Source: an uncultured Lacinutrix sp.
GTDB taxonomy: Bacteria > Bacteroidota > Bacteroidia > Flavobacteriales > Flavobacteriaceae
Direction: 5' to 3'
Assembly (NCBI RefSeq): GCF_947500605.1
Contig: NZ_CANMSJ010000003.1
Span: forward strand, 124,001-188,000
DNA length: 64,000 nt
The notes under the pieces are model-generated. The model made no database searches, had not been told where the DNA came from, and was given only the letters and a program-made list of their open reading frames with translations. How positions within the stretch are numbered: the stretch's first letter is position 1; every line of letters begins with the position of its first letter. Below, in pieces: positions 1-64,000 of this stretch. The translations under genes were made by a program, and so were the position numbers.

Positions 1-390
1 AAGTGTCTCTAAATTTAATGCATTAAAACTATAATTAGATAATGCTTTTACAGCTTTAGACACGAGGCTTTGGCCTTTAAAATTATAATCTATGCAATAT
101 GCAAATTCACCTTGTTTTTTAGGCCAATCTAATGCTTTGATGTAAATGATTGCTGCGAGTTTGCGTGTTTGGGTTTGTTTTAAAGTAAATAGAAATTCTT
201 CTTTTTTATTGAATTGTTTCACTTTAGTTTCAGCAAATAACTGCGATAATGTTGGGTTTAAGTTTTCGCTTAAAGTTCCAGGAAAATAGCGTTTAAAACG
301 ATCGGAATTTGTTACCATAAAGTCACAAAGCTTCCATGCATCTGTTTCTTTAATCGGGCTTATTTCGAAGTCGTTAAATTGTAGAATCAT
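1..390 (-). CDS. GNAT family N-acetyltransferase, 3' end outside window
   Basis: This reading frame starts at the ATG complementary to 388-390 and stays open to the window edge, giving 130 residues without a stop. The N-terminus (MILQFNDFEISPIKETDAW) and a later segment (GEFAYCIDYNFKGQSLVSKA) match the layout of RimJ/RimL-type GNAT acetyltransferases. These transfer an acetyl group from acetyl-CoA to a protein N-terminus or small molecule. The acetyl-CoA-binding part would lie around the visible end and beyond the edge. It is 22 nt downstream of the EI24-type gene and on the same strand, so it is probably the last visible member of the haem operon. The substrate cannot be told from sequence. 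The ORF track omits it because it is truncated. Confidence 0.72.
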   Translation of the reverse strand, partial: MILQFNDFEISPIKETDAWKLCDFMVTNSDRFKRYFPGTLSENLNPTLSQLFAETKVKQFNKKEEFLFTLKQTQTRKLAAIIYIKALDWPKKQGEFAYCIDYNFKGQSLVSKAVKALSNYSFNALNLETL

Positions 391-412
391 TATTTAATTT
401 TACGCTAAGTAT

Positions 413-1186
413 TTATACTGTTGGCATTTTTTGTGCAGTTAGTAATTTGTTTTCGGCCTTAATAGCTTCTACTGTTTTAGTAGTGGCTGCTGTTACCGAA
501 AGTGGTAATACTATAATAATTCCGATAATAGGAATTAATAAAAACAACATAAATACAATACCATTTCCTATTGCTAAACCTCTGTTTTTTCTAACAAAAT
601 TAATGCTTTCTCCATATTTAAAATGACGTTCTAACGTATAGTCCATATTACCAAATCCAGCATAAAAAGCTTGAACTAAAAATATAAGAATAGTACCCAA
701 AAGACCAATAACAGGAATAAAACTGATTATAATCAAGGGAATGGTAAAAAGTATTTCTTTAAAAAGGTTGCGAACATTAATTCTAATACCTCTCCAAAGT
801 TGCTCTTTAAAAGAGGTCGCTCTATGGTCGTGTTTTGTAGCTCCAGTAAGATGTAATTCAATTTTTTCTGACACTGGGCTCATAAAAGGAGCCGACAAAG
901 CCATTACAATGTGTTTGTAAAGTATAAAGCCTAAAATAATAATAATTGCACCACCTAAATAGCTTGAAATAGAAGTAAATGTTTCCACTCCTGTTTCCCA
1001 AGGCCATATTTTAGCTATAAATCTACCAATATTATCTGATAAAGCATAAGCAGTAAAACCAACAATTGTAGCAGTTATAATGCTAATAATGATTGGTACT
1101 AAAAAGTATTTCCAAAGTTTTAACTTCGAAATTAATGCGAATGTTCCTGTATAGGCTTTTATACCTTTTAGAATGTTTTTAATCAT
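413..1186 (-). CDS. EI24-domain integral membrane protein
   Basis: A 257-residue protein with about five or six hydrophobic segments (near residues 25-50, 78-100, 145-175 and 205-235). It carries the conserved stretch MALSAPFMSPVSEKIE, typical of the EI24/CysZ-like family. CysZ relatives are involved in sulphate uptake, but the bacterial EI24 family as a whole has no settled function. It lies downstream of hemE in the same direction, with a 68-nt gap, and is followed by a GNAT gene. This order next to hem genes is, from general knowledge, recurrent in Flavobacteriaceae. A link to haem or precursor handling is therefore possible but is only inferred from position. Confidence 0.75.
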   Translation of the reverse strand: MIKNILKGIKAYTGTFALISKLKLWKYFLVPIIISIITATIVGFTAYALSDNIGRFIAKIWPWETGVETFTSISSYLGGAIIIILGFILYKHIVMALSAPFMSPVSEKIELHLTGATKHDHRATSFKEQLWRGIRINVRNLFKEILFTIPLIIISFIPVIGLLGTILIFLVQAFYAGFGNMDYTLERHFKYGESINFVRKNRGLAIGNGIVFMLFLLIPIIGIIIVLPLSVTAATTKTVEAIKAENKLLTAQKMPTV

Positions 1187-1254
1187 TAAAGAGGTGTTTA
1201 ATTAAACATACTTAGAAGACGCAAAAACCAAGATTAAGTTACAAGTTGTATTAA

Positions 1255-2283
1255 CTAATTAGCTTTGTACTCTTTTACAGCATCAATAAACGCTTTAGCA
1301 TTTTCTAACGGAATGTTAGGTAAAATACCATGACCTAAATTTACAATATATTTATCTTTACCAAACTCGTTAATCATTTGGTGTACCATTTTTTTAATTT
1401 CTGCAGGAGGAGAAAATAAACGTGTAGGATCAAAATTACCTTGTAAAGTAATGTTTCCGCCTGTTAAGTAACGTGCGTTTTTTGCTGAGCATGTCCAGTC
1501 AACACCTAAAGCCGCAGCTCCAGATTTAGACATTTCATCTAAAGCAAACCAACAACCTTTTCCAAAAGCAATTACTGGTGTAATGTCTTTTAAAGCATCA
1601 ATTATTTGCTGGATATATTTCCAAGAAAACTCTTGATAATCTACAGGAGATAACATACCTCCCCAAGAATCGAATACTTGAACAGCGTTAACACCTGCTT
1701 TTACTTTTTCTTTTAAGTAAGCAATTGTTGTATCTGTAATTTTTTGTAATAGTTGGTGTGCAGCAACAGGATTTGTAAAACAAAATTCTTTTGCTTTATC
1801 AAAGTTTTTAGAACCTTGACCTTGCACACAATAACATAAAATAGTCCATGGAGAACCAGCAAAACCTATTAATGGAATATCATCGTTTAGTTTTTCTTTA
1901 GTCATTTTAATAGCCTCGTAAACGTAGCTTAAGCTTTCTTTTACATCTGGCACAATAACTTTATCGACATCTTTTTGAGTACGGACAGGATTTGGTAAAT
2001 ATGGACCAAAGTTTGGCTTCATTTGTACCTCGATATTCATTGCCTGAGGAATCACTAAAATATCGCAGAATAAAATAGCTGCATCCATTCCATATCTACG
2101 AATTGGTTGCACTGTAATTTCACTTGCTAATTCCGGTGTCTGGCAACGTGTAAAGAAATCGTATTTAGCCTTTATTTCCATAAACTCTGGTAAATACCTT
2201 CCTGCTTGACGCATCATCCAAACTGGTGGACGATCTACAGTTTCTCCTTTTAATGCTCTTAAAAATAAATCGTTTTTTATCAT
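1255..2283 (-). CDS. hemE: uroporphyrinogen decarboxylase HemE
   Basis: HemE decarboxylates the four acetate side chains of uroporphyrinogen III to give coproporphyrinogen III in the cytoplasm. The 342-residue length is normal for the family. The signature [17 protein letters not shown] near residue 18 is the conserved N-terminal substrate-binding motif, and GFAGSPWTI and the C-terminal NLGHGILPN also match. The ATG start sits just before the conserved region, as in other HemE proteins. It is separated from the upstream hemCD gene by tRNA-Ser, so it may be co-transcribed with the tRNA or have its own promoter. Confidence 0.97.
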
Positions 2284-2404
2284 TGCTAATTTTTAACTTT
2301 TCAGCTATTAACTTTTAGAGATTAATCTATTTTACAAGTTTTAGCTGTGTCTTTTGTTATTAAATCATAACTAGGTTAATAGTTGCGATTTATGTTATTT
2401 CTTG

Positions 2405-2491
2405 CAGAGAGTAAGGGATTCGAACCCTTGGTGCCTTTGCAGGCACACTACCTTTCCAAGGTAGCACGATCGGCCACTCTGTCAACTCTCT
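2405..2491 (-). tRNA. tRNA-Ser(GGA)
   Basis: The minus strand folds as a class II tRNA of 87 nt. The acceptor stem AGAGAGT pairs with ACTCTCT, the anticodon arm is CTACC-TTGGAAA-GGTAG with anticodon GGA (serine), the long variable arm is built on GTGCC/GGCAC, and the T arm contains GGTTCGAATCC. The discriminator base is G and CCA is not encoded. The first acceptor pair is A1-U72 rather than the usual G1-C72. It lies between hemCD and hemE. Confidence 0.95.
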
Positions 2492-2503
2492 ATTTAACTT
2501 ATG

Positions 2504-4087
2504 TTATACATAGTGTCCGTTAACCAGCTCAATTACGCTTTCTACGGTTGGAATTTTTGCAATTCTTACATCTTTAAAATGCTTGCTAGCTTCCTTTGCT
2601 GTAGATTCTCCAATGCAAAATGCAATGGTTTTCTCTCCAACGTTGTTTTCTTGTTTATAACTTTTAACTGTAGACGGACTGTAAAACATAATACCTTCTA
2701 CTGAATCATCAACCTTAATGCTGTCTAATTTTGTTTGGTAAGCTTCAACTTCTTTAACGTCGATATTGTTTTCTTTAAGGATCGTTGGTAAATCGTCTAA
2801 TCTTAAATCACTACAGAAATATGTAACTTCATTACCTTCCATAAACTCAACTAAGTACTCTGCTAATTTTTTAGCATTGTTTTCGCTATGTCTTACTTTT
2901 CCAATCCTTTTTTCTACCATGCGCTTTGTTCTACGGCCAACACAGTAAATGTTTTTAAATTGTAATTCTATTGCCGAAAAATTAGTAAGTAAAGCTTCTA
3001 CAGCATTTTTACTTGTAATAACTACGTTTTCAATTTCGTTTTTTAAGAATCTTGGTGCAATTCTATTTAAGTTTATTTTTACAAAATCACTACTTTTAGG
3101 AGTCACTTTCTCGTGAAACAATAAACGTTGATCTTCTGTAAAAGATTTGGTAGAGTAAATGTTAGTTGGTCTGCTAGTTTCCTTCATAGCATCCATTAAA
3201 CTCTTACCACCTTTGCCTATTACGTAGTTTGCACACCACTCTGCAATGTCTCTATGTTCTCCAAGCGCTTTAACGCGTTCTACAGTAATTTTTTTAGTTC
3301 CATTTGGGCTTAATAATATACCTTCAAAGAAAATTTCTTCGTCTTTTATATAACATAAAGCACCAATAGGCGCAGTACATCCACCTTCTAATCTGTTTAA
3401 AAATTCACGCTCTATTTGCGTACAGATTTCAGTCTCTTCGTCATTAATTTCAGCTAAAATTGCTAAAAGTTCCTCGTCTTCTTCTAGAGCGGTTGTCATA
3501 ATTGCACCTTGTCCAGGAGCAGGAACCATCCATTCTAAATTATCTGCCGTTTCTGGTCGCACATCTAAACGTCCAAGTCCAGCTGCGGCAAAAATAGCAG
3601 CATCCCAGTGTTCTGTATTGTCTAGTTTTTCTAAGCGTGTTGCTACATTACCACGAATATCTTCAATAGTATGTGTTGGGTAACGATTAAGCCATTGTGC
3701 TTTTCTACGTAAACTACTTGTTGCAATTACTGCTTCGCGTCCACCTAAAAACTCTTCGGTACCTTTAAAAACTATAGTATCGCGTACGTTACCACGTTTC
3801 ATAACGGCAGCTTGTACAATGCCTTTTGGTAAAACCGTAGGTACATCTTTTAAAGAATGTACAGCAATATCTATGTCTCCATTTAACATTGCAATGTCTA
3901 AAGTTCTTGTAAAGATTCCAGTAATGCCAAGTTCGTAAAGTGGCTTATCTAAAACAATATCGCCTGTAGACTTTAAAGGAACAAGTACTGTTTTGTGACC
4001 TAATTGTTCTAATTGTTGTCTTACAGCTCTGGCTTGATAAAGCGCTAACTCACTATCGCGAGTTCCAATTCTTATTATTCTAGACAT
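2504..4087 (-). CDS. hemC: HemC-HemD fusion: hydroxymethylbilane synthase / uroporphyrinogen-III synthase
   Basis: The 527-residue protein is much longer than HemC alone (about 310). Residues 1-300 are porphobilinogen deaminase: IGTRDSELALYQA at the start, HSLKDVP, the arginine-rich SSLRRKAQW, and the dipyrromethane cofactor cysteine C237 in LEGGCTAPIG. Residues from about 305 to the end resemble HemD, with TSKNAVEAL, YCVGRRTKRMVE, FYSPSTVKSY and FCIGESTAKEA. The two activities turn four porphobilinogens into hydroxymethylbilane and cyclise it to uroporphyrinogen III, so a fusion would couple consecutive steps. Its start overlaps the hemA end by 8 nt, indicating translational coupling. HemD sequences diverge strongly, so the C-terminal call is slightly less certain than the HemC part. 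Confidence 0.93.
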   Translation of the reverse strand: MSRIIRIGTRDSELALYQARAVRQQLEQLGHKTVLVPLKSTGDIVLDKPLYELGITGIFTRTLDIAMLNGDIDIAVHSLKDVPTVLPKGIVQAAVMKRGNVRDTIVFKGTEEFLGGREAVIATSSLRRKAQWLNRYPTHTIEDIRGNVATRLEKLDNTEHWDAAIFAAAGLGRLDVRPETADNLEWMVPAPGQGAIMTTALEEDEELLAILAEINDEETEICTQIEREFLNRLEGGCTAPIGALCYIKDEEIFFEGILLSPNGTKKITVERVKALGEHRDIAEWCANYVIGKGGKSLMDAMKETSRPTNIYSTKSFTEDQRLLFHEKVTPKSSDFVKINLNRIAPRFLKNEIENVVITSKNAVEALLTNFSAIELQFKNIYCVGRRTKRMVEKRIGKVRHSENNAKKLAEYLVEFMEGNEVTYFCSDLRLDDLPTILKENNIDVKEVEAYQTKLDSIKVDDSVEGIMFYSPSTVKSYKQENNVGEKTIAFCIGESTAKEASKHFKDVRIAKIPTVESVIELVNGHYV

Positions 4088-5339
4088 TTTTTATTGGTTC
4101 TAACTGAAACACTTTTTGAATAAGTTCCAGGCTATCGTTTGTAGAAATTGCTTCGTCTTTTAAATGATGAGCGAAGTGATTAGTTATTTTCTGAATAAGT
4201 TTATTGCTTATTAATTCGGCTTGTTCCTCATTAAAATTAGCAATTTTTTTGCGTTGCGTATCTAACTCGGCCTTTTTAAAATCTTGTAATTTTATTTTTA
4301 GAGCCTTTATTGTAGGAGCAAACTTTCTAGTTTCTAACCAGCTATTAAATTCAGTATTTACTTCTTGAATTATAGTTTCGGCTAAAGGAATATGTTGTTT
4401 TCTATTCTCTAATGTTTCATCGGTAATTTGCGATAAATCATCTAAATGTATAAGTTTAACGTTGCTTAGTTCTTGTACGTTCTCGTTTACGTTCTTTGGA
4501 ATTGATAAGTCTAAGATTAATAATTCTTTTTTAGATTGAATAATATGTTTGTCGATTGTAGGATTTTGTGCTCCTGTTGCAACAATTAAAATATCCGAAG
4601 TATTAATCTCTTCTTGAAGGTTAGCGTAGTCTTTTACAATTAAATTAAATTTACCTGCAATAGCTTCTGCTTTGTCTTTAGTTCTATTTATTAAGGTTAT
4701 TTGCTCATTTTTGGTATGTTTTACCAAGTTTTCGCAAGTATTTCTTCCTATTTTTCCTGTTCCGAAAAGTAAAATATTTTTATCTGTAACGTTTTCAACA
4801 TGTTTCATTATGTATTGCACAGAGGCAAAAGAAACAGATGTTGCTCCAGAAGAAATATCGGTTTCTGTTTTTATACGTTTACTTGCTTGAATAACAGCAT
4901 TGACTAATCTTTCTATAAAATGATTAAGTAAATCATGTTTTTTAGAAATTCTTGCAGCAGTTTTTAACTGACTTATTATTTCGAAATCACCAAGAATCTG
5001 GCTATCTAAACCAGAGCCAACACGAAACATATGCGAAATAGCATCTTTGTTTTTGTAAACATATGCCACTTCTTGAAACTCTTCAACAGTTCCTTTTGTG
5101 TTCTCACAAAGTAATTGAATAAGTTGAAAAGGATGTTCTGCAAAACCAAAAATTTCGGTTCTGTTACAGGTAGAAGTTACTATCAAGCTCTCGATACCAT
5201 TGGTCTTAGCTTGGTTTAATAAATTTAATTTAGCGTCTTCACTTAAACTAAAGTGACCACGAATTTCAGCATCAGCTTTTTTATAGCTTAAGCCAATCGC
5301 GTAAAACGTTGTTCCTTTTGAAATGTGATATTGTTTCAT
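4080..5339 (-). CDS. hemA: glutamyl-tRNA reductase HemA
   Basis: HemA reduces glutamyl-tRNA(Glu) with NADPH to glutamate-1-semialdehyde, the first committed step of C5 tetrapyrrole synthesis. The 419-residue length is normal. The catalytic cysteine is C58 in TSTCNRTEIFGF. The region LGDFEIISQLKTA and the nucleotide-binding GTGKIGRNT follow, with a helical C-terminal dimerisation arm. It is the first gene of the minus-strand hem operon and overlaps hemCD. A -7-like box TATTTTTG lies at 5361-5354 (minus strand), and an AraC-type gene is transcribed divergently. Confidence 0.97.
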   Translation of the reverse strand: MKQYHISKGTTFYAIGLSYKKADAEIRGHFSLSEDAKLNLLNQAKTNGIESLIVTSTCNRTEIFGFAEHPFQLIQLLCENTKGTVEEFQEVAYVYKNKDAISHMFRVGSGLDSQILGDFEIISQLKTAARISKKHDLLNHFIERLVNAVIQASKRIKTETDISSGATSVSFASVQYIMKHVENVTDKNILLFGTGKIGRNTCENLVKHTKNEQITLINRTKDKAEAIAGKFNLIVKDYANLQEEINTSDILIVATGAQNPTIDKHIIQSKKELLILDLSIPKNVNENVQELSNVKLIHLDDLSQITDETLENRKQHIPLAETIIQEVNTEFNSWLETRKFAPTIKALKIKLQDFKKAELDTQRKKIANFNEEQAELISNKLIQKITNHFAHHLKDEAISTNDSLELIQKVFQLEPIKNV

Positions 5340-5353
5340 AATCTTAACGTTAG

Positions 5354-5388
5354 CAAAAATAATATCTCATTATGCGATAAAACAACGC
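5354..5388 (-). promoter_or_regulatory. putative hemA promoter (Bacteroidota type)
   Basis: On the minus strand the box TATTTTTG (5361-5354) matches the TAnnTTTG -7 consensus of Bacteroidota. It is preceded 21 nt upstream by GCGTTG (5388-5383), which could supply the TTG of the -33 element. The box lies 15 nt from the hemA start codon, giving a very short leader. This is a pattern match only. Confidence 0.4.
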
Positions 5389-5432
5389 TAAAAGAACTAA
5401 TAGTGTCGCTTGTGGTTTTTTTGCGTTGTTTT
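5379..5432. promoter_or_regulatory. 10-bp inverted repeat between divergent hemA and AraC genes
   Basis: AAAACAACGC at 5379-5388 and GCGTTGTTTT at 5423-5432 are perfect inverted copies separated by 34 nt. The left arm overlaps the predicted hemA -33 element. A -7-like TATATTTG for the divergent gene follows at 5456-5463. Such a symmetric pair between a regulator and its neighbour is a candidate operator, but no binding evidence exists. Confidence 0.35.
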
Positions 5433-5517
5433 TTACTTTAAAATGGCAAAAGCACTATATTTGCTAAAGTTACAAGCGTTATCCGCTTTGTAGTTTAGAA
5501 CAAATCTAAATAGAGTT

Positions 5518-6420
5518 ATGCTAAATCCTGAAAATAAAATAGACAAAAGTATCGCTAAAGGTTTTTTTTTAGAAACGCGTGCAGACGATGGTGTTTTTAT
5601 TTTAACCCATCAAAATGATACACAGGAGGTTAAGGTTATTGAGCGTGAAATAGATAGTAGCTTTATTCAGTTTCACTTTTGTATAAAAGGGGAGAGTCAA
5701 TTTTTGTTTAATAAAGGGAGTTATACTTTAAATGTAGCCGAAGAGACTTCTTTGTTATTATACAATCCAGAACGCGATTTGCCTATTCATTTAGAAGTTA
5801 AGCCAAATTCTTGGTTAGTTTCTGTGTTAATTTCTATTAAGCAATTTCACGGTTTGTTTTCTCAAGAAGCAGATTATATTACTTTTTTAAGTGAAGATAA
5901 TCGCGATAAAAAATATTATAAAGATGGTAAAATTTCACCATCTATGGCGATTGCATTAAACCAACTCGTAAATTATAACTTAAACCACAGTGTTAAAAAT
6001 ATTTATTTTAAAGCAAAGGCTTACGAGGTTTTAAGTTTGTATTTTAATAGAAGTGAGGATGCGGATATTGATCAATGTCCTTTTTTAGTAGATGAATCTA
6101 ATGTGTTGAAAATTAGAAAAGCTAAAGATATTGTCATTTCTCGAATGGCAGAGCCACCAGGTTTACAAGAATTAGCAGACGAAATAGGATTGACACTTAA
6201 AAAGCTTAAAGAAGGTTTTAAGCAAATATATGGTGATTCTGTTTTTAGCTTTTTGTTAGATTATAAAATGGAATTCGCTAGAAAACTATTAGAATCTGGA
6301 GCGCATAATGTTAATGAGGTTGGTTTAAAAGTAGGCTATAGTACTTCTAGTCATTTTATTGCTGCTTTTAAGAAAAAGTATGGAACGACGCCTAAAAAAT
6401 ATGTGCAGTCTGTGGGTTAA
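5518..6420 (+). CDS. AraC family transcriptional regulator (hem-linked)
   Basis: A 300-residue protein whose last 100 residues form an AraC-type double helix-turn-helix: LQELADEIGLTLKKLKEGFK, then VNEVGLKVGYSTSSHFIAAF and the closing KKKYGTTPKKY. The N-terminal 190 residues are a predicted sensing or dimerisation domain, probably cupin-like, in which I recognise no ligand motif. It is divergent from hemA with 178 nt between starts. The neighbourhood suggests control of haem synthesis genes or a response to iron or haem, which is inference from position. Confidence 0.88.
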   Translation: MLNPENKIDKSIAKGFFLETRADDGVFILTHQNDTQEVKVIEREIDSSFIQFHFCIKGESQFLFNKGSYTLNVAEETSLLLYNPERDLPIHLEVKPNSWLVSVLISIKQFHGLFSQEADYITFLSEDNRDKKYYKDGKISPSMAIALNQLVNYNLNHSVKNIYFKAKAYEVLSLYFNRSEDADIDQCPFLVDESNVLKIRKAKDIVISRMAEPPGLQELADEIGLTLKKLKEGFKQIYGDSVFSFLLDYKMEFARKLLESGAHNVNEVGLKVGYSTSSHFIAAFKKKYGTTPKKYVQSVG

Positions 6421-6489
6421 AATTCTTGCGATAAAAGCACGATTATTAAGTGTTTATTTCTTTTTGAGTATGTTTTGATGGCTTTAAAA

Positions 6490-9400
6490 TTAGAGCCTTC
6501 CGCTAATACGCTTTCGTGTTTTGTATTTTACTAAGTCTATAATTTCCTCTATAACTTGGTCTTCTTTTTCGTTCTCTTCCATATACTTACCACTATATCC
6601 AGATTGGAAGTATACATTGGTAACTAATTCTTTTTGTTTTTCATGATTTAAAAATGCTGCGTAGTAAAGCTTTTTAGAATCTCCATATTCGTTTTTAGTA
6701 TCTAATTTAAAAAAGTACACGACTCCTTTTTTGCCATCATCTGTTTTAAAAGTCTTTTCGGCTAAAAAAGAAATAGAATCTATGCCTATTTCAATATTCT
6801 CAGTGCTGAATAAATATGATTTAGCATATTTAAGTTGTGTAACTTTTTCTGCTAAATAAGGTTTTTTCAGGTTTAAAGCATAGAGTTTGTTGACTAATAG
6901 TGCTTGGTTTTTGTAGTCGTCCAAGGTTTTGTTTTTTAGTTTTTCAGGGATGCTTTCTTTTTCCTTTTCTAATAAGGCATAATAAGTGGTAAGTGCTTCG
7001 GCATTTTCACTATCTATTAATTTCTCGAAAAAACTTTCGGCTATAGATTCTTTTCTAAAAGGAAAAATTAACTTCACATAGCTGTATAGCGAGCTGTTTC
7101 TGGAGTGGTATCCAGAATTTTTGCTTAAGCCTCGTTTAATTTCAATTTTACCATCATTAATAATAGCCTTTTTATATTTTTTGTAATCCTTTGGTTTTAT
7201 AATACTACTGTCTTTTAATCTTGCTAATAAATTGTAAATAGGTTCTTTGTATTCTTGAATATTTGTGTATTCTAAAAGCTCAGGAAACAGGTCTTTTTTT
7301 AGTTCTAATGAATCTTTGTAGGTGTAGAAAAGTGATTGAACATCGTACTGCTCTAGCGGTAAATCTTTTTGCATTAAAGCCAAAACGTCTTGATGAGATT
7401 TTTTGTCTTTTTTGTTTAAAAGGGCTTTTAAAATAGTGGTTTGAATTCTAGGATTAGAATAAGAGTCTACATATAAATTCTTTAAAAAAGGAATGACCTT
7501 GTTGTCTTCTAGTTCTATAAGTTCGTTAATTAAGTTTGTTTTTATGTTTTCTTTATTTTTAGGGAACTCGAAATTTTCAATCAAATCCATAATGGTATTG
7601 GTGTGCGATTTATTAAATTTTAATAGATTGTAGGTGTTCATTACAATGCTGTCGTCTTTTTTAAGCGCTTCAAAAAAGCGTTGAGTTTTATCTTTAAAAA
7701 CAGTTTCTCCCATAATAGTGTCTATGGGTTTAAATGTCTTGTAGAAATTTTTAATAAAAGGAGAAGGCTCGTTTATAGAATCGTTTAAAGATTTAATAGT
7801 AAATAACACTCCCTTTTTTACAATATGCTTAACTCTTATCGCTTTAGCGCTTAGAGAGTCTGTTAGTGTGTAGCTGTAAGTATAGGTATTGTCTTTAGAT
7901 GTTTTTTTCTTGTTGTTAATTTTAAAAACTTTGATATCGTCACCTTTATATTTTGGTAGTCTAGAGTCGTCTAATTCTTTCCACAAACTATCAATATTGG
8001 TATACATTTGAAAATCATGAAACTTAGTTCTAATAACAGAAATTTGTTCGTTAGCTTTAGAGTAATAGTTTGTTTGCTTTGTAATTGCTTCGTAATCTTT
8101 TGTTTTTTGTCTGTTATTACGATTGTAGCTTATAATAACAGGTTTAGTATTTGTTACTACAGAAAAATGAAGAGACGTATCTATTTTAGTTTCGAAACCA
8201 TCATACTTGGTTTTATTAAACTTAAAAGAATTAAAGTAGGCAGAAGCTTTGTCTTTTTCGAAACCAGAATAACCCAATAGGTAATAACTGCCATCTTTTA
8301 CAATGGTTTTTAAATAGATTTTTCTATTTGAAACCGAATCGAATTTAGCAACAGCTTCGTAACTCTTGTAAGTTCCGTTGTTAAATTTACCAAAGATACT
8401 ATCTTCAATTTTTAAGTCTTTAAAAAAGCTTTTAGTTATGTATTTCGCTTCAAATTCATCTTCTTCAATATAGTAAGTGTCTTGATTTACAGACTCTTTT
8501 AAAAAATAATAATCATCGCCAATATTAGCTTGAATTATTTTGTTACCTGCATTTTTAAGATTGTCCTGCGTATTAAACTCAGGTAAAAGCACTTGGTATT
8601 TACCAAAAGGAGACTTAAATGTTTCTATGGTTCTAGATGGTGTTTTAAAATGAATAGAGTTAAAGATTTCCTTTTCGTAATCTAAAACATAGTTTTTAGG
8701 GCCTCCAAATTTTATAACAACAAGTTCTAATGGTGTTTTATATATGTGGTACTTTTGGTAATCACCTTTTTTTGTTTTGTTTAAAACACTTAATCCTGGA
8801 AAAGGAGTTATTATTTTTTCTTTAGAAATAATGTCTCCGGGAATATCTTCGAACAAAAAATTCTCAAAACGGTCTAAAGTAATTTCTTCTTCATTAGGTA
8901 AATAATCGAATAAATTAAAACGGCTAACAGTTAAAAAAGCACCATTAGTCATGTCTGGTGAGATAGAGAATTTTTGTCCGTTGTAGAAATATTCTTTTAA
9001 ATCACTAAAGCTTTTCATAGTTAAAAATCCATCAGCAGTAGCAGTTTCTTTTAAAACAGGAGGAGCAATAAAGTTTTCTATAGACTGTTTTTTTGTTTGT
9101 CCGTTTTGTGTTTGTTCACTTAGTAATGCTTTTACGGTGTAACCTTTATCTCTAAGTGTTTTAAGCATGCCGCGATCTCCAGGTAAATGTGCAGCGCCTA
9201 CACCAGCAAAGACCGATTGTTTTTGCATAACGCTATCTAAAACTTTTACCATGTTATCGTTTCTAATGTAAAGCATGTTCTCTCTAAAATATGGAGTATT
9301 AGAAGCTTCTCCAATAGAGTCTAAAAGCGCTAGATTACGTTCGCGATAAGTGCTTTCTTGAAGTAAATGTGGACTTTCCTTTTCGTAAATTTCGGTTAAC

Positions 9401-9966
9401 CAAGGATCTATTTTTTTCTTGTAAGCATTAGTGCTTGCTTTGCTAGTTAAATACTCGGCTTCGTCTAAGTCCTCAAGGCTAATAATAGGTTTATTTTTCT
9501 TTTTCCCTGCTTGATAAATAAACATATCGAGGTAGGTTTCTTCTTCAAAATTATCTGAACGCGAACTTTTTCTATACAAATAACCGTTCAACATACGGTT
9601 GTCTTGTCGTATGGCACTTCTAATTAATAATTCGTTTGGATGTTTCAAGCTAAATTTTGAGGAGTAAAATCCACTTCTATAATTGCCGCTTGAATTTTGA
9701 GGAGATAAAATTGCATTTTCATAACTATGGTTTAACCATGTAGAAGGATCACTTTCAAGTGCAATAGCTTCACTTTTAGAAAGTGCATCAAAAAATACGT
9801 CGTCTAATCTAAAAGCTACTTTTTTACTAACGTGCATGGTACCATAGATGTAAGACGATTTTTGTAAGCCATTACCAGAAATCTCCCAGAGTAAACTTTG
9901 TTCTTGCTGTTGAGAAAAACCTAAAAAACAAAAAAAAGTAGCATATATAATAAGGCACTTGTGCAT
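6490..9966 (-). CDS. large secreted TraB/GumN-domain protein with long C-terminal extension
   Basis: The 1158-residue protein starts with a signal peptide (MHKCLIIYATFFCFLGFSQQ). Residues 25-285 match the TraB/GumN family: LLWEISGNGL, GTMHVS at 42-47, the conserved glutamate in EAIALES, and FAGVGAAHLPGDRGML near 245. TraB/GumN belongs to the TIKI/EreA/ChaN-type superfamily of putative metal-dependent hydrolases. About 870 residues then follow, rich in beta strands at first and in alpha-helical repeat-like segments later (EKIKTNLINELIELED and following), which I do not recognise. It is probably periplasmic or surface-associated. It sits between the hem-linked AraC gene and hemH, convergent with the former, with no visible terminator in the 69-nt gap. 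Substrate unknown. Confidence 0.8.
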   Translation of the reverse strand: MHKCLIIYATFFCFLGFSQQQEQSLLWEISGNGLQKSSYIYGTMHVSKKVAFRLDDVFFDALSKSEAIALESDPSTWLNHSYENAILSPQNSSGNYRSGFYSSKFSLKHPNELLIRSAIRQDNRMLNGYLYRKSSRSDNFEEETYLDMFIYQAGKKKNKPIISLEDLDEAEYLTSKASTNAYKKKIDPWLTEIYEKESPHLLQESTYRERNLALLDSIGEASNTPYFRENMLYIRNDNMVKVLDSVMQKQSVFAGVGAAHLPGDRGMLKTLRDKGYTVKALLSEQTQNGQTKKQSIENFIAPPVLKETATADGFLTMKSFSDLKEYFYNGQKFSISPDMTNGAFLTVSRFNLFDYLPNEEEITLDRFENFLFEDIPGDIISKEKIITPFPGLSVLNKTKKGDYQKYHIYKTPLELVVIKFGGPKNYVLDYEKEIFNSIHFKTPSRTIETFKSPFGKYQVLLPEFNTQDNLKNAGNKIIQANIGDDYYFLKESVNQDTYYIEEDEFEAKYITKSFFKDLKIEDSIFGKFNNGTYKSYEAVAKFDSVSNRKIYLKTIVKDGSYYLLGYSGFEKDKASAYFNSFKFNKTKYDGFETKIDTSLHFSVVTNTKPVIISYNRNNRQKTKDYEAITKQTNYYSKANEQISVIRTKFHDFQMYTNIDSLWKELDDSRLPKYKGDDIKVFKINNKKKTSKDNTYTYSYTLTDSLSAKAIRVKHIVKKGVLFTIKSLNDSINEPSPFIKNFYKTFKPIDTIMGETVFKDKTQRFFEALKKDDSIVMNTYNLLKFNKSHTNTIMDLIENFEFPKNKENIKTNLINELIELEDNKVIPFLKNLYVDSYSNPRIQTTILKALLNKKDKKSHQDVLALMQKDLPLEQYDVQSLFYTYKDSLELKKDLFPELLEYTNIQEYKEPIYNLLARLKDSSIIKPKDYKKYKKAIINDGKIEIKRGLSKNSGYHSRNSSLYSYVKLIFPFRKESIAESFFEKLIDSENAEALTTYYALLEKEKESIPEKLKNKTLDDYKNQALLVNKLYALNLKKPYLAEKVTQLKYAKSYLFSTENIEIGIDSISFLAEKTFKTDDGKKGVVYFFKLDTKNEYGDSKKLYYAAFLNHEKQKELVTNVYFQSGYSGKYMEENEKEDQVIEEIIDLVKYKTRKRISGRL

Positions 9967-10117
9967 AGACGAGAATAAAATGAACTATAAATATATTTAT
10001 TTAACTTAAACTATATGTAAAATATAGAATTTTAACGTGTTTATAACATAAGCAGTTTTTTAATATTTCGTTTAGTATCTTATAGTATTGTATTTTTGTA
10101 AAAAAAGAAAAAGCAGA

Positions 10118-10138
10118 TTCCCGTCTTCGCGGAAATAA
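10118..10138. repeat. half copy of REP-like palindrome
   Basis: GATTCCCGTCTTCGCGGAAAT just upstream of hemH is an imperfect short palindrome (TTCCCG...CGCGGAA). It resembles one arm of the larger inverted repeat at 57329-57408. Only one arm is present here, and it falls in the 5' leader of hemH. Confidence 0.5.
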
Positions 10139-10149
10139 AAAAAGAAAGA

Positions 10150-11178
10150 ATGAAAGGAGCATTACTTGTAAATTTAGGGTCACCAGAAAGCCCAGAGCCT
10201 AAAGATGTAAAAAAGTATTTAGGAGAATTTTTAATGGATGAGCGTGTAATAGATGTTCCTCTTTGGGCAAGAACTTTGCTTGTAAAAGGAATTATTTTAA
10301 ACACACGACCAAAAGCATCTGCCGCAGCTTATAAAAAAATATGGTGGGAAGATGGTTCTCCTTTAATTGTATTGTCCGAGCAATTACAAGAAAAAGTGCA
10401 AGAACAGGTCGATTTTCCTGTAGCTTTAGCAATGCGTTATGGTAGTATGACCATTAAAAAGGGACTACAAGAATTAGTAGATAAAGGTTGCGACGAGGTA
10501 TTTTTAATACCGTTATATCCGCAATTTGCTATGGCAACAACAGAGACTATTTTAGTTCTAGCCGAAGAAATAAGACAGGAATTTTTTCCAAATTTAAAAA
10601 TAGACTCACTTCCTGCTTTTTATAACAATCCAGAATATATTACTGTTTTGGCTAATAGTATAAAAGACGACTTAAAAGGTAAAGAATACGAACACTTATT
10701 ATTTTCATATCATGGTGTTCCAGAGCGCCACATTCGTAAAAGCGATATTACAAAATCGCATTGTAAAATAGATGGTAGTTGTTGTGAAACAGCAAGTAAA
10801 GCGCACGAGTTTTGTTACCGTCACCAATGTAAAGAAGTAACACGTTTGGTTGGTGAGTATTTAAAACTAGAACCCGATACGTATTCTACATCGTTTCAAT
10901 CGCGTTTAGGTTTCGATCCATGGTTACAACCTTATACAGATAGAACTATCGAGCGTTTAGGTAAAAAAGGAATAAAAACTATGGCAATAGCAACTCCTGC
11001 TTTTGTTAGTGATTGTTTAGAGACCTTAGAAGAAATAGCAATGGAAGGCGAAGAGATTTTTCACGAAATGGGTGGAAAAGAATTTTCAACAATCCCTTGT
11101 TTAAACACCAATAAAGACTGGGTATCATTATTAGCAAAATGGATTAACGAATGGTCTAAAAAGCCAATCGAAGCTTAA
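10150..11178 (+). CDS. hemH: ferrochelatase HemH
   Basis: Ferrochelatase inserts Fe2+ into protoporphyrin IX. The 342-residue length is typical. It has GALLVNLGSPESP at the start, the catalytic histidine H188 in FSYHGVPERH, TYSTSFQSRLGFDPWLQPY, and the C-terminal CLETLEEIA glutamates. A cysteine-rich insertion (C205, C211, C212, C222, C227; KSHCKIDGSCCE...FCYRHQC) follows the catalytic histidine. Internal cysteine clusters of this kind bind [2Fe-2S] in some bacterial ferrochelatases, so a cluster is possible here. hemJ follows after 2 nt, forming a terminal-pathway pair. Confidence 0.97.
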   Translation: MKGALLVNLGSPESPEPKDVKKYLGEFLMDERVIDVPLWARTLLVKGIILNTRPKASAAAYKKIWWEDGSPLIVLSEQLQEKVQEQVDFPVALAMRYGSMTIKKGLQELVDKGCDEVFLIPLYPQFAMATTETILVLAEEIRQEFFPNLKIDSLPAFYNNPEYITVLANSIKDDLKGKEYEHLLFSYHGVPERHIRKSDITKSHCKIDGSCCETASKAHEFCYRHQCKEVTRLVGEYLKLEPDTYSTSFQSRLGFDPWLQPYTDRTIERLGKKGIKTMAIATPAFVSDCLETLEEIAMEGEEIFHEMGGKEFSTIPCLNTNKDWVSLLAKWINEWSKKPIEA

Positions 11179-11180
11179 TT

Positions 11181-11729
11181 ATGGAGTACTATAATTATAT
11201 AAAAGCATTGCATCTTATTTTTGTAATCACTTGGTTTGCTGGTTTGTTTTATATTCCAAGGCTATTTGTTTACCAAATTGAAGCATCCCATAAACCATCT
11301 CCGGATAAAGAAATTTTAGGAGAGCAATTAAAGTTAATGGCGAAACGATTGTGGACAATAATTACCTGGCCTTCTGGAATTTTAGCTGTGTTTTTTGGTT
11401 TGACTTTATTCTATTTAAACCCATACCTTATTCAAAACGATTGGATGCAAGTAAAACTAGGTTTCGTTGTTTTACTTATTGCTTATCATTTGCAAACTCA
11501 TGTGTATTTTAAGCAATTACAAAACGATATTGTAAAAAAGAGTTCTAGTTTTATGCGATTATGGAACGAAGGCGCTACTTTTATCTTATTTGCGGTTATC
11601 TTTTTAGTATTATTAAAGAGTGCCTTTAATTGGATTTTTGGTGTCATAGGTATTTTTGTTTTAGCACTACTTTTAATGTTAGGTTTTAAACTGTACAAGA
11701 ATATTCGAAAGAATAATCCAAGAGCATAA
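11181..11729 (+). CDS. hemJ: HemJ-type protoporphyrinogen IX oxidase (CopD-family membrane protein)
   Basis: A 182-residue protein with four or more transmembrane segments. The N-terminal HLIFVITWFAGLFYIPRLFV (H11) is the hallmark of HemJ, and K92 in QVKLGFVVLLIAYHL corresponds to the second conserved polar residue. HemJ oxidises protoporphyrinogen IX to protoporphyrin IX in the inner membrane, the step just before ferrochelatase. Databases often label this family CopD because of distant similarity, but the motif and the 2-nt spacing from hemH favour HemJ. A structured repeat begins 7 nt after its stop. Confidence 0.9.
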   Translation: MEYYNYIKALHLIFVITWFAGLFYIPRLFVYQIEASHKPSPDKEILGEQLKLMAKRLWTIITWPSGILAVFFGLTLFYLNPYLIQNDWMQVKLGFVVLLIAYHLQTHVYFKQLQNDIVKKSSSFMRLWNEGATFILFAVIFLVLLKSAFNWIFGVIGIFVLALLLMLGFKLYKNIRKNNPRA

Positions 11730-11735
11730 TTTTTT

Positions 11736-11821
11736 GGGCGTTACCTAAAGGTCGTGCGCTCCACTATATCTTTTTTGGCATAAGCGCTCACAAAAAAGGA
11801 TGCCGTTGCGATCACTAACGC
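11736..11821. repeat. GGGCGTTACC element, copy A
   Basis: This 86-nt intergenic element starts GGGCGTTACCTAAAGGTCG and ends GATCACTAACGC. GCGTTA and TAACGC at the ends are complementary, and CTTTTTTG and CAAAAAAG pair in the centre around the loop GCATAAGCGCTCA. It shares the blocks GGGCGTTACCTAAAGGTC, TATATCTTTTTT, AAAAAAGGATGCC and TAACGC with the copy at 46783-46870, and most of them with the copy at 19141-19245. It begins 7 nt after the hemJ stop. Function unknown. Confidence 0.85.
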
Positions 11822-11950
11822 TAAATAATGGTTCGATTATTGTTATCTTTATTGTAAGAAAAAAAATAGACTAAAACGAGCACGTAAAAGTTAATCTTCT
11901 AAAGAAATTGACTAATAGCATGCGACAGATAAAAGTAATAGAAAAAACGC

Positions 11951-13399
11951 ATGAAACTAAAAAAACTGTCTTTACGTACCAGGATATTTATAGCCATGAT
12001 TTTGTTAGTCGTGCTATCTTCAGTATTAATTGCAGCAGTTGCCATATATCAATACAACGAAGAAACTCAAGATTACCACAAACAACGTTTAGATAGAAAA
12101 GAAACAGCAATAATAAGAAGCTTAGATTTTGTTATCCGTGAAACCTCATTTCCGGTCACTACAGAAAATGTTCCTCTTATTTTTAAAATGAAAATTTATG
12201 AAGTTGCAGAGGTTCACAATATTCAAATAAACTTATACGACTTGGAAGGTTCGTTGTTAATTTCATCTAAATCGGGATTGCAACCATCAACCGAAAAATG
12301 CTTAGAACCTAAAGTTTTAAACACACTTTCTAATACTGCCGAACACCGTTATGAAGATAGGCGAGAGGAAGGTACAGAAACTTTTAGGTCTTCTTATCGT
12401 TTTATTACAGATTCAAAATACAAAGATTTAGCAATTATTAATTTACCTTATCTAGAAAACGATGATTTTCTTGCTAAAGAATTAAATGAATTTTTAGAAC
12501 GTTTATCATATACTTCTTTAGTTGTCTTGTTAATGGCAGTTGCGTTGGCTTTTTTCTTATCGCGCTACATTACAAAACCAATTAAAGCCATTAGTGAGAA
12601 AATGAACGCGACGCGTTTGGAAAAACGTAACGAAAAAATTAACATTCAAGATACAAGTGAGGAAATTTCAACGCTTGTAGATTCTTACAATAGAATGATT
12701 GATGAGCTTGAAGAAAGTGCAGTGCAACTAGCTACAAGTGAGCGAGAACAGGCTTGGAGAGAAATGGCAAAACAGGTTGCTCATGAAATAAAAAATCCAT
12801 TAACTCCAATGCGATTAACGGTGCAAAGTTTTCAGAGAAAGTTTGATCCTCAGGACGAGAATATTCACCAGAAACTAGATGAATACTCTAAAACCTTAAT
12901 ACAACAAATAGACACTATGAGTTCTATTGCAGGAGCTTTTTCAAATTTTGCAAAAATGCCAGCACAAAAAACGGAAACGCTTAATGTTGTTGAGGTTGTA
13001 GATTTAACTCTCGATATTTTTAATGAGAATTACATCACTTTTCAATCGGATAGAAAAGAAATTATAGCAAGTTTCGATAGAACACAGCTTATTCGAGTGG
13101 TTACCAACTTAATAAAAAATGGAATTCAAGCCATTCCAGAAGGACGATTACCACAGATTATTGTTAATGTAATTGAAGAAAATGAAGGTGTAAAAATTAC
13201 GGTTTCAGATAATGGAATTGGTATTTCCGAAGAAAATAAAGTTAAAATTTTCGAGCCTAAATTTACTACAAAATCAAGCGGAATGGGATTAGGTCTTGCG
13301 ATGGTTAGAAATATTGTGGAAACTTATCGTGGAACTATTACCTTTGTATCTAAGAAAGATGAAGGGACAACTTTTACTGTTGCCTTCCCAAAAAAATAA
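11951..13399 (+). CDS. membrane sensor histidine kinase (HAMP-HisKA-HATPase, NtrY-like)
   Basis: The 482-residue protein has a first transmembrane segment at about 13-35, a periplasmic sensor region to about 180, and a second membrane span near 183-205. A HAMP linker (SRYITKPIKAISEKMN) follows, then the phosphoacceptor box AHEIKNPLTPMRLTVQSF and an ATPase domain with NLIKNGIQAI, DNGIGIS and MGLGLAMVRNIVE. No response-regulator gene is adjacent, so it is an orphan kinase in this window. I chose the start at 11951; the ORF at 11908 is another frame. The signal sensed cannot be inferred. A crotonase gene follows 45 nt downstream. Confidence 0.93.
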   Translation: MKLKKLSLRTRIFIAMILLVVLSSVLIAAVAIYQYNEETQDYHKQRLDRKETAIIRSLDFVIRETSFPVTTENVPLIFKMKIYEVAEVHNIQINLYDLEGSLLISSKSGLQPSTEKCLEPKVLNTLSNTAEHRYEDRREEGTETFRSSYRFITDSKYKDLAIINLPYLENDDFLAKELNEFLERLSYTSLVVLLMAVALAFFLSRYITKPIKAISEKMNATRLEKRNEKINIQDTSEEISTLVDSYNRMIDELEESAVQLATSEREQAWREMAKQVAHEIKNPLTPMRLTVQSFQRKFDPQDENIHQKLDEYSKTLIQQIDTMSSIAGAFSNFAKMPAQKTETLNVVEVVDLTLDIFNENYITFQSDRKEIIASFDRTQLIRVVTNLIKNGIQAIPEGRLPQIIVNVIEENEGVKITVSDNGIGISEENKVKIFEPKFTTKSSGMGLGLAMVRNIVETYRGTITFVSKKDEGTTFTVAFPKK

Positions 13400-13444
13400 A
13401 TAACAAAACGTCTACTAACAAAGAGGTTATAAATATACTTTTCA

Positions 13445-14227
13445 ATGCAATACGAAAACATACTATCAGAAAATGAAAATGGAATTACAACCATTACGGT
13501 AAACAGACCTTCAAAATTAAATGCATTAAACAAAGCGACCATAGGAGAGCTTCATGAGGCTTTTAAAGCAGCAAATAATGACGAAGCAATAAAAGTAATA
13601 ATCATTACAGGAAGTGGTGAAAAAGCTTTTGTTGCAGGTGCAGATATTAGTGAATTTGCAAACTTTAGCGTAGAAAATGGAGGGAAATTAGCAGCTAAAG
13701 GTCAGGAGTTGTTATTCGATTTTGTTGAGAATTTAAGTACACCGGTAATTGCGGCCGTAAATGGTTTTGCTCTTGGTGGTGGATTAGAATTGGCTATGGC
13801 AGCACACTTTAGGTTGGCGAGCGATAATGCAAAAATGGGATTGCCAGAAGTTTCTTTAGGTGTAATACCTGGTTATGGAGGTACGCAACGTTTACCGCAA
13901 TTAGTTGGTAAAGGTCGTGCTATGGAAATGGTAATGACTGCTGGGATGATAGATGCTAATACAGCAAAAGATTACGGTTTAGTAAACCATGTAGTAACAC
14001 AGGAAGAATTAATGCCTTTAGCATTAAAAATAGCGAGCAAAATTATGCGTAACTCTTCTGTTGCAATAAGCAAAGCAATTAATGCTGTGAATGCTAATTT
14101 TAAAGATGGTGTTAACGGTTTTGAAACTGAAATAGAGGAATTTGGAAATTGCTTTGGTACCGAAGATTTTAAAGAGGGAACAACTGCCTTTTTAGAAAAA
14201 CGTAAAGCAGATTTCCCAGGAAAATAA
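13445..14227 (+). CDS. enoyl-CoA hydratase/isomerase (crotonase family)
   Basis: A 260-residue crotonase-fold protein. The oxyanion-hole segments AFVAGADISEF and NGFALGGGLELAMA, and the two glutamates expected for hydratase activity (E115 in GGLELA and E135 in GLPEVSLG), are present. It therefore probably hydrates trans-2-enoyl-CoA, as in fatty-acid or butanoyl-CoA metabolism. The gene is not in an obvious beta-oxidation operon. A strong bidirectional terminator follows. Confidence 0.93.
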   Translation: MQYENILSENENGITTITVNRPSKLNALNKATIGELHEAFKAANNDEAIKVIIITGSGEKAFVAGADISEFANFSVENGGKLAAKGQELLFDFVENLSTPVIAAVNGFALGGGLELAMAAHFRLASDNAKMGLPEVSLGVIPGYGGTQRLPQLVGKGRAMEMVMTAGMIDANTAKDYGLVNHVVTQEELMPLALKIASKIMRNSSVAISKAINAVNANFKDGVNGFETEIEEFGNCFGTEDFKEGTTAFLEKRKADFPGK

Positions 14228-14263
14228 GATTGGGAGATGTTATTTTGCTAAATAGTAAACAAT

Positions 14264-14291
14264 AAAAAAGGAGCCATTTGGCTCCTTTTTT
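14264..14291. terminator. bidirectional rho-independent terminator
   Basis: AAAAAAGGAGCC, loop ATTT, GGCTCCTTTTTT forms a perfect 12-bp stem with A and T tracts on both sides. It lies between the convergent crotonase gene and the secreted-protein gene at 14313. Confidence 0.93.
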
Positions 14292-14312
14292 ATTGTTTGA
14301 TTTTCTTTTTTA

Positions 14313-14909
14313 TTAAAGACTAGAGTAACTTGTAAATGTTCTGTCGTTTACAGTGATTTCAATTTTATAATCCCCGGTTCTATCTTTTAATAAAGTGTAT
14401 TTCTTAGCGATAATACTAGAATCATTTATAGTTTCAGAATATATTTTCTCGTAAGAGTCATGTTCTGTACCGTAATAAATGTTTATTGAGTAGGTAGATT
14501 TTGTAGGGTTGTAAGTGTTAACTGCTATCATTTGATCTTCAGTTTTTACTCTTGGCTTATAAATAACCATTAAGCTTTCCTTATCAAATGTTACTGTTTT
14601 AGAATCTACTGTAAAAGGATAAACTCTAATGTCAGATTTTTTATCTAATTCAAATATGTAACTACCATTAGGTAATGTTGTAAGGTCAAAAGACTTATTG
14701 TATTTCCCATTTTCTAAAATAGCTTCTCTGTAAAGAATAATGCCATAAGCATCTTTTACAAGTAGCATGTCTCCTTGGCTTACATTCTCTAAAACTAAAG
14801 TAGTTTTTCCGTCTTCTTCATTATATAATGAAGTTAATTCTGCTGCGTTACTGATTAGTGTAGCAAATACCATTGCTAATACTAAAGTGTTTTTCATTAA
14901 TGTTTTCAT
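14313..14909 (-). CDS. small secreted beta-rich protein, function unknown
   Basis: A 198-residue protein with a signal peptide (KNTLVLAMVFATLISNAAE). The mature part is beta-rich; YNKSFDLTTLPNGSYIFELD resembles the C-terminal beta-sandwich repeats common in secreted Bacteroidota proteins (DUF3244-like or T9SS-domain-like). It does not end with a clear T9SS sorting signal. A TACCTTTG -7-like box lies 30 nt upstream of the start. Its upstream region is shared with an AraC-type regulator and contains repeated palindromic sites, so the two are probably functionally linked. I do not recognise a specific function. Confidence 0.7.
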   Translation of the reverse strand: MKTLMKNTLVLAMVFATLISNAAELTSLYNEEDGKTTLVLENVSQGDMLLVKDAYGIILYREAILENGKYNKSFDLTTLPNGSYIFELDKKSDIRVYPFTVDSKTVTFDKESLMVIYKPRVKTEDQMIAVNTYNPTKSTYSINIYYGTEHDSYEKIYSETINDSSIIAKKYTLLKDRTGDYKIEITVNDRTFTSYSSL

Positions 14910-14938
14910 AATCTTATTTTTTTAAGTGATTATGTGGA

Positions 14939-14972
14939 CAAAGGTACAGGCAAAGAGTAGTTCTAAAAACAA
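14939..14972 (-). promoter_or_regulatory. putative promoter of the secreted-protein gene
   Basis: On the minus strand TACCTTTG (14946-14939) matches TAnnTTTG, with TTG at 14972-14970 as a possible -33 element (23-nt spacer, slightly long). It lies about 30 nt from the start codon at 14909. Confidence 0.4.
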
Positions 14973-14990
14973 GTGATTTGGCTACTATGT

Positions 14991-15065
14991 ATGCTAAATT
15001 AACCTCGATGTTATTTACGAAAACGATATATGTTAATTTAGCATATATTAATGCTAAATTAGCAT
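14991..15065. promoter_or_regulatory. three copies of a palindromic ATGCTAAATTA site
   Basis: ATGCTAAATTAAC (14991-15003), its inverted copy GTTAATTTAGCAT (15032-15044) and the palindrome ATGCTAAATTAGCAT (15051-15065) lie in the 205-nt gap between the secreted-protein gene and the AraC gene. The first two are perfect 13-bp inverted copies. The third overlaps where the -33 element of the AraC promoter would be, since a TAATTTTG box is at 15088-15095. These are candidate operator sites for the adjacent regulator. Confidence 0.6.
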
Positions 15066-15114
15066 AGGTGGAGAACACTTTATTTTGTAATTTTGTTTAA
15101 AGCTTTTACTTATT

Positions 15115-15984
15115 TTGAATACTAAACCTACATTTAAAAAAATCACCCCAAATTTTGGTAGTTCTATTACAACTATTGAGAAAACTAAAAAGCGTAAACG
15201 TAGCGAAGCGTTTTGGCATTTTCATCCAGAAATTGAAATGGTGTATGTTAATAAAGGAAAAGGTAGAAGACATATTGGTAACCATTTATCTTACTTTAAT
15301 AATAGTCAGTTAATCTTAATTGGATCTAACTTGCCGCATAACGGCTTTACAGATCGTTTAACATCTAAAGGTAAAGAGACAATGGTACAGTTTCATCCAG
15401 ACTTTTTAGGAGAAACTTTAAAAACTCTTCCAGAGTTAAAAAACATATTTCAATTACTAGAACGTGCTAAAAAAGGTATTCTATTTAAACCTGAGATTAA
15501 AAAAATTGTTGGACCTAAAATTGAGAAGTTAACAAAATACACTGGTATTAAAAGAATAACAAAGCTTCTTGAAATATTAGAGCTATTAGCATTAACAGAC
15601 GATTATGTGGTGTTAAATGAAAATGGATATGTATTTGAAACACAGCCACAGGATAGTGATAAAATAGATAAAATTTTTAAATACGTTAGTAAAAACTATC
15701 AAAACCACATTACTTTAGATGAAATAGCAAACTATGTAAGCATGACAGTTCCTGCCTTTTGTCGTTACTTTAAAAAAGTAACAGGAAAAACATTTACACA
15801 GTTTGTAAACGAATTTAGAGTGTTTCATGCTACCAAACTATTAACAGAAAGCCAAAGTAGTATTACAGATATTTGTTTTGAGTGTGGTTTTAATAACTTT
15901 TCACACTTTAACAAAGTGTTTAGTGAAGTAATAGGTAAAAGTGCTTCTAAGTATAGAGGAGAGCTAAAAGCAATGGTGCAGTAA
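15115..15984 (+). CDS. AraC family transcriptional regulator with cupin sensor domain
   Basis: The 289-residue protein has an N-terminal cupin-like domain (EAFWHFHPEIEMVYVNKGKG, with conserved HFHPE, and LIGSNLPHNGF). A C-terminal AraC helix-turn-helix pair (ITLDEIANYVSMTVPAFCRYF; ITDICFECGFNNFSHFNKVF) follows. Cupin-AraC proteins typically bind sugars or metabolites. The start is TTG; the next in-frame ATG (15238) would remove part of the cupin core, so TTG is preferred. Three palindromic ATGCTAAATTA sites sit just upstream, suggesting autoregulation and control of the divergent secreted protein. A 56-residue gene follows 2 nt downstream. Confidence 0.9.
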   Translation: MNTKPTFKKITPNFGSSITTIEKTKKRKRSEAFWHFHPEIEMVYVNKGKGRRHIGNHLSYFNNSQLILIGSNLPHNGFTDRLTSKGKETMVQFHPDFLGETLKTLPELKNIFQLLERAKKGILFKPEIKKIVGPKIEKLTKYTGIKRITKLLEILELLALTDDYVVLNENGYVFETQPQDSDKIDKIFKYVSKNYQNHITLDEIANYVSMTVPAFCRYFKKVTGKTFTQFVNEFRVFHATKLLTESQSSITDICFECGFNNFSHFNKVFSEVIGKSASKYRGELKAMVQ

Positions 15985-15986
15985 TT

Positions 15987-16157
15987 ATGGATAAAATTGA
16001 ATCAGCATTACAGTATTATAATCAAAAAAGTAAGGAAATAATTGATGCTGTTAATTCTAATTCAAATTTAACAGCAGATCAAATTATTGAATACGGAGAA
16101 GAAATCGCAATTTTAGAATATAAAATTACAGCTTTAGAAGTCGCTAAAGAAAGTTAA
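15987..16157 (+). CDS. small conserved-looking helical protein, 56 aa
   Basis: This short frame is missing from the ORF track. It starts ATG 2 nt after the AraC stop and ends TAA at 16155-16157, directly abutting the stop of the convergent HD-domain gene. The product (MDKIESALQYYNQK...KITALEVAKES) is acidic and predicted almost entirely alpha-helical. The tight coupling to the regulator gene argues that it is real. I recognise no function; an accessory protein of the regulator is possible but speculative. Confidence 0.7.
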   Translation: MDKIESALQYYNQKSKEIIDAVNSNSNLTADQIIEYGEEIAILEYKITALEVAKES

Positions 16158-16814
16158 TTATTTCTCTCCATTCCATTCTGCAAAAAACTGTTTTAAATAC
16201 AATAACATGAAATCATGCCTTTGGCTAGCAATTTTTTTTCCTGTTTTGGTATTCATTTTGTCTTTTAAAAGCAGTAACTTTTCATAAAAATGATTTATTG
16301 TAGGTGCGGAAGAAGCTTTGTATTCTGCTTTTGTCATATTAAGATTGGGCTTAATATCTGGATTGTAAATAGTTCTATTTTTAAAGCCTCCATAATTTAT
16401 AGTTCTAGCAATACCAATTGCTCCTAAAGCATCTAATCTATCTGCGTCTTGAACTACATCTAACTCTATAGATTTAAAAACATCTCTATTGCCAATATTA
16501 GAGCTGTAAGAGATGTTTTCTATAATTTTAACCACATGATTTATAATATTAGAATCTACATTTTGTTTAATTAAAAATGCTGCAGCTACTCTAGGTCCAA
16601 CAGTACTATCTCCATTATGAAATTTACTATCGGCAATATCATGTAACAAGGCACCAAGAGCGACGGTTAGTTGGTCTACTTTTTCGTTTTTAGCTATAAG
16701 TAGCGCGTTTTTATAAACACGTTCTATATGAAACCAATCATGTCCACCTTCGGCACCTGCTAATTCTTTTTTTACAAAGTTTTTTGTAGCTTCTATTAAA
16801 TCATGATCTAGCAT
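16158..16814 (-). CDS. HD-domain phosphohydrolase (YedJ-like)
   Basis: A 218-residue HD-superfamily protein. The metal ligands are visible as H29 in GGHDWFHIERV, the HD pair in LGALLHDIADSKF (residues 58-59) and the distal aspartate in DADRLDALGAIGIART. The RLDALGAIGI segment is typical of the YedJ/YpgQ-type branch, whose members hydrolyse nucleotides or related phosphoesters. The gene is 3 nt downstream of the acyl-ACP desaturase gene and co-directional, so it is co-transcribed with lipid genes. The natural substrate is unknown. Confidence 0.9.
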   Translation of the reverse strand: MLDHDLIEATKNFVKKELAGAEGGHDWFHIERVYKNALLIAKNEKVDQLTVALGALLHDIADSKFHNGDSTVGPRVAAAFLIKQNVDSNIINHVVKIIENISYSSNIGNRDVFKSIELDVVQDADRLDALGAIGIARTINYGGFKNRTIYNPDIKPNLNMTKAEYKASSAPTINHFYEKLLLLKDKMNTKTGKKIASQRHDFMLLYLKQFFAEWNGEK

Positions 16815-16817
16815 AAT

Positions 16818-17804
16818 TTATAATTTTGCTGGCTCTACCCATTTAAATTGGTAAGAGTTTTCCGGAACCTTTATTCTATCTGCCAAACGTATCATTCTCG
16901 AAGGCAATTTCATTAAGTAATCACGAGCTTTTTCAGCTTCATCTGTAAGACCTGTAACTTTATCTATTTCCCAACGCTTCGTTAGTTTTTCTAAAATTTC
17001 AATATAATCCATAGAAGTATAAACACCAATACGCTGTGCTGTATTAGAAAACTCTTCGAAAACAGAGCCTATTTTACCACCAGATTCTCTTAAAAAGTGA
17101 GCAGGCATTGTAATTTTTTGTTTCATCATGTATTGAAACGCTAACATCATTTGGCTTGGATCTACAGCAAAAATACGCTCTACAAATTCGCTGTAAGCAT
17201 GGTGGTGTCTCATTTCGTCACCAGCAATAATCTTACACATTTTAGCCAATTGTTTATTTCCTTTTTGCTTTGCTAACTTAGCAACACGATTGTGAGAAAC
17301 GTAAGTTGCTAGCTCTTGAAAACTAGTATAAACAAAGTTTTTGTAAGGATCTTGAGCAGTACCAATATCAAAACCATCTGCAATAAGATGCTGTGTGGTT
17401 TGCTCGATTTCTCTCATATTAACACGTCCAGAAAGGTATAAATACTTATTAAGCACATCTCCATGGCGGTTTTCTTCAGCTGTCCAATGCCTTACCCATT
17501 TAGCCCAGCCATTTCTGCCTCCTTGATCTACACCTTCAACATCCATTAACCAAGATTCGTAGGTTGGTAACGCTTCTTCAGTAATCATGTCTCCAACTAA
17601 AACTACCCAGAAATCGTAAGGCAATTCTTTAGATAATTCTCTAATTTCTTTTACTTCTTCAAGAAAGTTTGGACCTTCAGAATTCGGTAAAAAATCTGTT
17701 GGTTGCCAAATCGTTTCTGGCGGAATTAAATATTTTTCTATTAGTGTTTCTATGTCTTTTTCTAAAAACGACATCACTTCTAATCTTATATTTTTTAATG
17801 ACAT
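16818..17804 (-). CDS. acyl-ACP desaturase (soluble di-iron)
   Basis: The 328-residue protein matches the soluble stearoyl-ACP desaturase family, which introduces a double bond into acyl chains carried by ACP using O2 and a di-iron centre. The two helix motifs with iron ligands are visible as EENRHGDVLNKYLYLSG and DEMRHHHAYSEF. A PlsC acyltransferase gene ends 4 nt upstream in the same operon. This suggests coupling of unsaturated fatty-acid formation to phospholipid assembly. Confidence 0.93.
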   Translation of the reverse strand: MSLKNIRLEVMSFLEKDIETLIEKYLIPPETIWQPTDFLPNSEGPNFLEEVKEIRELSKELPYDFWVVLVGDMITEEALPTYESWLMDVEGVDQGGRNGWAKWVRHWTAEENRHGDVLNKYLYLSGRVNMREIEQTTQHLIADGFDIGTAQDPYKNFVYTSFQELATYVSHNRVAKLAKQKGNKQLAKMCKIIAGDEMRHHHAYSEFVERIFAVDPSQMMLAFQYMMKQKITMPAHFLRESGGKIGSVFEEFSNTAQRIGVYTSMDYIEILEKLTKRWEIDKVTGLTDEAEKARDYLMKLPSRMIRLADRIKVPENSYQFKWVEPAKL

Positions 17805-17808
17805 AATC

Positions 17809-18546
17809 TTAAAGTTTTATACTGTTTTTTATAGTGTTTTCAATATGTGCTAATAATAATTCCTGTGTTTCAAAATCACTAGATTTAACAGGTTTATGAG
17901 CTTCAAAAGTTAAGTTATTTCCAATGCCCATAGGGAATTTTCCATAACGTAAATTTTTCCAAGAATTATTAATAGTTACTGGAATAATTACAGCGCTAGG
18001 TATATATTTTACTAAAGTTTCAAGACCTTTAGTCTGAAACTTTTTAGGCTTACCATCACGACTTCTAGTACCTTCTGGAAAAATAACTGCCGCTCTATTT
18101 GTGGATTCTATATAATCTGCAAATTTTCTAATAGCTACAATAGCTTGTCTTGGATTCTTTCTATCTATTAAAGCAGATCCTCCGTGTCTTAAGTTGTAAG
18201 ACACACTAGGTAAACCTTTGCCTAATTCTTTTTTACTCACAAACTTTACATGGTGTTTTCTAAAATACCACATCATTGGCGGAATATCTGCCATACTTTG
18301 GTGATTAGAAACAATTATTACAGGTTGAGAGTTGTCTAGTTTATAAGGATTAATAAACTTATGCGTAGACCCTAAAAGATTAATACAGCGCATTAAGCAA
18401 AACTGTAAATAATCGACACTCTTTTTATGTGCTTTGTATCCAAACACATTAAAACAAAGCCATTGTATTGGATGGAAAACAAGTAGAGTTAACCCAAAAA
18501 ATAGGAAATAAAGACAAGTTAATGGATATGCTAAAATTTTTCTCAT
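17809..18546 (-). CDS. 1-acyl-sn-glycerol-3-phosphate acyltransferase (PlsC family)
   Basis: A 245-residue membrane-associated acyltransferase. It has one N-terminal hydrophobic segment (PLTCLYFLFFGLTLLVFHP), the catalytic HX4D box in VSNHQSMAD, and the glycerophosphate-binding FPEGTRSRDGKPKKFQ. It should transfer an acyl chain to lysophosphatidic acid to give phosphatidic acid. It is the first gene of a three-gene operon with the desaturase and the HD protein. A second PlsC-like gene lies at 22997, so the two may differ in acyl preference. Confidence 0.93.
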   Translation of the reverse strand: MRKILAYPLTCLYFLFFGLTLLVFHPIQWLCFNVFGYKAHKKSVDYLQFCLMRCINLLGSTHKFINPYKLDNSQPVIIVSNHQSMADIPPMMWYFRKHHVKFVSKKELGKGLPSVSYNLRHGGSALIDRKNPRQAIVAIRKFADYIESTNRAAVIFPEGTRSRDGKPKKFQTKGLETLVKYIPSAVIIPVTINNSWKNLRYGKFPMGIGNNLTFEAHKPVKSSDFETQELLLAHIENTIKNSIKL

Positions 18547-18574
18547 TTGTACTATAAAATCTATATATCAAAAA

Positions 18575-18609
18575 TAGAAAAACCACACTTAAAAAGCGTG
18601 GTTTTTCTA
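18575..18609 (-). terminator. rho-independent terminator after the bacilliredoxin gene
   Basis: TAGAAAAACCAC and GTGGTTTTTCTA form a perfect 12-bp stem around an 11-nt loop. It lies downstream of the minus-strand bacilliredoxin gene and upstream of plsC. Confidence 0.88.
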
Positions 18610-18661
18610 TAATACTTAGTTTAATAGTTGCTACATGCTCACTATTAAAGTCTAATGCTTT

Positions 18662-19072
18662 CTAGCAATGCTCGTTATAAGCATCAACAAGGTTCTCTGC
18701 AATTAATTCTGCAGGACGACCCTCAATATGATGACGCTCTAACATGTGTACTAATTCTCCATTTTTAAACAAAGCCATACATGGCGAGCTTGGAGGAAAA
18801 GGTACCATGTGACCTCTTGCCTGGTTTACCGCTTCTTTATCTACACCTGCAAATACAGTTACGATATTGCTAGGTTTTTTATCATTATTTAAACTCATTT
18901 TTGCACCTGGACGCGCATTTGCTGCTGCACAACCACAAACCGAATTTACAACTACTAACGTAGTTCCTTCTCTTTTTATAGCTTCGTCAACAGACGCTGC
19001 TGTATGTAATGCTTCAAAACCTGCGTTTGTTAAATCTTCGCTCATAGGTTTTACCATTTCTGCTGGATACAT
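18662..19072 (-). CDS. BrxA/BrxB family bacilliredoxin
   Basis: A 136-residue thioredoxin-fold protein with the CGC active site in VVNSVCGCAAANARP (C46, C48), plus PFPPSSPCMALF and ERHHIEGRP. All are typical of the YphP/YqiW family. In Bacillus these proteins remove bacillithiol from S-bacillithiolated proteins; many Bacteroidota also use bacillithiol. It is a single-gene unit with its own terminator. The bacillithiol link is from family knowledge, not from this window. Confidence 0.93.
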   Translation of the reverse strand: MYPAEMVKPMSEDLTNAGFEALHTAASVDEAIKREGTTLVVVNSVCGCAAANARPGAKMSLNNDKKPSNIVTVFAGVDKEAVNQARGHMVPFPPSSPCMALFKNGELVHMLERHHIEGRPAELIAENLVDAYNEHC

Positions 19073-19140
19073 ATCTTCTAAATTTTATATTAATATTCTG
19101 CTTATGCAAAGTTAATCAAAAACCATGCAATTATTATTAT

Positions 19141-19245
19141 GGCGTTACCTTATATCACTATCGTGCCATAAGGTCAGGCTATCACTACTCGCTTTTTTTG
19201 AGAAAAACAAAAAAGAGCTCAAACATGCCGTTCCATCCTTAACGC
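19141..19245. repeat. GGGCGTTACC element, copy B (expanded variant)
   Basis: This is a 105-nt variant of the element at 11736 and 46783: GGCGTTACCT at the start, TAAGGTCAGGCTATC, central CTTTTTTTG and CAAAAAAG arms, CATGCCG, and CCATCCTTAACGC at the end. It contains an extra TATATCACTATCGTGCCA after the first block. It lies between the divergent starts of the bacilliredoxin gene and the TerB-DnaJ gene, so it could affect promoters there. Confidence 0.8.
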
Positions 19246-19332
19246 ACTTACCTACTAATAGTCGTAACAAAACAAAGGAATTGACAACTAACAAAGTATT
19301 ATATTTACAATCTTAAAAATAATAGCAGGATA

Positions 19333-20124
19333 ATGAGTGGATTAAAATGGATTGGTGCCACAATAGGTTGGTCTTTTGGTGGACCAATAGGAGCAATAAT
19401 AGGATTAGCACTTGGTGGATTAGGAGATGCTTTAGCATCAGGTAAAGGAGGTTTTACAATAGGCGATGGCACATCTAATGATGAGCGTTCGCAACAAGGC
19501 AGAAGACCAAACTATAGAACACAACAACAAAGAAGAGCACAAACAACCTCTGGAGATTTTGAGGTTAGTTTATTAATTCTAGCAACAGTAGTTATAAAGG
19601 CCGATGGCGTACAAGACCAACGCGAACTAGATTTCGTGCGTAAGCAATTTGTTGGTATGTATGGTAAAGACAGAGCAAATAAAGCATTCGAGTTATTTAA
19701 AAAAGTAAGCCAGCAAACGGTGCCATTACGTCAAGTATGTATGCAAATACAGCAAATGATGGATCACTCGTCTCGTTTGCAACTTATGCACTTTTTATTT
19801 GGTATCGCAAAAGCCGATGGTATGGTAACCGATGACGAGGAACGTCAAATTTTCACAATAGCAGGTTATTTAGGTGTTAGTTCTCGCGATTATAATAGTA
19901 TAAAAGCAATGTTTTATAATAGTAGCGATAATGCTTACGAAATTTTAGAAATCACAAAATCTGCTACTACAAGCGAAATTAAAAAAGCCTATAGAAATAT
20001 GGCTAAAAAATACCACCCAGACAAAGTTGAGCACTTAGGAGAAGAGCACAAAAAAGGAGCCGAGGATAAATTTAAACAAGTACAAAAGGCTTACGAGCAG
20101 CTGCAACAGGAGCGTGGTTTTTAA
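19333..20124 (+). CDS. TerB-like and DnaJ-domain protein (DjlA-type)
   Basis: A 263-residue protein. It starts with a glycine-rich hydrophobic segment ([20 protein letters not shown]), followed by a polar linker and a TerB-like helical domain (residues 75-180, with KADGV and [15 protein letters not shown] acidic repeats). A C-terminal J domain contains the HPD motif ([12 protein letters not shown]). DjlA-type proteins recruit DnaK to the membrane face. The gly-rich segment could be a membrane hairpin. No operon partner is visible. Confidence 0.9.
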
Positions 20125-20150
20125 GTGGACAGATTATAGACATTAGTATC

Positions 20151-20243
20151 TGTCATTACGAGGAACTTTTTTTGCGACGTGACAATCTTATGAAATGTAT
20201 ATATAATTCAATTAATTATCACTTTTAACCTCCTCGCAATGAC
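20151..20243. repeat. REP-like inverted repeat TGTCATTACGAGG...CCTCGCAATGAC
   Basis: TGTCATTACGAGGA at 20151 and TCCTCGCAATGAC ending at 20243 are imperfect inverted copies around an A+T-rich centre. It fills much of the 185-nt gap between the DnaJ-like gene and the sigma factor gene. It resembles palindromic extragenic repeats scattered in Bacteroidota genomes. Confidence 0.75.
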
Positions 20244-20309
20244 TAATTAATTTTAAATTATTTAGGAGACCTTTTAGCAAAACAACCATTAATAAGTAAA
20301 CAACTATTT

Positions 20310-20852
20310 ATGAGCGATCAAAAAATATTGGAACTTTTTAAAAATGGTAAGCGAAGCAAGGCTTTTAAAGAGTTATATAGACTTTACCCAAGAATAGAAA
20401 AACTTATTCTATCTAAAGGTGGGAAAAAATCGGATGCACAAGATGTGTTTCAAGAAGCATTAATTATTTTAAATCGGAATCTGCAAAAATCAGATTTTAA
20501 ATTAACTGCTTCATTTTCTACCTATTTGTATTCTGTTTCCAGGTTTGTCTGGAAAGACATGCAAAACAAATTTTCTACACAAGAACTTCACGATTTAAAA
20601 GATAACGAAGTCTCAATATTTCATCATGTATTAGAAGAAAAAAAATATCGCTTTGCCGAGAGCGCTTTTCGCGAATTAGGAGAACGATGTCAAGAATTAC
20701 TACAACGGTTTTACTTCAAAAAAATGTCTTTTAAAGCCATTGCTGAGGTTATGCAATTTAAAAGCGAAAAAATTGCCAAAAACCAGAAGTATAAATGCTT
20801 ACAAAAAGCAAAAGACATCTACAGAACAACAGCTAAAACCGTTCAACCTTAA
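20310..20852 (+). CDS. ECF-type sigma-70 family RNA polymerase sigma factor
   Basis: A 180-residue protein with a region-2-like segment (KSDAQDVFQEALIILNRNLQ, with the DVFQEA signature) and a region-4 helix-turn-helix (CQELLQRFYFKKMSFKAIAEVM, then KNQKYKCLQKAKD). These are typical of ECF sigma factors. The next gene begins 12 nt downstream and encodes a membrane protein with an anti-sigma-like N-terminus. The pair should form a transmembrane signalling unit. The target promoter is unknown. Confidence 0.92.
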   Translation: MSDQKILELFKNGKRSKAFKELYRLYPRIEKLILSKGGKKSDAQDVFQEALIILNRNLQKSDFKLTASFSTYLYSVSRFVWKDMQNKFSTQELHDLKDNEVSIFHHVLEEKKYRFAESAFRELGERCQELLQRFYFKKMSFKAIAEVMQFKSEKIAKNQKYKCLQKAKDIYRTTAKTVQP

Positions 20853-20864
20853 TTCGAATTCAGC

Positions 20865-22901
20865 ATGAAAAATTATATAGAAAATATAGACTTAATAAAC
20901 GCTTATTTAGATAAAACGCTTTCTAAAACTGAAAGACTAAGTTTTGAAAACAGGCTAAAAACAGATACAGAATTTAAGCAACTTTATAGTGAGCAATTAA
21001 CTATTTTAGAAGGTGTTAATCGTGTGGGTTTAAAAAAGGAAATTAATGCAGCAAAACAAGGTTACACTCGTGCTAAATGGATGAAATATGTAGGGTTTGT
21101 GGTTGGAGTAGTTTTAGTTTCGACTTTAATTTATAGCTTCATTTTTAAGAGCGAAACCTCTCAAATTACAGAGTCAAGAAATAGTATAATTAAAACTGTT
21201 TCAGATTCTATTATTGTAGAAAAAATATCAGAAAATAAAGCTAAGGAAATTGCATTGCCAGAAAAATTGGTGGACTCTGTTAAGAAGAGATTTACAGTTG
21301 TTAAAAGGATTGTAGAAACAATTGAAGACAAGGAGTTGACTAAAGCTTATGGAGGTGTAAAATACATGAGAGAAGTAGAAACTTTGGAGGACTTAGGTCG
21401 TTTTACAAGACAAGAGTTTAATGAGTCTTTTCCTGAGTTAAAGCACTTAAAGTCTAAAAGAGATACTGTTTTTATTGAGAGTAGAATTAATAAAGCAAAA
21501 TATGGTTCTGAAGAAGTTGCTATAAAAAACAATCTCAATAGTAGAAATGAGGATAAAGAATTAAAAGCAACGGATAATGAGTTAATTACGTTTTTTAAAA
21601 CGGTTAAAAAGACGCCTCAAATTATAGAAGTTAATACCGAAAAAGATTTTAAAGTTACTTGCAAAGAAGGAACTATTTTAACTATTCCTGCGAAGTCTTT
21701 TGTGGATGTAAAAACAGGAAAATTAGCAAGAGGGAAAATTAATCTTGAAGTTACAGAATATTATAAGTTGTCTGATATGTTATTGGGAAATTTAACTACA
21801 AAATCTGATGATAGACAATTAGAAACAGGAGGAATGCTGTATCTCGAAGCCAACAAAAGAGGTGCCAGGCTTAAGTTGAAACATGGTAGAAAAATACAGA
21901 TGATTTTTAATAATAAAGGCAAGACAAGCATGCAATTGTTCTCAGGAGAAGAGAATGATGAAGGTGTTAATTGGAAGCTAGAGAATAAGGCGGAAGATAA
22001 TTTTTTAAGTATTAAAGATGTTCCTGTTGTAAAATTAATGGAAGAAGATGTTACAGTGCACTTTCAGTCTATAGAATATGTTCCAATTTATCCAGGTTGC
22101 GAAACTGAAAATAATAATGACAGACGAAAATGTATGTCTGATGCTGTAGATAAATTAGTAAAAAGAAAATTCAATACGAGTATTGCTGAAAACTTAAGTC
22201 TTAATGGTAAGCAACGTATTTACAGTAGTTTTGAAATTGATGAAAAAGGTAACATTGGAAAAATAAGTGTAAGAGCTCCTGCAAAACAATTGGGAGACGA
22301 AACGATTAGAATTTTAGAATTAATTCCTCAATTAGTTCCTGGAAAACAAAACAATAAGCCGGTAAAAACAAGTTATAATTTAGTTTTTACAATAACACTA
22401 GAAGGTGAAACGGTAAGCTCTAATAACTCTGTAACTGTTAAAAATGATAGACGTTTTACTGAATCTTTTGAAAAAAGAGTAGACTCAATTAAAGCAACAA
22501 ATGGTATTCTTGCTACAATAAGTAATAATGATATTCAACGCTATAGTTTTTCATCTTCAAATTTAGGTTGGATAAACTGTGACAGGTTCGTTAACTCTAA
22601 AAAAAGCAAAGTAAAGTTCAAACTAAAAATAAAAGACACTAAAGGTACTATTGTAAAATTAGTTTTTAAAAACATAAGCTCTATTTTACCTAGTAAAAAA
22701 AATGCTGATGAGTTCGATTTTGGAAACATTCCTATTGATGAAGAAGTTGTTGTAATCGCAATAAAAAAGACTAAAGATAAATTGTTTTTAGCTAAAGAAG
22801 AGACAACTATAAAAGCGAAACCAAAACTAAATTTAGAATTTAAAGAAGTATCAATACAAGAGTTGAAAAAGGAGCTAGAGAATTTAAGTGATTCATTTTA
22901 A
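20865..22901 (+). CDS. putative membrane anti-sigma factor with embedded TonB C-terminal domain
   Basis: The 678-residue protein has an anti-sigma-like helical N-terminus (residues 1-70, LINAYLDKTLSKTERLSFEN) and one transmembrane segment at 73-94 (MKYVGFVVGVVLVSTLIYSF). The rest is periplasmic. A beta domain around 260-345 (EGTILTIPAKSFVDVKTGKL) is of a type common in Bacteroidota envelope proteins. Residues 405-515 match the TonB C-terminal domain used by Bacteroidota energy transducers (VPIYPGCE, KLVKRKFNTSIAENLSLNGK, LIPQLVPGKQNNKPV). A further ~160 residues follow. It is 12 nt behind the sigma gene. TonB domains normally bind outer-membrane receptors, so it may sense a receptor directly. 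The anti-sigma role is inferred from context. Confidence 0.75.
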   Translation: MKNYIENIDLINAYLDKTLSKTERLSFENRLKTDTEFKQLYSEQLTILEGVNRVGLKKEINAAKQGYTRAKWMKYVGFVVGVVLVSTLIYSFIFKSETSQITESRNSIIKTVSDSIIVEKISENKAKEIALPEKLVDSVKKRFTVVKRIVETIEDKELTKAYGGVKYMREVETLEDLGRFTRQEFNESFPELKHLKSKRDTVFIESRINKAKYGSEEVAIKNNLNSRNEDKELKATDNELITFFKTVKKTPQIIEVNTEKDFKVTCKEGTILTIPAKSFVDVKTGKLARGKINLEVTEYYKLSDMLLGNLTTKSDDRQLETGGMLYLEANKRGARLKLKHGRKIQMIFNNKGKTSMQLFSGEENDEGVNWKLENKAEDNFLSIKDVPVVKLMEEDVTVHFQSIEYVPIYPGCETENNNDRRKCMSDAVDKLVKRKFNTSIAENLSLNGKQRIYSSFEIDEKGNIGKISVRAPAKQLGDETIRILELIPQLVPGKQNNKPVKTSYNLVFTITLEGETVSSNNSVTVKNDRRFTESFEKRVDSIKATNGILATISNNDIQRYSFSSSNLGWINCDRFVNSKKSKVKFKLKIKDTKGTIVKLVFKNISSILPSKKNADEFDFGNIPIDEEVVVIAIKKTKDKLFLAKEETTIKAKPKLNLEFKEVSIQELKKELENLSDSF

Positions 22902-22915
22902 TTAAATCAACTATC

Positions 22916-22984
22916 TGTCATTCAGAAGGAGGTACGACTGAAGAATCTTTATTGTAAGATTTTTCGCTTTCGCTCTGAATGACA
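22916..22984. repeat. REP-like inverted repeat TGTCATTCAGA...TCTGAATGACA
   Basis: TGTCATTCAGAAGGAGGTACGACTGAAGAATCT and the matching AGATTTTTCGCTTTCGCTCTGAATGACA form a long imperfect hairpin. It lies between the convergent ends of the anti-sigma-like gene and the PlsC-like gene, where it may also act as a terminator. Confidence 0.8.
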
Positions 22985-22996
22985 TTTCTATTCTAT

Positions 22997-23746
22997 TTAC
23001 TTAGAACCAAAAACCAATAATTGATTATAAATAATAGACTTAGACTGTGCATTAATAGCTTTAGCATCTTCTTTAGTTAAGCCTTCAGTCTCAATAAATT
23101 TATGAATTTTCGCTCTCATTTTTCCTGGGCCACCACTAAAAAAAGTATAAGAAAAACGTTTTTTATTATCACCAAAAGTAATAGGTACAATTGGTATTTG
23201 ATGATTAATAGCTAAACGGAAAGCACCATCTTTAAAATCGGTTAAAATAATGTGTTCTTCTGGAACTAAGCCTTCTGGGAAAATACAAATACTTAAACCT
23301 TGCTTTAAACGTCTTTGTGCTCTTAAAAACACAGCCTGTCTACTTTTTGGGTTGTTTCTATCTACTAAAATAGCTGTGCGCTTATAGAAAAAACCGAATA
23401 GCGGAATCTTTGCAAGTTCAGCTTTACCAACAAAAACAAACGGGTTTTTAACAGTAACCAACATTAGCATAATGTCTAGCATAGACGTATGGTTGGCAAT
23501 AAACATATAACTCTTGCTTTTTTCAGGCATTTGTTCTCTTGTTATCTTAGTATTGAAACCCATGCCTATTAAAATACAACGCGCCCAAATACGCGCTAAC
23601 TTAAAGAAATAAGGATACCAAGATTCTTTTAAAATAGAGACTATTAAAAAAGGAAACATAATAATAATAGGTAATGCAACCATTATGTAAAACCAAATAC
23701 GGTATAAAAACCAGAAAATGTATTTAAATACAACCATAGGCGCCAA
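22997..23746 (-). CDS. lysophospholipid acyltransferase (PlsC family), second copy
   Basis: A 249-residue protein with N-terminal hydrophobic segments (YIFWFLYRIWFYIMVALPIIIMFPFLIV), the HX4D catalytic box FIANHTSMLDIML and the FPEGLVPEE motif. It should acylate lysophosphatidic acid or a related lysolipid. Compared with the gene at 17809 the motif is FPEGL rather than FPEGT, so it belongs to a different subgroup. It is divergent from trpS. Confidence 0.92.
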   Translation of the reverse strand: MAPMVVFKYIFWFLYRIWFYIMVALPIIIMFPFLIVSILKESWYPYFFKLARIWARCILIGMGFNTKITREQMPEKSKSYMFIANHTSMLDIMLMLVTVKNPFVFVGKAELAKIPLFGFFYKRTAILVDRNNPKSRQAVFLRAQRRLKQGLSICIFPEGLVPEEHIILTDFKDGAFRLAINHQIPIVPITFGDNKKRFSYTFFSGGPGKMRAKIHKFIETEGLTKEDAKAINAQSKSIIYNQLLVFGSK

Positions 23747-23760
23747 AAATACATAATTGT

Positions 23761-23794
23761 TTTGAGCTATTTTAATTGAAAAAAAATACCTTTG
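23761..23794 (+). promoter_or_regulatory. putative trpS promoter
   Basis: TTTG at 23761-23764 and TACCTTTG at 23787-23794, spaced 22 nt, fit the Bacteroidota -33/-7 pattern. The predicted transcript start would be about 60 nt before the trpS ATG. Confidence 0.45.
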
Positions 23795-23863
23795 TTTTTT
23801 AATTAATCTAAAAGCGATTACTGCTTAATTTATAGATAGCAGAGTCAAGTCACAGACATTATT

Positions 23864-24832
23864 ATGGCAAGAGTACTTACAGGAATACAAAGCACAGGAA
23901 CACCACATTTAGGAAACATATTAGGCGCATTAATGCCAGCAATGGCTTTAGCTAACGATGAAACAAACGAATCATTTTTGTTTATTGCAGATATGCATTC
24001 GCTTACTCAAATTAAAGACGGTGAAACACTAAGAAACAATACGTATTCTACAGCTGCAACTTGGTTGGCTTTAGGTTTAGATATAGAAAAAACAGTATTT
24101 TACAGACAAAGTGATATACCGCAAACTACAGAGTTGTCTTGGTATTTAAGTTGTTTTTTTCCATACCAACGTCTAACATTAGCGCATAGTTTTAAGGATA
24201 AAGCAGATAGATTAGAAGATGTAAACGCTGGTTTATTTACCTATCCAATGCTTATGGCAGCAGATATTTTATTGTATGATGCCGAAATTATTCCTGTAGG
24301 AAAAGACCAATTACAACACATAGAAATGACACGTGATGTTGCTTCTCGTTTTCAGGCTAAAATGGGTGAAACATTTGTAATGCCAGAAGGGAAAGTGCAA
24401 GAAAGTAATATGCTTATTCCTGGAACAGATGGTGCTAAAATGAGTAAAAGTAAGGGAAATATTATCAATATATTTTTACCAGAAAAGAAACTACGTAAAC
24501 AAATAATGAGTATTGAAACTGATAGTACTCCTTTGGAAGAGCCAAAAGATTGGGCTACTTGTAACTGTTTTACTATTTATAGTTTATTGGCTTCGGAAGA
24601 TGAGATTGCTGCTATGAAAGCCAATTACGAAAATGGTAATTATGGTTATGGTCATGCAAAACAAGCCTTATACGAATTAATTTTAAAAACATTCGAAACG
24701 CAACGTGAGCGTTATTATTTCTATATGGATAATGTTGACAAAATAGAGGAAGCACTTGCTATAGGAGCAGAAAAAGCTAAAGTTGTAGCAAATACTGTTT
24801 TAAAACGTGTTAGAGCTAAAGTTGGATATTAA
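23864..24832 (+). CDS. trpS: tryptophanyl-tRNA synthetase
   Basis: A 322-residue class I synthetase that charges tRNA(Trp). GTPHLGNILGAL is the HIGH-type motif and AKMSKSKGN is the KMSKS motif. MAADILLYDAEIIPVGKDQ is the conserved tryptophan-site region. The length is normal. It is transcribed alone and convergent with the dehydrogenase gene. Confidence 0.97.
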   Translation: MARVLTGIQSTGTPHLGNILGALMPAMALANDETNESFLFIADMHSLTQIKDGETLRNNTYSTAATWLALGLDIEKTVFYRQSDIPQTTELSWYLSCFFPYQRLTLAHSFKDKADRLEDVNAGLFTYPMLMAADILLYDAEIIPVGKDQLQHIEMTRDVASRFQAKMGETFVMPEGKVQESNMLIPGTDGAKMSKSKGNIINIFLPEKKLRKQIMSIETDSTPLEEPKDWATCNCFTIYSLLASEDEIAAMKANYENGNYGYGHAKQALYELILKTFETQRERYYFYMDNVDKIEEALAIGAEKAKVVANTVLKRVRAKVGY

Positions 24833-24840
24833 ATTTTCAC

Positions 24841-24876
24841 GCAACTAAAAGCTATTTTTTAGTAGCTTTTAGTTGT
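24841..24876. terminator. hairpin at the trpS/dehydrogenase convergence
   Basis: GCAACTAAAAGCTA and TAGCTTTTAGTTGT are near-perfect 14-bp inverted arms around TTTTTTAG. The hairpin overlaps the last codons of the minus-strand dehydrogenase. There is no strong T tract after either arm, so it is a weaker terminator candidate. Confidence 0.45.
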
Positions 24877-25802
24877 GTCAACATTTCTTTAGTAATAGCT
24901 TCAAGATCGAAACTGTGTTTCCAGTTCCATTGGTCGCGAGCTTCGGTATCATCAATACTTTGTGGCCAAGAATCTGCGATGTCTTGTCTAAAATCTGGCT
25001 TGTAAGTCATTTTAAATTCAGGAATAACTTTTTGTATTGAAGCCGCAATTTCTTTTGGTGTAAAGCTAATTCCAGATAAATTATAAGCCGATCTTATTTT
25101 TATAGTTTCCGGTTTAGCAGCCATAATATCTACCGTTGCTTTAATGGCATCGTCCATAAATAACATTGGTAATGCTGTGTTTTCAGATAAGAAACACTCA
25201 TATTTACTAGCTTTCAATGCTTCATGGTAAATTTCAACAGCGTAATCTGTAGTGCCACCACCTGGTAATGTTTTCCAGCTAATTATGCCAGGATAACGAA
25301 TACTTCTAACATCTACACCATATTTATTATGGTAATATTCGCACCAGCGCTCACCAACTTGTTTGGTAATACCGTAAACGGTTGTAGGTTCCATTGTTGT
25401 GTACTGTGGTGTGTTTTCTTTAGGTGTTGTTGGTCCAAAAACAGCAATACTAGAAGGCCAAAATACATGATCAATAACTTTTCCTTTAGCAAGGTTTAAA
25501 ACATGAAAAAGAGAATTCATATTTAAATCCCAAGCTTCCATTGGATATTTTTCTCCAGTAGCACTTAATAGCGCAGCCATTAAATATACAGTCTTTACAT
25601 TATTATTAAAACAACAATCTTTAATAGCATTAAAGTTCTTAGCATCAAGAATAGCAAAAGGACCTGCGTTTACAAGATCTAGTTTTCGGGTGTTAATATC
25701 GCTAGCAATAACGTTATCTACGCCGTGTATTTCCCTAAGTTTGTAAGTAAGCTCAGAGCCTATTTGACCGCAAGCGCCAATAATTAAAATTTTTGATGAC
25801 AT
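24852..25802 (-). CDS. NAD-dependent epimerase/dehydratase, likely SDR-type L-threonine 3-dehydrogenase
   Basis: The 316-residue extended SDR protein has the Rossmann motif IGACGQIGSEL, the catalytic serine region WPSSIAVFGPTTPKENTPQ and the YxxxK pair in VYGITKQVGERW. SIRYPGIISWKTLPGGGTTDY matches the SDR-type threonine dehydrogenases, which oxidise L-threonine to 2-amino-3-ketobutyrate. These are related to UDP-galactose epimerases. No kbl gene is adjacent here, so the substrate is a family-based prediction. Confidence 0.88.
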   Translation of the reverse strand: MSSKILIIGACGQIGSELTYKLREIHGVDNVIASDINTRKLDLVNAGPFAILDAKNFNAIKDCCFNNNVKTVYLMAALLSATGEKYPMEAWDLNMNSLFHVLNLAKGKVIDHVFWPSSIAVFGPTTPKENTPQYTTMEPTTVYGITKQVGERWCEYYHNKYGVDVRSIRYPGIISWKTLPGGGTTDYAVEIYHEALKASKYECFLSENTALPMLFMDDAIKATVDIMAAKPETIKIRSAYNLSGISFTPKEIAASIQKVIPEFKMTYKPDFRQDIADSWPQSIDDTEARDQWNWKHSFDLEAITKEMLTQLKATKK

Positions 25803-25958
25803 AATTTGTTGTATAAAAAGTGTGTCAAAAATAATAAGATTTTATTCAGCATTTAGTTAAAAACTAAAATTTAATAGTGCGAATTTATTTTTATGAAATT
25901 ACTAAGAACTTAAAAGATTGAATACAATATATTTGTAGTAATCAAGATACTATACTCA

Positions 25959-26480
25959 ATGAAAAAGATATTAATAATAGCGCTTCTAGTTACGCTTTCG
26001 TCGTGCAAAAAAGAAGTGACTACAGCAACAGAAACTACTTTAGTTATTAGTGATTCTACAAAAATTACTAAAGAAGACATTTCTAAAATTAACTATATAG
26101 AATATGGTATAGATAACAAGGCTAAAGTAACTTTAGATTCTTGGCAAGCTTATAATACTATTTCAAGTGCTATTGATCAAATTAAACAGGCAGATTTTAC
26201 TTTTTTTAAAACTGATGATGCTATTTTTAATACCACATTAACAGACATAGAAACTACAACGCCAGAGGCAATAGATAGCGAGCCAATAAAAGCAAGAATT
26301 TTAATTTTAAGAACAAAATTATTAAAACTTAGAGAGTCGGTTAATTTAAATACAGCTAGTAAAACCGAAAAGTTAATTGCTATAAGAGAATTGTTTCAAT
26401 CCTTTTCTTATGTTACACTTCAAATAAATAAGAAGTTTGAAAAAGAAGCTCAAAACATTATAAAACTAGATTCTTTATGA
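25959..26480 (+). CDS. lipoprotein, function unknown
   Basis: A 173-residue protein with a lipoprotein signal (ILIIALLVTLSSCKKE, lipid-attached cysteine near residue 16). The rest is helix-rich and acidic, with no motif I recognise. A TATATTTG box at 25928-25935 could be its promoter. It overlaps the next gene by 4 nt (ATGA), so the two are translationally coupled and probably act together at the periplasmic face or outer membrane. Confidence 0.7.
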   Translation: MKKILIIALLVTLSSCKKEVTTATETTLVISDSTKITKEDISKINYIEYGIDNKAKVTLDSWQAYNTISSAIDQIKQADFTFFKTDDAIFNTTLTDIETTTPEAIDSEPIKARILILRTKLLKLRESVNLNTASKTEKLIAIRELFQSFSYVTLQINKKFEKEAQNIIKLDSL

Positions 26481-27010
26481 GAATAATTATATTACTTATA
26501 ATAAGCTTATTTTTTGTGTCCTGTAAAACTGAACTTTTAGAGACTAAAAAAGATCAAGTTGTTTCAACAGAAGAAATTGAAAAAAACATCAATACTTCTT
26601 TAGATCTTTGGCATAAAGCTGCAGCTGAAGCAAATTTTGATAACTACTTTAATTTAATGACAAAGGACGGTGTGTTTATTGGTACAGATGCATCAGAAAA
26701 TTGGCAAAATGAAGCTTTTAGAACGTTTTCGAAACCTTATTTCGATAATGGAAAAGCTTGGAGTTTTACTGCAGTAGAACGAAATATTTATGTCTACGAG
26801 AATCAAAAATTAGCATGGTTCGATGAGTTGTTAGACACCCAAATGAAATTATGTAGAGGCTCTGGAATACTAAAATTAGAAGACAATAAATGGAAAATTG
26901 CTCATTATGTTTTGTCTATAACTATTCCAAACGATAATGTTTCAGAAGTTGTAAAATTGAAGTCAAGTTTTGACAGCTTATATTCCGAAAAGCTGAAAAC
27001 CAAAGATTAA
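26477..27010 (+). CDS. lipoprotein with NTF2/SnoaL-like domain
   Basis: A 177-residue lipoprotein (LLIISLFFVSCKTE) whose mature part reads like an NTF2/SnoaL-like fold: helix SLDLWHKAAAEANFDNYFNLM, then DGVFIGTDASENW, AWSFTAVERNIYVYE and GSGILKLEDNKWKIAHYVLS. This fold binds small molecules or acts as a protein adaptor. It overlaps the previous lipoprotein gene by 4 nt and lies 64 nt before a secreted propeller protein gene. Exact role unknown. Confidence 0.82.
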   Translation: MRIIILLIISLFFVSCKTELLETKKDQVVSTEEIEKNINTSLDLWHKAAAEANFDNYFNLMTKDGVFIGTDASENWQNEAFRTFSKPYFDNGKAWSFTAVERNIYVYENQKLAWFDELLDTQMKLCRGSGILKLEDNKWKIAHYVLSITIPNDNVSEVVKLKSSFDSLYSEKLKTKD

Positions 27011-27074
27011 AGGTTAGTTTTTTACGATTAAATACATTTTAAACTCTTACTTTTACTTTTTAAAAAAATGTAAA

Positions 27075-30000
27075 ATGAAAGATTTATTTATCCTATTTTG
27101 TTTTTTATCGTTTTCTTTTTCTCAAGCGCAATACAACCAAAATGCGCCTTGGATGGAAAATATTAATGTAGAAAACAGAGCAAAAACTAACAATCCAGTA
27201 AAATTTAAAGAAGTTGTAAATGCTTTTAATACCTATTGGGAAACAAGAAATCCTAATGTAAAAGGTAGCGGTTACAAACCTTTTAAGCGTTGGGAAAACC
27301 ACTGGAAGAACTTTGTAAAAGAAGATGGCACTTTGCCTAGCTCTCAAGAACTTTGGGATACTTATTTAAGCACAAAAAGCAATGCCGTATCTAAAAACTT
27401 TATGGTAGATGAAAGTAATTGGTTGCCAGTAGGTCCATTTACGCATACAAATACAGGATCATGGTCTTCGGGTCAAGGTCGTGTAAATGTTATTGTTAAA
27501 GATGAATCTGTTGCGGGAACTTATTATGCAGGAGCACCAGCAGGAGGATTTTGGAAGTCTACAGACAATGGCGTTTCTTGGGATACATACACAGATGATT
27601 TACCACAAATAGGAGTATCTGGTATTGCTATAGATTATAACAATCCTGGTACTATTTATATTGCAACAGGAGATGATGATGCTGGAGATTCTGCAACTGT
27701 TGGAGTAATGAAATCTACAGATGGTGGTTTAAGTTGGAATACTACAGGCTTAAATGCAGGAAATACTCCTGGAAGCATGAATGACATTTACGTAAGTTCT
27801 ACAAATGCTAATATTGTCTGGGTTGCAACCAATAATGGTGTGTACAAGTCTACAGATGCAGGAACAACTTGGAATAACACAAATAATACTCAAGGACAAA
27901 ATATTAGAGACATTAAAATTAATCCTCAAGACGATTCTGTAATTTATGCAGTGTCTTCAAGCCGATTTTTTAAGTCAACAAATGGTGGCGATAGTTTTAC
28001 TGCTTATAATTCTTCAAGTTATGGTTTACCATTAACTAATCTTTCTAGATTAGCAATTGATGTTACACCAGCAAATCCTAATTTGGTTTATGTTTTAGCA
28101 TCAGATAGTAGTAGTGGATTTGAAGGTGTTTATAGATCAACAGACTCTGGAGATACATTCTCTACAATAGCAACACCAGCAACAGTTGGTGATATTTTTG
28201 AATCTACACAAAGTTGGTTCGATATGGCTTTTGGAGTTTCGGCAACAAATGAAAATGAAATTTATACAGGTGTTTTAAATGTTTGGAAAGGAAATGTAGG
28301 AGCAAATGGTCAAGCAACATTTACAAAAATTAACAACTGGAATTCACCTTTTAGCTCAACATACACACATGCAGATATTCATTTTATAAGATGTTATGGT
28401 GGTGAACTTTTAGTAGGTTCAGATGGAGGTTTTTATAAATCTGAGAATGCAGGTGTAAGTTTTACAGACTTAACTGGAGGAATGCAAATAGGTCAATTTT
28501 ATCGTATTGCGGTTTCTAAGCAATCATCAAATAAAATGGTTGGTGGTTTACAAGATAATGGAGGTCATGCCTATAATAATAACACATGGCAAAACTATTA
28601 TGGAGCAGATGGAATGGATACAGCTATAGATCCTGCAAATTCTAATATCTATTATGGTTTTATTCAAAACGGAAGCAGTTTATATATATCAAATACTTCA
28701 GGAGGAGCAATTAGTGGTAGCGTTGGTAGCCCAGAAGACGGAAACTGGATTACACCATTAAAAATGAATAGTGATAGCGAATTATTTGCTGGATATAATT
28801 CAGTTTATAAATTAGAAAATGGTGCTTGGGTTCAAATATCTCAAAATTTTGGATCGAGAGTAGATGTTCTAGAAATAGACGATATTAATCCAGACAACAT
28901 GTATGTTGGAGTTAATAGTACTCTTAGAAAAAGTATAGATCGTGGTGTAGTGTTCTCTTTAGTTCAAAATTTCTCAAGTAATATAACATCTATAGAAGTA
29001 AATACAGCCGATAGCAATATTTTATATATAACAACTTCGGGAACAAATGGGCAAGTTTATAAATCTATAGACGGCGGTTTAAATTTTACTAATATCTCTA
29101 CAGGTTTGCCAAATGTGACTAAAAACAATGTTAAACATCAGAGCTTACATTCTGATAATCCTTTGTTTTTAGCAACCAGTTTAGGTGTTTACCGTTATGA
29201 TGATGCTACTTTAGCATGGGAACTTTTTAATATAGGCTTACCTAATGTTGATGTAACAGATATTGAAATTAATGTTTTCGATAATAAAATTACAGCATCA
29301 ACTTATGGAAGAGGAGTTTGGCAGTCTACAATTCCAACAAAGTTAGCGCCAACAGATGTTAAACTTTTAAGTTTATCTGGAATAGGTTCGGCAATAGAAT
29401 GTAATGCTAGTATTACACCTCAAGTAGAAATAAGTAATAGTGGATTAAGTACTATAACTGCAGCAGATATAACGTATACAGTAGATGGAACAGATACTAT
29501 TTATAATTGGACAGGAAGTTTAGTATCAGAAGCAACAACAACGGTTGTATTACCACAAATAAACCTATCTAAAGGAACACACACGTTTTCGGCTTCGGTT
29601 AACACATCTAACGATGCTTATAGTATAAATAATAGTTCGGAAGAAAAACTAATCCTTGCCAATGCACCGGCAGTTGTTCAAGTTGTAAATACTTTCGAAA
29701 CAGTAAGTGAAGAGTTATTAGTTTCAGATGAAGGGTCTATAACTCAGTATTGGGAAAGAGGAATACCTAATGGAGCTGTGCTAAATGACTCTTCAAATCC
29801 AACTAATCAGGTTTATGCTACTAATTTAGGAGGGCAATATCAAGACAATACTAAAAGTTATTTAATAAGCGAATGTTACAATTTATCTTCACTTACTAGT
29901 CCTGTATTAGAGTTTGATATGGCTTTTCAGTTAGAATTAGATTGGGATATTTTATATATGGAATACTCAACAGACCAAGGATTAAATTGGTCTGTTTTAG

Positions 30001-30497
30001 GAACTGCTTCAGATCCTAATTGGTATAACAGTAGTACTTTACCAGGTAATAATTGTATTAACTGTCCGGGAGCACAATGGACAGGTAGTAGTACGAGTTT
30101 GTCTAATTATAGTTATGATTTATCTGCATTTACTGCAGAAACAACAATGATGTTTAGATTTGTTTTTCATTCAGATCAATCTGTTACAGAAGAAGGAGCG
30201 ATTATAGATAATTTAGTAGTTACTCAAAATGCATTAAGCGTAGATGAGTTTAATGTTAATGGTTTTTCAGTATACCCAAATCCATCACATGGAATTTTTA
30301 ATATTAAAACAAAAACACCTCAAGCTTTTAATTATGATATATTCGATATAACAGGAAAATTAATACTTCAACAAAAAAATGTAAAAGCAAATAATAGTCA
30401 ACATCAAATAGATATTAGTAATTATGCTTCTGGAATTTACTTGTTAGAAATTTACAATCAACAGAGTAAAATTGTTAAAAAACTAATGCTTAAATAG
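27075..30497 (+). CDS. secreted multi-repeat beta-propeller protein with T9SS type A sorting domain
   Basis: The 1140-residue protein starts with a signal peptide (DLFILFCFLSFSFSQAQ). Residues 120-750 contain repeated BNR/VPS10-like blades (GGFWKSTDNGVSWDTY, GVMKSTDGGLSWNT, GVYKSTDAGTTWNN, RSTDSGDTF, GQVYKSIDGGLNF) that fold as beta-propellers. A CARDB-like segment follows near 760-860, then a jelly-roll-like region. The C-terminal VYPNPSHGIFNI...YASGIYLLEI...KKLMLK is a classic T9SS type A sorting domain, so it is exported by the type IX system and anchored or released. A sialidase or other glycosidase function is not supported by catalytic motifs. Confidence 0.93.
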   Translation: MKDLFILFCFLSFSFSQAQYNQNAPWMENINVENRAKTNNPVKFKEVVNAFNTYWETRNPNVKGSGYKPFKRWENHWKNFVKEDGTLPSSQELWDTYLSTKSNAVSKNFMVDESNWLPVGPFTHTNTGSWSSGQGRVNVIVKDESVAGTYYAGAPAGGFWKSTDNGVSWDTYTDDLPQIGVSGIAIDYNNPGTIYIATGDDDAGDSATVGVMKSTDGGLSWNTTGLNAGNTPGSMNDIYVSSTNANIVWVATNNGVYKSTDAGTTWNNTNNTQGQNIRDIKINPQDDSVIYAVSSSRFFKSTNGGDSFTAYNSSSYGLPLTNLSRLAIDVTPANPNLVYVLASDSSSGFEGVYRSTDSGDTFSTIATPATVGDIFESTQSWFDMAFGVSATNENEIYTGVLNVWKGNVGANGQATFTKINNWNSPFSSTYTHADIHFIRCYGGELLVGSDGGFYKSENAGVSFTDLTGGMQIGQFYRIAVSKQSSNKMVGGLQDNGGHAYNNNTWQNYYGADGMDTAIDPANSNIYYGFIQNGSSLYISNTSGGAISGSVGSPEDGNWITPLKMNSDSELFAGYNSVYKLENGAWVQISQNFGSRVDVLEIDDINPDNMYVGVNSTLRKSIDRGVVFSLVQNFSSNITSIEVNTADSNILYITTSGTNGQVYKSIDGGLNFTNISTGLPNVTKNNVKHQSLHSDNPLFLATSLGVYRYDDATLAWELFNIGLPNVDVTDIEINVFDNKITASTYGRGVWQSTIPTKLAPTDVKLLSLSGIGSAIECNASITPQVEISNSGLSTITAADITYTVDGTDTIYNWTGSLVSEATTTVVLPQINLSKGTHTFSASVNTSNDAYSINNSSEEKLILANAPAVVQVVNTFETVSEELLVSDEGSITQYWERGIPNGAVLNDSSNPTNQVYATNLGGQYQDNTKSYLISECYNLSSLTSPVLEFDMAFQLELDWDILYMEYSTDQGLNWSVLGTASDPNWYNSSTLPGNNCINCPGAQWTGSSTSLSNYSYDLSAFTAETTMMFRFVFHSDQSVTEEGAIIDNLVVTQNALSVDEFNVNGFSVYPNPSHGIFNIKTKTPQAFNYDIFDITGKLILQQKNVKANNSQHQIDISNYASGIYLLEIYNQQSKIVKKLMLK

Positions 30498-30516
30498 AAT
30501 TAAAAAAATCTATTTT

Positions 30517-30547
30517 AAAAGCGCATCCATAATTAGGATGCGCTTTT
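30517..30547 (+). terminator. rho-independent terminator
   Basis: AAAAGCGCATCC, loop ATAATTA, GGATGCGCTTTT forms a perfect 12-bp stem followed by more T residues. It lies just after the T9SS protein gene. Confidence 0.95.
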
Positions 30548-30625
30548 TTTATGTTAAATGAAAAGGCTACATAAAAATATCTGTGTAAATTAGATGCTTA
30601 TAATCAACTTAAGAATTTTAATAAA

Positions 30626-32719
30626 ATGAAAACTAACTTTAAAACAGTGTCATTGCTTGGTGTACTTGCTTTATCAAGTATTGTAGCATGTAAAGAGGAG
30701 CCTAAAGAAGATGTGGTTCAGGTAGTAGAAATACCAGGTATTAATTTGGATTTAATGGATACAAATGTAAAGCCTAGCGAAGATTTCTTTAAATACGTAA
30801 ACGGAAAATGGTTAGAAACTAACGAGATTCCAGACGATAGATCTACTTGGGGAAGTTTTTCAGAGCTTAGAAAAAATACAGATGAAGATGCTTTAGCTAT
30901 CTTAAAAGCAGCTATGAACACAGATAAGGACTTCGAAACTATAGAAGTGCTTCCTGGTTCGGATCAAGAAAAAGCGGTTCATTATTTTCAAACTATAATG
31001 GATACTTTAGGTAGAAACGAACAAGGTATAAAACCTTTACAGCCATACTTAGCTAAAATTGAAGCTATTAAAACTAGTGAAGATTTACAAGCTTACATGA
31101 TTGAGATGGAGCCTAAAGGTGGCGGAGGTTTATATGGTTTTGGAGTAGGTAGTGATCCTAAAGATAGTAACAGAAATGTTGCTTATGTTGGAGGAGGAAG
31201 TACAGGTTTACCAGATAGAGATTATTATGTAAAAGATGATGCAGATTCTAAAGAAAAAAGAGCTAAATATGTAGAGCACGTTGCTAGAATGTTACAATAT
31301 TTAGGTGATACTGAAGCTGATGCAAAAGCACAAGCAGAAAGAATTTTAGCTTTCGAAACACGTATTGCTGAAGCGAAAATGGATAAGGTAGAGAGACGTG
31401 ATGCACGTAAACGTTACAATCCAAGATCTATAGCAGATTTACAAAAAATGGTGCCAGCCGTAAATTGGAAAAACTATTTTGATGGTATTGGAGCAACAGA
31501 ATTAGATACCGTAATTGTTGGAGATTTAGGTTATTTTAATCGCTTACAAGAAATTTTAGCTGAAGGGAATGTAGAAGATTGGAAAACATATTTAAGATGG
31601 TCTACTTTTAATGGAGCTGCAGGTAGCCTATCTACAGAATTAGATAAAGCAAACTGGGAATTTTATGGTAAGACCTTAAATGGAGCTAAAAAACAACGTG
31701 CTTTAGATGAGCGTGCTTTAGGACGTTTAAACGGAACATTAGGTGAAGCTTTAGGTAAATTATATGTAGATAGAAAGTTTCCGCCTGAAGCAAAAGCTAA
31801 GGCAGAAAAAATGATTAAGAATGTAATTTTAGCATTCGAAAACAGAATCAATAATTTGGAGTGGATGAGCCCAGAAACAAAAGTAAAGGCCATCGAGAAA
31901 CTTAAAGCAACACAAATTAAAATAGCTTACCCAGATAAGTGGAAAGACTATTCTTCTTTAGATATTGCAAGTACAGAAAATGGAGGTTCTTACCTGCAAA
32001 ACTCTTTAAATGCACAAGCATGGAACTTTAAAAAGGATATCGCTAAATTAGGTAAGCCTGTAGATAAAAGCGAATGGTACATGGCACCACAAGTTGTAAA
32101 TGCTTACTTTAATCCTTCGTATAACGAAATTGTTTTTCCAGCAGCTATTTTACAACCTCCTTTTTATAATTATACAGCAGACGACGCTGTTAATTATGGT
32201 GGAATAGGAGCCGTTATTGGTCATGAAATTTCTCATAGTTTTGACGATTCTGGATCACGTTACGATAAAGATGGAAACTTAAACGATTGGTGGACAAAAG
32301 AAGATTTAACAAAGTTTGAAGGTTTAGGTGCAGATCTTGCCGCGCAATACAGTGCTATCGAAGTATTACCAGAAGTTAACATTAATGGTAAATTTACTTT
32401 AGGTGAAAACATTGGAGATTTAGGTGGTGTATTAGCAGCTTACGATGCTTTACAATTAAGTTATGGTGAAGGAAAAAAACCAGAAGATATCGATGGTTTT
32501 ACAGCTGAACAACGTTTCTTTATGAGTTGGGCAACTGTTTGGAGAACTAAAATGCGTGATGATGCTTTAAAAACTAAAATTAAAACAGATCCACATTCTC
32601 CAGGAATGAATAGAGCTGTACAACCACTTTTAAATGTCGATTCGTTTTACGAAGCATTCGGTATTAAAGAAGGTGATAAAATGTACATTGCTCCAGAAGA
32701 TCGTGTGAGAATCTGGTAG
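30626..32719 (+). CDS. M13 family metallopeptidase, lipoprotein
   Basis: A 697-residue neprilysin-type zinc peptidase with a lipobox (SSIVACKEEP). The active-site helix GHEISHSFDD, with HExxH at about residue 533, and the third ligand and aspartate in ENIGDLGGVLAAY are present, as is the substrate-binding VNAYFNPSYNEIVFP. It degrades peptides in the periplasm or at the cell surface. The family's usual C-terminal CxxW box is replaced by VRIW, so the terminal cysteine is absent, as in many bacterial members. It is a single-gene unit with its own terminator. Confidence 0.96.
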   Translation: MKTNFKTVSLLGVLALSSIVACKEEPKEDVVQVVEIPGINLDLMDTNVKPSEDFFKYVNGKWLETNEIPDDRSTWGSFSELRKNTDEDALAILKAAMNTDKDFETIEVLPGSDQEKAVHYFQTIMDTLGRNEQGIKPLQPYLAKIEAIKTSEDLQAYMIEMEPKGGGGLYGFGVGSDPKDSNRNVAYVGGGSTGLPDRDYYVKDDADSKEKRAKYVEHVARMLQYLGDTEADAKAQAERILAFETRIAEAKMDKVERRDARKRYNPRSIADLQKMVPAVNWKNYFDGIGATELDTVIVGDLGYFNRLQEILAEGNVEDWKTYLRWSTFNGAAGSLSTELDKANWEFYGKTLNGAKKQRALDERALGRLNGTLGEALGKLYVDRKFPPEAKAKAEKMIKNVILAFENRINNLEWMSPETKVKAIEKLKATQIKIAYPDKWKDYSSLDIASTENGGSYLQNSLNAQAWNFKKDIAKLGKPVDKSEWYMAPQVVNAYFNPSYNEIVFPAAILQPPFYNYTADDAVNYGGIGAVIGHEISHSFDDSGSRYDKDGNLNDWWTKEDLTKFEGLGADLAAQYSAIEVLPEVNINGKFTLGENIGDLGGVLAAYDALQLSYGEGKKPEDIDGFTAEQRFFMSWATVWRTKMRDDALKTKIKTDPHSPGMNRAVQPLLNVDSFYEAFGIKEGDKMYIAPEDRVRIW

Positions 32720-32744
32720 TAGTATTTATTTATTTAATAAAATT

Positions 32745-32773
32745 AAAAAGCCTCGTGTATAACGAGGCTTTTT
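32745..32773 (+). terminator. rho-independent terminator
   Basis: AAAAAGCCTCGT, loop GTATA, ACGAGGCTTTTT forms a perfect 12-bp stem with a T tract, after the M13 peptidase gene. Confidence 0.95.
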
Positions 32774-32841
32774 TTGCGTTATAGATTATTTTAATATGTG
32801 ATTCCTTTTTAACATTTTTAGAGTGCCTAATTAACTGATAT

Positions 32842-32876
32842 TAAAGCATTAATTTAGTGTGTATGTTAATGCTTTA
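32842..32876. promoter_or_regulatory. perfect 11-bp inverted repeat upstream of the CBS gene
   Basis: TAAAGCATTAA (32842-32852) and TTAATGCTTTA (32866-32876) are perfect inverted copies with a 13-nt spacer. They lie 60 nt before the CBS-domain gene. They could form a hairpin or bind a dimeric regulator. No T tract follows, so it is not a typical terminator. Confidence 0.4.
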
Positions 32877-32937
32877 GGATAAGTGCCTTAAAATGAGTAA
32901 CTTTAAGTCAGTTGATTAATAATAAAAAAATAAAAAG

Positions 32938-33414
32938 ATGGGTATAAAAAGTTTTCAAGGCGCAAGAAAAGAGACGCAACAAAAGAACAGTATAAACCAA
33001 GTCGATTTTAAAGTTAGCGATTTCATGACTAAAGATTTAATAACATTTAAAGCCGAACAATCGGTTGAAGATGTTGTAAATATATTGATAAAACAGAAAA
33101 TTTCTGGAGGACCAGTTGTTAACGATAAAAATGAATTAATTGGTATTATTTCAGAAGGTGATTGCATCAAACAAATTAGTGATAGCCAATATTATAATAT
33201 GCCAATGGAAAATAATTCCATAGAAAAACACATGGCTAAAAATGTTGAAACCATAGATGGTAACCTTAATATTTTTGATGCTGCTAAACAGTTTTTAGAT
33301 TCTAAAAGACGTCGTTTTCCTATTGTTGAAGAAGGGAAATTGGTTGGGCAAATAAGTCAGAAAGATATTTTAAAAGCAGCAATGCAATTAAAGCAGCAAA
33401 ACTGGAAACCTTAA
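32938..33414 (+). CDS. two-CBS-domain protein
   Basis: A 158-residue stand-alone Bateman module. The first CBS domain runs about residues 25-85 (VSDFMTKDLITFKAEQSVED, GGPVVNDKNELIGIISEGD). The second runs about 98-155 (MAKNVETIDGNLNIFDAAKQ, RRFPIVEEGKLVGQISQKDIL). CBS pairs bind adenine nucleotides and act as energy-state switches, but no catalytic domain is present and the partner is unknown. Its 3' end overlaps the convergent membrane-protein gene by 4 nt. Confidence 0.93.
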   Translation: MGIKSFQGARKETQQKNSINQVDFKVSDFMTKDLITFKAEQSVEDVVNILIKQKISGGPVVNDKNELIGIISEGDCIKQISDSQYYNMPMENNSIEKHMAKNVETIDGNLNIFDAAKQFLDSKRRRFPIVEEGKLVGQISQKDILKAAMQLKQQNWKP

Positions 33415-34100
33415 TGCTGTCTTTTTGGTTTTAAAGCCTTTGGACTATCTGTAATTAGTATTTTAGTTTTGTTTTTTGCAACTAAAGATGCTACTCTAGA
33501 GTAATTGTAATCTGCAATTGGGTTTTCTAATGCTACCCATTTTACAAAGCCAGCAACAGTAATACGTTCGCCTACTTCGATAATAGATTCGTAATAGCGT
33601 AGTTGTTTGTTAAAGCCAAAGAAACCTTCACTATCGATATTATATTTCTTTAAAAGCGCTTTAAATTCTGGTGTAGGATCATTAAAAGAACCAGAATTGG
33701 TAGTTTTATCTGTAACCAGATAATCGTAATAATTTTTTGGTTTATTTTTAGGAAAGATTAGTAACCTTTCACCTGCTTGCTCTACAAAAAAGTCTTGAAT
33801 TAAATCTTCTTCCACAACGGTACTCCAGTGAGAACTTTTACCTGAACTTACTTTTTTTTGAATCATTATTTTGTAATAAACACACTTTCTCTTGCTTAAA
33901 GGTGCAATTAGTGGTGTTTCTACATTTAGTGCTTTGCCTTCAATTTTACAATATTTATGGTTTTGTAAACTCCCTATTTTACTATAAGGCAATTTCTTTA
34001 AACGTCTAAGAATAATTGTTTTTGGAAGAAAATAATAAATTAAAAACGCTATTAAAGCGATTGCGCAAACTACAAGTATAATAATAAGTGGTGTAGGCAT
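33411..34100 (-). CDS. single-span membrane protein, GIDE-like (E3 ligase-like) family
   Basis: A 229-residue protein with one N-terminal membrane span (LIIILVVCAIALIAFLIYYFL) and a beta-rich cytosolic domain. IGSLQNHKYCKIEGKALN, PLIAPLSKRKCVYYKIMIQ and YYESIIEVGERITVAGFVKW follow the layout of the GIDE domain found next to RING fingers in eukaryotic MUL1 and in stand-alone form in many bacteria. No RING finger is present, so no ubiquitin-ligase activity is implied. Bacterial function unknown. Confidence 0.65.
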   Translation of the reverse strand: MPTPLIIILVVCAIALIAFLIYYFLPKTIILRRLKKLPYSKIGSLQNHKYCKIEGKALNVETPLIAPLSKRKCVYYKIMIQKKVSSGKSSHWSTVVEEDLIQDFFVEQAGERLLIFPKNKPKNYYDYLVTDKTTNSGSFNDPTPEFKALLKKYNIDSEGFFGFNKQLRYYESIIEVGERITVAGFVKWVALENPIADYNYSRVASLVAKNKTKILITDSPKALKPKRQH

Positions 34101-34167
34101 TTTTATAATGAAAGGTTAATTGTTTACAATTATAAGTAACGTATTTATATAAAATGTTACATTTTTA

Positions 34168-34515
34168 TTACTGTCGTTTTACTAGAGCATAAAAATCGCC
34201 TTCTAAAGGTAAATAACCTTGATCGTAGACAAAGTAATAGATTGTGCCTGCTTTGGTAGTATAAATGCTTGTAAAGTAATTAAAATCGAAACCTTTGGCT
34301 TCTAACTTTATTTTAGAAGTCTTTGTTTTTTGATCTGGATTTAAGCTTTCTAAAATGCGCCAATTTTTACGTAATCGGTTATTAATATTTCGTATTAAGT
34401 TTTTACCATCCTTATTTACTTTATTGTTGTGTGCATTTCTACAACCATCACTACAGAATTTTTTATCAATTCTACCAACAATTTTATCACCACATTCAGG
34501 ACATTCTTTTTGCAT
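34168..34515 (-). CDS. small protein with N-terminal zinc ribbon
   Basis: A 115-residue protein starting MQKECPECGDKIVGRIDKKFCSDGCRNAHN, where CxxC and CxxxC would bind one zinc ion. The rest is basic then beta-rich (AGTIYYFVYDQGYLPLEG) and unrecognised. It overlaps the upstream GNAT gene by 20 nt, so it is translated from within that gene's end. A role in RNA or DNA binding is possible from the zinc ribbon but unproven. Confidence 0.75.
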   Translation of the reverse strand: MQKECPECGDKIVGRIDKKFCSDGCRNAHNNKVNKDGKNLIRNINNRLRKNWRILESLNPDQKTKTSKIKLEAKGFDFNYFTSIYTTKAGTIYYFVYDQGYLPLEGDFYALVKRQ

Positions 34516-35047
34516 ACTCTTCTTTTTTTAATTCGTACCAATTAATCATTTCACTCTCAAAAGGAAATTGCTCTTTATAGTGTAAACCTATCTTTTTAAG
34601 AATCTTATTAGAGGCTGTATTTCCGGTTTCTGCAGCACCAACAATTACGTCTAGGTTTAATGTTTTAAAACCATAATCTAAAGATGCAATTGCAGATTCT
34701 CCTGCATAACCTTTATTCCAAAAACGTTCAATAAGTCTGTAGCCAACATCATAAAAATCTCTTTTATTACCCAAAGATTCTTTGTCTCCGGTATTAAACT
34801 TTAACCCAGACCAACCAATAAATTGCTTTGATGCTTTTTCGATAATAGCAAATCTACCAATACCAAGTGTTTTGTATTGGTGCAATATCTTTTCGATGTT
34901 TTGTTTTGCTTCAGCTTTTGTTTTAATGGGTTTTTTACCAAGGTATTCGTGTACATTTGGGTTAGAATCTAAGGCAAACATACCATCTAGATCTTCAAGT
35001 CTTATTTCTCGAAGTAAAAGTCGTTCGGTTTCTATATTAAAAGTCAT
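34496..35047 (-). CDS. GNAT family N-acetyltransferase (RimJ/RimL-like)
   Basis: A 183-residue GNAT protein. It begins with TERLLLREIRLEDLDGMFAL, typical of RimJ/RimL-type enzymes, and contains YDVGYRLIERFWNKGYAGESA (acetyl-CoA loop) and AAETGNTASNKILKKIGL. It acetylates an unknown amine, often a ribosomal protein N-terminus or a small molecule. It sits between the DUF6265 gene (1-nt overlap) and the zinc-ribbon gene (20-nt overlap). Confidence 0.93.
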   Translation of the reverse strand: MTFNIETERLLLREIRLEDLDGMFALDSNPNVHEYLGKKPIKTKAEAKQNIEKILHQYKTLGIGRFAIIEKASKQFIGWSGLKFNTGDKESLGNKRDFYDVGYRLIERFWNKGYAGESAIASLDYGFKTLNLDVIVGAAETGNTASNKILKKIGLHYKEQFPFESEMINWYELKKEEYAKRMS

Positions 35048-35541
35048 TATTGTTTTTTGTAGTTAAATTTTACTTCTTCAGTTTCACCGTTTTCTTCAAT
35101 AACAACGTAGATGTTAATTTCAGAATCACTTATTTTTTCGAAAGTAAACTTATCAAAATAGACTTTACTATCTTCAATCTTAACCAATTTAGCATCTACT
35201 GTTTCGTCCTTTTCTTCCCAACCTTTAAAGTCGTTTCCAAAATGTTTTAACTGAAAAATTAAAGAGTCATCAACCTGTCTAATACCTCCAAGTTCGTAAA
35301 AGACAACTTTACCATCACTAACTAATTTAAACGAAAACATCATAGAATCTCCAAGTGGCGGACTCCATATTTCTTCGGTAATTCCACCAAATGCTTCACC
35401 TAACCAACGACCTTCTATCCATGAAACTTCATTTAAAGTTGCTTTTGGAGATGTTCCATTTTTAGGAAATTTTAAAGTGTTTTTTTGTGCATAGCAACTA
35501 CTAAATAGTACGAGAGCTATTATTAAGGCTAAGTTTTTCAT
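35047..35541 (-). CDS. DUF6265-type secreted or lipoprotein
   Basis: A 164-residue protein with a lipoprotein-like signal (LIIALVLFSSCYAQK). The mature part (EVSWIEGRWLGEAFGGITEEIWSPP, SMMFSFKLVSDGKVVFYELG) matches the beta-barrel-like DUF6265 family. No activity is known. It is the first gene of a tightly overlapping three-gene operon with a GNAT and a zinc-ribbon protein, and is divergent from ssb. Confidence 0.8.
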   Translation of the reverse strand: MKNLALIIALVLFSSCYAQKNTLKFPKNGTSPKATLNEVSWIEGRWLGEAFGGITEEIWSPPLGDSMMFSFKLVSDGKVVFYELGGIRQVDDSLIFQLKHFGNDFKGWEEKDETVDAKLVKIEDSKVYFDKFTFEKISDSEINIYVVIEENGETEEVKFNYKKQ

Positions 35542-35706
35542 TTTGAAAATTATTTTTATGAAGATACAATTTATTCATTTACAAACGACAACAAACGTTT
35601 ACAATCGACATTAAATGCGTAAATACCGTTTAACGTTTGGAAGCTGTCGCATCTTTGCAGTGTTGAATTGAACTAATGAAATTCGGCATAATAAAAAACT
35701 TATCTT

Positions 35707-36042
35707 ATGAATACGTTAAGAAACAAAGTACAGTTAATTGGAAACTTAGGTCAAGATCCAGAAATTATTAATTTAGAATCAGGAAAAAAATTAGCAAGGT
35801 TTACACTGGCTACAAACGAGAGTTATAAAAACGCACAAGGCGAAAAAATTACAGATACACAATGGCACCAGGTTGTTGCTTGGGGAAAAACAGCAGATGT
35901 TATCGAGAAGTATGTTGTAAAAGGAAAGGAAATTGCTATAGATGGAAAATTAACAACACGTTCTTGGGAAGATAAAGATGGATTAAAACGTTATACAACA
36001 GAGGTTGTATGTAATGAGCTATTAATGTTAGGAGGGAAGTAG
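35707..36042 (+). CDS. ssb: short single-stranded DNA-binding protein
   Basis: A 111-residue OB-fold protein: NKVQLIGNLGQDPEI, RFTLATNESYKN, TQWHQVVAWGKTADVIEKYV and GKLTTRSWEDKDG are all typical of SSB. It ends at NELLMLGGK and lacks the glycine-rich linker and acidic C-terminal tip that recruit partner proteins. It is therefore probably a secondary, short SSB. The upstream region contains GTCGCATCTTTGCAG, a close match to flavobacterial promoters. Confidence 0.93.
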   Translation: MNTLRNKVQLIGNLGQDPEIINLESGKKLARFTLATNESYKNAQGEKITDTQWHQVVAWGKTADVIEKYVVKGKEIAIDGKLTTRSWEDKDGLKRYTTEVVCNELLMLGGK

Positions 36043-36068
36043 TTTAATCTCTAACTTATAAGTAAAAG

Positions 36069-36097
36069 AAAAAGGAGGCGCTATGCCCTCCTTTTTT
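36069..36097. terminator. bidirectional rho-independent terminator
   Basis: AAAAAGGAGG, loop CGCTATGC, CCTCCTTTTTT between the convergent ssb and DUF748-like genes. The arm overlaps the last 2 nt of the minus-strand gene. Confidence 0.9.
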
Positions 36098-37277
36098 AAT
36101 TTGCAGTGTCTTTATTTTCCTCTGCTTGTTTCTCCTTTTCTTTCTCCTGCTTTCTAAGTCTTCTTTTTTCTTTACGTGATAAATCGGAATCTATAAATGC
36201 ATCTTTATATTCTATTTCATCATCAATTTCTCCTTTAAAGGCACTAATCCAAGCATTTTTAAAAATACCACCAATGGTTGGTAATATTCCAGATTTAATA
36301 TTATTTAAATCACCTTCCATAGGAATTTTAGTTGCAATGGTATCTGTGCTTTGGTTTTTTAAAACGAATTTAAAAAAACCAACAAACCCTTCCCAAATAA
36401 CACCTAACACACCATCGTCTTTACCTATTAATTTAGAGTTTTTTAATAGCGGTTTCATATAGCCTTTAAAATAACCATCTGCTATGGCGATTTCGCTATA
36501 CAAGCCAAATTGTCCTTCTTCAAAATCAATACCACTATAATGCCTAGTAAACGGATTTAATGCTTTTACATCTGCATTTTCTAATGAAAATGAAACATCC
36601 ATATCTGGTATTTCTTTAACAATATTTACGTTTCCATTTAATTTCACTTCACCTCCACCTATAGAAATTGCTGTTGCTGTAATGGGAGAAGGTAGCACGC
36701 GTTCGTTCTCTTTTACATTTCTTAGGTTATCTGCTTTAAGATAAAGTGTGTTAAACTGTAAATCTATATTAGGATCTGTATTTAACTCCACATAAGCAAG
36801 TTTACCGTTGTTTATGGTAAGGTGGTTAATGTCTATTGGAACCAAATCTGTTAAAGCTTTAGTCCAGTCGTCTACATCTGGTTCTGTAGCTGCTATAGAT
36901 TGATCTTCTTGAACGTAAATTATTTCTGGATTAGACATTATTATTTCACTTACAATATGTCCGCTAAAAAGTGATTTCCATTCTATAGAAATATCTGTTT
37001 TCGGGAATTTTAAAAAAGGAATTTGCGTTTTTGCATTTACTTTATTTAAATACATACCATTTATTACATAAGCTCCTCGTATTAAAGAAATGTCTATGTC
37101 TTCTACTTGGCCGTAATAACCAGGAATTTCAGACAAAACTTTATTTACATTGTCTTTTACTATAATAGGTAAATATAGCCTTAGCGCTATTAAAATAAGT
37201 ATTAAGGTTACTGGTATAATGTACCTTTTCTTTTTAAGTCCTCTTTTAAGTTTGTTTTGTGATTTCATAATGTTCAT
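36096..37277 (-). CDS. DUF748/AsmA-like membrane-anchored periplasmic protein
   Basis: A 393-residue protein with one N-terminal membrane anchor (RYIIPVTLILILIALRLYLP). A long beta-rich periplasmic domain of AsmA/DUF748 type follows (VNKVLSEIPGYYGQVEDIDISLIRGAY, NHLTINNGKLAYVEL). It ends in a charged tail (RKEKRRLRKQEKEKEKQAEE). AsmA-like proteins are linked to lipid transport between membranes. M4 (37268) is an alternative start. It leads a run of minus-strand envelope-related small genes. Confidence 0.82.
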   Translation of the reverse strand: MNIMKSQNKLKRGLKKKRYIIPVTLILILIALRLYLPIIVKDNVNKVLSEIPGYYGQVEDIDISLIRGAYVINGMYLNKVNAKTQIPFLKFPKTDISIEWKSLFSGHIVSEIIMSNPEIIYVQEDQSIAATEPDVDDWTKALTDLVPIDINHLTINNGKLAYVELNTDPNIDLQFNTLYLKADNLRNVKENERVLPSPITATAISIGGGEVKLNGNVNIVKEIPDMDVSFSLENADVKALNPFTRHYSGIDFEEGQFGLYSEIAIADGYFKGYMKPLLKNSKLIGKDDGVLGVIWEGFVGFFKFVLKNQSTDTIATKIPMEGDLNNIKSGILPTIGGIFKNAWISAFKGEIDDEIEYKDAFIDSDLSRKEKRRLRKQEKEKEKQAEENKDTAN

Positions 37278-37283
37278 GGTATT

Positions 37284-37312
37284 AAAAAAGGCTCACAAAT
37301 GTGAGCCTTTTT
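37284..37312 (-). terminator. rho-independent terminator
   Basis: AAAAAGGCTCAC and GTGAGCCTTTTT pair around AAAT. It lies downstream of the 46-residue lipoprotein gene (minus strand) and directly upstream of the DUF748-like start. Confidence 0.92.
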
Positions 37313-37330
37313 ATAAAAGTTGCGTAGTAT

Positions 37331-37471
37331 TTAATCTACTGCATCTTCAATGTCGTCTGCAACATCTTCTACTGCATCCTCTACTTTATCTCCTGTTGAT
37401 TCTTCTCTACATCCTGTAAGCGTAATTGCAAAACAAAACATAACTAAAAATGTATATGCTAATTTTTTCAT
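37331..37471 (-). CDS. mini lipoprotein, 46 aa
   Basis: This frame is not in the ORF track. It encodes MKKLAYTFLVMFCFAITLTG followed by the lipid-attachment cysteine C21 and a short acidic tail with repeated EDAVEDV-type units. Its length, lipobox and adjacency to another small acidic lipoprotein gene (12 nt upstream) and to a terminator support it as a real gene. Such entericidin-like or stress-induced mini lipoproteins are usually membrane-associated; no specific function can be given. Confidence 0.8.
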   Translation of the reverse strand: MKKLAYTFLVMFCFAITLTGCREESTGDKVEDAVEDVADDIEDAVD

Positions 37472-37483
37472 GGTATTATGGTT

Positions 37484-37696
37484 TTAAGATTTTTCTTTGG
37501 TTTTTATTTCGTCATCAGTAATTTTCACCTTTTTGTCTTCGGTTTCCATTTTGATTTTGTCGTCTTTAATTTTTACTTCTGCACCTTCGTCTTTCATCTC
37601 CTGCATTACTTCTTCTTTTTCTGTTTGTTCTCTACAAGACATAAAAGAGGTTGTTAATACGGTAAGCGTAAGTACTGTAAATATTATCTTTTTCAT
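37484..37696 (-). CDS. small lysine/glutamate-rich lipoprotein, 70 aa
   Basis: A lipoprotein signal (LTLTVLTTSFMSCREQ) is followed by a highly charged, repetitive tail built from short VKIKDDKIKME-like units. The tail repeats a K-[IV]-[KT]-D-D-[KE] pattern three times and may form a coil or strand. It precedes the 46-residue lipoprotein gene and follows the DUF2383 gene, all on the minus strand. Function unknown. Confidence 0.8.
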   Translation of the reverse strand: MKKIIFTVLTLTVLTTSFMSCREQTEKEEVMQEMKDEGAEVKIKDDKIKMETEDKKVKITDDEIKTKEKS

Positions 37697-37718
37697 AGCT
37701 AATTTTTTTGCTTTATTA

Positions 37719-38177
37719 TTAATCTATTATGTCTTCTAGTTTTTTAACTGTATTTAAAGCAGATTTTACTGTTGTTAATTGAGACTGAATAATTGTTTTA
37801 ATCTCTGTATCTGTATTAAAGTTTCCTAACTGCTCTTCGTATTCTTTAACGCTTTCTTTTTCTCCTCTAATACACTCTTCCATTAAAGCTTCATCTGTAT
37901 TAGAAGTTAGTGTAGATTTTACGTTAATCCATCCTCTATGTAAGTCACCTTTTAAAGTTCCAGACGCTTTAGGTTCTGCATTATGTTTTCTAATTTGAAA
38001 ATCTAATTCTGTAGCAAAAGTGTTACGTTGTAGGGCTTTTTGTTGTAGCCAATTTTTTAGTGGTTCGCTTTGTGCTTTTTGCATCACTTGTTTATATCCA
38101 GCTTCTGCATCATAATTTTTTTGAAGTAAATCTTGTAATGAGTTTACTAAGTTTTGATTATTTTCTGTCGTTTTCAT
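37719..38177 (-). CDS. PA2169-type four-helix bundle protein (DUF2383)
   Basis: A 152-residue, fully helical ferritin-like bundle. LVNSLQDLLQKNYDAEAGYKQVM, LKNWLQQKALQRNTFATEL, GWINVKSTLTSNTDEALMEECIRGEKESVKEYEEQL are characteristic of the PA2169/DUF2383 family. Family members are often stress- or stationary-phase-induced, with unknown biochemistry. A diverged paralogue is encoded at 43830-44288. Confidence 0.92.
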   Translation of the reverse strand: MKTTENNQNLVNSLQDLLQKNYDAEAGYKQVMQKAQSEPLKNWLQQKALQRNTFATELDFQIRKHNAEPKASGTLKGDLHRGWINVKSTLTSNTDEALMEECIRGEKESVKEYEEQLGNFNTDTEIKTIIQSQLTTVKSALNTVKKLEDIID

Positions 38178-38243
38178 GTTGCTTGATTTTAAATGTTAAT
38201 ATGTGATCTAATTGTAAGTGTAAAATTTATTTAACGGTTAAGG

Positions 38244-38396
38244 TTAAACGCCTTTACCACCTATTAATCTTAATAGAATTGCAATTACTGCAATTACTAA
38301 TAGTATATGTATTAATCCACTTGCACTGTAGACAAAAAATCCTAATGCCCAACCTATTACAAGTATTACTGCTATAATATAAAGTAGTCCTCTCAT
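38244..38396 (-). CDS. Lmo0937-type mini membrane protein, 50 aa
   Basis: Not in the ORF track. The product MRGLLYIIAVILVIGWALGF...GLIHILLVIAVIAILLRLIG has two membrane spans with a short turn, matching the small Lmo0937 family. These proteins occur near stress genes in many bacteria and have no defined function. It lies in the DUF2383-DUF4142 cluster with 37 nt to the next gene upstream. Confidence 0.88.
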   Translation of the reverse strand: MRGLLYIIAVILVIGWALGFFVYSASGLIHILLVIAVIAILLRLIGGKGV

Positions 38397-38433
38397 GATG
38401 TTTGTTTTTAGTTGTTAGTAATTATTTTAATGT

Positions 38434-39009
38434 TTAGCTATTAGATTTTAAATTGCTAATTATATGCTTTGTCTTATTAAGGCTTTCATTAATTTTAGTA
38501 TCGGCCTTTACAATTAGTAGTTTAAACTCTTTGCTTTTTGTTGTTTCGTCTAGCTTATTTAATAAGTATAGCTGGTTTTTTATTTTAGATTTTAACTCGT
38601 TTAAAGCGTTTAATTTTGCTTCTTGGTCAACATCTGTTGTTTCTTCTATTATTAATTCAGAATGATTAGGTATCGTTATTAACTTGTTTGTTGCTACCTT
38701 ATTAAATTCTTTCGCAATTTCTATATGTGTTTTTTCTATTTTTTTAGCAAGTTTTAAAACACTGTCTTTTTCTGCTATTTTTTGTAATGATTTACTTAAT
38801 TGAATGACATCTTGATTGTCTTTAGATAGCATTACTAATAATTTAGCTTCATTTTGATTGGTTTTAATTTCTTCCTTTGTTGCTTCTGTTTTCTTGTTTT
38901 CTAAACCTTTGTTTTTTATTAATTCTTGACATGAATTGAAACTTAATCCAATCATTAATACTATAAAGAAGAATAAAACGGTTAATCGTCTGTTTTTAAA
39001 AAATTTCAT
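38434..39009 (-). CDS. DUF4142 lipoprotein
   Basis: The start is placed at M16 of the ORF-track frame because the signal peptide (RRLTVLFFFIVLMIGLSFNSCQE) begins there and a promoter-like CATCTTTG box (39041-39034, minus) lies between the two starts. The mature part is helical (KLLVMLSKDNQDVIQLSKSLQ, LAKKIEKTHIEIAKEFNKVA), as in DUF4142 four-helix ferritin-like proteins. These are often found with stress-related small proteins, as here. Biochemical role unknown. Confidence 0.85.
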   Translation of the reverse strand: MKFFKNRRLTVLFFFIVLMIGLSFNSCQELIKNKGLENKKTEATKEEIKTNQNEAKLLVMLSKDNQDVIQLSKSLQKIAEKDSVLKLAKKIEKTHIEIAKEFNKVATNKLITIPNHSELIIEETTDVDQEAKLNALNELKSKIKNQLYLLNKLDETTKSKEFKLLIVKADTKINESLNKTKHIISNLKSNS

Positions 39010-39033
39010 TTTTCTTTTGTTATTTTGATATTG

Positions 39034-39041
39034 CAAAGATG
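39034..39041 (-). promoter_or_regulatory. putative -7 box of the DUF4142 gene
   Basis: The minus strand reads GTTGCATCTTTGCAATATC, and CATCTTTG is a one-mismatch TAnnTTTG box. It resembles the region upstream of ssb (GTCGCATCTTTGCAG). It lies inside the longer ORF-track frame, which supports the shorter start. Confidence 0.45.
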
Positions 39042-39053
39042 CAACTGTATTCA

Positions 39054-39172
39054 ACTTTTTATGTTACATGATTTTTTGTATTGTTTACAGAATTATCATT
39101 TTGGTTATTTTTTCTGTATTAATTACACAACAAAGGTCTTACACAACAACACTTTTTATGTTACATGATTTT
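39054..39172. repeat. 22-bp direct repeat pair upstream of the DUF4142 gene
   Basis: ACTTTTTATGTTACATGATTTT occurs exactly at 39054-39075 and 39151-39172, and TTACACAACAA occurs twice between them (39123-39133 and 39139-39149). The rest of the 39055-39267 gap holds a terminator and no gene. The repeats flank the likely promoter region and may be regulator sites. Confidence 0.7.
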
Positions 39173-39219
39173 AAGTTAAGCTTATAAAATTCCAATATTA
39201 GCAGAGAATAGAGCATAAA

Positions 39220-39244
39220 AAAACCTTACTGTTAGTAAGGTTTT
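39220..39244 (-). terminator. rho-independent terminator of the histidine kinase operon
   Basis: AAAACCTTACT, loop GTT, AGTAAGGTTTT. It lies 24 nt after the kinase gene end on the minus strand. Confidence 0.88.
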
Positions 39245-39267
39245 ATATTGTTAAGTATGCTGTAGCG

Positions 39268-41052
39268 TTAGTCTATAGGAAGATAGACCGTAAATACGGC
39301 GCCTTTTCCAGGTTGGCCAGATGCAGTTATGTATCCACTATGGTTTTCTACTATTTTTTTGCAAATAGATAGTCCTATTCCTGTTCCAGAATATTCATCT
39401 TTATTGTGAAGTCTACTAAAGAGGATGAAAATTTGTTCGGCATATTGTTCTTCAAAACCAATACCGTTGTCTGTAAATGTTATTTTATGGTAGAACGGCT
39501 TTTTAGGTTTAACAATGTTTTCTTCATCTTCTGCATCAACAACTTTGTGTGTTATTACTATTTTAGGTGTTCTGCCTTCAGCTTTATATTTTATAGCATT
39601 ACCTAATAGGTTAATAAACAATTGCTGAATTTGAAAAGGTATAACCTTAATAGTTGGGAAGGTATCCGATGTTATTTCAGCATTTTCGGCAGAGATAACT
39701 TCGGCTAAATCTTGCTTTGCAGCTTCCAGTAAAAGGTTGATGTTAGACTCTTCAATTACTTTGTCTGCTTTATTAGATCTTGAAAACTGAAGTAAATCGT
39801 CTATTAACAAACGCATTCTAGTTGCTGCGTTTTGAATTCTATCTATGTATTTGGTGCCTTTACTAGAAAGATTTTCGGCCTCTTCGTCTTCTAGTCTTGA
39901 TAAAAACGTTTGGATTTTTCTAAGCGGTTCTTGTAAATCATGACTGGCAACATAGTTAAAAGAAGATAACTCTTTGTTGTTTCGTTCAAGCTCCATGTTA
40001 CGCTCTTCTAGTGCTCTAAAACTCATTATTTCATCTGTAATATCTGCAGTAGTACCTAATAGCACCGTATCGTTATCTTCATTAATTAAAGATTTTCCAT
40101 AAGCTTTAAGATGTTTAATGTTTCCGTTTTTGTGGACCACTCTATAATAGATATAAGGTAACTCTACGTCTTCCTTCATTTGCTCTACCTGTTCGCTAAG
40201 TTGCTCTGCATCTTCTGGGTGAACATAGTTTAGAAAGTTCTCTATTGTAGGTTTAAAAGATTGTGGTTGCTCTCCAATTAGTCTGTATAAGTTATCTGAG
40301 AAAGTAAAAACGTTATTTTTTACGTTCCAGGTCCAACTTCCATGCTTACTAACAATTTCTGACTGATTAGTAGATTCCTTAAAAATTTCTAATGCTTCGT
40401 TTGTTGCTTTAAGCTTCTTTATGTTTTTATAGATGTTATTGTAGGCAACATACATTAAAATTAAAGAGCAAAGTAATAATGAAAAAAGAAGCAATGGTGT
40501 GGCCATTAAATCGCTTTCATATTCGTTTTTACGTGTTTGTAAAATGTTGTTTTGTAGAGTGACAATGCTTTTAATTTTAGTACTAATGCTATCCATTAAG
40601 GATTTTCCAGTTCTAAAATTGGAAATAAAAGTAGGATCGTCTATATCGTCTTTAGGTAAAGAACTATAAGAGGTTTGAAATGCAATTAAACGTTTGTTTA
40701 TTAAACTATTTAATGCAATTAAATTTGTGTTTAAAAGTGTGTCGTTTCTGGTTAAAACCTTTAATTCTGCAAAACTATTATTTATTTTACTTCTTCCTGA
40801 AATGTACGAATCTAAAAAAAGAGAATCTCTAGTTATTATAAAACCACGTTGCCCAGTTTCTGCGTCTTTAAGGTTGGATAGTATTTGCTCAAGCTCAACA
40901 TTAACTTTGTAAGTATGTGTTACCATTTCTGAAGATTTAGTAACCTCTGTAATACTTCTATAGGTTAAAGCGCCAACAACAAGGATAACAAATGCACTTA
41001 GGTAGAGCATTGTCCTTAAAAAAGAGATGTTATTTGAGAGTGTTTTTATCAT
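39268..41052 (-). CDS. CHASE3-PAS hybrid-free sensor histidine kinase
   Basis: The 594-residue protein has a membrane span near 12-30, a periplasmic CHASE3 domain (DAETGQRGFIITRDSLFLD), and a second span near 190-207 (LLLFSLLLCSLILMYVAY). A PAS domain (about 230-345, ending GTTADITDE) and a coiled segment follow. The HisKA box is ASHDLQEPLRKIQTFLSRL and the ATPase domain has NLLGNAIKYKAEGR, DNGIGFEE and GTGIGLSICKKIVE. This is the phytochrome-like HisKA subtype. Its start is 3 nt after the stop of a response-regulator gene, so the two probably form a two-component pair. Signal unknown. Confidence 0.95.
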   Translation of the reverse strand: MIKTLSNNISFLRTMLYLSAFVILVVGALTYRSITEVTKSSEMVTHTYKVNVELEQILSNLKDAETGQRGFIITRDSLFLDSYISGRSKINNSFAELKVLTRNDTLLNTNLIALNSLINKRLIAFQTSYSSLPKDDIDDPTFISNFRTGKSLMDSISTKIKSIVTLQNNILQTRKNEYESDLMATPLLLFSLLLCSLILMYVAYNNIYKNIKKLKATNEALEIFKESTNQSEIVSKHGSWTWNVKNNVFTFSDNLYRLIGEQPQSFKPTIENFLNYVHPEDAEQLSEQVEQMKEDVELPYIYYRVVHKNGNIKHLKAYGKSLINEDNDTVLLGTTADITDEIMSFRALEERNMELERNNKELSSFNYVASHDLQEPLRKIQTFLSRLEDEEAENLSSKGTKYIDRIQNAATRMRLLIDDLLQFSRSNKADKVIEESNINLLLEAAKQDLAEVISAENAEITSDTFPTIKVIPFQIQQLFINLLGNAIKYKAEGRTPKIVITHKVVDAEDEENIVKPKKPFYHKITFTDNGIGFEEQYAEQIFILFSRLHNKDEYSGTGIGLSICKKIVENHSGYITASGQPGKGAVFTVYLPID

Positions 41053-41055
41053 AAA

Positions 41056-41502
41056 TTAAAAGCGTAGCAAAAAGTTTTCTTTATTCATACTATTGGTGTG
41101 GTATTGCCAATTAATGGTAACAACTTCTGATAGTACTTTCTTTAAAGTTTTAAAGTCGCTTGGCTTTTTTATGTAAATGTTTGCACCTTTTATAAATGTT
41201 TTCTCAATATCTTCTTCTGATGCTGATGTTGAGTAAATAGCAATAGCGATATCATTAAATTTTTCGTTTTGTTTAATTTCTCTTAAACATTCTAAACCCG
41301 ATTTTCTAGGCATGTTTAAATCTAAAAACAAAACATTTGGTAATTGTATACCATCTGTATTTAAATAGTCCATTAAGTAAACACCATCGTTAAATGTTTT
41401 TACTCTAGTGGTAATTTTTATTTCTTCGAATGCATCTGTAAAGAATAATCTATCATCCTCATCATCATCTGCTAAAATTATATTTATGTAATCTTCTTGC
41501 AT
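41056..41502 (-). CDS. single-domain response regulator (Rcp1-like)
   Basis: A 148-residue receiver domain: acidic pocket ADDDEDDRLF (residues 11-20), phosphoacceptor D61 in VLFLDLNMPRKSG, and the conserved lysine in NIYIKKPSDF. No output domain is fused. This class usually accepts phosphate from bacteriophytochrome-like kinases such as the one encoded 3 nt downstream. The upstream AraC-type gene is 5 nt away, so all three are co-transcribed. Confidence 0.95.
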   Translation of the reverse strand: MQEDYINIILADDDEDDRLFFTDAFEEIKITTRVKTFNDGVYLMDYLNTDGIQLPNVLFLDLNMPRKSGLECLREIKQNEKFNDIAIAIYSTSASEEDIEKTFIKGANIYIKKPSDFKTLKKVLSEVVTINWQYHTNSMNKENFLLRF

Positions 41503-41507
41503 GAACT

Positions 41508-42071
41508 CTAGTTGTTTTCTTGATTAAATGCTCTTCTTTTAGAAATAATTCGTTGAAAAGCAGAAGGCGTAATGCCTGTTGTATTTTTAAATTGAGTACT
41601 TAAATGCGCTACGCTAGAGTAATTTAGCCTAAATGCAATTTCGGTTAAACTTAAATCTTGTTTTATAATTAATTGTTTTGCAAATTCTATTTTTTGAAGA
41701 ATAATAAAGTTCTCTATAGAGGTGTAGGTTACTTCAGAAAATAAATTAGATAAGTAACCATAACTGTGTCCTAAAGTATCGGATAGATAAACCGAACTTT
41801 TAACGTTAACCGTAGTGTCTTCATTAAAAACCATGTCGTTAATTGTGTCCTTGATTTTTTGAACTAAGATGCTTTTTTGGTTTTCAACAACTTCAATATG
41901 ATATTTGCTTAAAGCAGTTTCAAGCTTATCTTGCTGATCTTTACTTATTTTGTTTAGCAGCTCTATTTCTCCAAAACCAACAGTTTTAAATTTAATATCG
42001 TTATCATTAAGTGTCTGCTCTAAAACTATTTGGCAAATGGCATTAAAATCGAATTTAAAAAACAATGTCAT
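41508..42071 (-). CDS. AraC-type helix-turn-helix regulator
   Basis: A 187-residue protein whose C-terminal 100 residues are an AraC helix-turn-helix pair (SYGYLSNLFSEVTYTSIENFII, LSLTEIAFRLNYSSVAHLSTQF, FKNTTGITPSAFQ). The N-terminal part is short (about 85 residues), and I see no known ligand domain. It is first in an operon with a receiver-domain protein and a CHASE3 kinase. It may be the transcriptional output of that phosphorelay, but no receiver is fused to it. Confidence 0.88.
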   Translation of the reverse strand: MTLFFKFDFNAICQIVLEQTLNDNDIKFKTVGFGEIELLNKISKDQQDKLETALSKYHIEVVENQKSILVQKIKDTINDMVFNEDTTVNVKSSVYLSDTLGHSYGYLSNLFSEVTYTSIENFIILQKIEFAKQLIIKQDLSLTEIAFRLNYSSVAHLSTQFKNTTGITPSAFQRIISKRRAFNQENN

Positions 42072-42131
42072 ATAATATATTTAGTTACAAAATTAAAGAT
42101 AATGCATGGTAGAAAATTAAATATAGTCAAA

Positions 42132-42494
42132 TTAGTTTTCAATTACAATATTGGTAATTTTTGCTGTGTTTGAAACAGTATACTTATTGGTGTTTTTATG
42201 TACAATCTCATCTAATGTAATCACTGCTTTTTTGCTTATTAAAACTACGTTATTGTTCATGTTTTTGCTAATCTTATAATGTGGTACTTTCACTTTTACA
42301 TCAAAATAAATATCTCCAATTTTTAAATCAAGAGCATGCTCTCTAGAAGAGCTACTATTAGATGTTGTTATAGCTGTAGTATTTTGTGTCATCTTTGCAT
42401 TATTATGCGTGTTAATAATACTGTTAGTAGACATAATTAACAATGGAGTAATACAAATAAATGTTATTAATAAAATTACTTTATATAGTTTCAT
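42132..42494 (-). CDS. small exported protein, function unknown
   Basis: The ORF-track start at 42602 is rejected. A TAACTTTG -7-like box (42535-42528, minus) lies inside that frame, and the residue-37 methionine begins a normal signal sequence (KLYKVILLITFICITPLLIM). The resulting 120-residue product has an exported beta-rich part (LDLKIGDIYFDVKVKVPHYK). No family was recognised. It is upstream of the AraC-type gene on the same strand, with a 60-nt gap. Confidence 0.6.
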   Translation of the reverse strand: MKLYKVILLITFICITPLLIMSTNSIINTHNNAKMTQNTTAITTSNSSSSREHALDLKIGDIYFDVKVKVPHYKISKNMNNNVVLISKKAVITLDEIVHKNTNKYTVSNTAKITNIVIEN

Positions 42495-42527
42495 AAGTCT
42501 GGTTTTGTTAGTTAAAGAGTATGGTAG

Positions 42528-42535
42528 CAAAGTTA
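42528..42535 (-). promoter_or_regulatory. putative -7 box for the small exported protein
   Basis: CAAAGTTA on the plus strand reads TAACTTTG on the minus strand, a perfect TAnnTTTG. It is 33 nt upstream of the revised start at 42494. Confidence 0.45.
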
Positions 42536-42667
42536 TGTTGCGTATTATTTTTACTATTACAGAATTTTTAAATGTTGTTATATAATTTAATTTTAAAAGC
42601 ATTTTTAAAAGCCATTTAGTAGTATCTTTATTTATGCTGTATTTTAAAATAAGCGCGTTAAATTTTT

Positions 42668-43837
42668 ATGAAAGAGGACTTAAATTTTTACAAGAATATC
42701 TCTAAAAACAATCTGCCTTTAACAGAGCTTTTAAAGGATGAAAGTTTGTTTTCCAGTGTGCCTAAAAATTGGTCCATTGTAGTTACAGATATTGAAAACT
42801 CTACAGAAGCTGTTGCAAATGGCTTACATAATGACGTTAATTTATGTGCAACCGGAAGCATAATTACTGCGCTCAATACTTTAAAACAAATAGATAAAAC
42901 CATTAAAATACCTTACTTTTTTGGAGGTGATGGTTCTACATTTATAATTCCCAATACTTATTTAACAAAAGTACTTTTAGCATTAAACGATTATAGTAAC
43001 CACATAAAAAAGACACTAAAATTAAATTTAAGAGTAGGACATCTAGAGGTTGAAAAGGTTTATGATAATAATATTTCTTTAAGAATTACCAAGCTTAGGC
43101 ATAATAAGTACTTAACAACACCAGTAGTTTTAGGAAACGGTATTAAATATGCCGAGAATATTATCAAGGCTAATTTTGTAGCTTCTGCTGTAAAGAGTAA
43201 TAAGAAAATAAAATTAAATTTAGAAGGAATGGAGTGTCGTTGGGATGAAATCTATCCAAACGAATCGAGTAAGAAAGTAATATGCCTTTTGGTTAATTGT
43301 GAAGACGAAAACAAGCAAGCCGAGATTTATGGTATTATAATGAATGAAATTAACTATGTTTTTGGAGATTTAAATAAACGAAATCCTATTACATCTTTAA
43401 AGCTTAAGTTAAATACATCTTTAGAAAAAATAAGGAAAGAGATGTATGTGAAAACTGGAAAAAACCAAAAGAAGCAATTATTAAATAATTGGTTAATTAC
43501 CATTTTTGGGAAGTATTACTTTAAGCTGTTTAAAGCTGGAAAACGTTATATTTTTAAGGTAAGTCAACTGTCTGATACCATTATGTTAGATGGATCTATA
43601 AATACTGTTATTACAGGAGACGATAAACAAATAAAAAGGCTACAAATTCTTTTAGACGATTTAGAGTACAACAAAAAAATAGTATACGGTATGCATACTA
43701 CTCATGCTTCTATAATGTCTTGTTATATTGAAGATAGAGAAGAAAAGCACATCCATTTTGTAGATGGCACAGAGGGAGGTTATACTAGTGCTGCTATTAT
43801 GCTAAAAGAAAAAGCTAAGAACTTAAAGTTTAGCTAA
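42668..43837 (+). CDS. DUF3095 protein, adenylate/guanylate cyclase-like
   Basis: The 389-residue protein matches DUF3095, whose N-terminal half resembles a class III cyclase domain: WSIVVTDIENSTEAVANGLH near residue 35 and YFFGGDGSTFIIPN near 80. The rest (VLGNGIKYAENIIKA, GMECRWDEIYPNE, LDDLEYNKKIVYGMHTTHASIMSCYI) is conserved DUF3095 sequence. Family members are suspected but not proven nucleotide cyclases; the acidic TDIENS pattern fits the first metal-binding site. It is divergent from the small exported protein gene and overlaps the convergent DUF2383-like gene by 8 nt. Confidence 0.85.
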   Translation: MKEDLNFYKNISKNNLPLTELLKDESLFSSVPKNWSIVVTDIENSTEAVANGLHNDVNLCATGSIITALNTLKQIDKTIKIPYFFGGDGSTFIIPNTYLTKVLLALNDYSNHIKKTLKLNLRVGHLEVEKVYDNNISLRITKLRHNKYLTTPVVLGNGIKYAENIIKANFVASAVKSNKKIKLNLEGMECRWDEIYPNESSKKVICLLVNCEDENKQAEIYGIIMNEINYVFGDLNKRNPITSLKLKLNTSLEKIRKEMYVKTGKNQKKQLLNNWLITIFGKYYFKLFKAGKRYIFKVSQLSDTIMLDGSINTVITGDDKQIKRLQILLDDLEYNKKIVYGMHTTHASIMSCYIEDREEKHIHFVDGTEGGYTSAAIMLKEKAKNLKFS

Positions 43838-44288
43838 TGCTTAAGTTCGAAAAGTAGAACGCTTGTTTTGTGTTTAAAAGGTTTGTTTTAAGGCTATTAA
43901 TTAGTTTGTAGCACGGTTTAGATAATATTCCAGATTTAATTTCCTTATTAACTTCATTTAAAAAATAAGTATCAAGCTTTAAACATTCGTCAATAATTGC
44001 TTGCTCCTCATCCTTATAGAAAAAACGTTTTATATTAAACCAATAAAACCTAAGATTTAGTAATAAGTTAGACTGTTTTTTGTGCTTTATTTTTAACGAA
44101 TTTAAAATATTTAAAGCACTTGTTTTAAAAGCTGTAGTGTAATTTAATTTGTCTTCAATCCAAGATTTAACAGCCTTGTTTTTCGTTTTAGACTTTAAGT
44201 AGTTATAAGATAATTCTACATCATTAATAACTTCAATTAAATGCTCTATAGCATTACTACCAACCTCGTATTTTATAACATTTCTCAT
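43830..44288 (-). CDS. diverged DUF2383-like four-helix protein
   Basis: A 152-residue helical protein with the same length and segment order as the DUF2383 protein at 37719-38177. KAVKSWIEDKLNYTTAF aligns with PLKNWLQQKALQRNTF, and FYWFNIKRFF plus EQAIIDEC align with GWINVKS and EALMEEC. It therefore looks like a paralogue that has diverged strongly. Its tail overlaps the DUF3095 gene by 8 nt (convergent). Function unknown. Confidence 0.7.
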   Translation of the reverse strand: MRNVIKYEVGSNAIEHLIEVINDVELSYNYLKSKTKNKAVKSWIEDKLNYTTAFKTSALNILNSLKIKHKKQSNLLLNLRFYWFNIKRFFYKDEEQAIIDECLKLDTYFLNEVNKEIKSGILSKPCYKLINSLKTNLLNTKQAFYFSNLSIS

Positions 44289-44368
44289 AGTACACCATTA
44301 GTTTTTAACAAAGTTATGCTAACAGTGTAATAATAATTTTACAACATTTTTATTTGTTGTTACACAAT

Positions 44369-45334
44369 TTACTTCTTGCTAATAACCATATAGACAGGAA
44401 AATGATCGCTATAACCACCTTTGTAATGTTTTCCAACATAGGTTCTGTATGGTGTTCCTTTGTACTTTCCTTCGGCTTCTTTTAAAAAATCGGCATCAAA
44501 AATATTAGCTTCAACAAAACGAAGCGCATTTTTTTTACGTTCAAAAAAATTATGAGTAATTAAAAACTGATCAAACAAATTCCAACTGTGGTTAAAACTA
44601 GTTGTACCGCGATCGTTAGATAATAATGTGCGCATTGGGTTAAATAAACCATGGCTAGCTTCTAAGGCTTTTAGGCTGTTACTTTCTGGGTCGTCATTAA
44701 AATCTCCCATGACCACAATTTTTGCTTCAGAATTTTTTTCTTTTAGCATACTAATAACCTCGGTAACTTTTTCAGATGCTTTCATACGTTTGTGCTCCGT
44801 TGCTACATCTCCAGTTCGTCTAGAAGGCCAGTGGTTAACTATAACGTGTAATTCTAAGCCTTCAAAAAGTCCGCTTACTAATAATATATCTCTTGTATGG
44901 TCTACCTCTCCATCATCGTCTAGTAAATCTACCGTAAAAGTTTTAGAGTAAGCAATTTTAAAAACCTTTTCGTCGTAAAGTAATGCAACATCAATTCCTC
45001 TTTCGTCTGGAGAATTATAATGTAAAAACTTATAATCTAAATCGTCTAAATGTTTAGAATACACTAAATCTTTTAAAACAGCTTCATTTTCAACTTCTGC
45101 CAAGCCAACAATCGCAGGATGCCTTTTTACATCTTCTTCACCAATACAAGAAATAGCATAACCTATTTTACGCAATTTGTTTTTATAGCGTTTAATGCTC
45201 CAGCGTTTTTCGGCTGTAGGTTGCATATCGTTGTCGCGTGTTATTTCATCATCGTAAACATCAAAAAGATTTTCAATATTATAAAAAGCGATAGTGTGTC
45301 TTGTTTCTTTGGATTTAAAGAAGTTTAGTTTCAA
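44369..45334 (-). CDS. endonuclease/exonuclease/phosphatase family hydrolase
   Basis: A 321-residue EEP-fold metal-dependent hydrolase. The conserved segments are IAFYNIENLFDVYDD, VGLAEVENEAVL, VNHWPSRRTGD, VVMGDFNDDPESNSL and the C-terminal YSDHFPVYMVI catalytic histidine. No signal peptide is visible, so it is probably cytoplasmic. Substrates of this branch (nucleic acid, phospholipid or other phosphoester) cannot be separated by sequence alone. It is divergent from hflX. Confidence 0.93.
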   Translation of the reverse strand: MKLNFFKSKETRHTIAFYNIENLFDVYDDEITRDNDMQPTAEKRWSIKRYKNKLRKIGYAISCIGEEDVKRHPAIVGLAEVENEAVLKDLVYSKHLDDLDYKFLHYNSPDERGIDVALLYDEKVFKIAYSKTFTVDLLDDDGEVDHTRDILLVSGLFEGLELHVIVNHWPSRRTGDVATEHKRMKASEKVTEVISMLKEKNSEAKIVVMGDFNDDPESNSLKALEASHGLFNPMRTLLSNDRGTTSFNHSWNLFDQFLITHNFFERKKNALRFVEANIFDADFLKEAEGKYKGTPYRTYVGKHYKGGYSDHFPVYMVISKK

Positions 45335-45491
45335 ATCTTATGTTTTAATTGCGCTAAAAATAGCAAATTTTATCTGCTTTCAATTTTTAATAACCATAAT
45401 AAAGTACCTTTTTTTTATTTTTACTTCAACATAAAAAGAAACCATAACCATTGCTACCCTTTATTTTTCTATTTTGTAAAAAGAAAGAAAT

Positions 45492-45539
45492 CATCATTTT
45501 ATTTTATGATGTTTTAAAAGTAGAAATGCTATAACTTTG
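45492..45539 (+). promoter_or_regulatory. hflX promoter candidate with inverted repeat; probable leaderless transcript
   Basis: TAACTTTG at 45532-45539 is a perfect -7-type box only 5 nt before the hflX ATG. Transcription would start close to the ATG and the mRNA would be leaderless. CATCAT (45492-45497) and ATGATG (45506-45511) form an inverted repeat over the -33 position, a possible operator. Confidence 0.4.
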
Positions 45540-45544
45540 TACTT

Positions 45545-46774
45545 ATGCTAGAAAAAAAAGATGTAGACTTAGAAAGTGCTGTGCTAATTGGTGTAGTAAC
45601 TAAAACTCAGGACGAGGTTAAGTCTAAAGAATATTTAGACGAATTAGAGTTTTTAACCTTCACAGCAGGTGGAGAGGTTAAAAAACGATTCACTCAAAAA
45701 ATGGAAATGCCTAACCCAAAAACCTATATAGGTACGGGTAAAATGGAAGAGGTACGCCAATACATTCACGATAATAAAATTGGTACTGCTATTTTTGACG
45801 ATGAGCTTTCGGCTTCTCAAGAACGTAACATTAGTAAAATCCTAGAATGTAAAGTATTGGATAGAACCAATCTTATTCTCGACATTTTTGCACAACGAGC
45901 GCAAACAAGTTATGCAAGAACTCAAGTAGAATTGGCACAATGCGAATACTTACTTCCAAGATTAAAAGGAATGTGGACTCACCTTGAACGCCAAAAAGGT
46001 GGAATTGGAATGCGCGGACCTGGAGAAACAGAAATTGAAACAGATAGACGTATTGTAAGAGATCGTATCTCGTTATTAAAAGATAAAATTAAGGTTATAG
46101 ACAAGCAAATGTCTGTACAACGTGGTAATCGCGGTAAAATGGTGCGTGTAGCCTTAGTAGGTTATACAAACGTTGGGAAATCTACTTTAATGAACACCGT
46201 TAGTAAAAGTCAGGTATTTGCAGAGAATAAATTGTTTGCAACCTTAGACACAACGGTTAGAAAAGTAGTAATCCAAAATCTACCATTTTTGTTAAGTGAT
46301 ACCGTTGGGTTTATACGTAAACTGCCAACGCAGTTAGTAGACAGTTTTAAAAGTACACTAGACGAGGTTCGTGAGGCAGATTTATTACTACACGTAGTAG
46401 ATATTTCTCACCCTAATTTCGAAGATCATATTGCCTCTGTAGATAAAGTTTTAGGCGAAATAAATAGTGGTGATAAGCCAGTAATTATGGTCTTTAATAA
46501 AATTGATGCCTACGAAGCAAAACCGTTTGATGAAACCGATTTAATTGCCGAGCGTACCGAAGAACACTACAGTCTTGCCGAATGGAAAAAAACGTGGATG
46601 AGTAGAGTAGGAGAAAACAACGCACTATTTATATCTGCATTAAATAAAAAGAATTTAGAAGACTTTAAAAAACGTGTTTACGACGAGGTTAGAGACATCC
46701 ACGTTACACGTTTTCCATACAATCATTTTCTGTATCCAGATTACGATTACGAAAACATGGGAGAAGAAGAATAA
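45545..46774 (+). CDS. hflX: GTPase HflX
   Basis: The 409-residue protein has the HflX N-terminal domain (TYIGTGKMEEVRQYI, AIFDDELSASQERNISKIL, RTNLILDIFAQRAQT), the glycine-rich GGIGMRGPGETEIETDRR linker and a G domain (GYTNVGKSTLMN, DTVGFIRKLP, NKID). HflX binds the ribosomal large subunit and can split or rescue stalled ribosomes in stress. The GGGCGTTACC repeat copy C follows 9 nt after the stop. Confidence 0.97.
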   Translation: MLEKKDVDLESAVLIGVVTKTQDEVKSKEYLDELEFLTFTAGGEVKKRFTQKMEMPNPKTYIGTGKMEEVRQYIHDNKIGTAIFDDELSASQERNISKILECKVLDRTNLILDIFAQRAQTSYARTQVELAQCEYLLPRLKGMWTHLERQKGGIGMRGPGETEIETDRRIVRDRISLLKDKIKVIDKQMSVQRGNRGKMVRVALVGYTNVGKSTLMNTVSKSQVFAENKLFATLDTTVRKVVIQNLPFLLSDTVGFIRKLPTQLVDSFKSTLDEVREADLLLHVVDISHPNFEDHIASVDKVLGEINSGDKPVIMVFNKIDAYEAKPFDETDLIAERTEEHYSLAEWKKTWMSRVGENNALFISALNKKNLEDFKKRVYDEVRDIHVTRFPYNHFLYPDYDYENMGEEE

Positions 46775-46782
46775 AATAATTA

Positions 46783-46870
46783 GGGCGTTACCTAAAGGTC
46801 AGGCTATCCGTTATATCTTTTTTTGCCATATATGGCAGCAAAAAAAGGATGCCACTACTATCCTTAACGC
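46783..46870. repeat. GGGCGTTACC element, copy C
   Basis: The cleanest copy, 88 nt. GCGTTA and TAACGC close the outer stem, GGCTATC pairs with GATGCC allowing one bulge, and CTTTTTTTGC pairs with GCAAAAAAAG around CATATATGGCA. Sequence blocks are shared with 11736-11821 and 19141-19245. It begins 9 nt after the hflX stop and is followed by a separate terminator. Confidence 0.88.
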
Positions 46871-46879
46871 AAAAAAAAC

Positions 46880-46911
46880 AAAAAGCACTTCTTTTACGAA
46901 GTGCTTTTTTT
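46880..46911 (+). terminator. rho-independent terminator after hflX
   Basis: AAAAAGCACTTC, loop TTTTAC, GAAGTGCTTTTTT. A perfect 12-bp stem with a T tract. Confidence 0.95.
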
Positions 46912-47017
46912 ATTATAATTACAACCAAGATCATAGATAATATCGTAATTAAAGTAAACAGATTTAATAAGATGTTTAAAACTAAATAAACAGATTCTTT
47001 TCACGTTATAACTACAC

Positions 47018-49282
47018 ATGATAAAACAAAAATTAAATACATTCTTTAAAAACAAATGGATAAAAAAATGCCTTTTGGCTGGTGTTGGAGTTGTAATTTT
47101 AACTTTCATTTTTTTTGTTAGCATCTATTTTGGCGCCTTTGGTAAACTACCAAACTCAAAAGAATTAAGTAACTTAAAACAAGCCGAAGCAACCCAGATT
47201 TTAGATAAAGACAAAACACTTATAGGTAAATACTATATTTACGATAGGCAACCATTAACCTACGAGCAATTTCCAGAGCACCTATTAAATGCATTAATAG
47301 CAACAGAAGATGTTCGGTTTTACGAGCATGATGGTGTCGATAATATTAGTTTGCTTCGTGTCCTTTTTAAAACAATTTTGTTTCAAGATAAATCTTCGGG
47401 AGGAGGTAGTACAATAACACTACAATTGGCTAAAAACCTATTTGGAAGAGACAATCACTTTGCTTTTAGTACTATAATAAACAAGGTAAAAGAATCTATA
47501 GTTGCCAAACGAATAGAAAAAATATACTCTAAAAAAGAAATACTAACAATGTACCTTAATACGGTTCCATTTCCAGACAATACTTATGGAATAGAAAGTG
47601 CGTCGCGTAAGTTTTTTAGTGTTCCCACATCAAGTTTAACCTTATCTCAGGCAGCAACTCTTGTAGGAACTTTAAAAGCAAATAGTTTTTATAACCCGAG
47701 ACGTAATATAGAAAACAGTAAGAAAAGACGAGATGTAGTATTACAACAAATGCTAAAGTATAACTACATTACAGAAAACCAATTAACAACATCTAAAACC
47801 GAAGTTATAGATTTAGATTACCAGTCTTTTAATCACGATTTAGGATTAGCACCATACTTTAGAGCGCAGTTAAAAAAGGAATTAGCAATTGTATTAGAAG
47901 ATTATAAAAAGCCAAATGGAGAAGCTTACAATTTGTATAAAGATGGATTAGTAGTACACACAACATTAGACTACCAAATGCAGAAGTATGCAGAAGAAGC
48001 AATGCAATTACATCTCACAAAATTACAAGAAGCTTACGAAGCTTCTTATGGTAAAAATGCACCATGGCAAACCAATAAAAAGCTAATTGAAAAAACGATA
48101 AAAACACTTCCCGCATATAAAAAATATAAAGCACTTGGTTTAGAGGATACTCAAATTATGGATTCACTTGCTATCAAGCACGAAGTTGAGGTGTTTAACT
48201 GGAAAGAAACTAAAACCGAAAATATTTCTACAATAGATAGTTTAAAGCATTACTTAAAGTTTTTAAATACAGGCATGATTGCTTTAGAGCCTAAAACAGG
48301 AGCAGTAAGAACTTATATTGGTGGTATAGATTATCGTTTTTTTAAATACGATCACGTATCACAAAGCGAGCGTCAAGTAGGTTCTACATTTAAACCTTTT
48401 GTTTATACCGCTGCCATAGATAACGGTATGAAACCATGTACTTATTTTTCTCCAGATGCAGTTACTTACACAGATTATAAAAACTGGACGCCAACAAATT
48501 CAGGAAGTAAAGAAGAAGACCCACACATTAATTACAATTTAGAAAAAGCATTAAGCCAATCTATGAATACTATTGCTGTAAAGGTTTTAAATGAAGTAGG
48601 TATAGATAAGGTTTTAAAGCAAGCTAAGAAATTAGGAATTACAAAAAAGCTTCCTAAAGAACCTTCTTTAGCTTTAGGCGTTGCCGAAATTAATATACAA
48701 GAACTCGCAGGTGCTTATGCTAGTTATGTAAATAGTAGTAAACCTGTTAAACCTTATTTTATTACTAAAATTGAAGATAAAAATGGGAATGAAATAGTGT
48801 CTTTTAAACCAGAAGTAAAAGAAGCTAAAGCTTATAGTGATTATACAAGACAAGTAATGTTACAAATTATGAAGTCTACAGTTAATTCCGGAACAGCTGC
48901 CAGATTGCGATCGACTTATAATCTTAAAAATAATATAGCCGGTAAAACAGGAACCACCCAAGACAATAAAGACGGCTGGTTTGTAGGGATTACTCCTAAC
49001 TTGGTTACCGTAAATTGGGTTGGTAACGATAATTATAATATTGGTTTTAAAACCACAGGTTTAGGACAAGGTGCAAATTCTGCATTACCAATTTTTGCTA
49101 AATTTTATCAGAAATTAAATGCAGATTCAAATTACAGTTCTATTACAAAAAGTAGTTTCGAAACGCCTTCAAGCGAAGTGCTTGAGGCATTAAATTGTGA
49201 AGAAGATAAACGAGATGGTTTCTTAAAAAGACTCTTTAATAACAAGAAGAAGAATGAACGTAAGTTTAATAAAAAGGATTAA
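47018..49282 (+). CDS. class A penicillin-binding protein (PBP1A-like)
   Basis: The 754-residue bifunctional peptidoglycan synthase has a membrane anchor near 17-40. The GT51 glycosyltransferase domain shows ATEDVRFYEHDGVD, GGGSTITLQLAKNLFGR and LTMYLNTVPFPDNTYGIESA. The transpeptidase domain shows GSTFKPFVYTA (SxxK), LSQSMNTIA (SxN) and GKTGTTQDNKDGW (KTG). It polymerises and cross-links glycan strands in the periplasm. The C-terminus is a lysine-rich tail. It has its own terminator. Confidence 0.96.
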   Translation: MIKQKLNTFFKNKWIKKCLLAGVGVVILTFIFFVSIYFGAFGKLPNSKELSNLKQAEATQILDKDKTLIGKYYIYDRQPLTYEQFPEHLLNALIATEDVRFYEHDGVDNISLLRVLFKTILFQDKSSGGGSTITLQLAKNLFGRDNHFAFSTIINKVKESIVAKRIEKIYSKKEILTMYLNTVPFPDNTYGIESASRKFFSVPTSSLTLSQAATLVGTLKANSFYNPRRNIENSKKRRDVVLQQMLKYNYITENQLTTSKTEVIDLDYQSFNHDLGLAPYFRAQLKKELAIVLEDYKKPNGEAYNLYKDGLVVHTTLDYQMQKYAEEAMQLHLTKLQEAYEASYGKNAPWQTNKKLIEKTIKTLPAYKKYKALGLEDTQIMDSLAIKHEVEVFNWKETKTENISTIDSLKHYLKFLNTGMIALEPKTGAVRTYIGGIDYRFFKYDHVSQSERQVGSTFKPFVYTAAIDNGMKPCTYFSPDAVTYTDYKNWTPTNSGSKEEDPHINYNLEKALSQSMNTIAVKVLNEVGIDKVLKQAKKLGITKKLPKEPSLALGVAEINIQELAGAYASYVNSSKPVKPYFITKIEDKNGNEIVSFKPEVKEAKAYSDYTRQVMLQIMKSTVNSGTAARLRSTYNLKNNIAGKTGTTQDNKDGWFVGITPNLVTVNWVGNDNYNIGFKTTGLGQGANSALPIFAKFYQKLNADSNYSSITKSSFETPSSEVLEALNCEEDKRDGFLKRLFNNKKKNERKFNKKD

Positions 49283-49322
49283 ATTTTTTATTATTTCTAT
49301 AGTTTTATAAAAACTAAGCACA

Positions 49323-49355
49323 AAAAAACGCGTTTCTATTAGAAACGCGTTTTTT
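49323..49355. terminator. bidirectional rho-independent terminator
   Basis: AAAAAACGCGTTTCT, loop ATT, AGAAACGCGTTTTTT. A perfect 15-bp stem between the convergent PBP and DUF3078 genes. Confidence 0.96.
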
Positions 49356-49375
49356 AATACTGTATTGTTTGTAGC

Positions 49376-50344
49376 TTATAGGTTGTAGCTTAAACCTAAT
49401 AACCAGTAAGACTGTAATTTGTTGTCTACGTTATCAAAATTTGGAACTGCTTGAACAGGAAGTGCAAGAGGATCAAATTGACCTAAAGCATAGTTAAGTG
49501 CTTCTTGTTTGTTGCTTCTTAAACCAAAGTCAAAACCAACACCAATCATTTTCCATAAAGTATAGCTAAATGAGTTAGTCCAAGTTACGTTAGATAAATC
49601 TCCAGACTTATAACTTTGGAAAGTAGATAAGTTAGACTTGAAACTAATTGCTCCAATTTGTCTTGTGTAATCTGCAACAATTTTAGCACCTAAAGAAGAT
49701 TCGAAAACTGAATCACCATCAGCAAATACAAAATTGTAGTTTAATGGGTGTACAACAACTATTAAGTTTTCCATAGGAGTCCAAGTTCCACCAACACCAA
49801 CATCTAAATATCCAGGATCGTTAAAGTTGTCTAATAAAGTTGTTCTGTATTCTGCTAAAGCAGAAACTGCAAAGTTTTTAGCAATGTTTCTTCCGTATAA
49901 AGAAGAAATGTTGAAAACATCTGTAGTTGGGTTAAAATCTTTGTCATCTACTTCTAAAGCAGTTCCTTCTAATACATCATTAGACTTATCATCTAATTTT
50001 ACCCAGTTAAGGTTGGACGTTAAAGAGTTTCTCCAGAAAAATTTATCTTCAATTAAATTAGCATAAGCATTAATAGAAACTCCAATATTACCAGAGGCAT
50101 TATCAGGTGTTCCTTGAGAGTACCAGTTGCTAAAATTAGAAAGTGTTCCACCAATAGTACCAAAAAGACCTTTTCTCCATCCTGGAAGTGCGTCTATTTG
50201 AGCTTGTAAAGCATCAGCTTCAGCTTGAGCAGCATCAGCAATAGCTTGTTTTTCAGTTTTTTGAGTATGTAACTCTTCTTTTGTTTGTGCTTGTACCGAT
50301 ACAACACCAATACTAAAAGCTAATAGTAATAATACTTTTTTCAT
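49376..50344 (-). CDS. DUF3078 outer-membrane beta-barrel protein
   Basis: A 322-residue protein with a signal peptide (LLLLAFSIGVVSVQAQ). A short alanine-rich coiled coil follows (KQAIADAAQAEADALQAQID). The beta-strand-rich part (GGTLSNFSNWYSQG, FFWRNSLTSNLNWVKLDD, LGLRSNKQEALNYA-like strands) matches DUF3078. It probably forms an outer-membrane barrel of unknown role. A TACTTTTG box lies at 50371-50364 (minus). In flavobacteria this gene commonly neighbours DUF2480 and the suf genes, as here. Confidence 0.88.
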   Translation of the reverse strand: MKKVLLLLAFSIGVVSVQAQTKEELHTQKTEKQAIADAAQAEADALQAQIDALPGWRKGLFGTIGGTLSNFSNWYSQGTPDNASGNIGVSINAYANLIEDKFFWRNSLTSNLNWVKLDDKSNDVLEGTALEVDDKDFNPTTDVFNISSLYGRNIAKNFAVSALAEYRTTLLDNFNDPGYLDVGVGGTWTPMENLIVVVHPLNYNFVFADGDSVFESSLGAKIVADYTRQIGAISFKSNLSTFQSYKSGDLSNVTWTNSFSYTLWKMIGVGFDFGLRSNKQEALNYALGQFDPLALPVQAVPNFDNVDNKLQSYWLLGLSYNL

Positions 50345-50450
50345 TTTTTTAAATTTTGTAAGACAAAAGTATATTAAATGAATATAATTAGAAGATTTCA
50401 GTAATATAATTAATTAAGATATACGATTAAGTGTTTGCTTTTTTCGGTAA

Positions 50451-50954
50451 TTAACGTTTAAATAAAGGCACAGAAGAACAAGCCTCACCAAACATTATAG
50501 ATTTTGCGACAGGTTTTAGCTTGTTTGTAATCATTATATAAGCACTTGAGGGTACTGGTTTTTTAGAGCAACCTTTAATAATTACTGGTTTGTCTAAAAA
50601 AGGAGTAGTCTCCAAATTAGTAATAATATCTTGGTAAAGTGATACTTCTAAAGCTTCTAGGTCTCCTAGCACTATTTTTTTAGAATAAGGTTGTAATTTA
50701 ATACTTAATAGCATGTAAGCCCAATCTGGAACTATAGCATCTGTTGTACATGTTAGTGCAACAAGAGCGTCTTGGTATTGCGACCAATCATGTTCTTTAA
50801 CTAAAGCTCTAAACTCTTTTTCTCTTAGCACGAAACCTTCGTAAAGCCAATCTTTTATATCAAAAAGTATGCGCTCACCTTTAGGATAATAATCCTCAAG
50901 ATCAAAAACAACAAGTTTACTGGTTGCTACGCGATTTATAATTTCTTCAGCCAT
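50451..50954 (-). CDS. DUF2480 family protein
   Basis: A 167-residue cytoplasmic protein with the DUF2480 features LVVFDLEDYYPKGERILFDIKDWL, FRALVKEHDWSQYQD, DAIVPDWAYML and KPVIIKGCSKKPVPSSAYI. The family is confined largely to Bacteroidota and is commonly encoded beside suf genes, suggesting a link to iron-sulphur assembly. The conserved cysteines (TCTTDA, KGCSKK) could be relevant. Function not established. Confidence 0.92.
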   Translation of the reverse strand: MAEEIINRVATSKLVVFDLEDYYPKGERILFDIKDWLYEGFVLREKEFRALVKEHDWSQYQDALVALTCTTDAIVPDWAYMLLSIKLQPYSKKIVLGDLEALEVSLYQDIITNLETTPFLDKPVIIKGCSKKPVPSSAYIMITNKLKPVAKSIMFGEACSSVPLFKR

Positions 50955-50971
50955 AATACAAATTTAAGTCT

Positions 50972-52807
50972 TTATTGGTAACCTTCTGCTTGTAGTGTAA
51001 ATAATTCGGCGTATAACGATTTGTTTTCCATGAGTTCTTCATGTGTACCAAATTCTAAAACACGTCCTTCTTCTAATACTAGTATTCTATCAGCTTGTCT
51101 TACTGTGCTAAATCTATGCGAAATAATAACACTTGTTTTAAATTGTGTTAAACCAATAAAACGATCGAAAACTTCGCTTTCTGCCTTAGCATCTAAAGCC
51201 GAAGTAGGTTCGTCTAAAATCATCACTTTAGCGTCTTTCATGTAGGCTCTTGCTAGCGCTACTTTTTGCCATTGTCCACCAGAAAGTTCTTGTCCTTTTG
51301 CAAAACGTTTACCTAATTGTTGGTCGTAGCCAAACTTTAAATCTTGCACCACTTCGTCTGCTAAACTTAATTTTGCTGCGTCTTCAATTTTAGATTGGTT
51401 GTTTATTTCATTAATATCACCAATAGCTATGTTTTCTCTTACGGTAAATTCGTATTTAAAGAAGTCTTGAAAAATAACGCCAAAGTATTCTTGATATTTG
51501 GCTTTATCGAATCTATTAATATTTATACCATCTAGTAGAATTTCACCAGAAGTAGGCTCGTAAAAGCGTAACAGTAGTTTTGTTAATGTCGTTTTTCCTG
51601 CTCCGTTTTGTCCTACAAATGCTAGTTTTTCGCCAGCTTTCATATTAAAACTGATGCCTTTTAGTATTTCGTTTTCAGAACCTGGATAAGCAAAACGGAC
51701 ATTTTTAAATTCGAAACCTTCCTTTATGTTTTCAGGAAGTGGCATATCTTCTTTATGTGCAGGCTTTATAGATATGTCTAGAAAATCGAAATAATCTTTT
51801 AAATACAATGCACTTTCTGTTATGCGCGTGAATTTAGAAAAGAAGTCTTGTAGGTTTCTTGTAAGTCTATTGAATGCTCCAGATAAAAAGGTTAATTCAC
51901 CTAGTGTAATTACTCCAGAAATAACTCTGTATATTATAAAAACATAAGCGCCATAGTAACTTAAAGTACCTAAAACATTAAATAGGAAACCTAATGCCGA
52001 ACGTTTTACGGCTAGCTTTTTATTAAGGTTGTAGTATTCATGCGATAGGTTTTTAAAACGGTCTACTACAAAATCTGTTAAGCCAAAAAGCTTTATTTCT
52101 TTTGCAGTTTTATCGTTTGCACCAATAAAACGTAAATAGTCTAATTCTCTACGTTCTGCAGTCCATCCTCTTGCTAGAGAATATTGTTGTTGGCTAAACC
52201 AAATTTCGTTTATAAACGATGGAATAATACTTAGTACTAAAAGGATAATTAAGTAAGGTTCGAAATAAATTAAACCGGCAACTAATGTAATTATAGATAT
52301 TAAGCTTTGTACTTCGCCTAAGGCATTAGACATTAATCCTACACGACCATTAGTTTGTGTTCTTGCACGTTCTAATTTGTCGTAAAACTCTGAGTCTTCT
52401 AGAAGACTTATGTTTATTTGATTTGTTTTTTTAATGATTCTTACTGAAGAGTCTATCGAGTACGAATCGCCAAGTAAGCCGTCTGTTAAAGAAATGGCTC
52501 TGCTTACAAGGTCTGAAATTATGATTAAACCAAACTCTATTGCAACATAGGTCCAGAGTAATGTTAAATCTGAAACTTCTACTTTAGTTTGTAGAATAAT
52601 TTCGTCTATAATAATTTTACCTATCCAAAGAATAATTACAGGTAAAACGGCTCCAATAAGTCTGCAAAAAGCAGAAAGTAAAAAGAGTTTTTTGTTTGTT
52701 CTCCAGATTTCTTTAAAAAATCTTGGAATAAAAACTAGCGCACTAAAAGATTTTCGTAAGCTAGTTTTTTTTCCGTCTTTAAGAGATTTAGGAGCTTGTC
52801 TTGGCAT
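50972..52807 (-). CDS. ABC transporter, fused permease/ATPase (exporter type)
   Basis: The 611-residue half-transporter has an N-terminal type I exporter membrane domain with about six spans (residues 30-320). The ATPase domain has Walker A GQNGAGKTTLT, signature ELSGGQWQKVALARA, Walker B VMILDEPTSALD and the H-loop VIISHRFS. It probably dimerises and exports a lipid, peptide or drug-like substrate. The gene sits inside the suf/DUF2480 neighbourhood, 17 nt upstream of DUF2480, which is unusual; whether it is related to iron-sulphur work is unclear. Confidence 0.95.
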   Translation of the reverse strand: MPRQAPKSLKDGKKTSLRKSFSALVFIPRFFKEIWRTNKKLFLLSAFCRLIGAVLPVIILWIGKIIIDEIILQTKVEVSDLTLLWTYVAIEFGLIIISDLVSRAISLTDGLLGDSYSIDSSVRIIKKTNQINISLLEDSEFYDKLERARTQTNGRVGLMSNALGEVQSLISIITLVAGLIYFEPYLIILLVLSIIPSFINEIWFSQQQYSLARGWTAERRELDYLRFIGANDKTAKEIKLFGLTDFVVDRFKNLSHEYYNLNKKLAVKRSALGFLFNVLGTLSYYGAYVFIIYRVISGVITLGELTFLSGAFNRLTRNLQDFFSKFTRITESALYLKDYFDFLDISIKPAHKEDMPLPENIKEGFEFKNVRFAYPGSENEILKGISFNMKAGEKLAFVGQNGAGKTTLTKLLLRFYEPTSGEILLDGININRFDKAKYQEYFGVIFQDFFKYEFTVRENIAIGDINEINNQSKIEDAAKLSLADEVVQDLKFGYDQQLGKRFAKGQELSGGQWQKVALARAYMKDAKVMILDEPTSALDAKAESEVFDRFIGLTQFKTSVIISHRFSTVRQADRILVLEEGRVLEFGTHEELMENKSLYAELFTLQAEGYQ

Positions 52808-52818
52808 TGCTTTTCTAT

Positions 52819-53145
52819 TTAAAGCATACCAAGCTCTAGTTTCGCTTCTTCACTCATTAATTCTTGAGTCCATGGCGGATCGAAAGTAATTTCAACCTCG
52901 GCATTATTAACATCTTTAAGAGATTTCACTTTTTCCTCAACTTCTAAAGGAAGTGTTTCTGCTACAGGACAGTTAGGCGTTGTTAAAGTCATTAATATTT
53001 TAACATCGTAATCTTCATTTACAAAAACATCGTAAATTAATCCTAATTCGTATATATCTACAGGTATTTCTGGATCGTAAATAGTTTTTATTACTGCTAC
53101 TATTTTTTCTCCTAACTCTGTTGTATCTATTGTTGTGTCGCTCAT
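52819..53145 (-). CDS. SufT-like DUF59 (MIP18 family) protein
   Basis: A 108-residue DUF59 protein: IKTIYDPEIPVDIYELGLIYDV, TLTTPNCPVAETLPLEVEEKV (with the conserved cysteine) and ITFDPPWTQELMSEEAKLELG. Members such as SufT assist maturation of iron-sulphur proteins. Its place downstream of sufS and sufE supports this role. Confidence 0.93.
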   Translation of the reverse strand: MSDTTIDTTELGEKIVAVIKTIYDPEIPVDIYELGLIYDVFVNEDYDVKILMTLTTPNCPVAETLPLEVEEKVKSLKDVNNAEVEITFDPPWTQELMSEEAKLELGML

Positions 53146-53218
53146 TTTTTTGTTTTTACATTAAATCCTTAGTTGTTTGGTCGTAAGTTTATTTACAACT
53201 CTACAGTAAAAGACTTAA

Positions 53219-53644
53219 CTATTTTACTTGTGTTTGGTATGCAATCGCATACATTTTAATTTGCTTTATCATACTTACCAAACCATTTGCTCGTGTTGGA
53301 GACAAATGTTCTTTTAAACCTATAGCATCAATAAAATCTGTATTTGCATCTAAGATGTCTTTTGGGTGCTGGTTTGAAAAAGCTCTAATTAATATAGCTA
53401 TAATACCTTTTGTAATAATGGCATCGCTATCTGCAGTAAAACTAATTTTGTTATCATCCATTTCTGCATGAACCCAAACTTTACTTTGACAACCTTTAAT
53501 AATATTATCTTCAGTTTTAAATTGGTCGTCGATTAAAGGTAAATCTTTACCTAAATCTATCATGTATTGATAGCGTTCTTCCCAATCTTCAAACATTGAA
53601 AATTCGTCTATAATTTCGTCTTGTATTTCTTGAATGCTTTGCAT
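53219..53644 (-). CDS. sufE: SufE family sulphur acceptor
   Basis: A 141-residue protein with EIQDEIIDEFSMFEDWEERY, the active cysteine C52 in IIKGCQSKVWVHAE, and the C-terminal LSPTRANGLVSMIKQI. SufE takes persulphide sulphur from SufS and passes it to the SufBCD scaffold. It is encoded between a META lipoprotein gene and the SufT-like gene. Confidence 0.95.
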   Translation of the reverse strand: MQSIQEIQDEIIDEFSMFEDWEERYQYMIDLGKDLPLIDDQFKTEDNIIKGCQSKVWVHAEMDDNKISFTADSDAIITKGIIAILIRAFSNQHPKDILDANTDFIDAIGLKEHLSPTRANGLVSMIKQIKMYAIAYQTQVK

Positions 53645-53684
53645 TTGTAATTTTCTTTTTGCTAGTGCAAAATTACGGAATTCT

Positions 53685-54494
53685 TTAGTTCTTTTCTTTA
53701 GTAGGATTGCTAATCTTCATTACTAAATTATACAAAGATTTAATTTCTTCGTTTGGATTTCCAGCATCAAAAGTTGGAACGCTGTAAGTTTCACCATCTT
53801 TAGTAACTGAAAAGTTTGCTAAAGCTGCACCATCGTATTGGTGAGCTTTACTAGGCGCTTCGAGCGTAGGTAATGCTTTTAAATTTAATTCTGACACTTG
53901 CTCTAATATAGCATTCCAGTCTTCAGTAGAACACGTTTTTACATTAGGCTCTGTAGTGCGACTATTTTTAACACTTACTGTTTTATTGTCTAAAATAATT
54001 TGACTGAACGCACCTCTAGAATGTGCTTTGTATTCAATTTTTAAGTTGCTTTGTGCTACACTTACTGTTTTTGTTGCAGTAAGTAATTTGGTTTTAGAAT
54101 TAAGTAATATTAATTGGTCTTCTTTAATTTCAAAACTTGTGACTTCTCCTAAAGCAGCCATCATTTTACTTTCAACTAAATTACTGTTTTTGTCGGCACA
54201 CATTTTTTTAGTAGAAGCTAAAGCGCTAAATTTTATGGTGTTTCCTTCAGTAGTGTAATTTCCAAAAAAGTTGTTGCATCCAGAAAATCCAGAGACTTTA
54301 CTATTAGCTTCATCAAAAGTAATTGTTAGATCTTTAATTAAGTTTTCTACTTCCATTTCTGAAACAGTAAATGTTCCATTTAGAGTTTCTTGAACGCTTT
54401 TCATATTGTCGTTAGATAAATTAGATGTTGCTTGGCTAGAGGTGCCACATGCATTTAAAATAATAGCAAAAAGTAATATAGCAGTTGTTTTCAT
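53685..54494 (-). CDS. META-domain lipoprotein
   Basis: A 269-residue lipoprotein (ILLFAIILNACGTSS). Residues 35-140 form a META domain (LNGTFTVSEMEV, SKVSGFSGCNNFFGNYTTEGN, MKMMAALGEVTSFEI-like segment). A second beta-rich domain of about 120 residues follows (KIEYKAHSRGAFSQIILDNKTV). META domains are found in heat-shock lipoproteins such as HslJ. Its presence between sufS and sufE is unusual for a suf locus. Confidence 0.88.
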   Translation of the reverse strand: MKTTAILLFAIILNACGTSSQATSNLSNDNMKSVQETLNGTFTVSEMEVENLIKDLTITFDEANSKVSGFSGCNNFFGNYTTEGNTIKFSALASTKKMCADKNSNLVESKMMAALGEVTSFEIKEDQLILLNSKTKLLTATKTVSVAQSNLKIEYKAHSRGAFSQIILDNKTVSVKNSRTTEPNVKTCSTEDWNAILEQVSELNLKALPTLEAPSKAHQYDGAALANFSVTKDGETYSVPTFDAGNPNEEIKSLYNLVMKISNPTKEKN

Positions 54495-54546
54495 TTTTAA
54501 GTTGTTGTTTGTTACAGTTATAATATTACAAAAAAGAAGCCAAACT

Positions 54547-55761
54547 TTACGAAAGCATCATTTTTGCTTTTTTAACGCCTGCTACTAATGTGTCTATCTC
54601 TTCTTTTGTGTTGTAAAAAGCAAAAGAGGCTCTAACGGTTCCAGGAATATTGAAAAAAGCCATTATAGGTTGTGCACAATGATGACCTGTTCTTACTGCA
54701 ATTCCCATTTTGTCTAATAGTGTACCAATATCGTAAGGATGTATGCCTTCTAAATTAAAACTAATTACAGAGGTTTTATTTTTAGATGTACCATATATTT
54801 TTAAACTTTCAATCTCTAAAAGTTTCTCTGTTCCGTAGTCTAAAAGTTCTTTTTCGTAAGCTTCAATAGCATCAAAACCTATAGCATTCATATAATCTAA
54901 GGCTGCACCAAAAGCGATACCTCCACAAATGTTTGGTGTTCCAGCTTCAAATTTATGTGGTAAACCTGCGTAGGTTGTTTTTTCGAAACTTACTTGATCT
55001 ATCATCTCGCCACCACCTTGATATGGAGGTAACTTGGTAAGCCATTCTTCTTTACCGTATAACATGCCAACACCTGTTGGGCCGCAAATTTTATGTGCAG
55101 AAGCCACATAGAAATCGACATCTAATGCCTGAACGTCTGGTTTAATATGCGGACAAGCCTGTGCGCCATCTATTAAAACGGCTGCTCCAACTTTGTGAGC
55201 TTGCTCTATAATTTTTTCTATAGGATTTACTGTTCCTAATGCATTTGAAATATGATTTACAAAAACTAATTTTGTTTTATCCGAGAGCAATTCAGTATAA
55301 CTATCCATAACCAATTCTCCCTCTTGGTTCATTGGTATTACTTTTAATATAGCACCAGTTTTCTCGCAAAGCATTTGCCAAGGCACAATATTACTATGGT
55401 GCTCTAAAGCTGAAACAATAACTTCGTCACCTTTTTTTAATATTGAAGCAAAACCATGTGCTACTAGATTAATACTTTCTGTTGTACCAGCTGTTAGTAT
55501 AATCTCGTATGGATGTTTTGCATTAAAATGATTTTGGACAGTATGTCTAGCAGCTTCATATTTATCTGTAGCTTCTTGACTTAATGCGTGAACACCTCTA
55601 TGAATATTTGCATTGTAGTTACTATAATAATCTACTATTACATCTATTACTTGCTGTGGTGTTTGCGAAGTTGCAGCATTATCAAAATACACCAAAGGTT
55701 TACCGTTTACTTTACGATTAAGTATTGGGAAGTCTTTTCTTATTTTATTTACGTCTAACAT
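54547..55761 (-). CDS. sufS: cysteine desulphurase SufS
   Basis: The 404-residue PLP enzyme takes sulphur from cysteine as a persulphide and leaves alanine. FDNAATSQTPQQVID at the start, the PLP-binding lysine K224 in VASAHKICGPTGVGMLYG, and the active cysteine in RTGHHCAQPIM near 360 are present. It is followed by META, sufE and SufT-like genes. A hairpin between sufD and this gene suggests it may be transcribed partly separately. Confidence 0.97.
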   Translation of the reverse strand: MLDVNKIRKDFPILNRKVNGKPLVYFDNAATSQTPQQVIDVIVDYYSNYNANIHRGVHALSQEATDKYEAARHTVQNHFNAKHPYEIILTAGTTESINLVAHGFASILKKGDEVIVSALEHHSNIVPWQMLCEKTGAILKVIPMNQEGELVMDSYTELLSDKTKLVFVNHISNALGTVNPIEKIIEQAHKVGAAVLIDGAQACPHIKPDVQALDVDFYVASAHKICGPTGVGMLYGKEEWLTKLPPYQGGGEMIDQVSFEKTTYAGLPHKFEAGTPNICGGIAFGAALDYMNAIGFDAIEAYEKELLDYGTEKLLEIESLKIYGTSKNKTSVISFNLEGIHPYDIGTLLDKMGIAVRTGHHCAQPIMAFFNIPGTVRASFAFYNTKEEIDTLVAGVKKAKMMLS

Positions 55762-55934
55762 CTGTTTGTCTGTAGAGTTTTTACTTGTTTGGCACCCAAA
55801 TAGCTAAGGCTAAAGGTTGAAAACAAAAATACGAAACGTTTTTCATCTATAAACTCCATTTCTCAATTACCGTGAGTAGAGTCTTAAAATTTACATTTCG
55901 GTTAAAAAGGATAATCGTTTAAAGTGAAAGGCAT

Positions 55935-55969
55935 AAAAAAACTGCTCCTAAATATTAGAAACAGTTTTT
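55935..55969 (-). terminator. terminator-like hairpin between sufD and sufS
   Basis: AAAAAACTGCTCCTAA and TTAGAAACAGTTTTT pair imperfectly (CTG/CAG core, CTAA/TTAG apex) with A and T tracts. It lies 41 nt past the sufD stop on the minus strand, within a 248-nt gap otherwise without genes. Confidence 0.75.
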
Positions 55970-56009
55970 ATTTATTTTTAGAATTATATAGTTTCTGTTT
56001 TACAGAAGC

Positions 56010-57323
56010 TTATAAATCAAAACCAATATTAACGCCTAATTTAGTAGCAATTAGTTTAGTAATACGTTGTTTTAATTCTGGAATTTTTACAGAGCTTAAA
56101 ACATTATTACTAAAAGCAAACATTAATAAAGCTCTTGCTTCTTTTTCTGGAATACCACGTTGTTTCATATAAAACAAAGCACTTTCGTCTAGTTGACCAA
56201 TAGTACAACCGTGAGAACATTTTACATCGTCTGCAAAAATTTCAAGCTGAGGTTTGGTGTTTATAGATGCTTTGTCGCTTAATAAAATGTTGTTGTTAGA
56301 TTGAAATGCATTTGTTTTCTGCGCTAATTTGTCAACAACTACTTTACCGTTAAAAACACCTGTAGAACTGTCTGAGAAAATACCTTTATAATCTTGGTGA
56401 CTCTCGCAATTTGGTTCTATGTGGTGTACTAAAGTATTATGGTCTACGTGTTGTTTCTCACCAATAATAGTGATTCCTTTCATTGTAGAATCCATATGTT
56501 CACCATTTTGGTAAAAGTTAAGATTGTTACGAATTAACTTACCACCAAAAGAGAATGTATGTACAAAACAGTTAGTTTGATCTTTTTGATCTACAAAAGT
56601 ACTATCTATTAAAGATGCATTTTTGTTATCGTTTTGAATTTTATAGTAATCTACAATAGAACGCTTATCTGCATAAATCTCAGTAACACTATTAGTTAAA
56701 ACAGGATTGTCTGTTAAACTCTGGTGACGTTCTATAATTTGAACATGAGAATTCTCGTCTACAACAATTAAGTTTCTTGGTTGAAGCATTAAAGCAGCTT
56801 CGTTTCCTGTAGCAAAATGTATAATTTGAATTGGCTTTTCTACCAATTTATTTTTTGGAATATGTATGTAAGCACCTTCGTTAGAAAATGCAGTGTTTAG
56901 AGATGTTAAGCTATCTTTAGGCGCTATTTTATTGAAATAGTTATCAATAACAGCTTTGTATTTAGGTTTAACTAAAGCCGAAGACATTAAACATACATCA
57001 ATACCATCATGAGTTGTTTGCGATAAATGAGATGAATATTTCCCATCGATAAAAACAATTTTGTAAGTGTCTATATCATGTAAAAAATACTTCTTGATAT
57101 CTTTATAATCTAACGCATTCTCTTGTTTTGGGAACACACTATAATCATGCTTTAAAACACTGTTTAAAGAGGTGTATTTCCAAGCTTCTTCCTTTTTTGA
57201 AGGGAAACCCGAATTTTCAAAAGCTTTTATAGCTTCACTTCGAATGTCGTGAACAGGCGAATCTACATCGATATTGTTTTCGAATGCTAAAAATGATGAT
57301 ACTAATTTTTCTTTTAAATCCAT
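56010..57323 (-). CDS. sufD: Fe-S assembly scaffold protein SufD
   Basis: The 437-residue protein matches SufD: SEAIKAFENSGFPSKKEEAWKYTSL, NEGAYIHIPKNKLVEKPIQI, VHHIEPNCESHQDYKGIF, and the C-terminal CSHGCTIGQLDESALFYMKQRGI. SufD pairs with SufB and SufC in the SufBC2D complex that builds iron-sulphur clusters. It is separated from sufC by a 172-nt gap holding a REP-like repeat. Confidence 0.96.
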   Translation of the reverse strand: MDLKEKLVSSFLAFENNIDVDSPVHDIRSEAIKAFENSGFPSKKEEAWKYTSLNSVLKHDYSVFPKQENALDYKDIKKYFLHDIDTYKIVFIDGKYSSHLSQTTHDGIDVCLMSSALVKPKYKAVIDNYFNKIAPKDSLTSLNTAFSNEGAYIHIPKNKLVEKPIQIIHFATGNEAALMLQPRNLIVVDENSHVQIIERHQSLTDNPVLTNSVTEIYADKRSIVDYYKIQNDNKNASLIDSTFVDQKDQTNCFVHTFSFGGKLIRNNLNFYQNGEHMDSTMKGITIIGEKQHVDHNTLVHHIEPNCESHQDYKGIFSDSSTGVFNGKVVVDKLAQKTNAFQSNNNILLSDKASINTKPQLEIFADDVKCSHGCTIGQLDESALFYMKQRGIPEKEARALLMFAFSNNVLSSVKIPELKQRITKLIATKLGVNIGFDL

Positions 57324-57328
57324 AATTC

Positions 57329-57408
57329 TGTCATTCCTACGAAGGCAGGAATCTTTTTAATTTATCTAGAACTTTATATTGTGGATTCCTACTTGCGCAG
57401 GAATGACA
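57329..57408. repeat. REP-like inverted repeat TGTCATTCCTACG...CAGGAATGACA
   Basis: TGTCATTCCTACGAAGGCAGGAATC (57329-57352) and GGATTCCTACTTGCGCAGGAATGACA (57383-57408) are inverted copies, about 22 of 25 positions matching by eye. Each arm is itself a small palindrome. It separates sufC from sufD and could stabilise or attenuate the transcript. Confidence 0.85.
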
Positions 57409-57495
57409 AAATCGTTCATTTTGAAAGCTTAAAAAATCGAGTAATCAGAGTGTAGTTTGCAACTGCAAACGATGACTGAATACTACAACCATTTT

Positions 57496-58263
57496 TTAAG
57501 CGTCTACTTCTTCCTTGATCCAGTCGTAACCTTTTTCTTCTAATTCGTGCGCTAATTCAGGACCTCCAGATTTTACAATACGACCATTATATAAAACGTG
57601 AACAAAATCAGGCTTTATATAATCTAGTAGACGTTGATAATGTGTAATTAAAACTACAGCATTGTCCTTAGATTTTAATTTGTTTACACCATTAGCAACA
57701 ATACGTAAGGCATCGATATCTAAACCAGAATCAGTCTCATCTAAGATCGCTAATTTTGGTTCCAACATTGCCATTTGAAAAATCTCGTTACGCTTCTTTT
57801 CTCCTCCTGAAAAACCTACGTTTAAAGAACGTGATAAGAATTTACGGTCTATTTCTAGCATTTCAGACTTCTCACGAATCATTTTAAGCATATCTTTTGC
57901 AGGCATGTCTGCTAAGCCTTTTGCTTTTCGTGTAGAATTAATTGCTGTTTTTATAAAATTTGTTACAGAAACACCAGGAATTTCTACAGGATATTGAAAT
58001 GATAAGAAAATACCTTTGTGTGCGCGGTCTTCTGCAGCTAAGTCTTCTAAATCTTCTCCATTTAAAAGAATTTCTCCTTTTTCTACTTCATATTCTTCTT
58101 TTCCAGCGATAACAGATGCTAAAGTACTTTTTCCAGAACCATTTGGTCCCATGATTGCATGTACTTCTCCGGCTTTTACCTCAAGATTAATACCTCTTAA
58201 AATCGATTTGTCTTCAACACTTGCGTGTAAATCTTTTATTTGTAACATAGTTTTATTTTCCAA
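57496..58263 (-). CDS. sufC: Fe-S assembly ATPase SufC
   Basis: A 255-residue ABC-type ATPase: Walker A GPNGSGKSTLA, signature variant VGFSGGEKKRNEI, Walker B LAILDETDSGLDIDAL and the H-loop LITHYQRLLDYI. SufC powers the SufBC2D scaffold. Its start overlaps the end of a lipoprotein gene by 11 nt, so it is translationally coupled to it. Confidence 0.97.
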   Translation of the reverse strand: MENKTMLQIKDLHASVEDKSILRGINLEVKAGEVHAIMGPNGSGKSTLASVIAGKEEYEVEKGEILLNGEDLEDLAAEDRAHKGIFLSFQYPVEIPGVSVTNFIKTAINSTRKAKGLADMPAKDMLKMIREKSEMLEIDRKFLSRSLNVGFSGGEKKRNEIFQMAMLEPKLAILDETDSGLDIDALRIVANGVNKLKSKDNAVVLITHYQRLLDYIKPDFVHVLYNGRIVKSGGPELAHELEEKGYDWIKEEVDA

Positions 58264-58684
58264 TTTTAATCACCTCATTTTTTACAGAAGGTTCTTTTAC
58301 GCTAATAATTTCTTTAATGTCAATATTAAAAGGCCAACCTTCTTCGCCTTCTGCTTTAGGTATAATTTTTCCACGAACTTGAACAAGAACACCATCGGTG
58401 TCTTCTGTTCTATATGGTTTTCCCATAGTATGTAATTCGTGCATTTTTTCGTTTAATACAACACCATAAATAGCACTGTTTCCTACTTGTAAAACGGCTG
58501 CATCTGCATAGTATGAGAATTCACCACTTAAGGTTGTTAATCCATCTTTTGCTTGAGTTCTGTCTACGCCATCGGCATCAACAGTTGCATCGTTATAACC
58601 ATCTTTAACTCCTTTTTTAAAGTCTTCACAAGAAGAGAAGCTAATAATAAGTACTAATAGTAAGATTGCTTTTTTCATGATCAT
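58253..58684 (-). CDS. lipoprotein embedded in the suf operon
   Basis: A 143-residue protein with a lipobox (LLLVLIISFSSCEDF). The mature part (GEFSYYADAAVLQVGNSAIYGV, GVLVQVRGKIIPKAEGEEGWP) looks like a small beta-rich OB-like domain. It lies between sufB and sufC and overlaps sufC by 11 nt. No family is recognised and its link to cytoplasmic cluster assembly is puzzling, since lipoproteins act outside the cytoplasm. M3 is an alternative start. Confidence 0.78.
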   Translation of the reverse strand: MIMKKAILLLVLIISFSSCEDFKKGVKDGYNDATVDADGVDRTQAKDGLTTLSGEFSYYADAAVLQVGNSAIYGVVLNEKMHELHTMGKPYRTEDTDGVLVQVRGKIIPKAEGEEGWPFNIDIKEIISVKEPSVKNEVIKIGK

Positions 58685-58769
58685 TTTCTGTTTAAGCAGA
58701 AATGTTTTAATTAAACTTCAATTTATATTGCTTTCAGTTTTATAACTTCCATTGTCATGGAAATTAAGT

Positions 58770-60218
58770 TTATCCTACAGATCCTTCAAGGCTAATTTCT
58801 AATAATTTTTGTGCTTCTACAGCAAATTCCATTGGTAACTTATTTAGTACATCTTTACTAAAACCATTAACAATTAATGCAATTGCTTTTTCTGTATCTA
58901 TACCACGTTGATTACAATAGAAAATTTGGTCTTCACCAATTTTACTCGTTGTAGCTTCGTGCTCAATCATTGCAGATTTGTTTTTGGCTTCTATGTATGG
59001 GAAAGTGTGTGCTCCACATTCGTTACCCATTAATAAACTATCACATTGCGAGAAGTTACGCGCGTTTTCTGCACGAGCACTAACATGTACTAAACCTCTG
59101 TATGAGTTTTGCGATTTTCCTGCCGAAATACCTTTAGAAATAATAGTCGATTTGGTGTTTTTTCCCAAATGAATCATTTTAGTTCCAGTATCTGCTTGTT
59201 GGTGATTATTTGTTACTGCAATAGAATAAAATTCTCCTACTGAGTTGTCTCCTTTTAAAATACAAGAAGGATATTTCCAAGTTACTGCAGATCCTGTTTC
59301 TACTTGTGTCCAAGAGATTTTAGCGTTTTTCTCGCATAAACCACGTTTAGTAACAAAGTTATAAACACCACCTAATCCTTCAGCATTTCCTGGATACCAG
59401 TTTTGTACTGTAGAATATTTTATTTCTGCATCGTCAAGAGCAATAAGCTCTACAACTGCTGCATGCAATTGGTTTTCATCTCTACTTGGAGCTGTACAAC
59501 CTTCTAGGTAAGAAACATAACTGCCTTCGTCTGCAACCAATAATGTGCGTTCAAATTGTCCTGTTCCACCTTGGTTAATTCTAAAATATGTAGATAATTC
59601 CATTGGGCATTTTACGCCTTTTGGGATGTAACAAAAAGAACCATCACTAAATACCGCAGAATTTAAAGCGGCATAAAAGTTATCTGTAGTTGGTACAATA
59701 GTACCAATGTATTTTCTAACGAGTTCTGGATGTTCTTGTATTGCTTCAGAAATTGGCATAAAAATAATACCTTTTTCTGCTAATGTTTTCTTGAATGTAG
59801 TAGCTACAGAAACAGAATCGACAACAATATCCATTGCTACGTTATTCATTTTCTTTTGCTCGTCTACAGAAATTCCTAGCTTTTTATACATTGCTAATAA
59901 ATCTGGATCTACATCGTCTAATGTTTTATTAGGATCTACTGCAACAGGTGCAGAGTAATAAGCAATGGCTTGAAAATCTGGCTTAGTATAATTTACATTA
60001 GCCCAATCTGGCTCTTCCATAGCTTTCCAAACTTTAAAAGCTTCTAGTCTCCACTCCGTCATCCATTCTGGCTCTTCCTTTTTCTTAGAAATAGCACGAA
60101 CAATATCTTCGTTTAAACCAATAGGAAATGTTTCAGATTCTATATCTGTAAAAAAACCATATTCGTATTCTTTGGTTTTTAGTTCTTCTCTTAAATCGTC
60201 TTCAGTATATTTCGACAT
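58770..60218 (-). CDS. sufB: Fe-S assembly scaffold protein SufB
   Basis: SufB is the cluster-building scaffold of SufBC2D. The start is set at residue 17 of the track frame ([21 protein letters not shown]), the normal SufB N-terminus; the longer start would overlap the IscA-type gene by 29 nt. [47 protein letters not shown] and the C-terminal [21 protein letters not shown] are hallmark regions. The revised length is 482 residues. Confidence 0.97.
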
Positions 60219-60237
60219 AATGCGTTCGTTCAATTTT

Positions 60238-60567
60238 TTATAGTGAGAATGATTCTCCGCAACCACAAGTTCGGTTAGCGTTTGGATTATTAAATACGAA
60301 ACCAGTTCCGTTTAATCCACCAGAATATTCTAAAGTTGTACCAATAAGGTATAAAAAACTCTTTTTGTCGACTATAATTTTTACATCATTATCTTCAAAA
60401 ACTTTATCGTCATCTTCTTTGGCTTTATCAAACTTTAAATCGTAAGATAAACCAGAGCAGCCACCACTCTTAACACCAACGCGGACGTAATCTACTGTTG
60501 GATTAAATCCATCGTCAGTCATTAATTCAACGACTTTCTTTTTAGCTGTATCAGAAACTTTTATCAT
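60238..60567 (-). CDS. IscA/SufA-type A-type carrier (HesB family)
   Basis: A 109-residue A-type carrier with the three cysteines in [12 protein letters not shown] and the C-terminal [10 protein letters not shown]. It binds iron-sulphur clusters or iron and passes them to targets. It is the first gene of the suf operon and lies 19 nt before the revised sufB start. Confidence 0.95.
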
Positions 60568-60598
60568 ATTCTTATATAGAGTTTATCTAAATAGGTTG

Positions 60599-60606
60599 CA
60601 AAGATA
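60599..60606 (-). promoter_or_regulatory. putative suf operon -7 box
   Basis: CAAAGATA on the plus strand reads TATCTTTG on the minus strand, a perfect TAnnTTTG. It lies 31 nt upstream of the first suf gene. A clear -33 TTTG is not seen. Confidence 0.5.
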
Positions 60607-60697
60607 CAATATTGGTCTGTTTTTTCCATAAGACCTAACATTATATTAGCATATGGTTTAATAGTAAAATACTATGTAATGTTTTCTTCGGAAGGGC

Positions 60698-61756
60698 TTA
60701 CTCCTGAAAGTCAGGATTTGTGAGAAATGAAGGGTCTGATAATGTTAGTAGAAAAGCTTTTAAATCTGCTTTGTCTTGAGCTGAAAGATTAACACCGCCT
60801 TGGGTAACTTTTTTCATTAAAGGATCTACTGTAGACGATGTTTGTAAGCCTGTGCTGTAAAACTCTATTACCTCATCGATGGTATTAAATCTACCGTCGT
60901 GCATGTATGGAGCAGTGTAAGCTAAATTTCTTAATGATGGACTTTTAAACTTTCCGTTATCGTTTGTGTCTCCTGTTACACCGCCTAAACCAAGGTCTGT
61001 GAAATTAGAGTCTAATCCGTTATTATGAAAAATATTGTCTGTCCACAATGGATTATTTGGGTTGCCATGGCAATGGAAGCAGTCGCCTTTGGTTTCATCT
61101 AAAAAAACATTTAAACCATTTTCTTCTTGAGCCGTAAGTGTTGCTTGACCTAAAGAATAGCGGTCGAATTTTGAGTTTGCAGAGATTAATGTACGTTCAA
61201 ATTGTGCAATAGCCTTTGTAGTTAATTCTTTTGTAATTGTAGTTGTTTTAAATGCTAGGCGAAATAGTTCTGGATATTCGGGATCCGATTGTAGTTTGTT
61301 AACCACATCATCCCATTCACTATGCATTTCTATTGGGTTTTGTACAGGTTCTAAAGCTTGGCGCTCGATACTTAATTCTTTGCCATCCCAAGCAAAACGT
61401 TCGCCATAGTTCCATGCTAAATTAAATAATGGCATAGAGTTTCTTGAACCAAAAGTGCCGTCTATACCAACACTGGTAGGAGTGATGTCGGTAAAAGCAT
61501 TTTGTGGAGAATGGCAACTTGCGCAGGCCATTGTTTCGTTTCCAGAAAGTTTTTTGTCGAAAAACAATTTTTTACCTAAAGCAACACCTTGAACAGTTTG
61601 TGGATTGTTATTTGGTATTACTGGTGGAATTATATTTTGTGAAAATATTTGTGGAATAGATAGTGGCATTGGAGTAGGTTCATAAACTTCTATTTCGTCT
61701 TTTGTACAAGCCGAAATAGAAATTATAAGTAGTATGTATATGAACCAATTTTTCAT
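60698..61756 (-). CDS. di-haem cytochrome c peroxidase (MauG/MbnH-like), lipoprotein
   Basis: The 352-residue protein has a lipobox (LIISISACTKD) and two haem c sites, CASCH at 78-82 and CFHCH at 226-230, with FDKKLSGNETMACASCH and NSMPLFNLAW typical of the CCP/MauG family. It may reduce peroxide or oxidise a partner protein. The gene just upstream encodes MbnP, whose partner MbnH belongs to this same family. It is therefore likely the cognate MbnH-type enzyme that modifies MbnP, although a general peroxidase role remains possible. Confidence 0.92.
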   Translation of the reverse strand: MKNWFIYILLIISISACTKDEIEVYEPTPMPLSIPQIFSQNIIPPVIPNNNPQTVQGVALGKKLFFDKKLSGNETMACASCHSPQNAFTDITPTSVGIDGTFGSRNSMPLFNLAWNYGERFAWDGKELSIERQALEPVQNPIEMHSEWDDVVNKLQSDPEYPELFRLAFKTTTITKELTTKAIAQFERTLISANSKFDRYSLGQATLTAQEENGLNVFLDETKGDCFHCHGNPNNPLWTDNIFHNNGLDSNFTDLGLGGVTGDTNDNGKFKSPSLRNLAYTAPYMHDGRFNTIDEVIEFYSTGLQTSSTVDPLMKKVTQGGVNLSAQDKADLKAFLLTLSDPSFLTNPDFQE

Positions 61757-61757
61757 T

Positions 61758-62549
61758 TTATTGTGTAATTGTTCCTAAGCTAAAAACATTTTGTCCATTT
61801 TCATTCATTTTTAATTGTGCTTGAAAATTAGGCATTAACATATTATTCCATTGTGTTAAATCCCATTGGTATGTGTTTTTAAACCATTCGGCAATATTCA
61901 TTTTTATTTCAAAACTAGTATCGTTAATTATTACAACAGGACCTAAGTCTACATTTATAGCTGTTTCTTGTATTGTAGGTGGAGTTGTGCTACCATCGGC
62001 AGCTCTAATTGTGTGGTATGCATAACCAGTTTCTGGTGTTGTACTATTTGTAAACTTACCTTCTAATTGCATATAATGGTAACCGCCAACACTTCCTAAC
62101 ATTGGTGTGTTTGGTACAGCCCAAGATTCAGAATTTAAATCTAAATAAGCGCCATCAACATTGTCTTCTGCATCAAAACCAAAAGTAAAAGAAACATTTG
62201 TATAAGTTCCTGTAGGTATTTTTGTTTCTGGAGTAAAAGATAAATTGTTGTTATTGGTAACATCAACCAAATTATAAATATCTAAAACAATATCTTCTTC
62301 ACCTTCGCGAGAAAAAGTAATATCAGATATTAAATATCGTAGTTTTTCTATGCTAAGCATTTCTCCATTAGCATTGGTGTATTGAACAGTATTAAAATCT
62401 GAATTTGTTACTGCAGTATCATCCCAATTATGTGTGAAGTTAAATGTTGTTTCTACTTCTGTTTTTGCAACTAAATTATCATCTAAATCTTCTCCACATG
62501 ATGTTAAAGTGATAGCAGTAAAAACTAATAAGGCAAAAATTCTTTTCAT
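61758..62549 (-). CDS. MbnP family copper-binding lipoprotein
   Basis: A 263-residue lipoprotein (VFTAITLTSCGEDL). LRYLISDITFSREG, NVSFTFGFDAEDN, MLGSVGGYHYMQLEGKF and the C-terminal AEWFKNTYQWDLTQ follow the MbnP layout. In methanotrophs MbnP binds copper after MbnH converts a tryptophan to kynurenine. Here the peroxidase gene follows after only 1 nt, so the pair is tightly coupled. Which tryptophan would be modified cannot be told from sequence alone. Confidence 0.92.
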   Translation of the reverse strand: MKRIFALLVFTAITLTSCGEDLDDNLVAKTEVETTFNFTHNWDDTAVTNSDFNTVQYTNANGEMLSIEKLRYLISDITFSREGEEDIVLDIYNLVDVTNNNNLSFTPETKIPTGTYTNVSFTFGFDAEDNVDGAYLDLNSESWAVPNTPMLGSVGGYHYMQLEGKFTNSTTPETGYAYHTIRAADGSTTPPTIQETAINVDLGPVVIINDTSFEIKMNIAEWFKNTYQWDLTQWNNMLMPNFQAQLKMNENGQNVFSLGTITQ

Positions 62550-62560
62550 TGTTTTTTATT

Positions 62561-63904
62561 TTAATCAATATTGATTATCAGTAAATCTGAGAATCCTTTG
62601 TTTTCTGTAATATCTATATCGTTGCTGTAAGTGTCTCCTACCACGACTATTTTTTTATTATTTAATTCTGTGATTGCGTAGGCAAAATCTATGTTTGTTC
62701 CACCAATAGATGTTTCCCATTCTATAGCACCAGTGCTATTTATTTTTATAGCCCAAGCATCGTTTTGACCTTTGTTTTTTGAAACATCAACATCATTACT
62801 TCTAGAGCTTCCAGCAATTAAAAAACCACCATCTTGAGTTGCTGTAATGTCTCTTGCGGCATCAAAATTTGTACCTCCTAAGGTTTTTTCCCAAAGCAAT
62901 TCGCCTAAAGGAGAAATTTTAATTAGCCAAATATCTGCGGCTCCAATATTATTAGAAATATCGACATCGTTACTTCTAGTGTCTCCCGCAATTAAAAAGT
63001 TTCCGTCTCCAGATTTTACAATCGACCAAGCTTCGTCTATTTCGTCTCCTCCAAAAGATTTTTCCCAAATAATTGCGCCCGTTTCCGAGATTTTAACCGC
63101 CCAGAAATCGTAAGATCCAATGTTGCTAGAAATATCGGTATCCATACTGTCTGTTCCTCCAACCAATATGTAGCCGTTATCATCAGTTTGCACTACACCT
63201 GCTGGAGTGTCTGTTAATAACCCACCATAATATTTACTCCATTCTGTATTTCCAGAAGCATCTAGTTTTATTGCCCAATAATCTCCACCGGCATGTTTGT
63301 TACTAGATCTTGAGGTGTCGCCTTGTCCATTAGAGCCTGTAACATCTAAAACACCAGTTACTAAATAGCCAGTATCGTTAGTTTGAATTACAGATATACC
63401 ATAATCTGCACCTTGGTATCCAAAAGATTTTTGCCAAGTAATATTACCAGAAGCATCTAGTTTTGCTAGCCAATAATCGTTTTGTCCACTATTATTAGAA
63501 ACATCACCATCGTTACTAAAAGTTGATCCTAAAACAGCATATCCACCATCTATGGTTTGTATAATGTCTTGTCCTTTATCATCTCCAGTACCGCCATAGG
63601 TTTTATTCCATTGTATTTCGTTTTCTTCATTAAGCTTTAAAACCCAGAAATTAAAACTTTCGTTTTGCTTGTCTGTGATGTCTCCATCCATACTTTGGGT
63701 GAAACCAATAACGGCATAGCCACCATCGTTAGTACTTACAATTTCTTGAGCGCTGTCGTTTTTAGAACCACCGTAAGTTTTTACAGATGATACCAGTCCA
63801 GAAGGTGAAATAGTATTACTTTCAATATTGTCGTCATCGATTTTACAACTTATTACAATTGCAAAAACAAAAAAATAGAGTAACAAAGCGCTTTTGCTTT
63901 TCAT
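62561..63904 (-). CDS. lipoprotein with seven tandem ~58-residue repeats (predicted beta-propeller)
   Basis: The 447-residue lipoprotein (VFAIVISCKIDDD) consists of seven repeats. Each begins with a KxxGG-type motif, continues with a D-x-A/G-x-x-I-x-x-T-x-D-G-G-[YF] segment, and ends with DxWxxKLD/IN...GxIxW (e.g. DYWLAKLDASGNITW, DIWLIKISPLGELLW). Seven such units suggest a seven-bladed propeller. The last repeat is more divergent and shorter. It lies 11 nt before mbnP in the same operon. The function, perhaps a periplasmic scaffold, is not known. Confidence 0.88.
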   Translation of the reverse strand: MKSKSALLLYFFVFAIVISCKIDDDNIESNTISPSGLVSSVKTYGGSKNDSAQEIVSTNDGGYAVIGFTQSMDGDITDKQNESFNFWVLKLNEENEIQWNKTYGGTGDDKGQDIIQTIDGGYAVLGSTFSNDGDVSNNSGQNDYWLAKLDASGNITWQKSFGYQGADYGISVIQTNDTGYLVTGVLDVTGSNGQGDTSRSSNKHAGGDYWAIKLDASGNTEWSKYYGGLLTDTPAGVVQTDDNGYILVGGTDSMDTDISSNIGSYDFWAVKISETGAIIWEKSFGGDEIDEAWSIVKSGDGNFLIAGDTRSNDVDISNNIGAADIWLIKISPLGELLWEKTLGGTNFDAARDITATQDGGFLIAGSSRSNDVDVSKNKGQNDAWAIKINSTGAIEWETSIGGTNIDFAYAITELNNKKIVVVGDTYSNDIDITENKGFSDLLIINID

Positions 63905-63914
63905 TTAAATAGTG

Positions 63915-64000
63915 TTAATTACTTTTTCTAACCACAAATAAGCCACCTTCAATATCGCTAATAATAATATTTCCACTAGCAAAATAAGGGTAAACACTCC
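63915..64000 (-). CDS. C-terminal end of a choice-of-anchor B-like protein (partial)
   Basis: The frame is open to the window edge on the minus strand and ends TAA at 63915. The last residues are VYPYFASGNIIISDIEGGLFVVRKSN, which resembles the end of choice-of-anchor B / LVIVD-repeat proteins. Most of the gene lies outside the window. It is the upstream member of the mbnP operon, 10 nt before the propeller lipoprotein. Confidence 0.6.
   Translation of the reverse strand, partial: SVYPYFASGNIIISDIEGGLFVVRKSN

Follow-up and report, generated by a model that had tools for sequence, protein, structure and literature searches.

Strand-specific fold, fixed sites and exchangeable inner modules of Flavo-1 elements in Lacinutrix and related flavobacteria

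The Flavo-1 RNA motif, catalogued in Rfam as RF01705 (Weinberg et al. 2010, PMC2864571), carries the Rfam type "Gene; sRNA". In Flavobacterium psychrophilum its matches lie sense and antisense to transcribed regions alike, many of them are untranscribed, and no consistent transcription has been observed (PMC9723704). Two of three intergenic repeats in the window, the whole stretch of 64,000 nucleotides of an uncultured Lacinutrix sp. analysed here, share with this motif the same P3-P4-P5 architecture and the same internal loops, and come from the same lineage, Flavobacteriia. The repeats differ from the described family in three respects: the Rfam model ends before the outer stem P1 and the side hairpin P2, both of which covary here, its structure line beginning inside P1; its consensus inner loop reads GGAAAUCC/GAUUGUA, whereas the present copies have GGCAUCC/GAUAUA; and it misses the type to which the third repeat belongs.

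Other described systems resemble the elements in part. Like REP sequences and their RAYT transposases, they are short, imperfectly palindromic, intergenic and present in dozens of copies; however, their sites are fixed across genera, and a search for Y1_Tnp (PF01797), positive in control genomes, detected no such protein in the genome itself or in G005, G006, G010 and G012, all of which are high-copy. Across 60 relatives, RAYT presence did not evidently track copy number, and mobilisation by RAYT was rejected on the absence of the transposase from several high-copy genomes. Integron attC sites are likewise strand-specific hairpins with mismatches and a variable tip, but the elements have the reverse end polarity (GTTA at the 5' end, TAAC at the 3' end) and are scattered singly among housekeeping genes. 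An attC assignment was discarded, since the ends read GCGTTA...TAACGC on both strands in place of RYYYAAC at the 5' and GTTRRRY at the 3' end. ERIC-type repeats are structured intergenic repeats of around 100 nt near gene ends, as here; their sequence we take to be unrelated, and the present elements are set apart by in-place exchange of an inner module and by a strand-specific fold.

Copies in the window and across the genus

The three repeats that an earlier note had picked out are all present and intergenic, and have in common the blocks GGCGTTACC, a short hairpin, GGTC, an A/T-rich central stem and TAACGC. That note treated them as one element, possibly a known Bacteroidota motif, with Flavo-1 as a named candidate. 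Copies A and C are indeed Flavo-1 members, both on the minus strand and above the gathering threshold of 42 bits, while copy B shares their outer scaffold but is another type.

Copy A (11736..11821, minus) shows the Lacinutrix form of the element, with outer stem P1 and hairpin P2, and scored 46.7 bits over 11746-11826 in the Rfam search. It lies between a UPF0093 gene ending at 11729 and a histidine kinase gene starting at 11951, and the same junction carries an element in identical orientation in Tamlana sedimentorum (L173). The P1 arm GCGTTA (11738..11743) pairs with 11816-11821 and covaries in a 53-sequence alignment; it is followed by the P2 hairpin CCTAAAGG (11744..11751), whose length and sequence differ from site to site. 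Subsequently, the arm of P3, X and P4, GTGCGCTCCAC (11754..11764), pairs with 11805-11815, a pairing supported by covariation, and encloses the inner module TATATC, P5 hairpin and GGATGCC (11765..11804), which contains an invariant internal loop. The 3' arms of P4, X, P3 and P1, GTTGCGATCAC and TAACGC, occupy 11805..11821.

Copy C (46783..46870, minus) matched RF01705 with 63.8 bits over 46793-46875. It lies about 8 nt past the stop codon of an HflX-type GTPase gene, upstream of a terminator-like hairpin-and-T-run structure and a penicillin-binding-protein gene, and its 3' arms of P4, X, P3 and P1, ACTACTATCCT and TAACGC (46854..46870), pair with 46801-46811 and 46785-46790.

Copy B (19141..19245, minus), between divergent genes for a disulfide isomerase family protein and a TerB-DnaJ protein, forms P1 from 19142-19147 with 19240-19245 and has P2 at 19148-19173. 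Its inner module is CACTACTCGC..GAGCTCAAACATGCC instead of TATATC/GGATGCC, so that the GGATGCC-like block ascribed earlier to all copies holds for A and C and only loosely for B. Because it reached only 16.1 bits (E 0.81) against RF01705, below the threshold, it is set apart as a sister type ("gamma") that is not catalogued in Rfam. Sequences like it are numerous and dispersed through the genus.

Searching the genome for further copies, as had been suggested, yielded about 40-50. RF01705 itself found some 40 places on both strands with good E-values, most of them above threshold, and a model built here with the outer stem included gave 50 matches at E<=0.01; this number of paralogs far exceeds chance. 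Within the genus, copy number ranges from four weak matches to 60, with 20-60 in most members. The low extreme is G011, where only four weak model matches occur in 4.6 Mb, an apparent near-total loss of the elements. At the copy-B locus of this genome (L329, L323), an apparently decayed P2/P3 remnant, CATAAGGGCAGACTAT, is found.

Covariation and the folding strand

The consensus stems are backed by covariation in this lineage. In the 53-sequence alignment, 97.2% of cells at 20 pairs are paired, and 140 cells carry double changes, against 42 in shuffled and 2-14 in slid controls, distributed over 11 of the 20 pairs. Among 202 elements picked by the central motif alone, Watson-Crick pairing holds for 1364 of the 1414 cells of seven core pairs, which change freely between pair types. 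The outer stem GCGTTA/TAACGC, whose pairing had been proposed from the three copies and which is absent from the Rfam model, covaries as well, for example as GCGTGA/TCACGC, GCGAGA/TCTCGC and GCATTA/TAATGC, and P2, which sits between P1 and P3, is distinct at each site and ranges from 8 to about 60 nt with 798 of 853 cells Watson-Crick. In minus-strand letters, three unpaired parts stay constant: an A.G mismatch, which may also occur as G.A, a GNA/GNA loop and GGCATCC/GATATA. The minus-strand fold thus comprises P1, the side hairpin P2, P3 with the A.G mismatch, the single pair X, the GNA/GNA internal loop, P4, the invariant internal loop and the variable terminal hairpin P5. An alternative stem, GGCATCC/GGATAGCC, has the lowest energy in copy C but is lost where the X pair and the GNA loop vary, and was rejected. 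The earlier description of a structured element with conserved stems and variable loops is therefore borne out, the stem covariation being strong.

Two departures from this form were recorded. In L017, L025, L257 and L265 the P5 hairpin is larger or substituted (about 40-80 nt) on an unaltered core. A scaffold without P2, GGAGC...GGCT, occurs at the PhoH/purC junction (L117, L042, L091) and at the dioxygenase/4-HPPD junction (L032, L092, L174), with the upstream gene's stop codon at or just before the element edge.

The strand that folds can be read from half-way pairs, which appear as G.T on the folding strand and as A.C on its complement. Across core, P2, P5 and P1 of 258 elements, the plus strand holds 88 A.C and 25 G.T cells (core 35:9, P2 21:3, P5 29:10, P1 3:3); the printed probability of 1e-9 is indicative only, as related sequences were counted. 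Additionally, a C.T mismatch on the plus strand swaps to T.C, corresponding to A.G and G.A on the minus strand. Since A.C outnumber G.T on the plus strand, selection for folding is close to certain to act on the minus strand, in agreement with Rfam. The copies had been placed on the plus strand, and their letters do read GGGCGTTACC...TAACGC there, but the strand under selection is the other one. A symmetrically used cruciform would not yield this asymmetry. G.U pairs are rare, at about 1-2% of core cells.

Fixed sites, selection and module exchange

The elements are old and fixed at particular gene junctions, and this fixation is close to certain. In the sister species G002, 27 of 36 sites of the genome are occupied at the orthologous place. 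G010 and G012 differ by 8.6% at the fourfold sites used for comparison; of 21 copies in G012, 20 sit at sites that G010 shares and the remaining one is a module swap. Of four G010 copies unmatched in G012, one (L255) is part of a 5.9-kb segment absent from G012, which rules it out as a clean recent insertion; because the other three were not located, occasional gain or loss between these species may have occurred. Over longer times, gain or loss has taken place, as relatives lack the element at some sites, such as L028, which is empty in G001, G010 and G012; a look for a target-site duplication there met flanks too diverged for ends to be defined.

Of 131 loci in other genera, 25 have a neighbouring gene in common with a site in Lacinutrix; the element keeps its orientation at 20 of these, is inverted at 1 and is otherwise placed at 4. 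The conserved junctions include dioxygenase/4-HPPD in Flavobacterium turcicum and PhoH/purC in two other genera. The sole inverted counterpart, L146 in Flaviramulus, has the same flanking gene pair as L015/L074 with the element flipped. No match was found in named phages, and the sole plasmid match is in Aquimarina (NZ_CP053591.1:54069-54167). Five IMG/VR contigs carry the element, one of which (L251) is flanked on both sides as a Lacinutrix site is, one gene being serS-like. Present mobility is not supported.

Sequence comparison at orthologous sites further demonstrates constraint. The 43-nt core diverges by 3.4% between G000 and G002, against 29.5% at fourfold sites (17 site pairs), by 3.7 against 48.9% between G000 and G010 (5 pairs), and by 0 of 430 positions against 8.6% between G010 and G012 (10 pairs). 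These ratios are somewhat flattering, as decayed copies escape the search; even so, that 27 of 36 sites remain recognisable is not expected without selection. Copy C is orthologous in eight Lacinutrix genomes and shows compensatory changes in place: A-T to G-C at the X pair, T-A to C-G in P4 and T-A to A-T in P5. Among 44 site clusters with variation, both sides of the pair changed in 49 site-pairs (at least two Watson-Crick types) and one side only in 28. Purifying selection on the elements at their sites is close to certain. Inert REP- or ERIC-like palindromic repeats, whose structure would be kept only through their mode of spread, would also be dispersed, intergenic and palindromic, and the loss of nearly all detectable copies in G011, with its apparent decayed remnant, would suit them; this account is contradicted, and made very improbable, by the about ninefold fewer changes than at fourfold sites and by the compensatory changes. 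As an account of what the elements do now, the mobile palindromic element once suggested is unsupported, given sites and orientations kept within and between genera, purifying selection and the missing RAYT.

The inner module is exchangeable in place while the scaffold is retained, as shown at four orthologous sites. At the copy-B site, G000, G002, G005 and G006 carry the B module, and G010 and G012 a Flavo-1 module within very similar P1 and P2. The L008 site presents four types among 11 species, namely Flavo-1, the B type, a third type GGCAGTCGC/GAGCTTCAACAAATGCC and a hybrid, nearly all framed by GGCGTGCCCTAAAGGTCAGGCT...ATCCTTCACGC. In the hybrid (L353 in G005, L354 in G006), the lower loop is of the copy-B type and the upper loop, AATC/GGATTTC, is similar to the Rfam consensus. 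At L028, G000 has Flavo-1, G005 and G007 the third type and G006 a B-like module, and at L004, G010 has the third type and G012 Flavo-1 within surroundings 95% identical.

For the swaps alone, short-tract gene conversion between copies sharing the scaffold, with functionally equivalent modules, is the plain and rather probable explanation, and one compatible with any function. The outer shared tracts are intact at swapped sites, with about 25 nt on the left and about 11-17 nt on the right; against it, tracts of this length are short for RecA-type conversion, and swaps appeared at all three sites examined genus-wide, which were not picked for them. A further view, in which dozens of ancient, site-fixed docking elements combine a site-specific scaffold with exchangeable recognition modules that an active process swaps in place, e.g. 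short cDNA or single-stranded DNA annealing to the resident scaffold, is unlikely.

The exchange at four sites would also suit a hairpin of single-stranded DNA recognised by a recombinase or another DNA enzyme, the copies being relics of spread through folded single-stranded DNA that are now kept in place. Such hairpins would be multi-copy, intergenic, devoid of a promoter of their own, strand-specific and poor in G.U, and could range from four weak matches to 60 within one genus. This explanation is possible but doubtful: G010 and G012 reveal no clear new insertion, the RAYT/Y1 transposase is absent from several high-copy genomes, G002 shows no clear replichore or replication-strand bias (26:19), and purifying selection at fixed sites requires a host-level benefit.

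Genomic context and candidate roles

For many copies, a stop codon is only tens of nt away, start codons being farther off, and between co-directional neighbours antisense placement of the folded strand outnumbers sense placement by about two to one. A cis-regulatory leader was rejected on this inconstant orientation, and an intrinsic terminator on the lack of a T-run after the closing stem on either strand. Upstream of the elements, the flavobacterial promoter box TAnnTTTG is not clearly enriched on either strand, and about a third of gene-following copies sit so close to the stop codon that the terminator of an independent transcript would have little or no space. The neighbours are housekeeping genes, among them hmgA-like/4-HPPD, PhoH/purC, thrS, serS, rplS, HflX, biotin carboxylase and others, and no functional theme was seen among them.

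These observations weigh on independent small RNA genes, as the Rfam class implies. The strand-specific, highly structured fold and the sRNA type agree with such genes; about 40 dispersed copies per genome, the lack of clear promoter enrichment, the frequent absence of terminator room beside the upstream stop codon and the inconsistent transcription in F. psychrophilum (PMC9723704) make them quite unlikely.

We prefer a strand-specific, protein-bound RNA element, because it fits the strand-specificity, the fixation of sites and the absence of signals of its own. Whenever the junction is transcribed in the matching direction, whether by read-through or antisense from the next gene's promoter, the folded strand would act as RNA. 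A candidate protein would recognise the G.A-rich internal loops, with the inner modules as alternative recognition parts, and the element would serve as a local one-way mark at which the crossing transcript may be cut, stopped or degraded, thereby insulating the neighbouring genes. The transcription pattern in F. psychrophilum (PMC9723704) and the lack of a clear promoter motif count against it. So do the terminator room missing in about a third of gene-following copies, the excess of antisense over sense, odd for a UTR element, and the rare G.U pairs, which would suit DNA too. To our knowledge, no partner protein is known for the element, a further point against it. The mechanism as a whole is accordingly tentative and held with low confidence; the RNA reading is a guess and the insulator role even more so, and the folded strand may instead act as single-stranded DNA. 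Much higher confidence, close to certainty, attaches to the description, that is, to the strand-specific fold, site fixation and selection.

As far as the literature was searched, the new points are the outer stem, the test for the folding strand, the selection on sites fixed across genera, the sister types beyond the reach of the Rfam model and the exchange of inner modules in place. Flavo-1 has stood in lists since 2010 without an assigned function, and the present data make it a testable object. Species pairs with differing inner modules at one site are natural swap experiments, and, if a protein reads the modules, the near-total loss in G011 against 20-60 copies in most other members would provide a comparative route to that protein.
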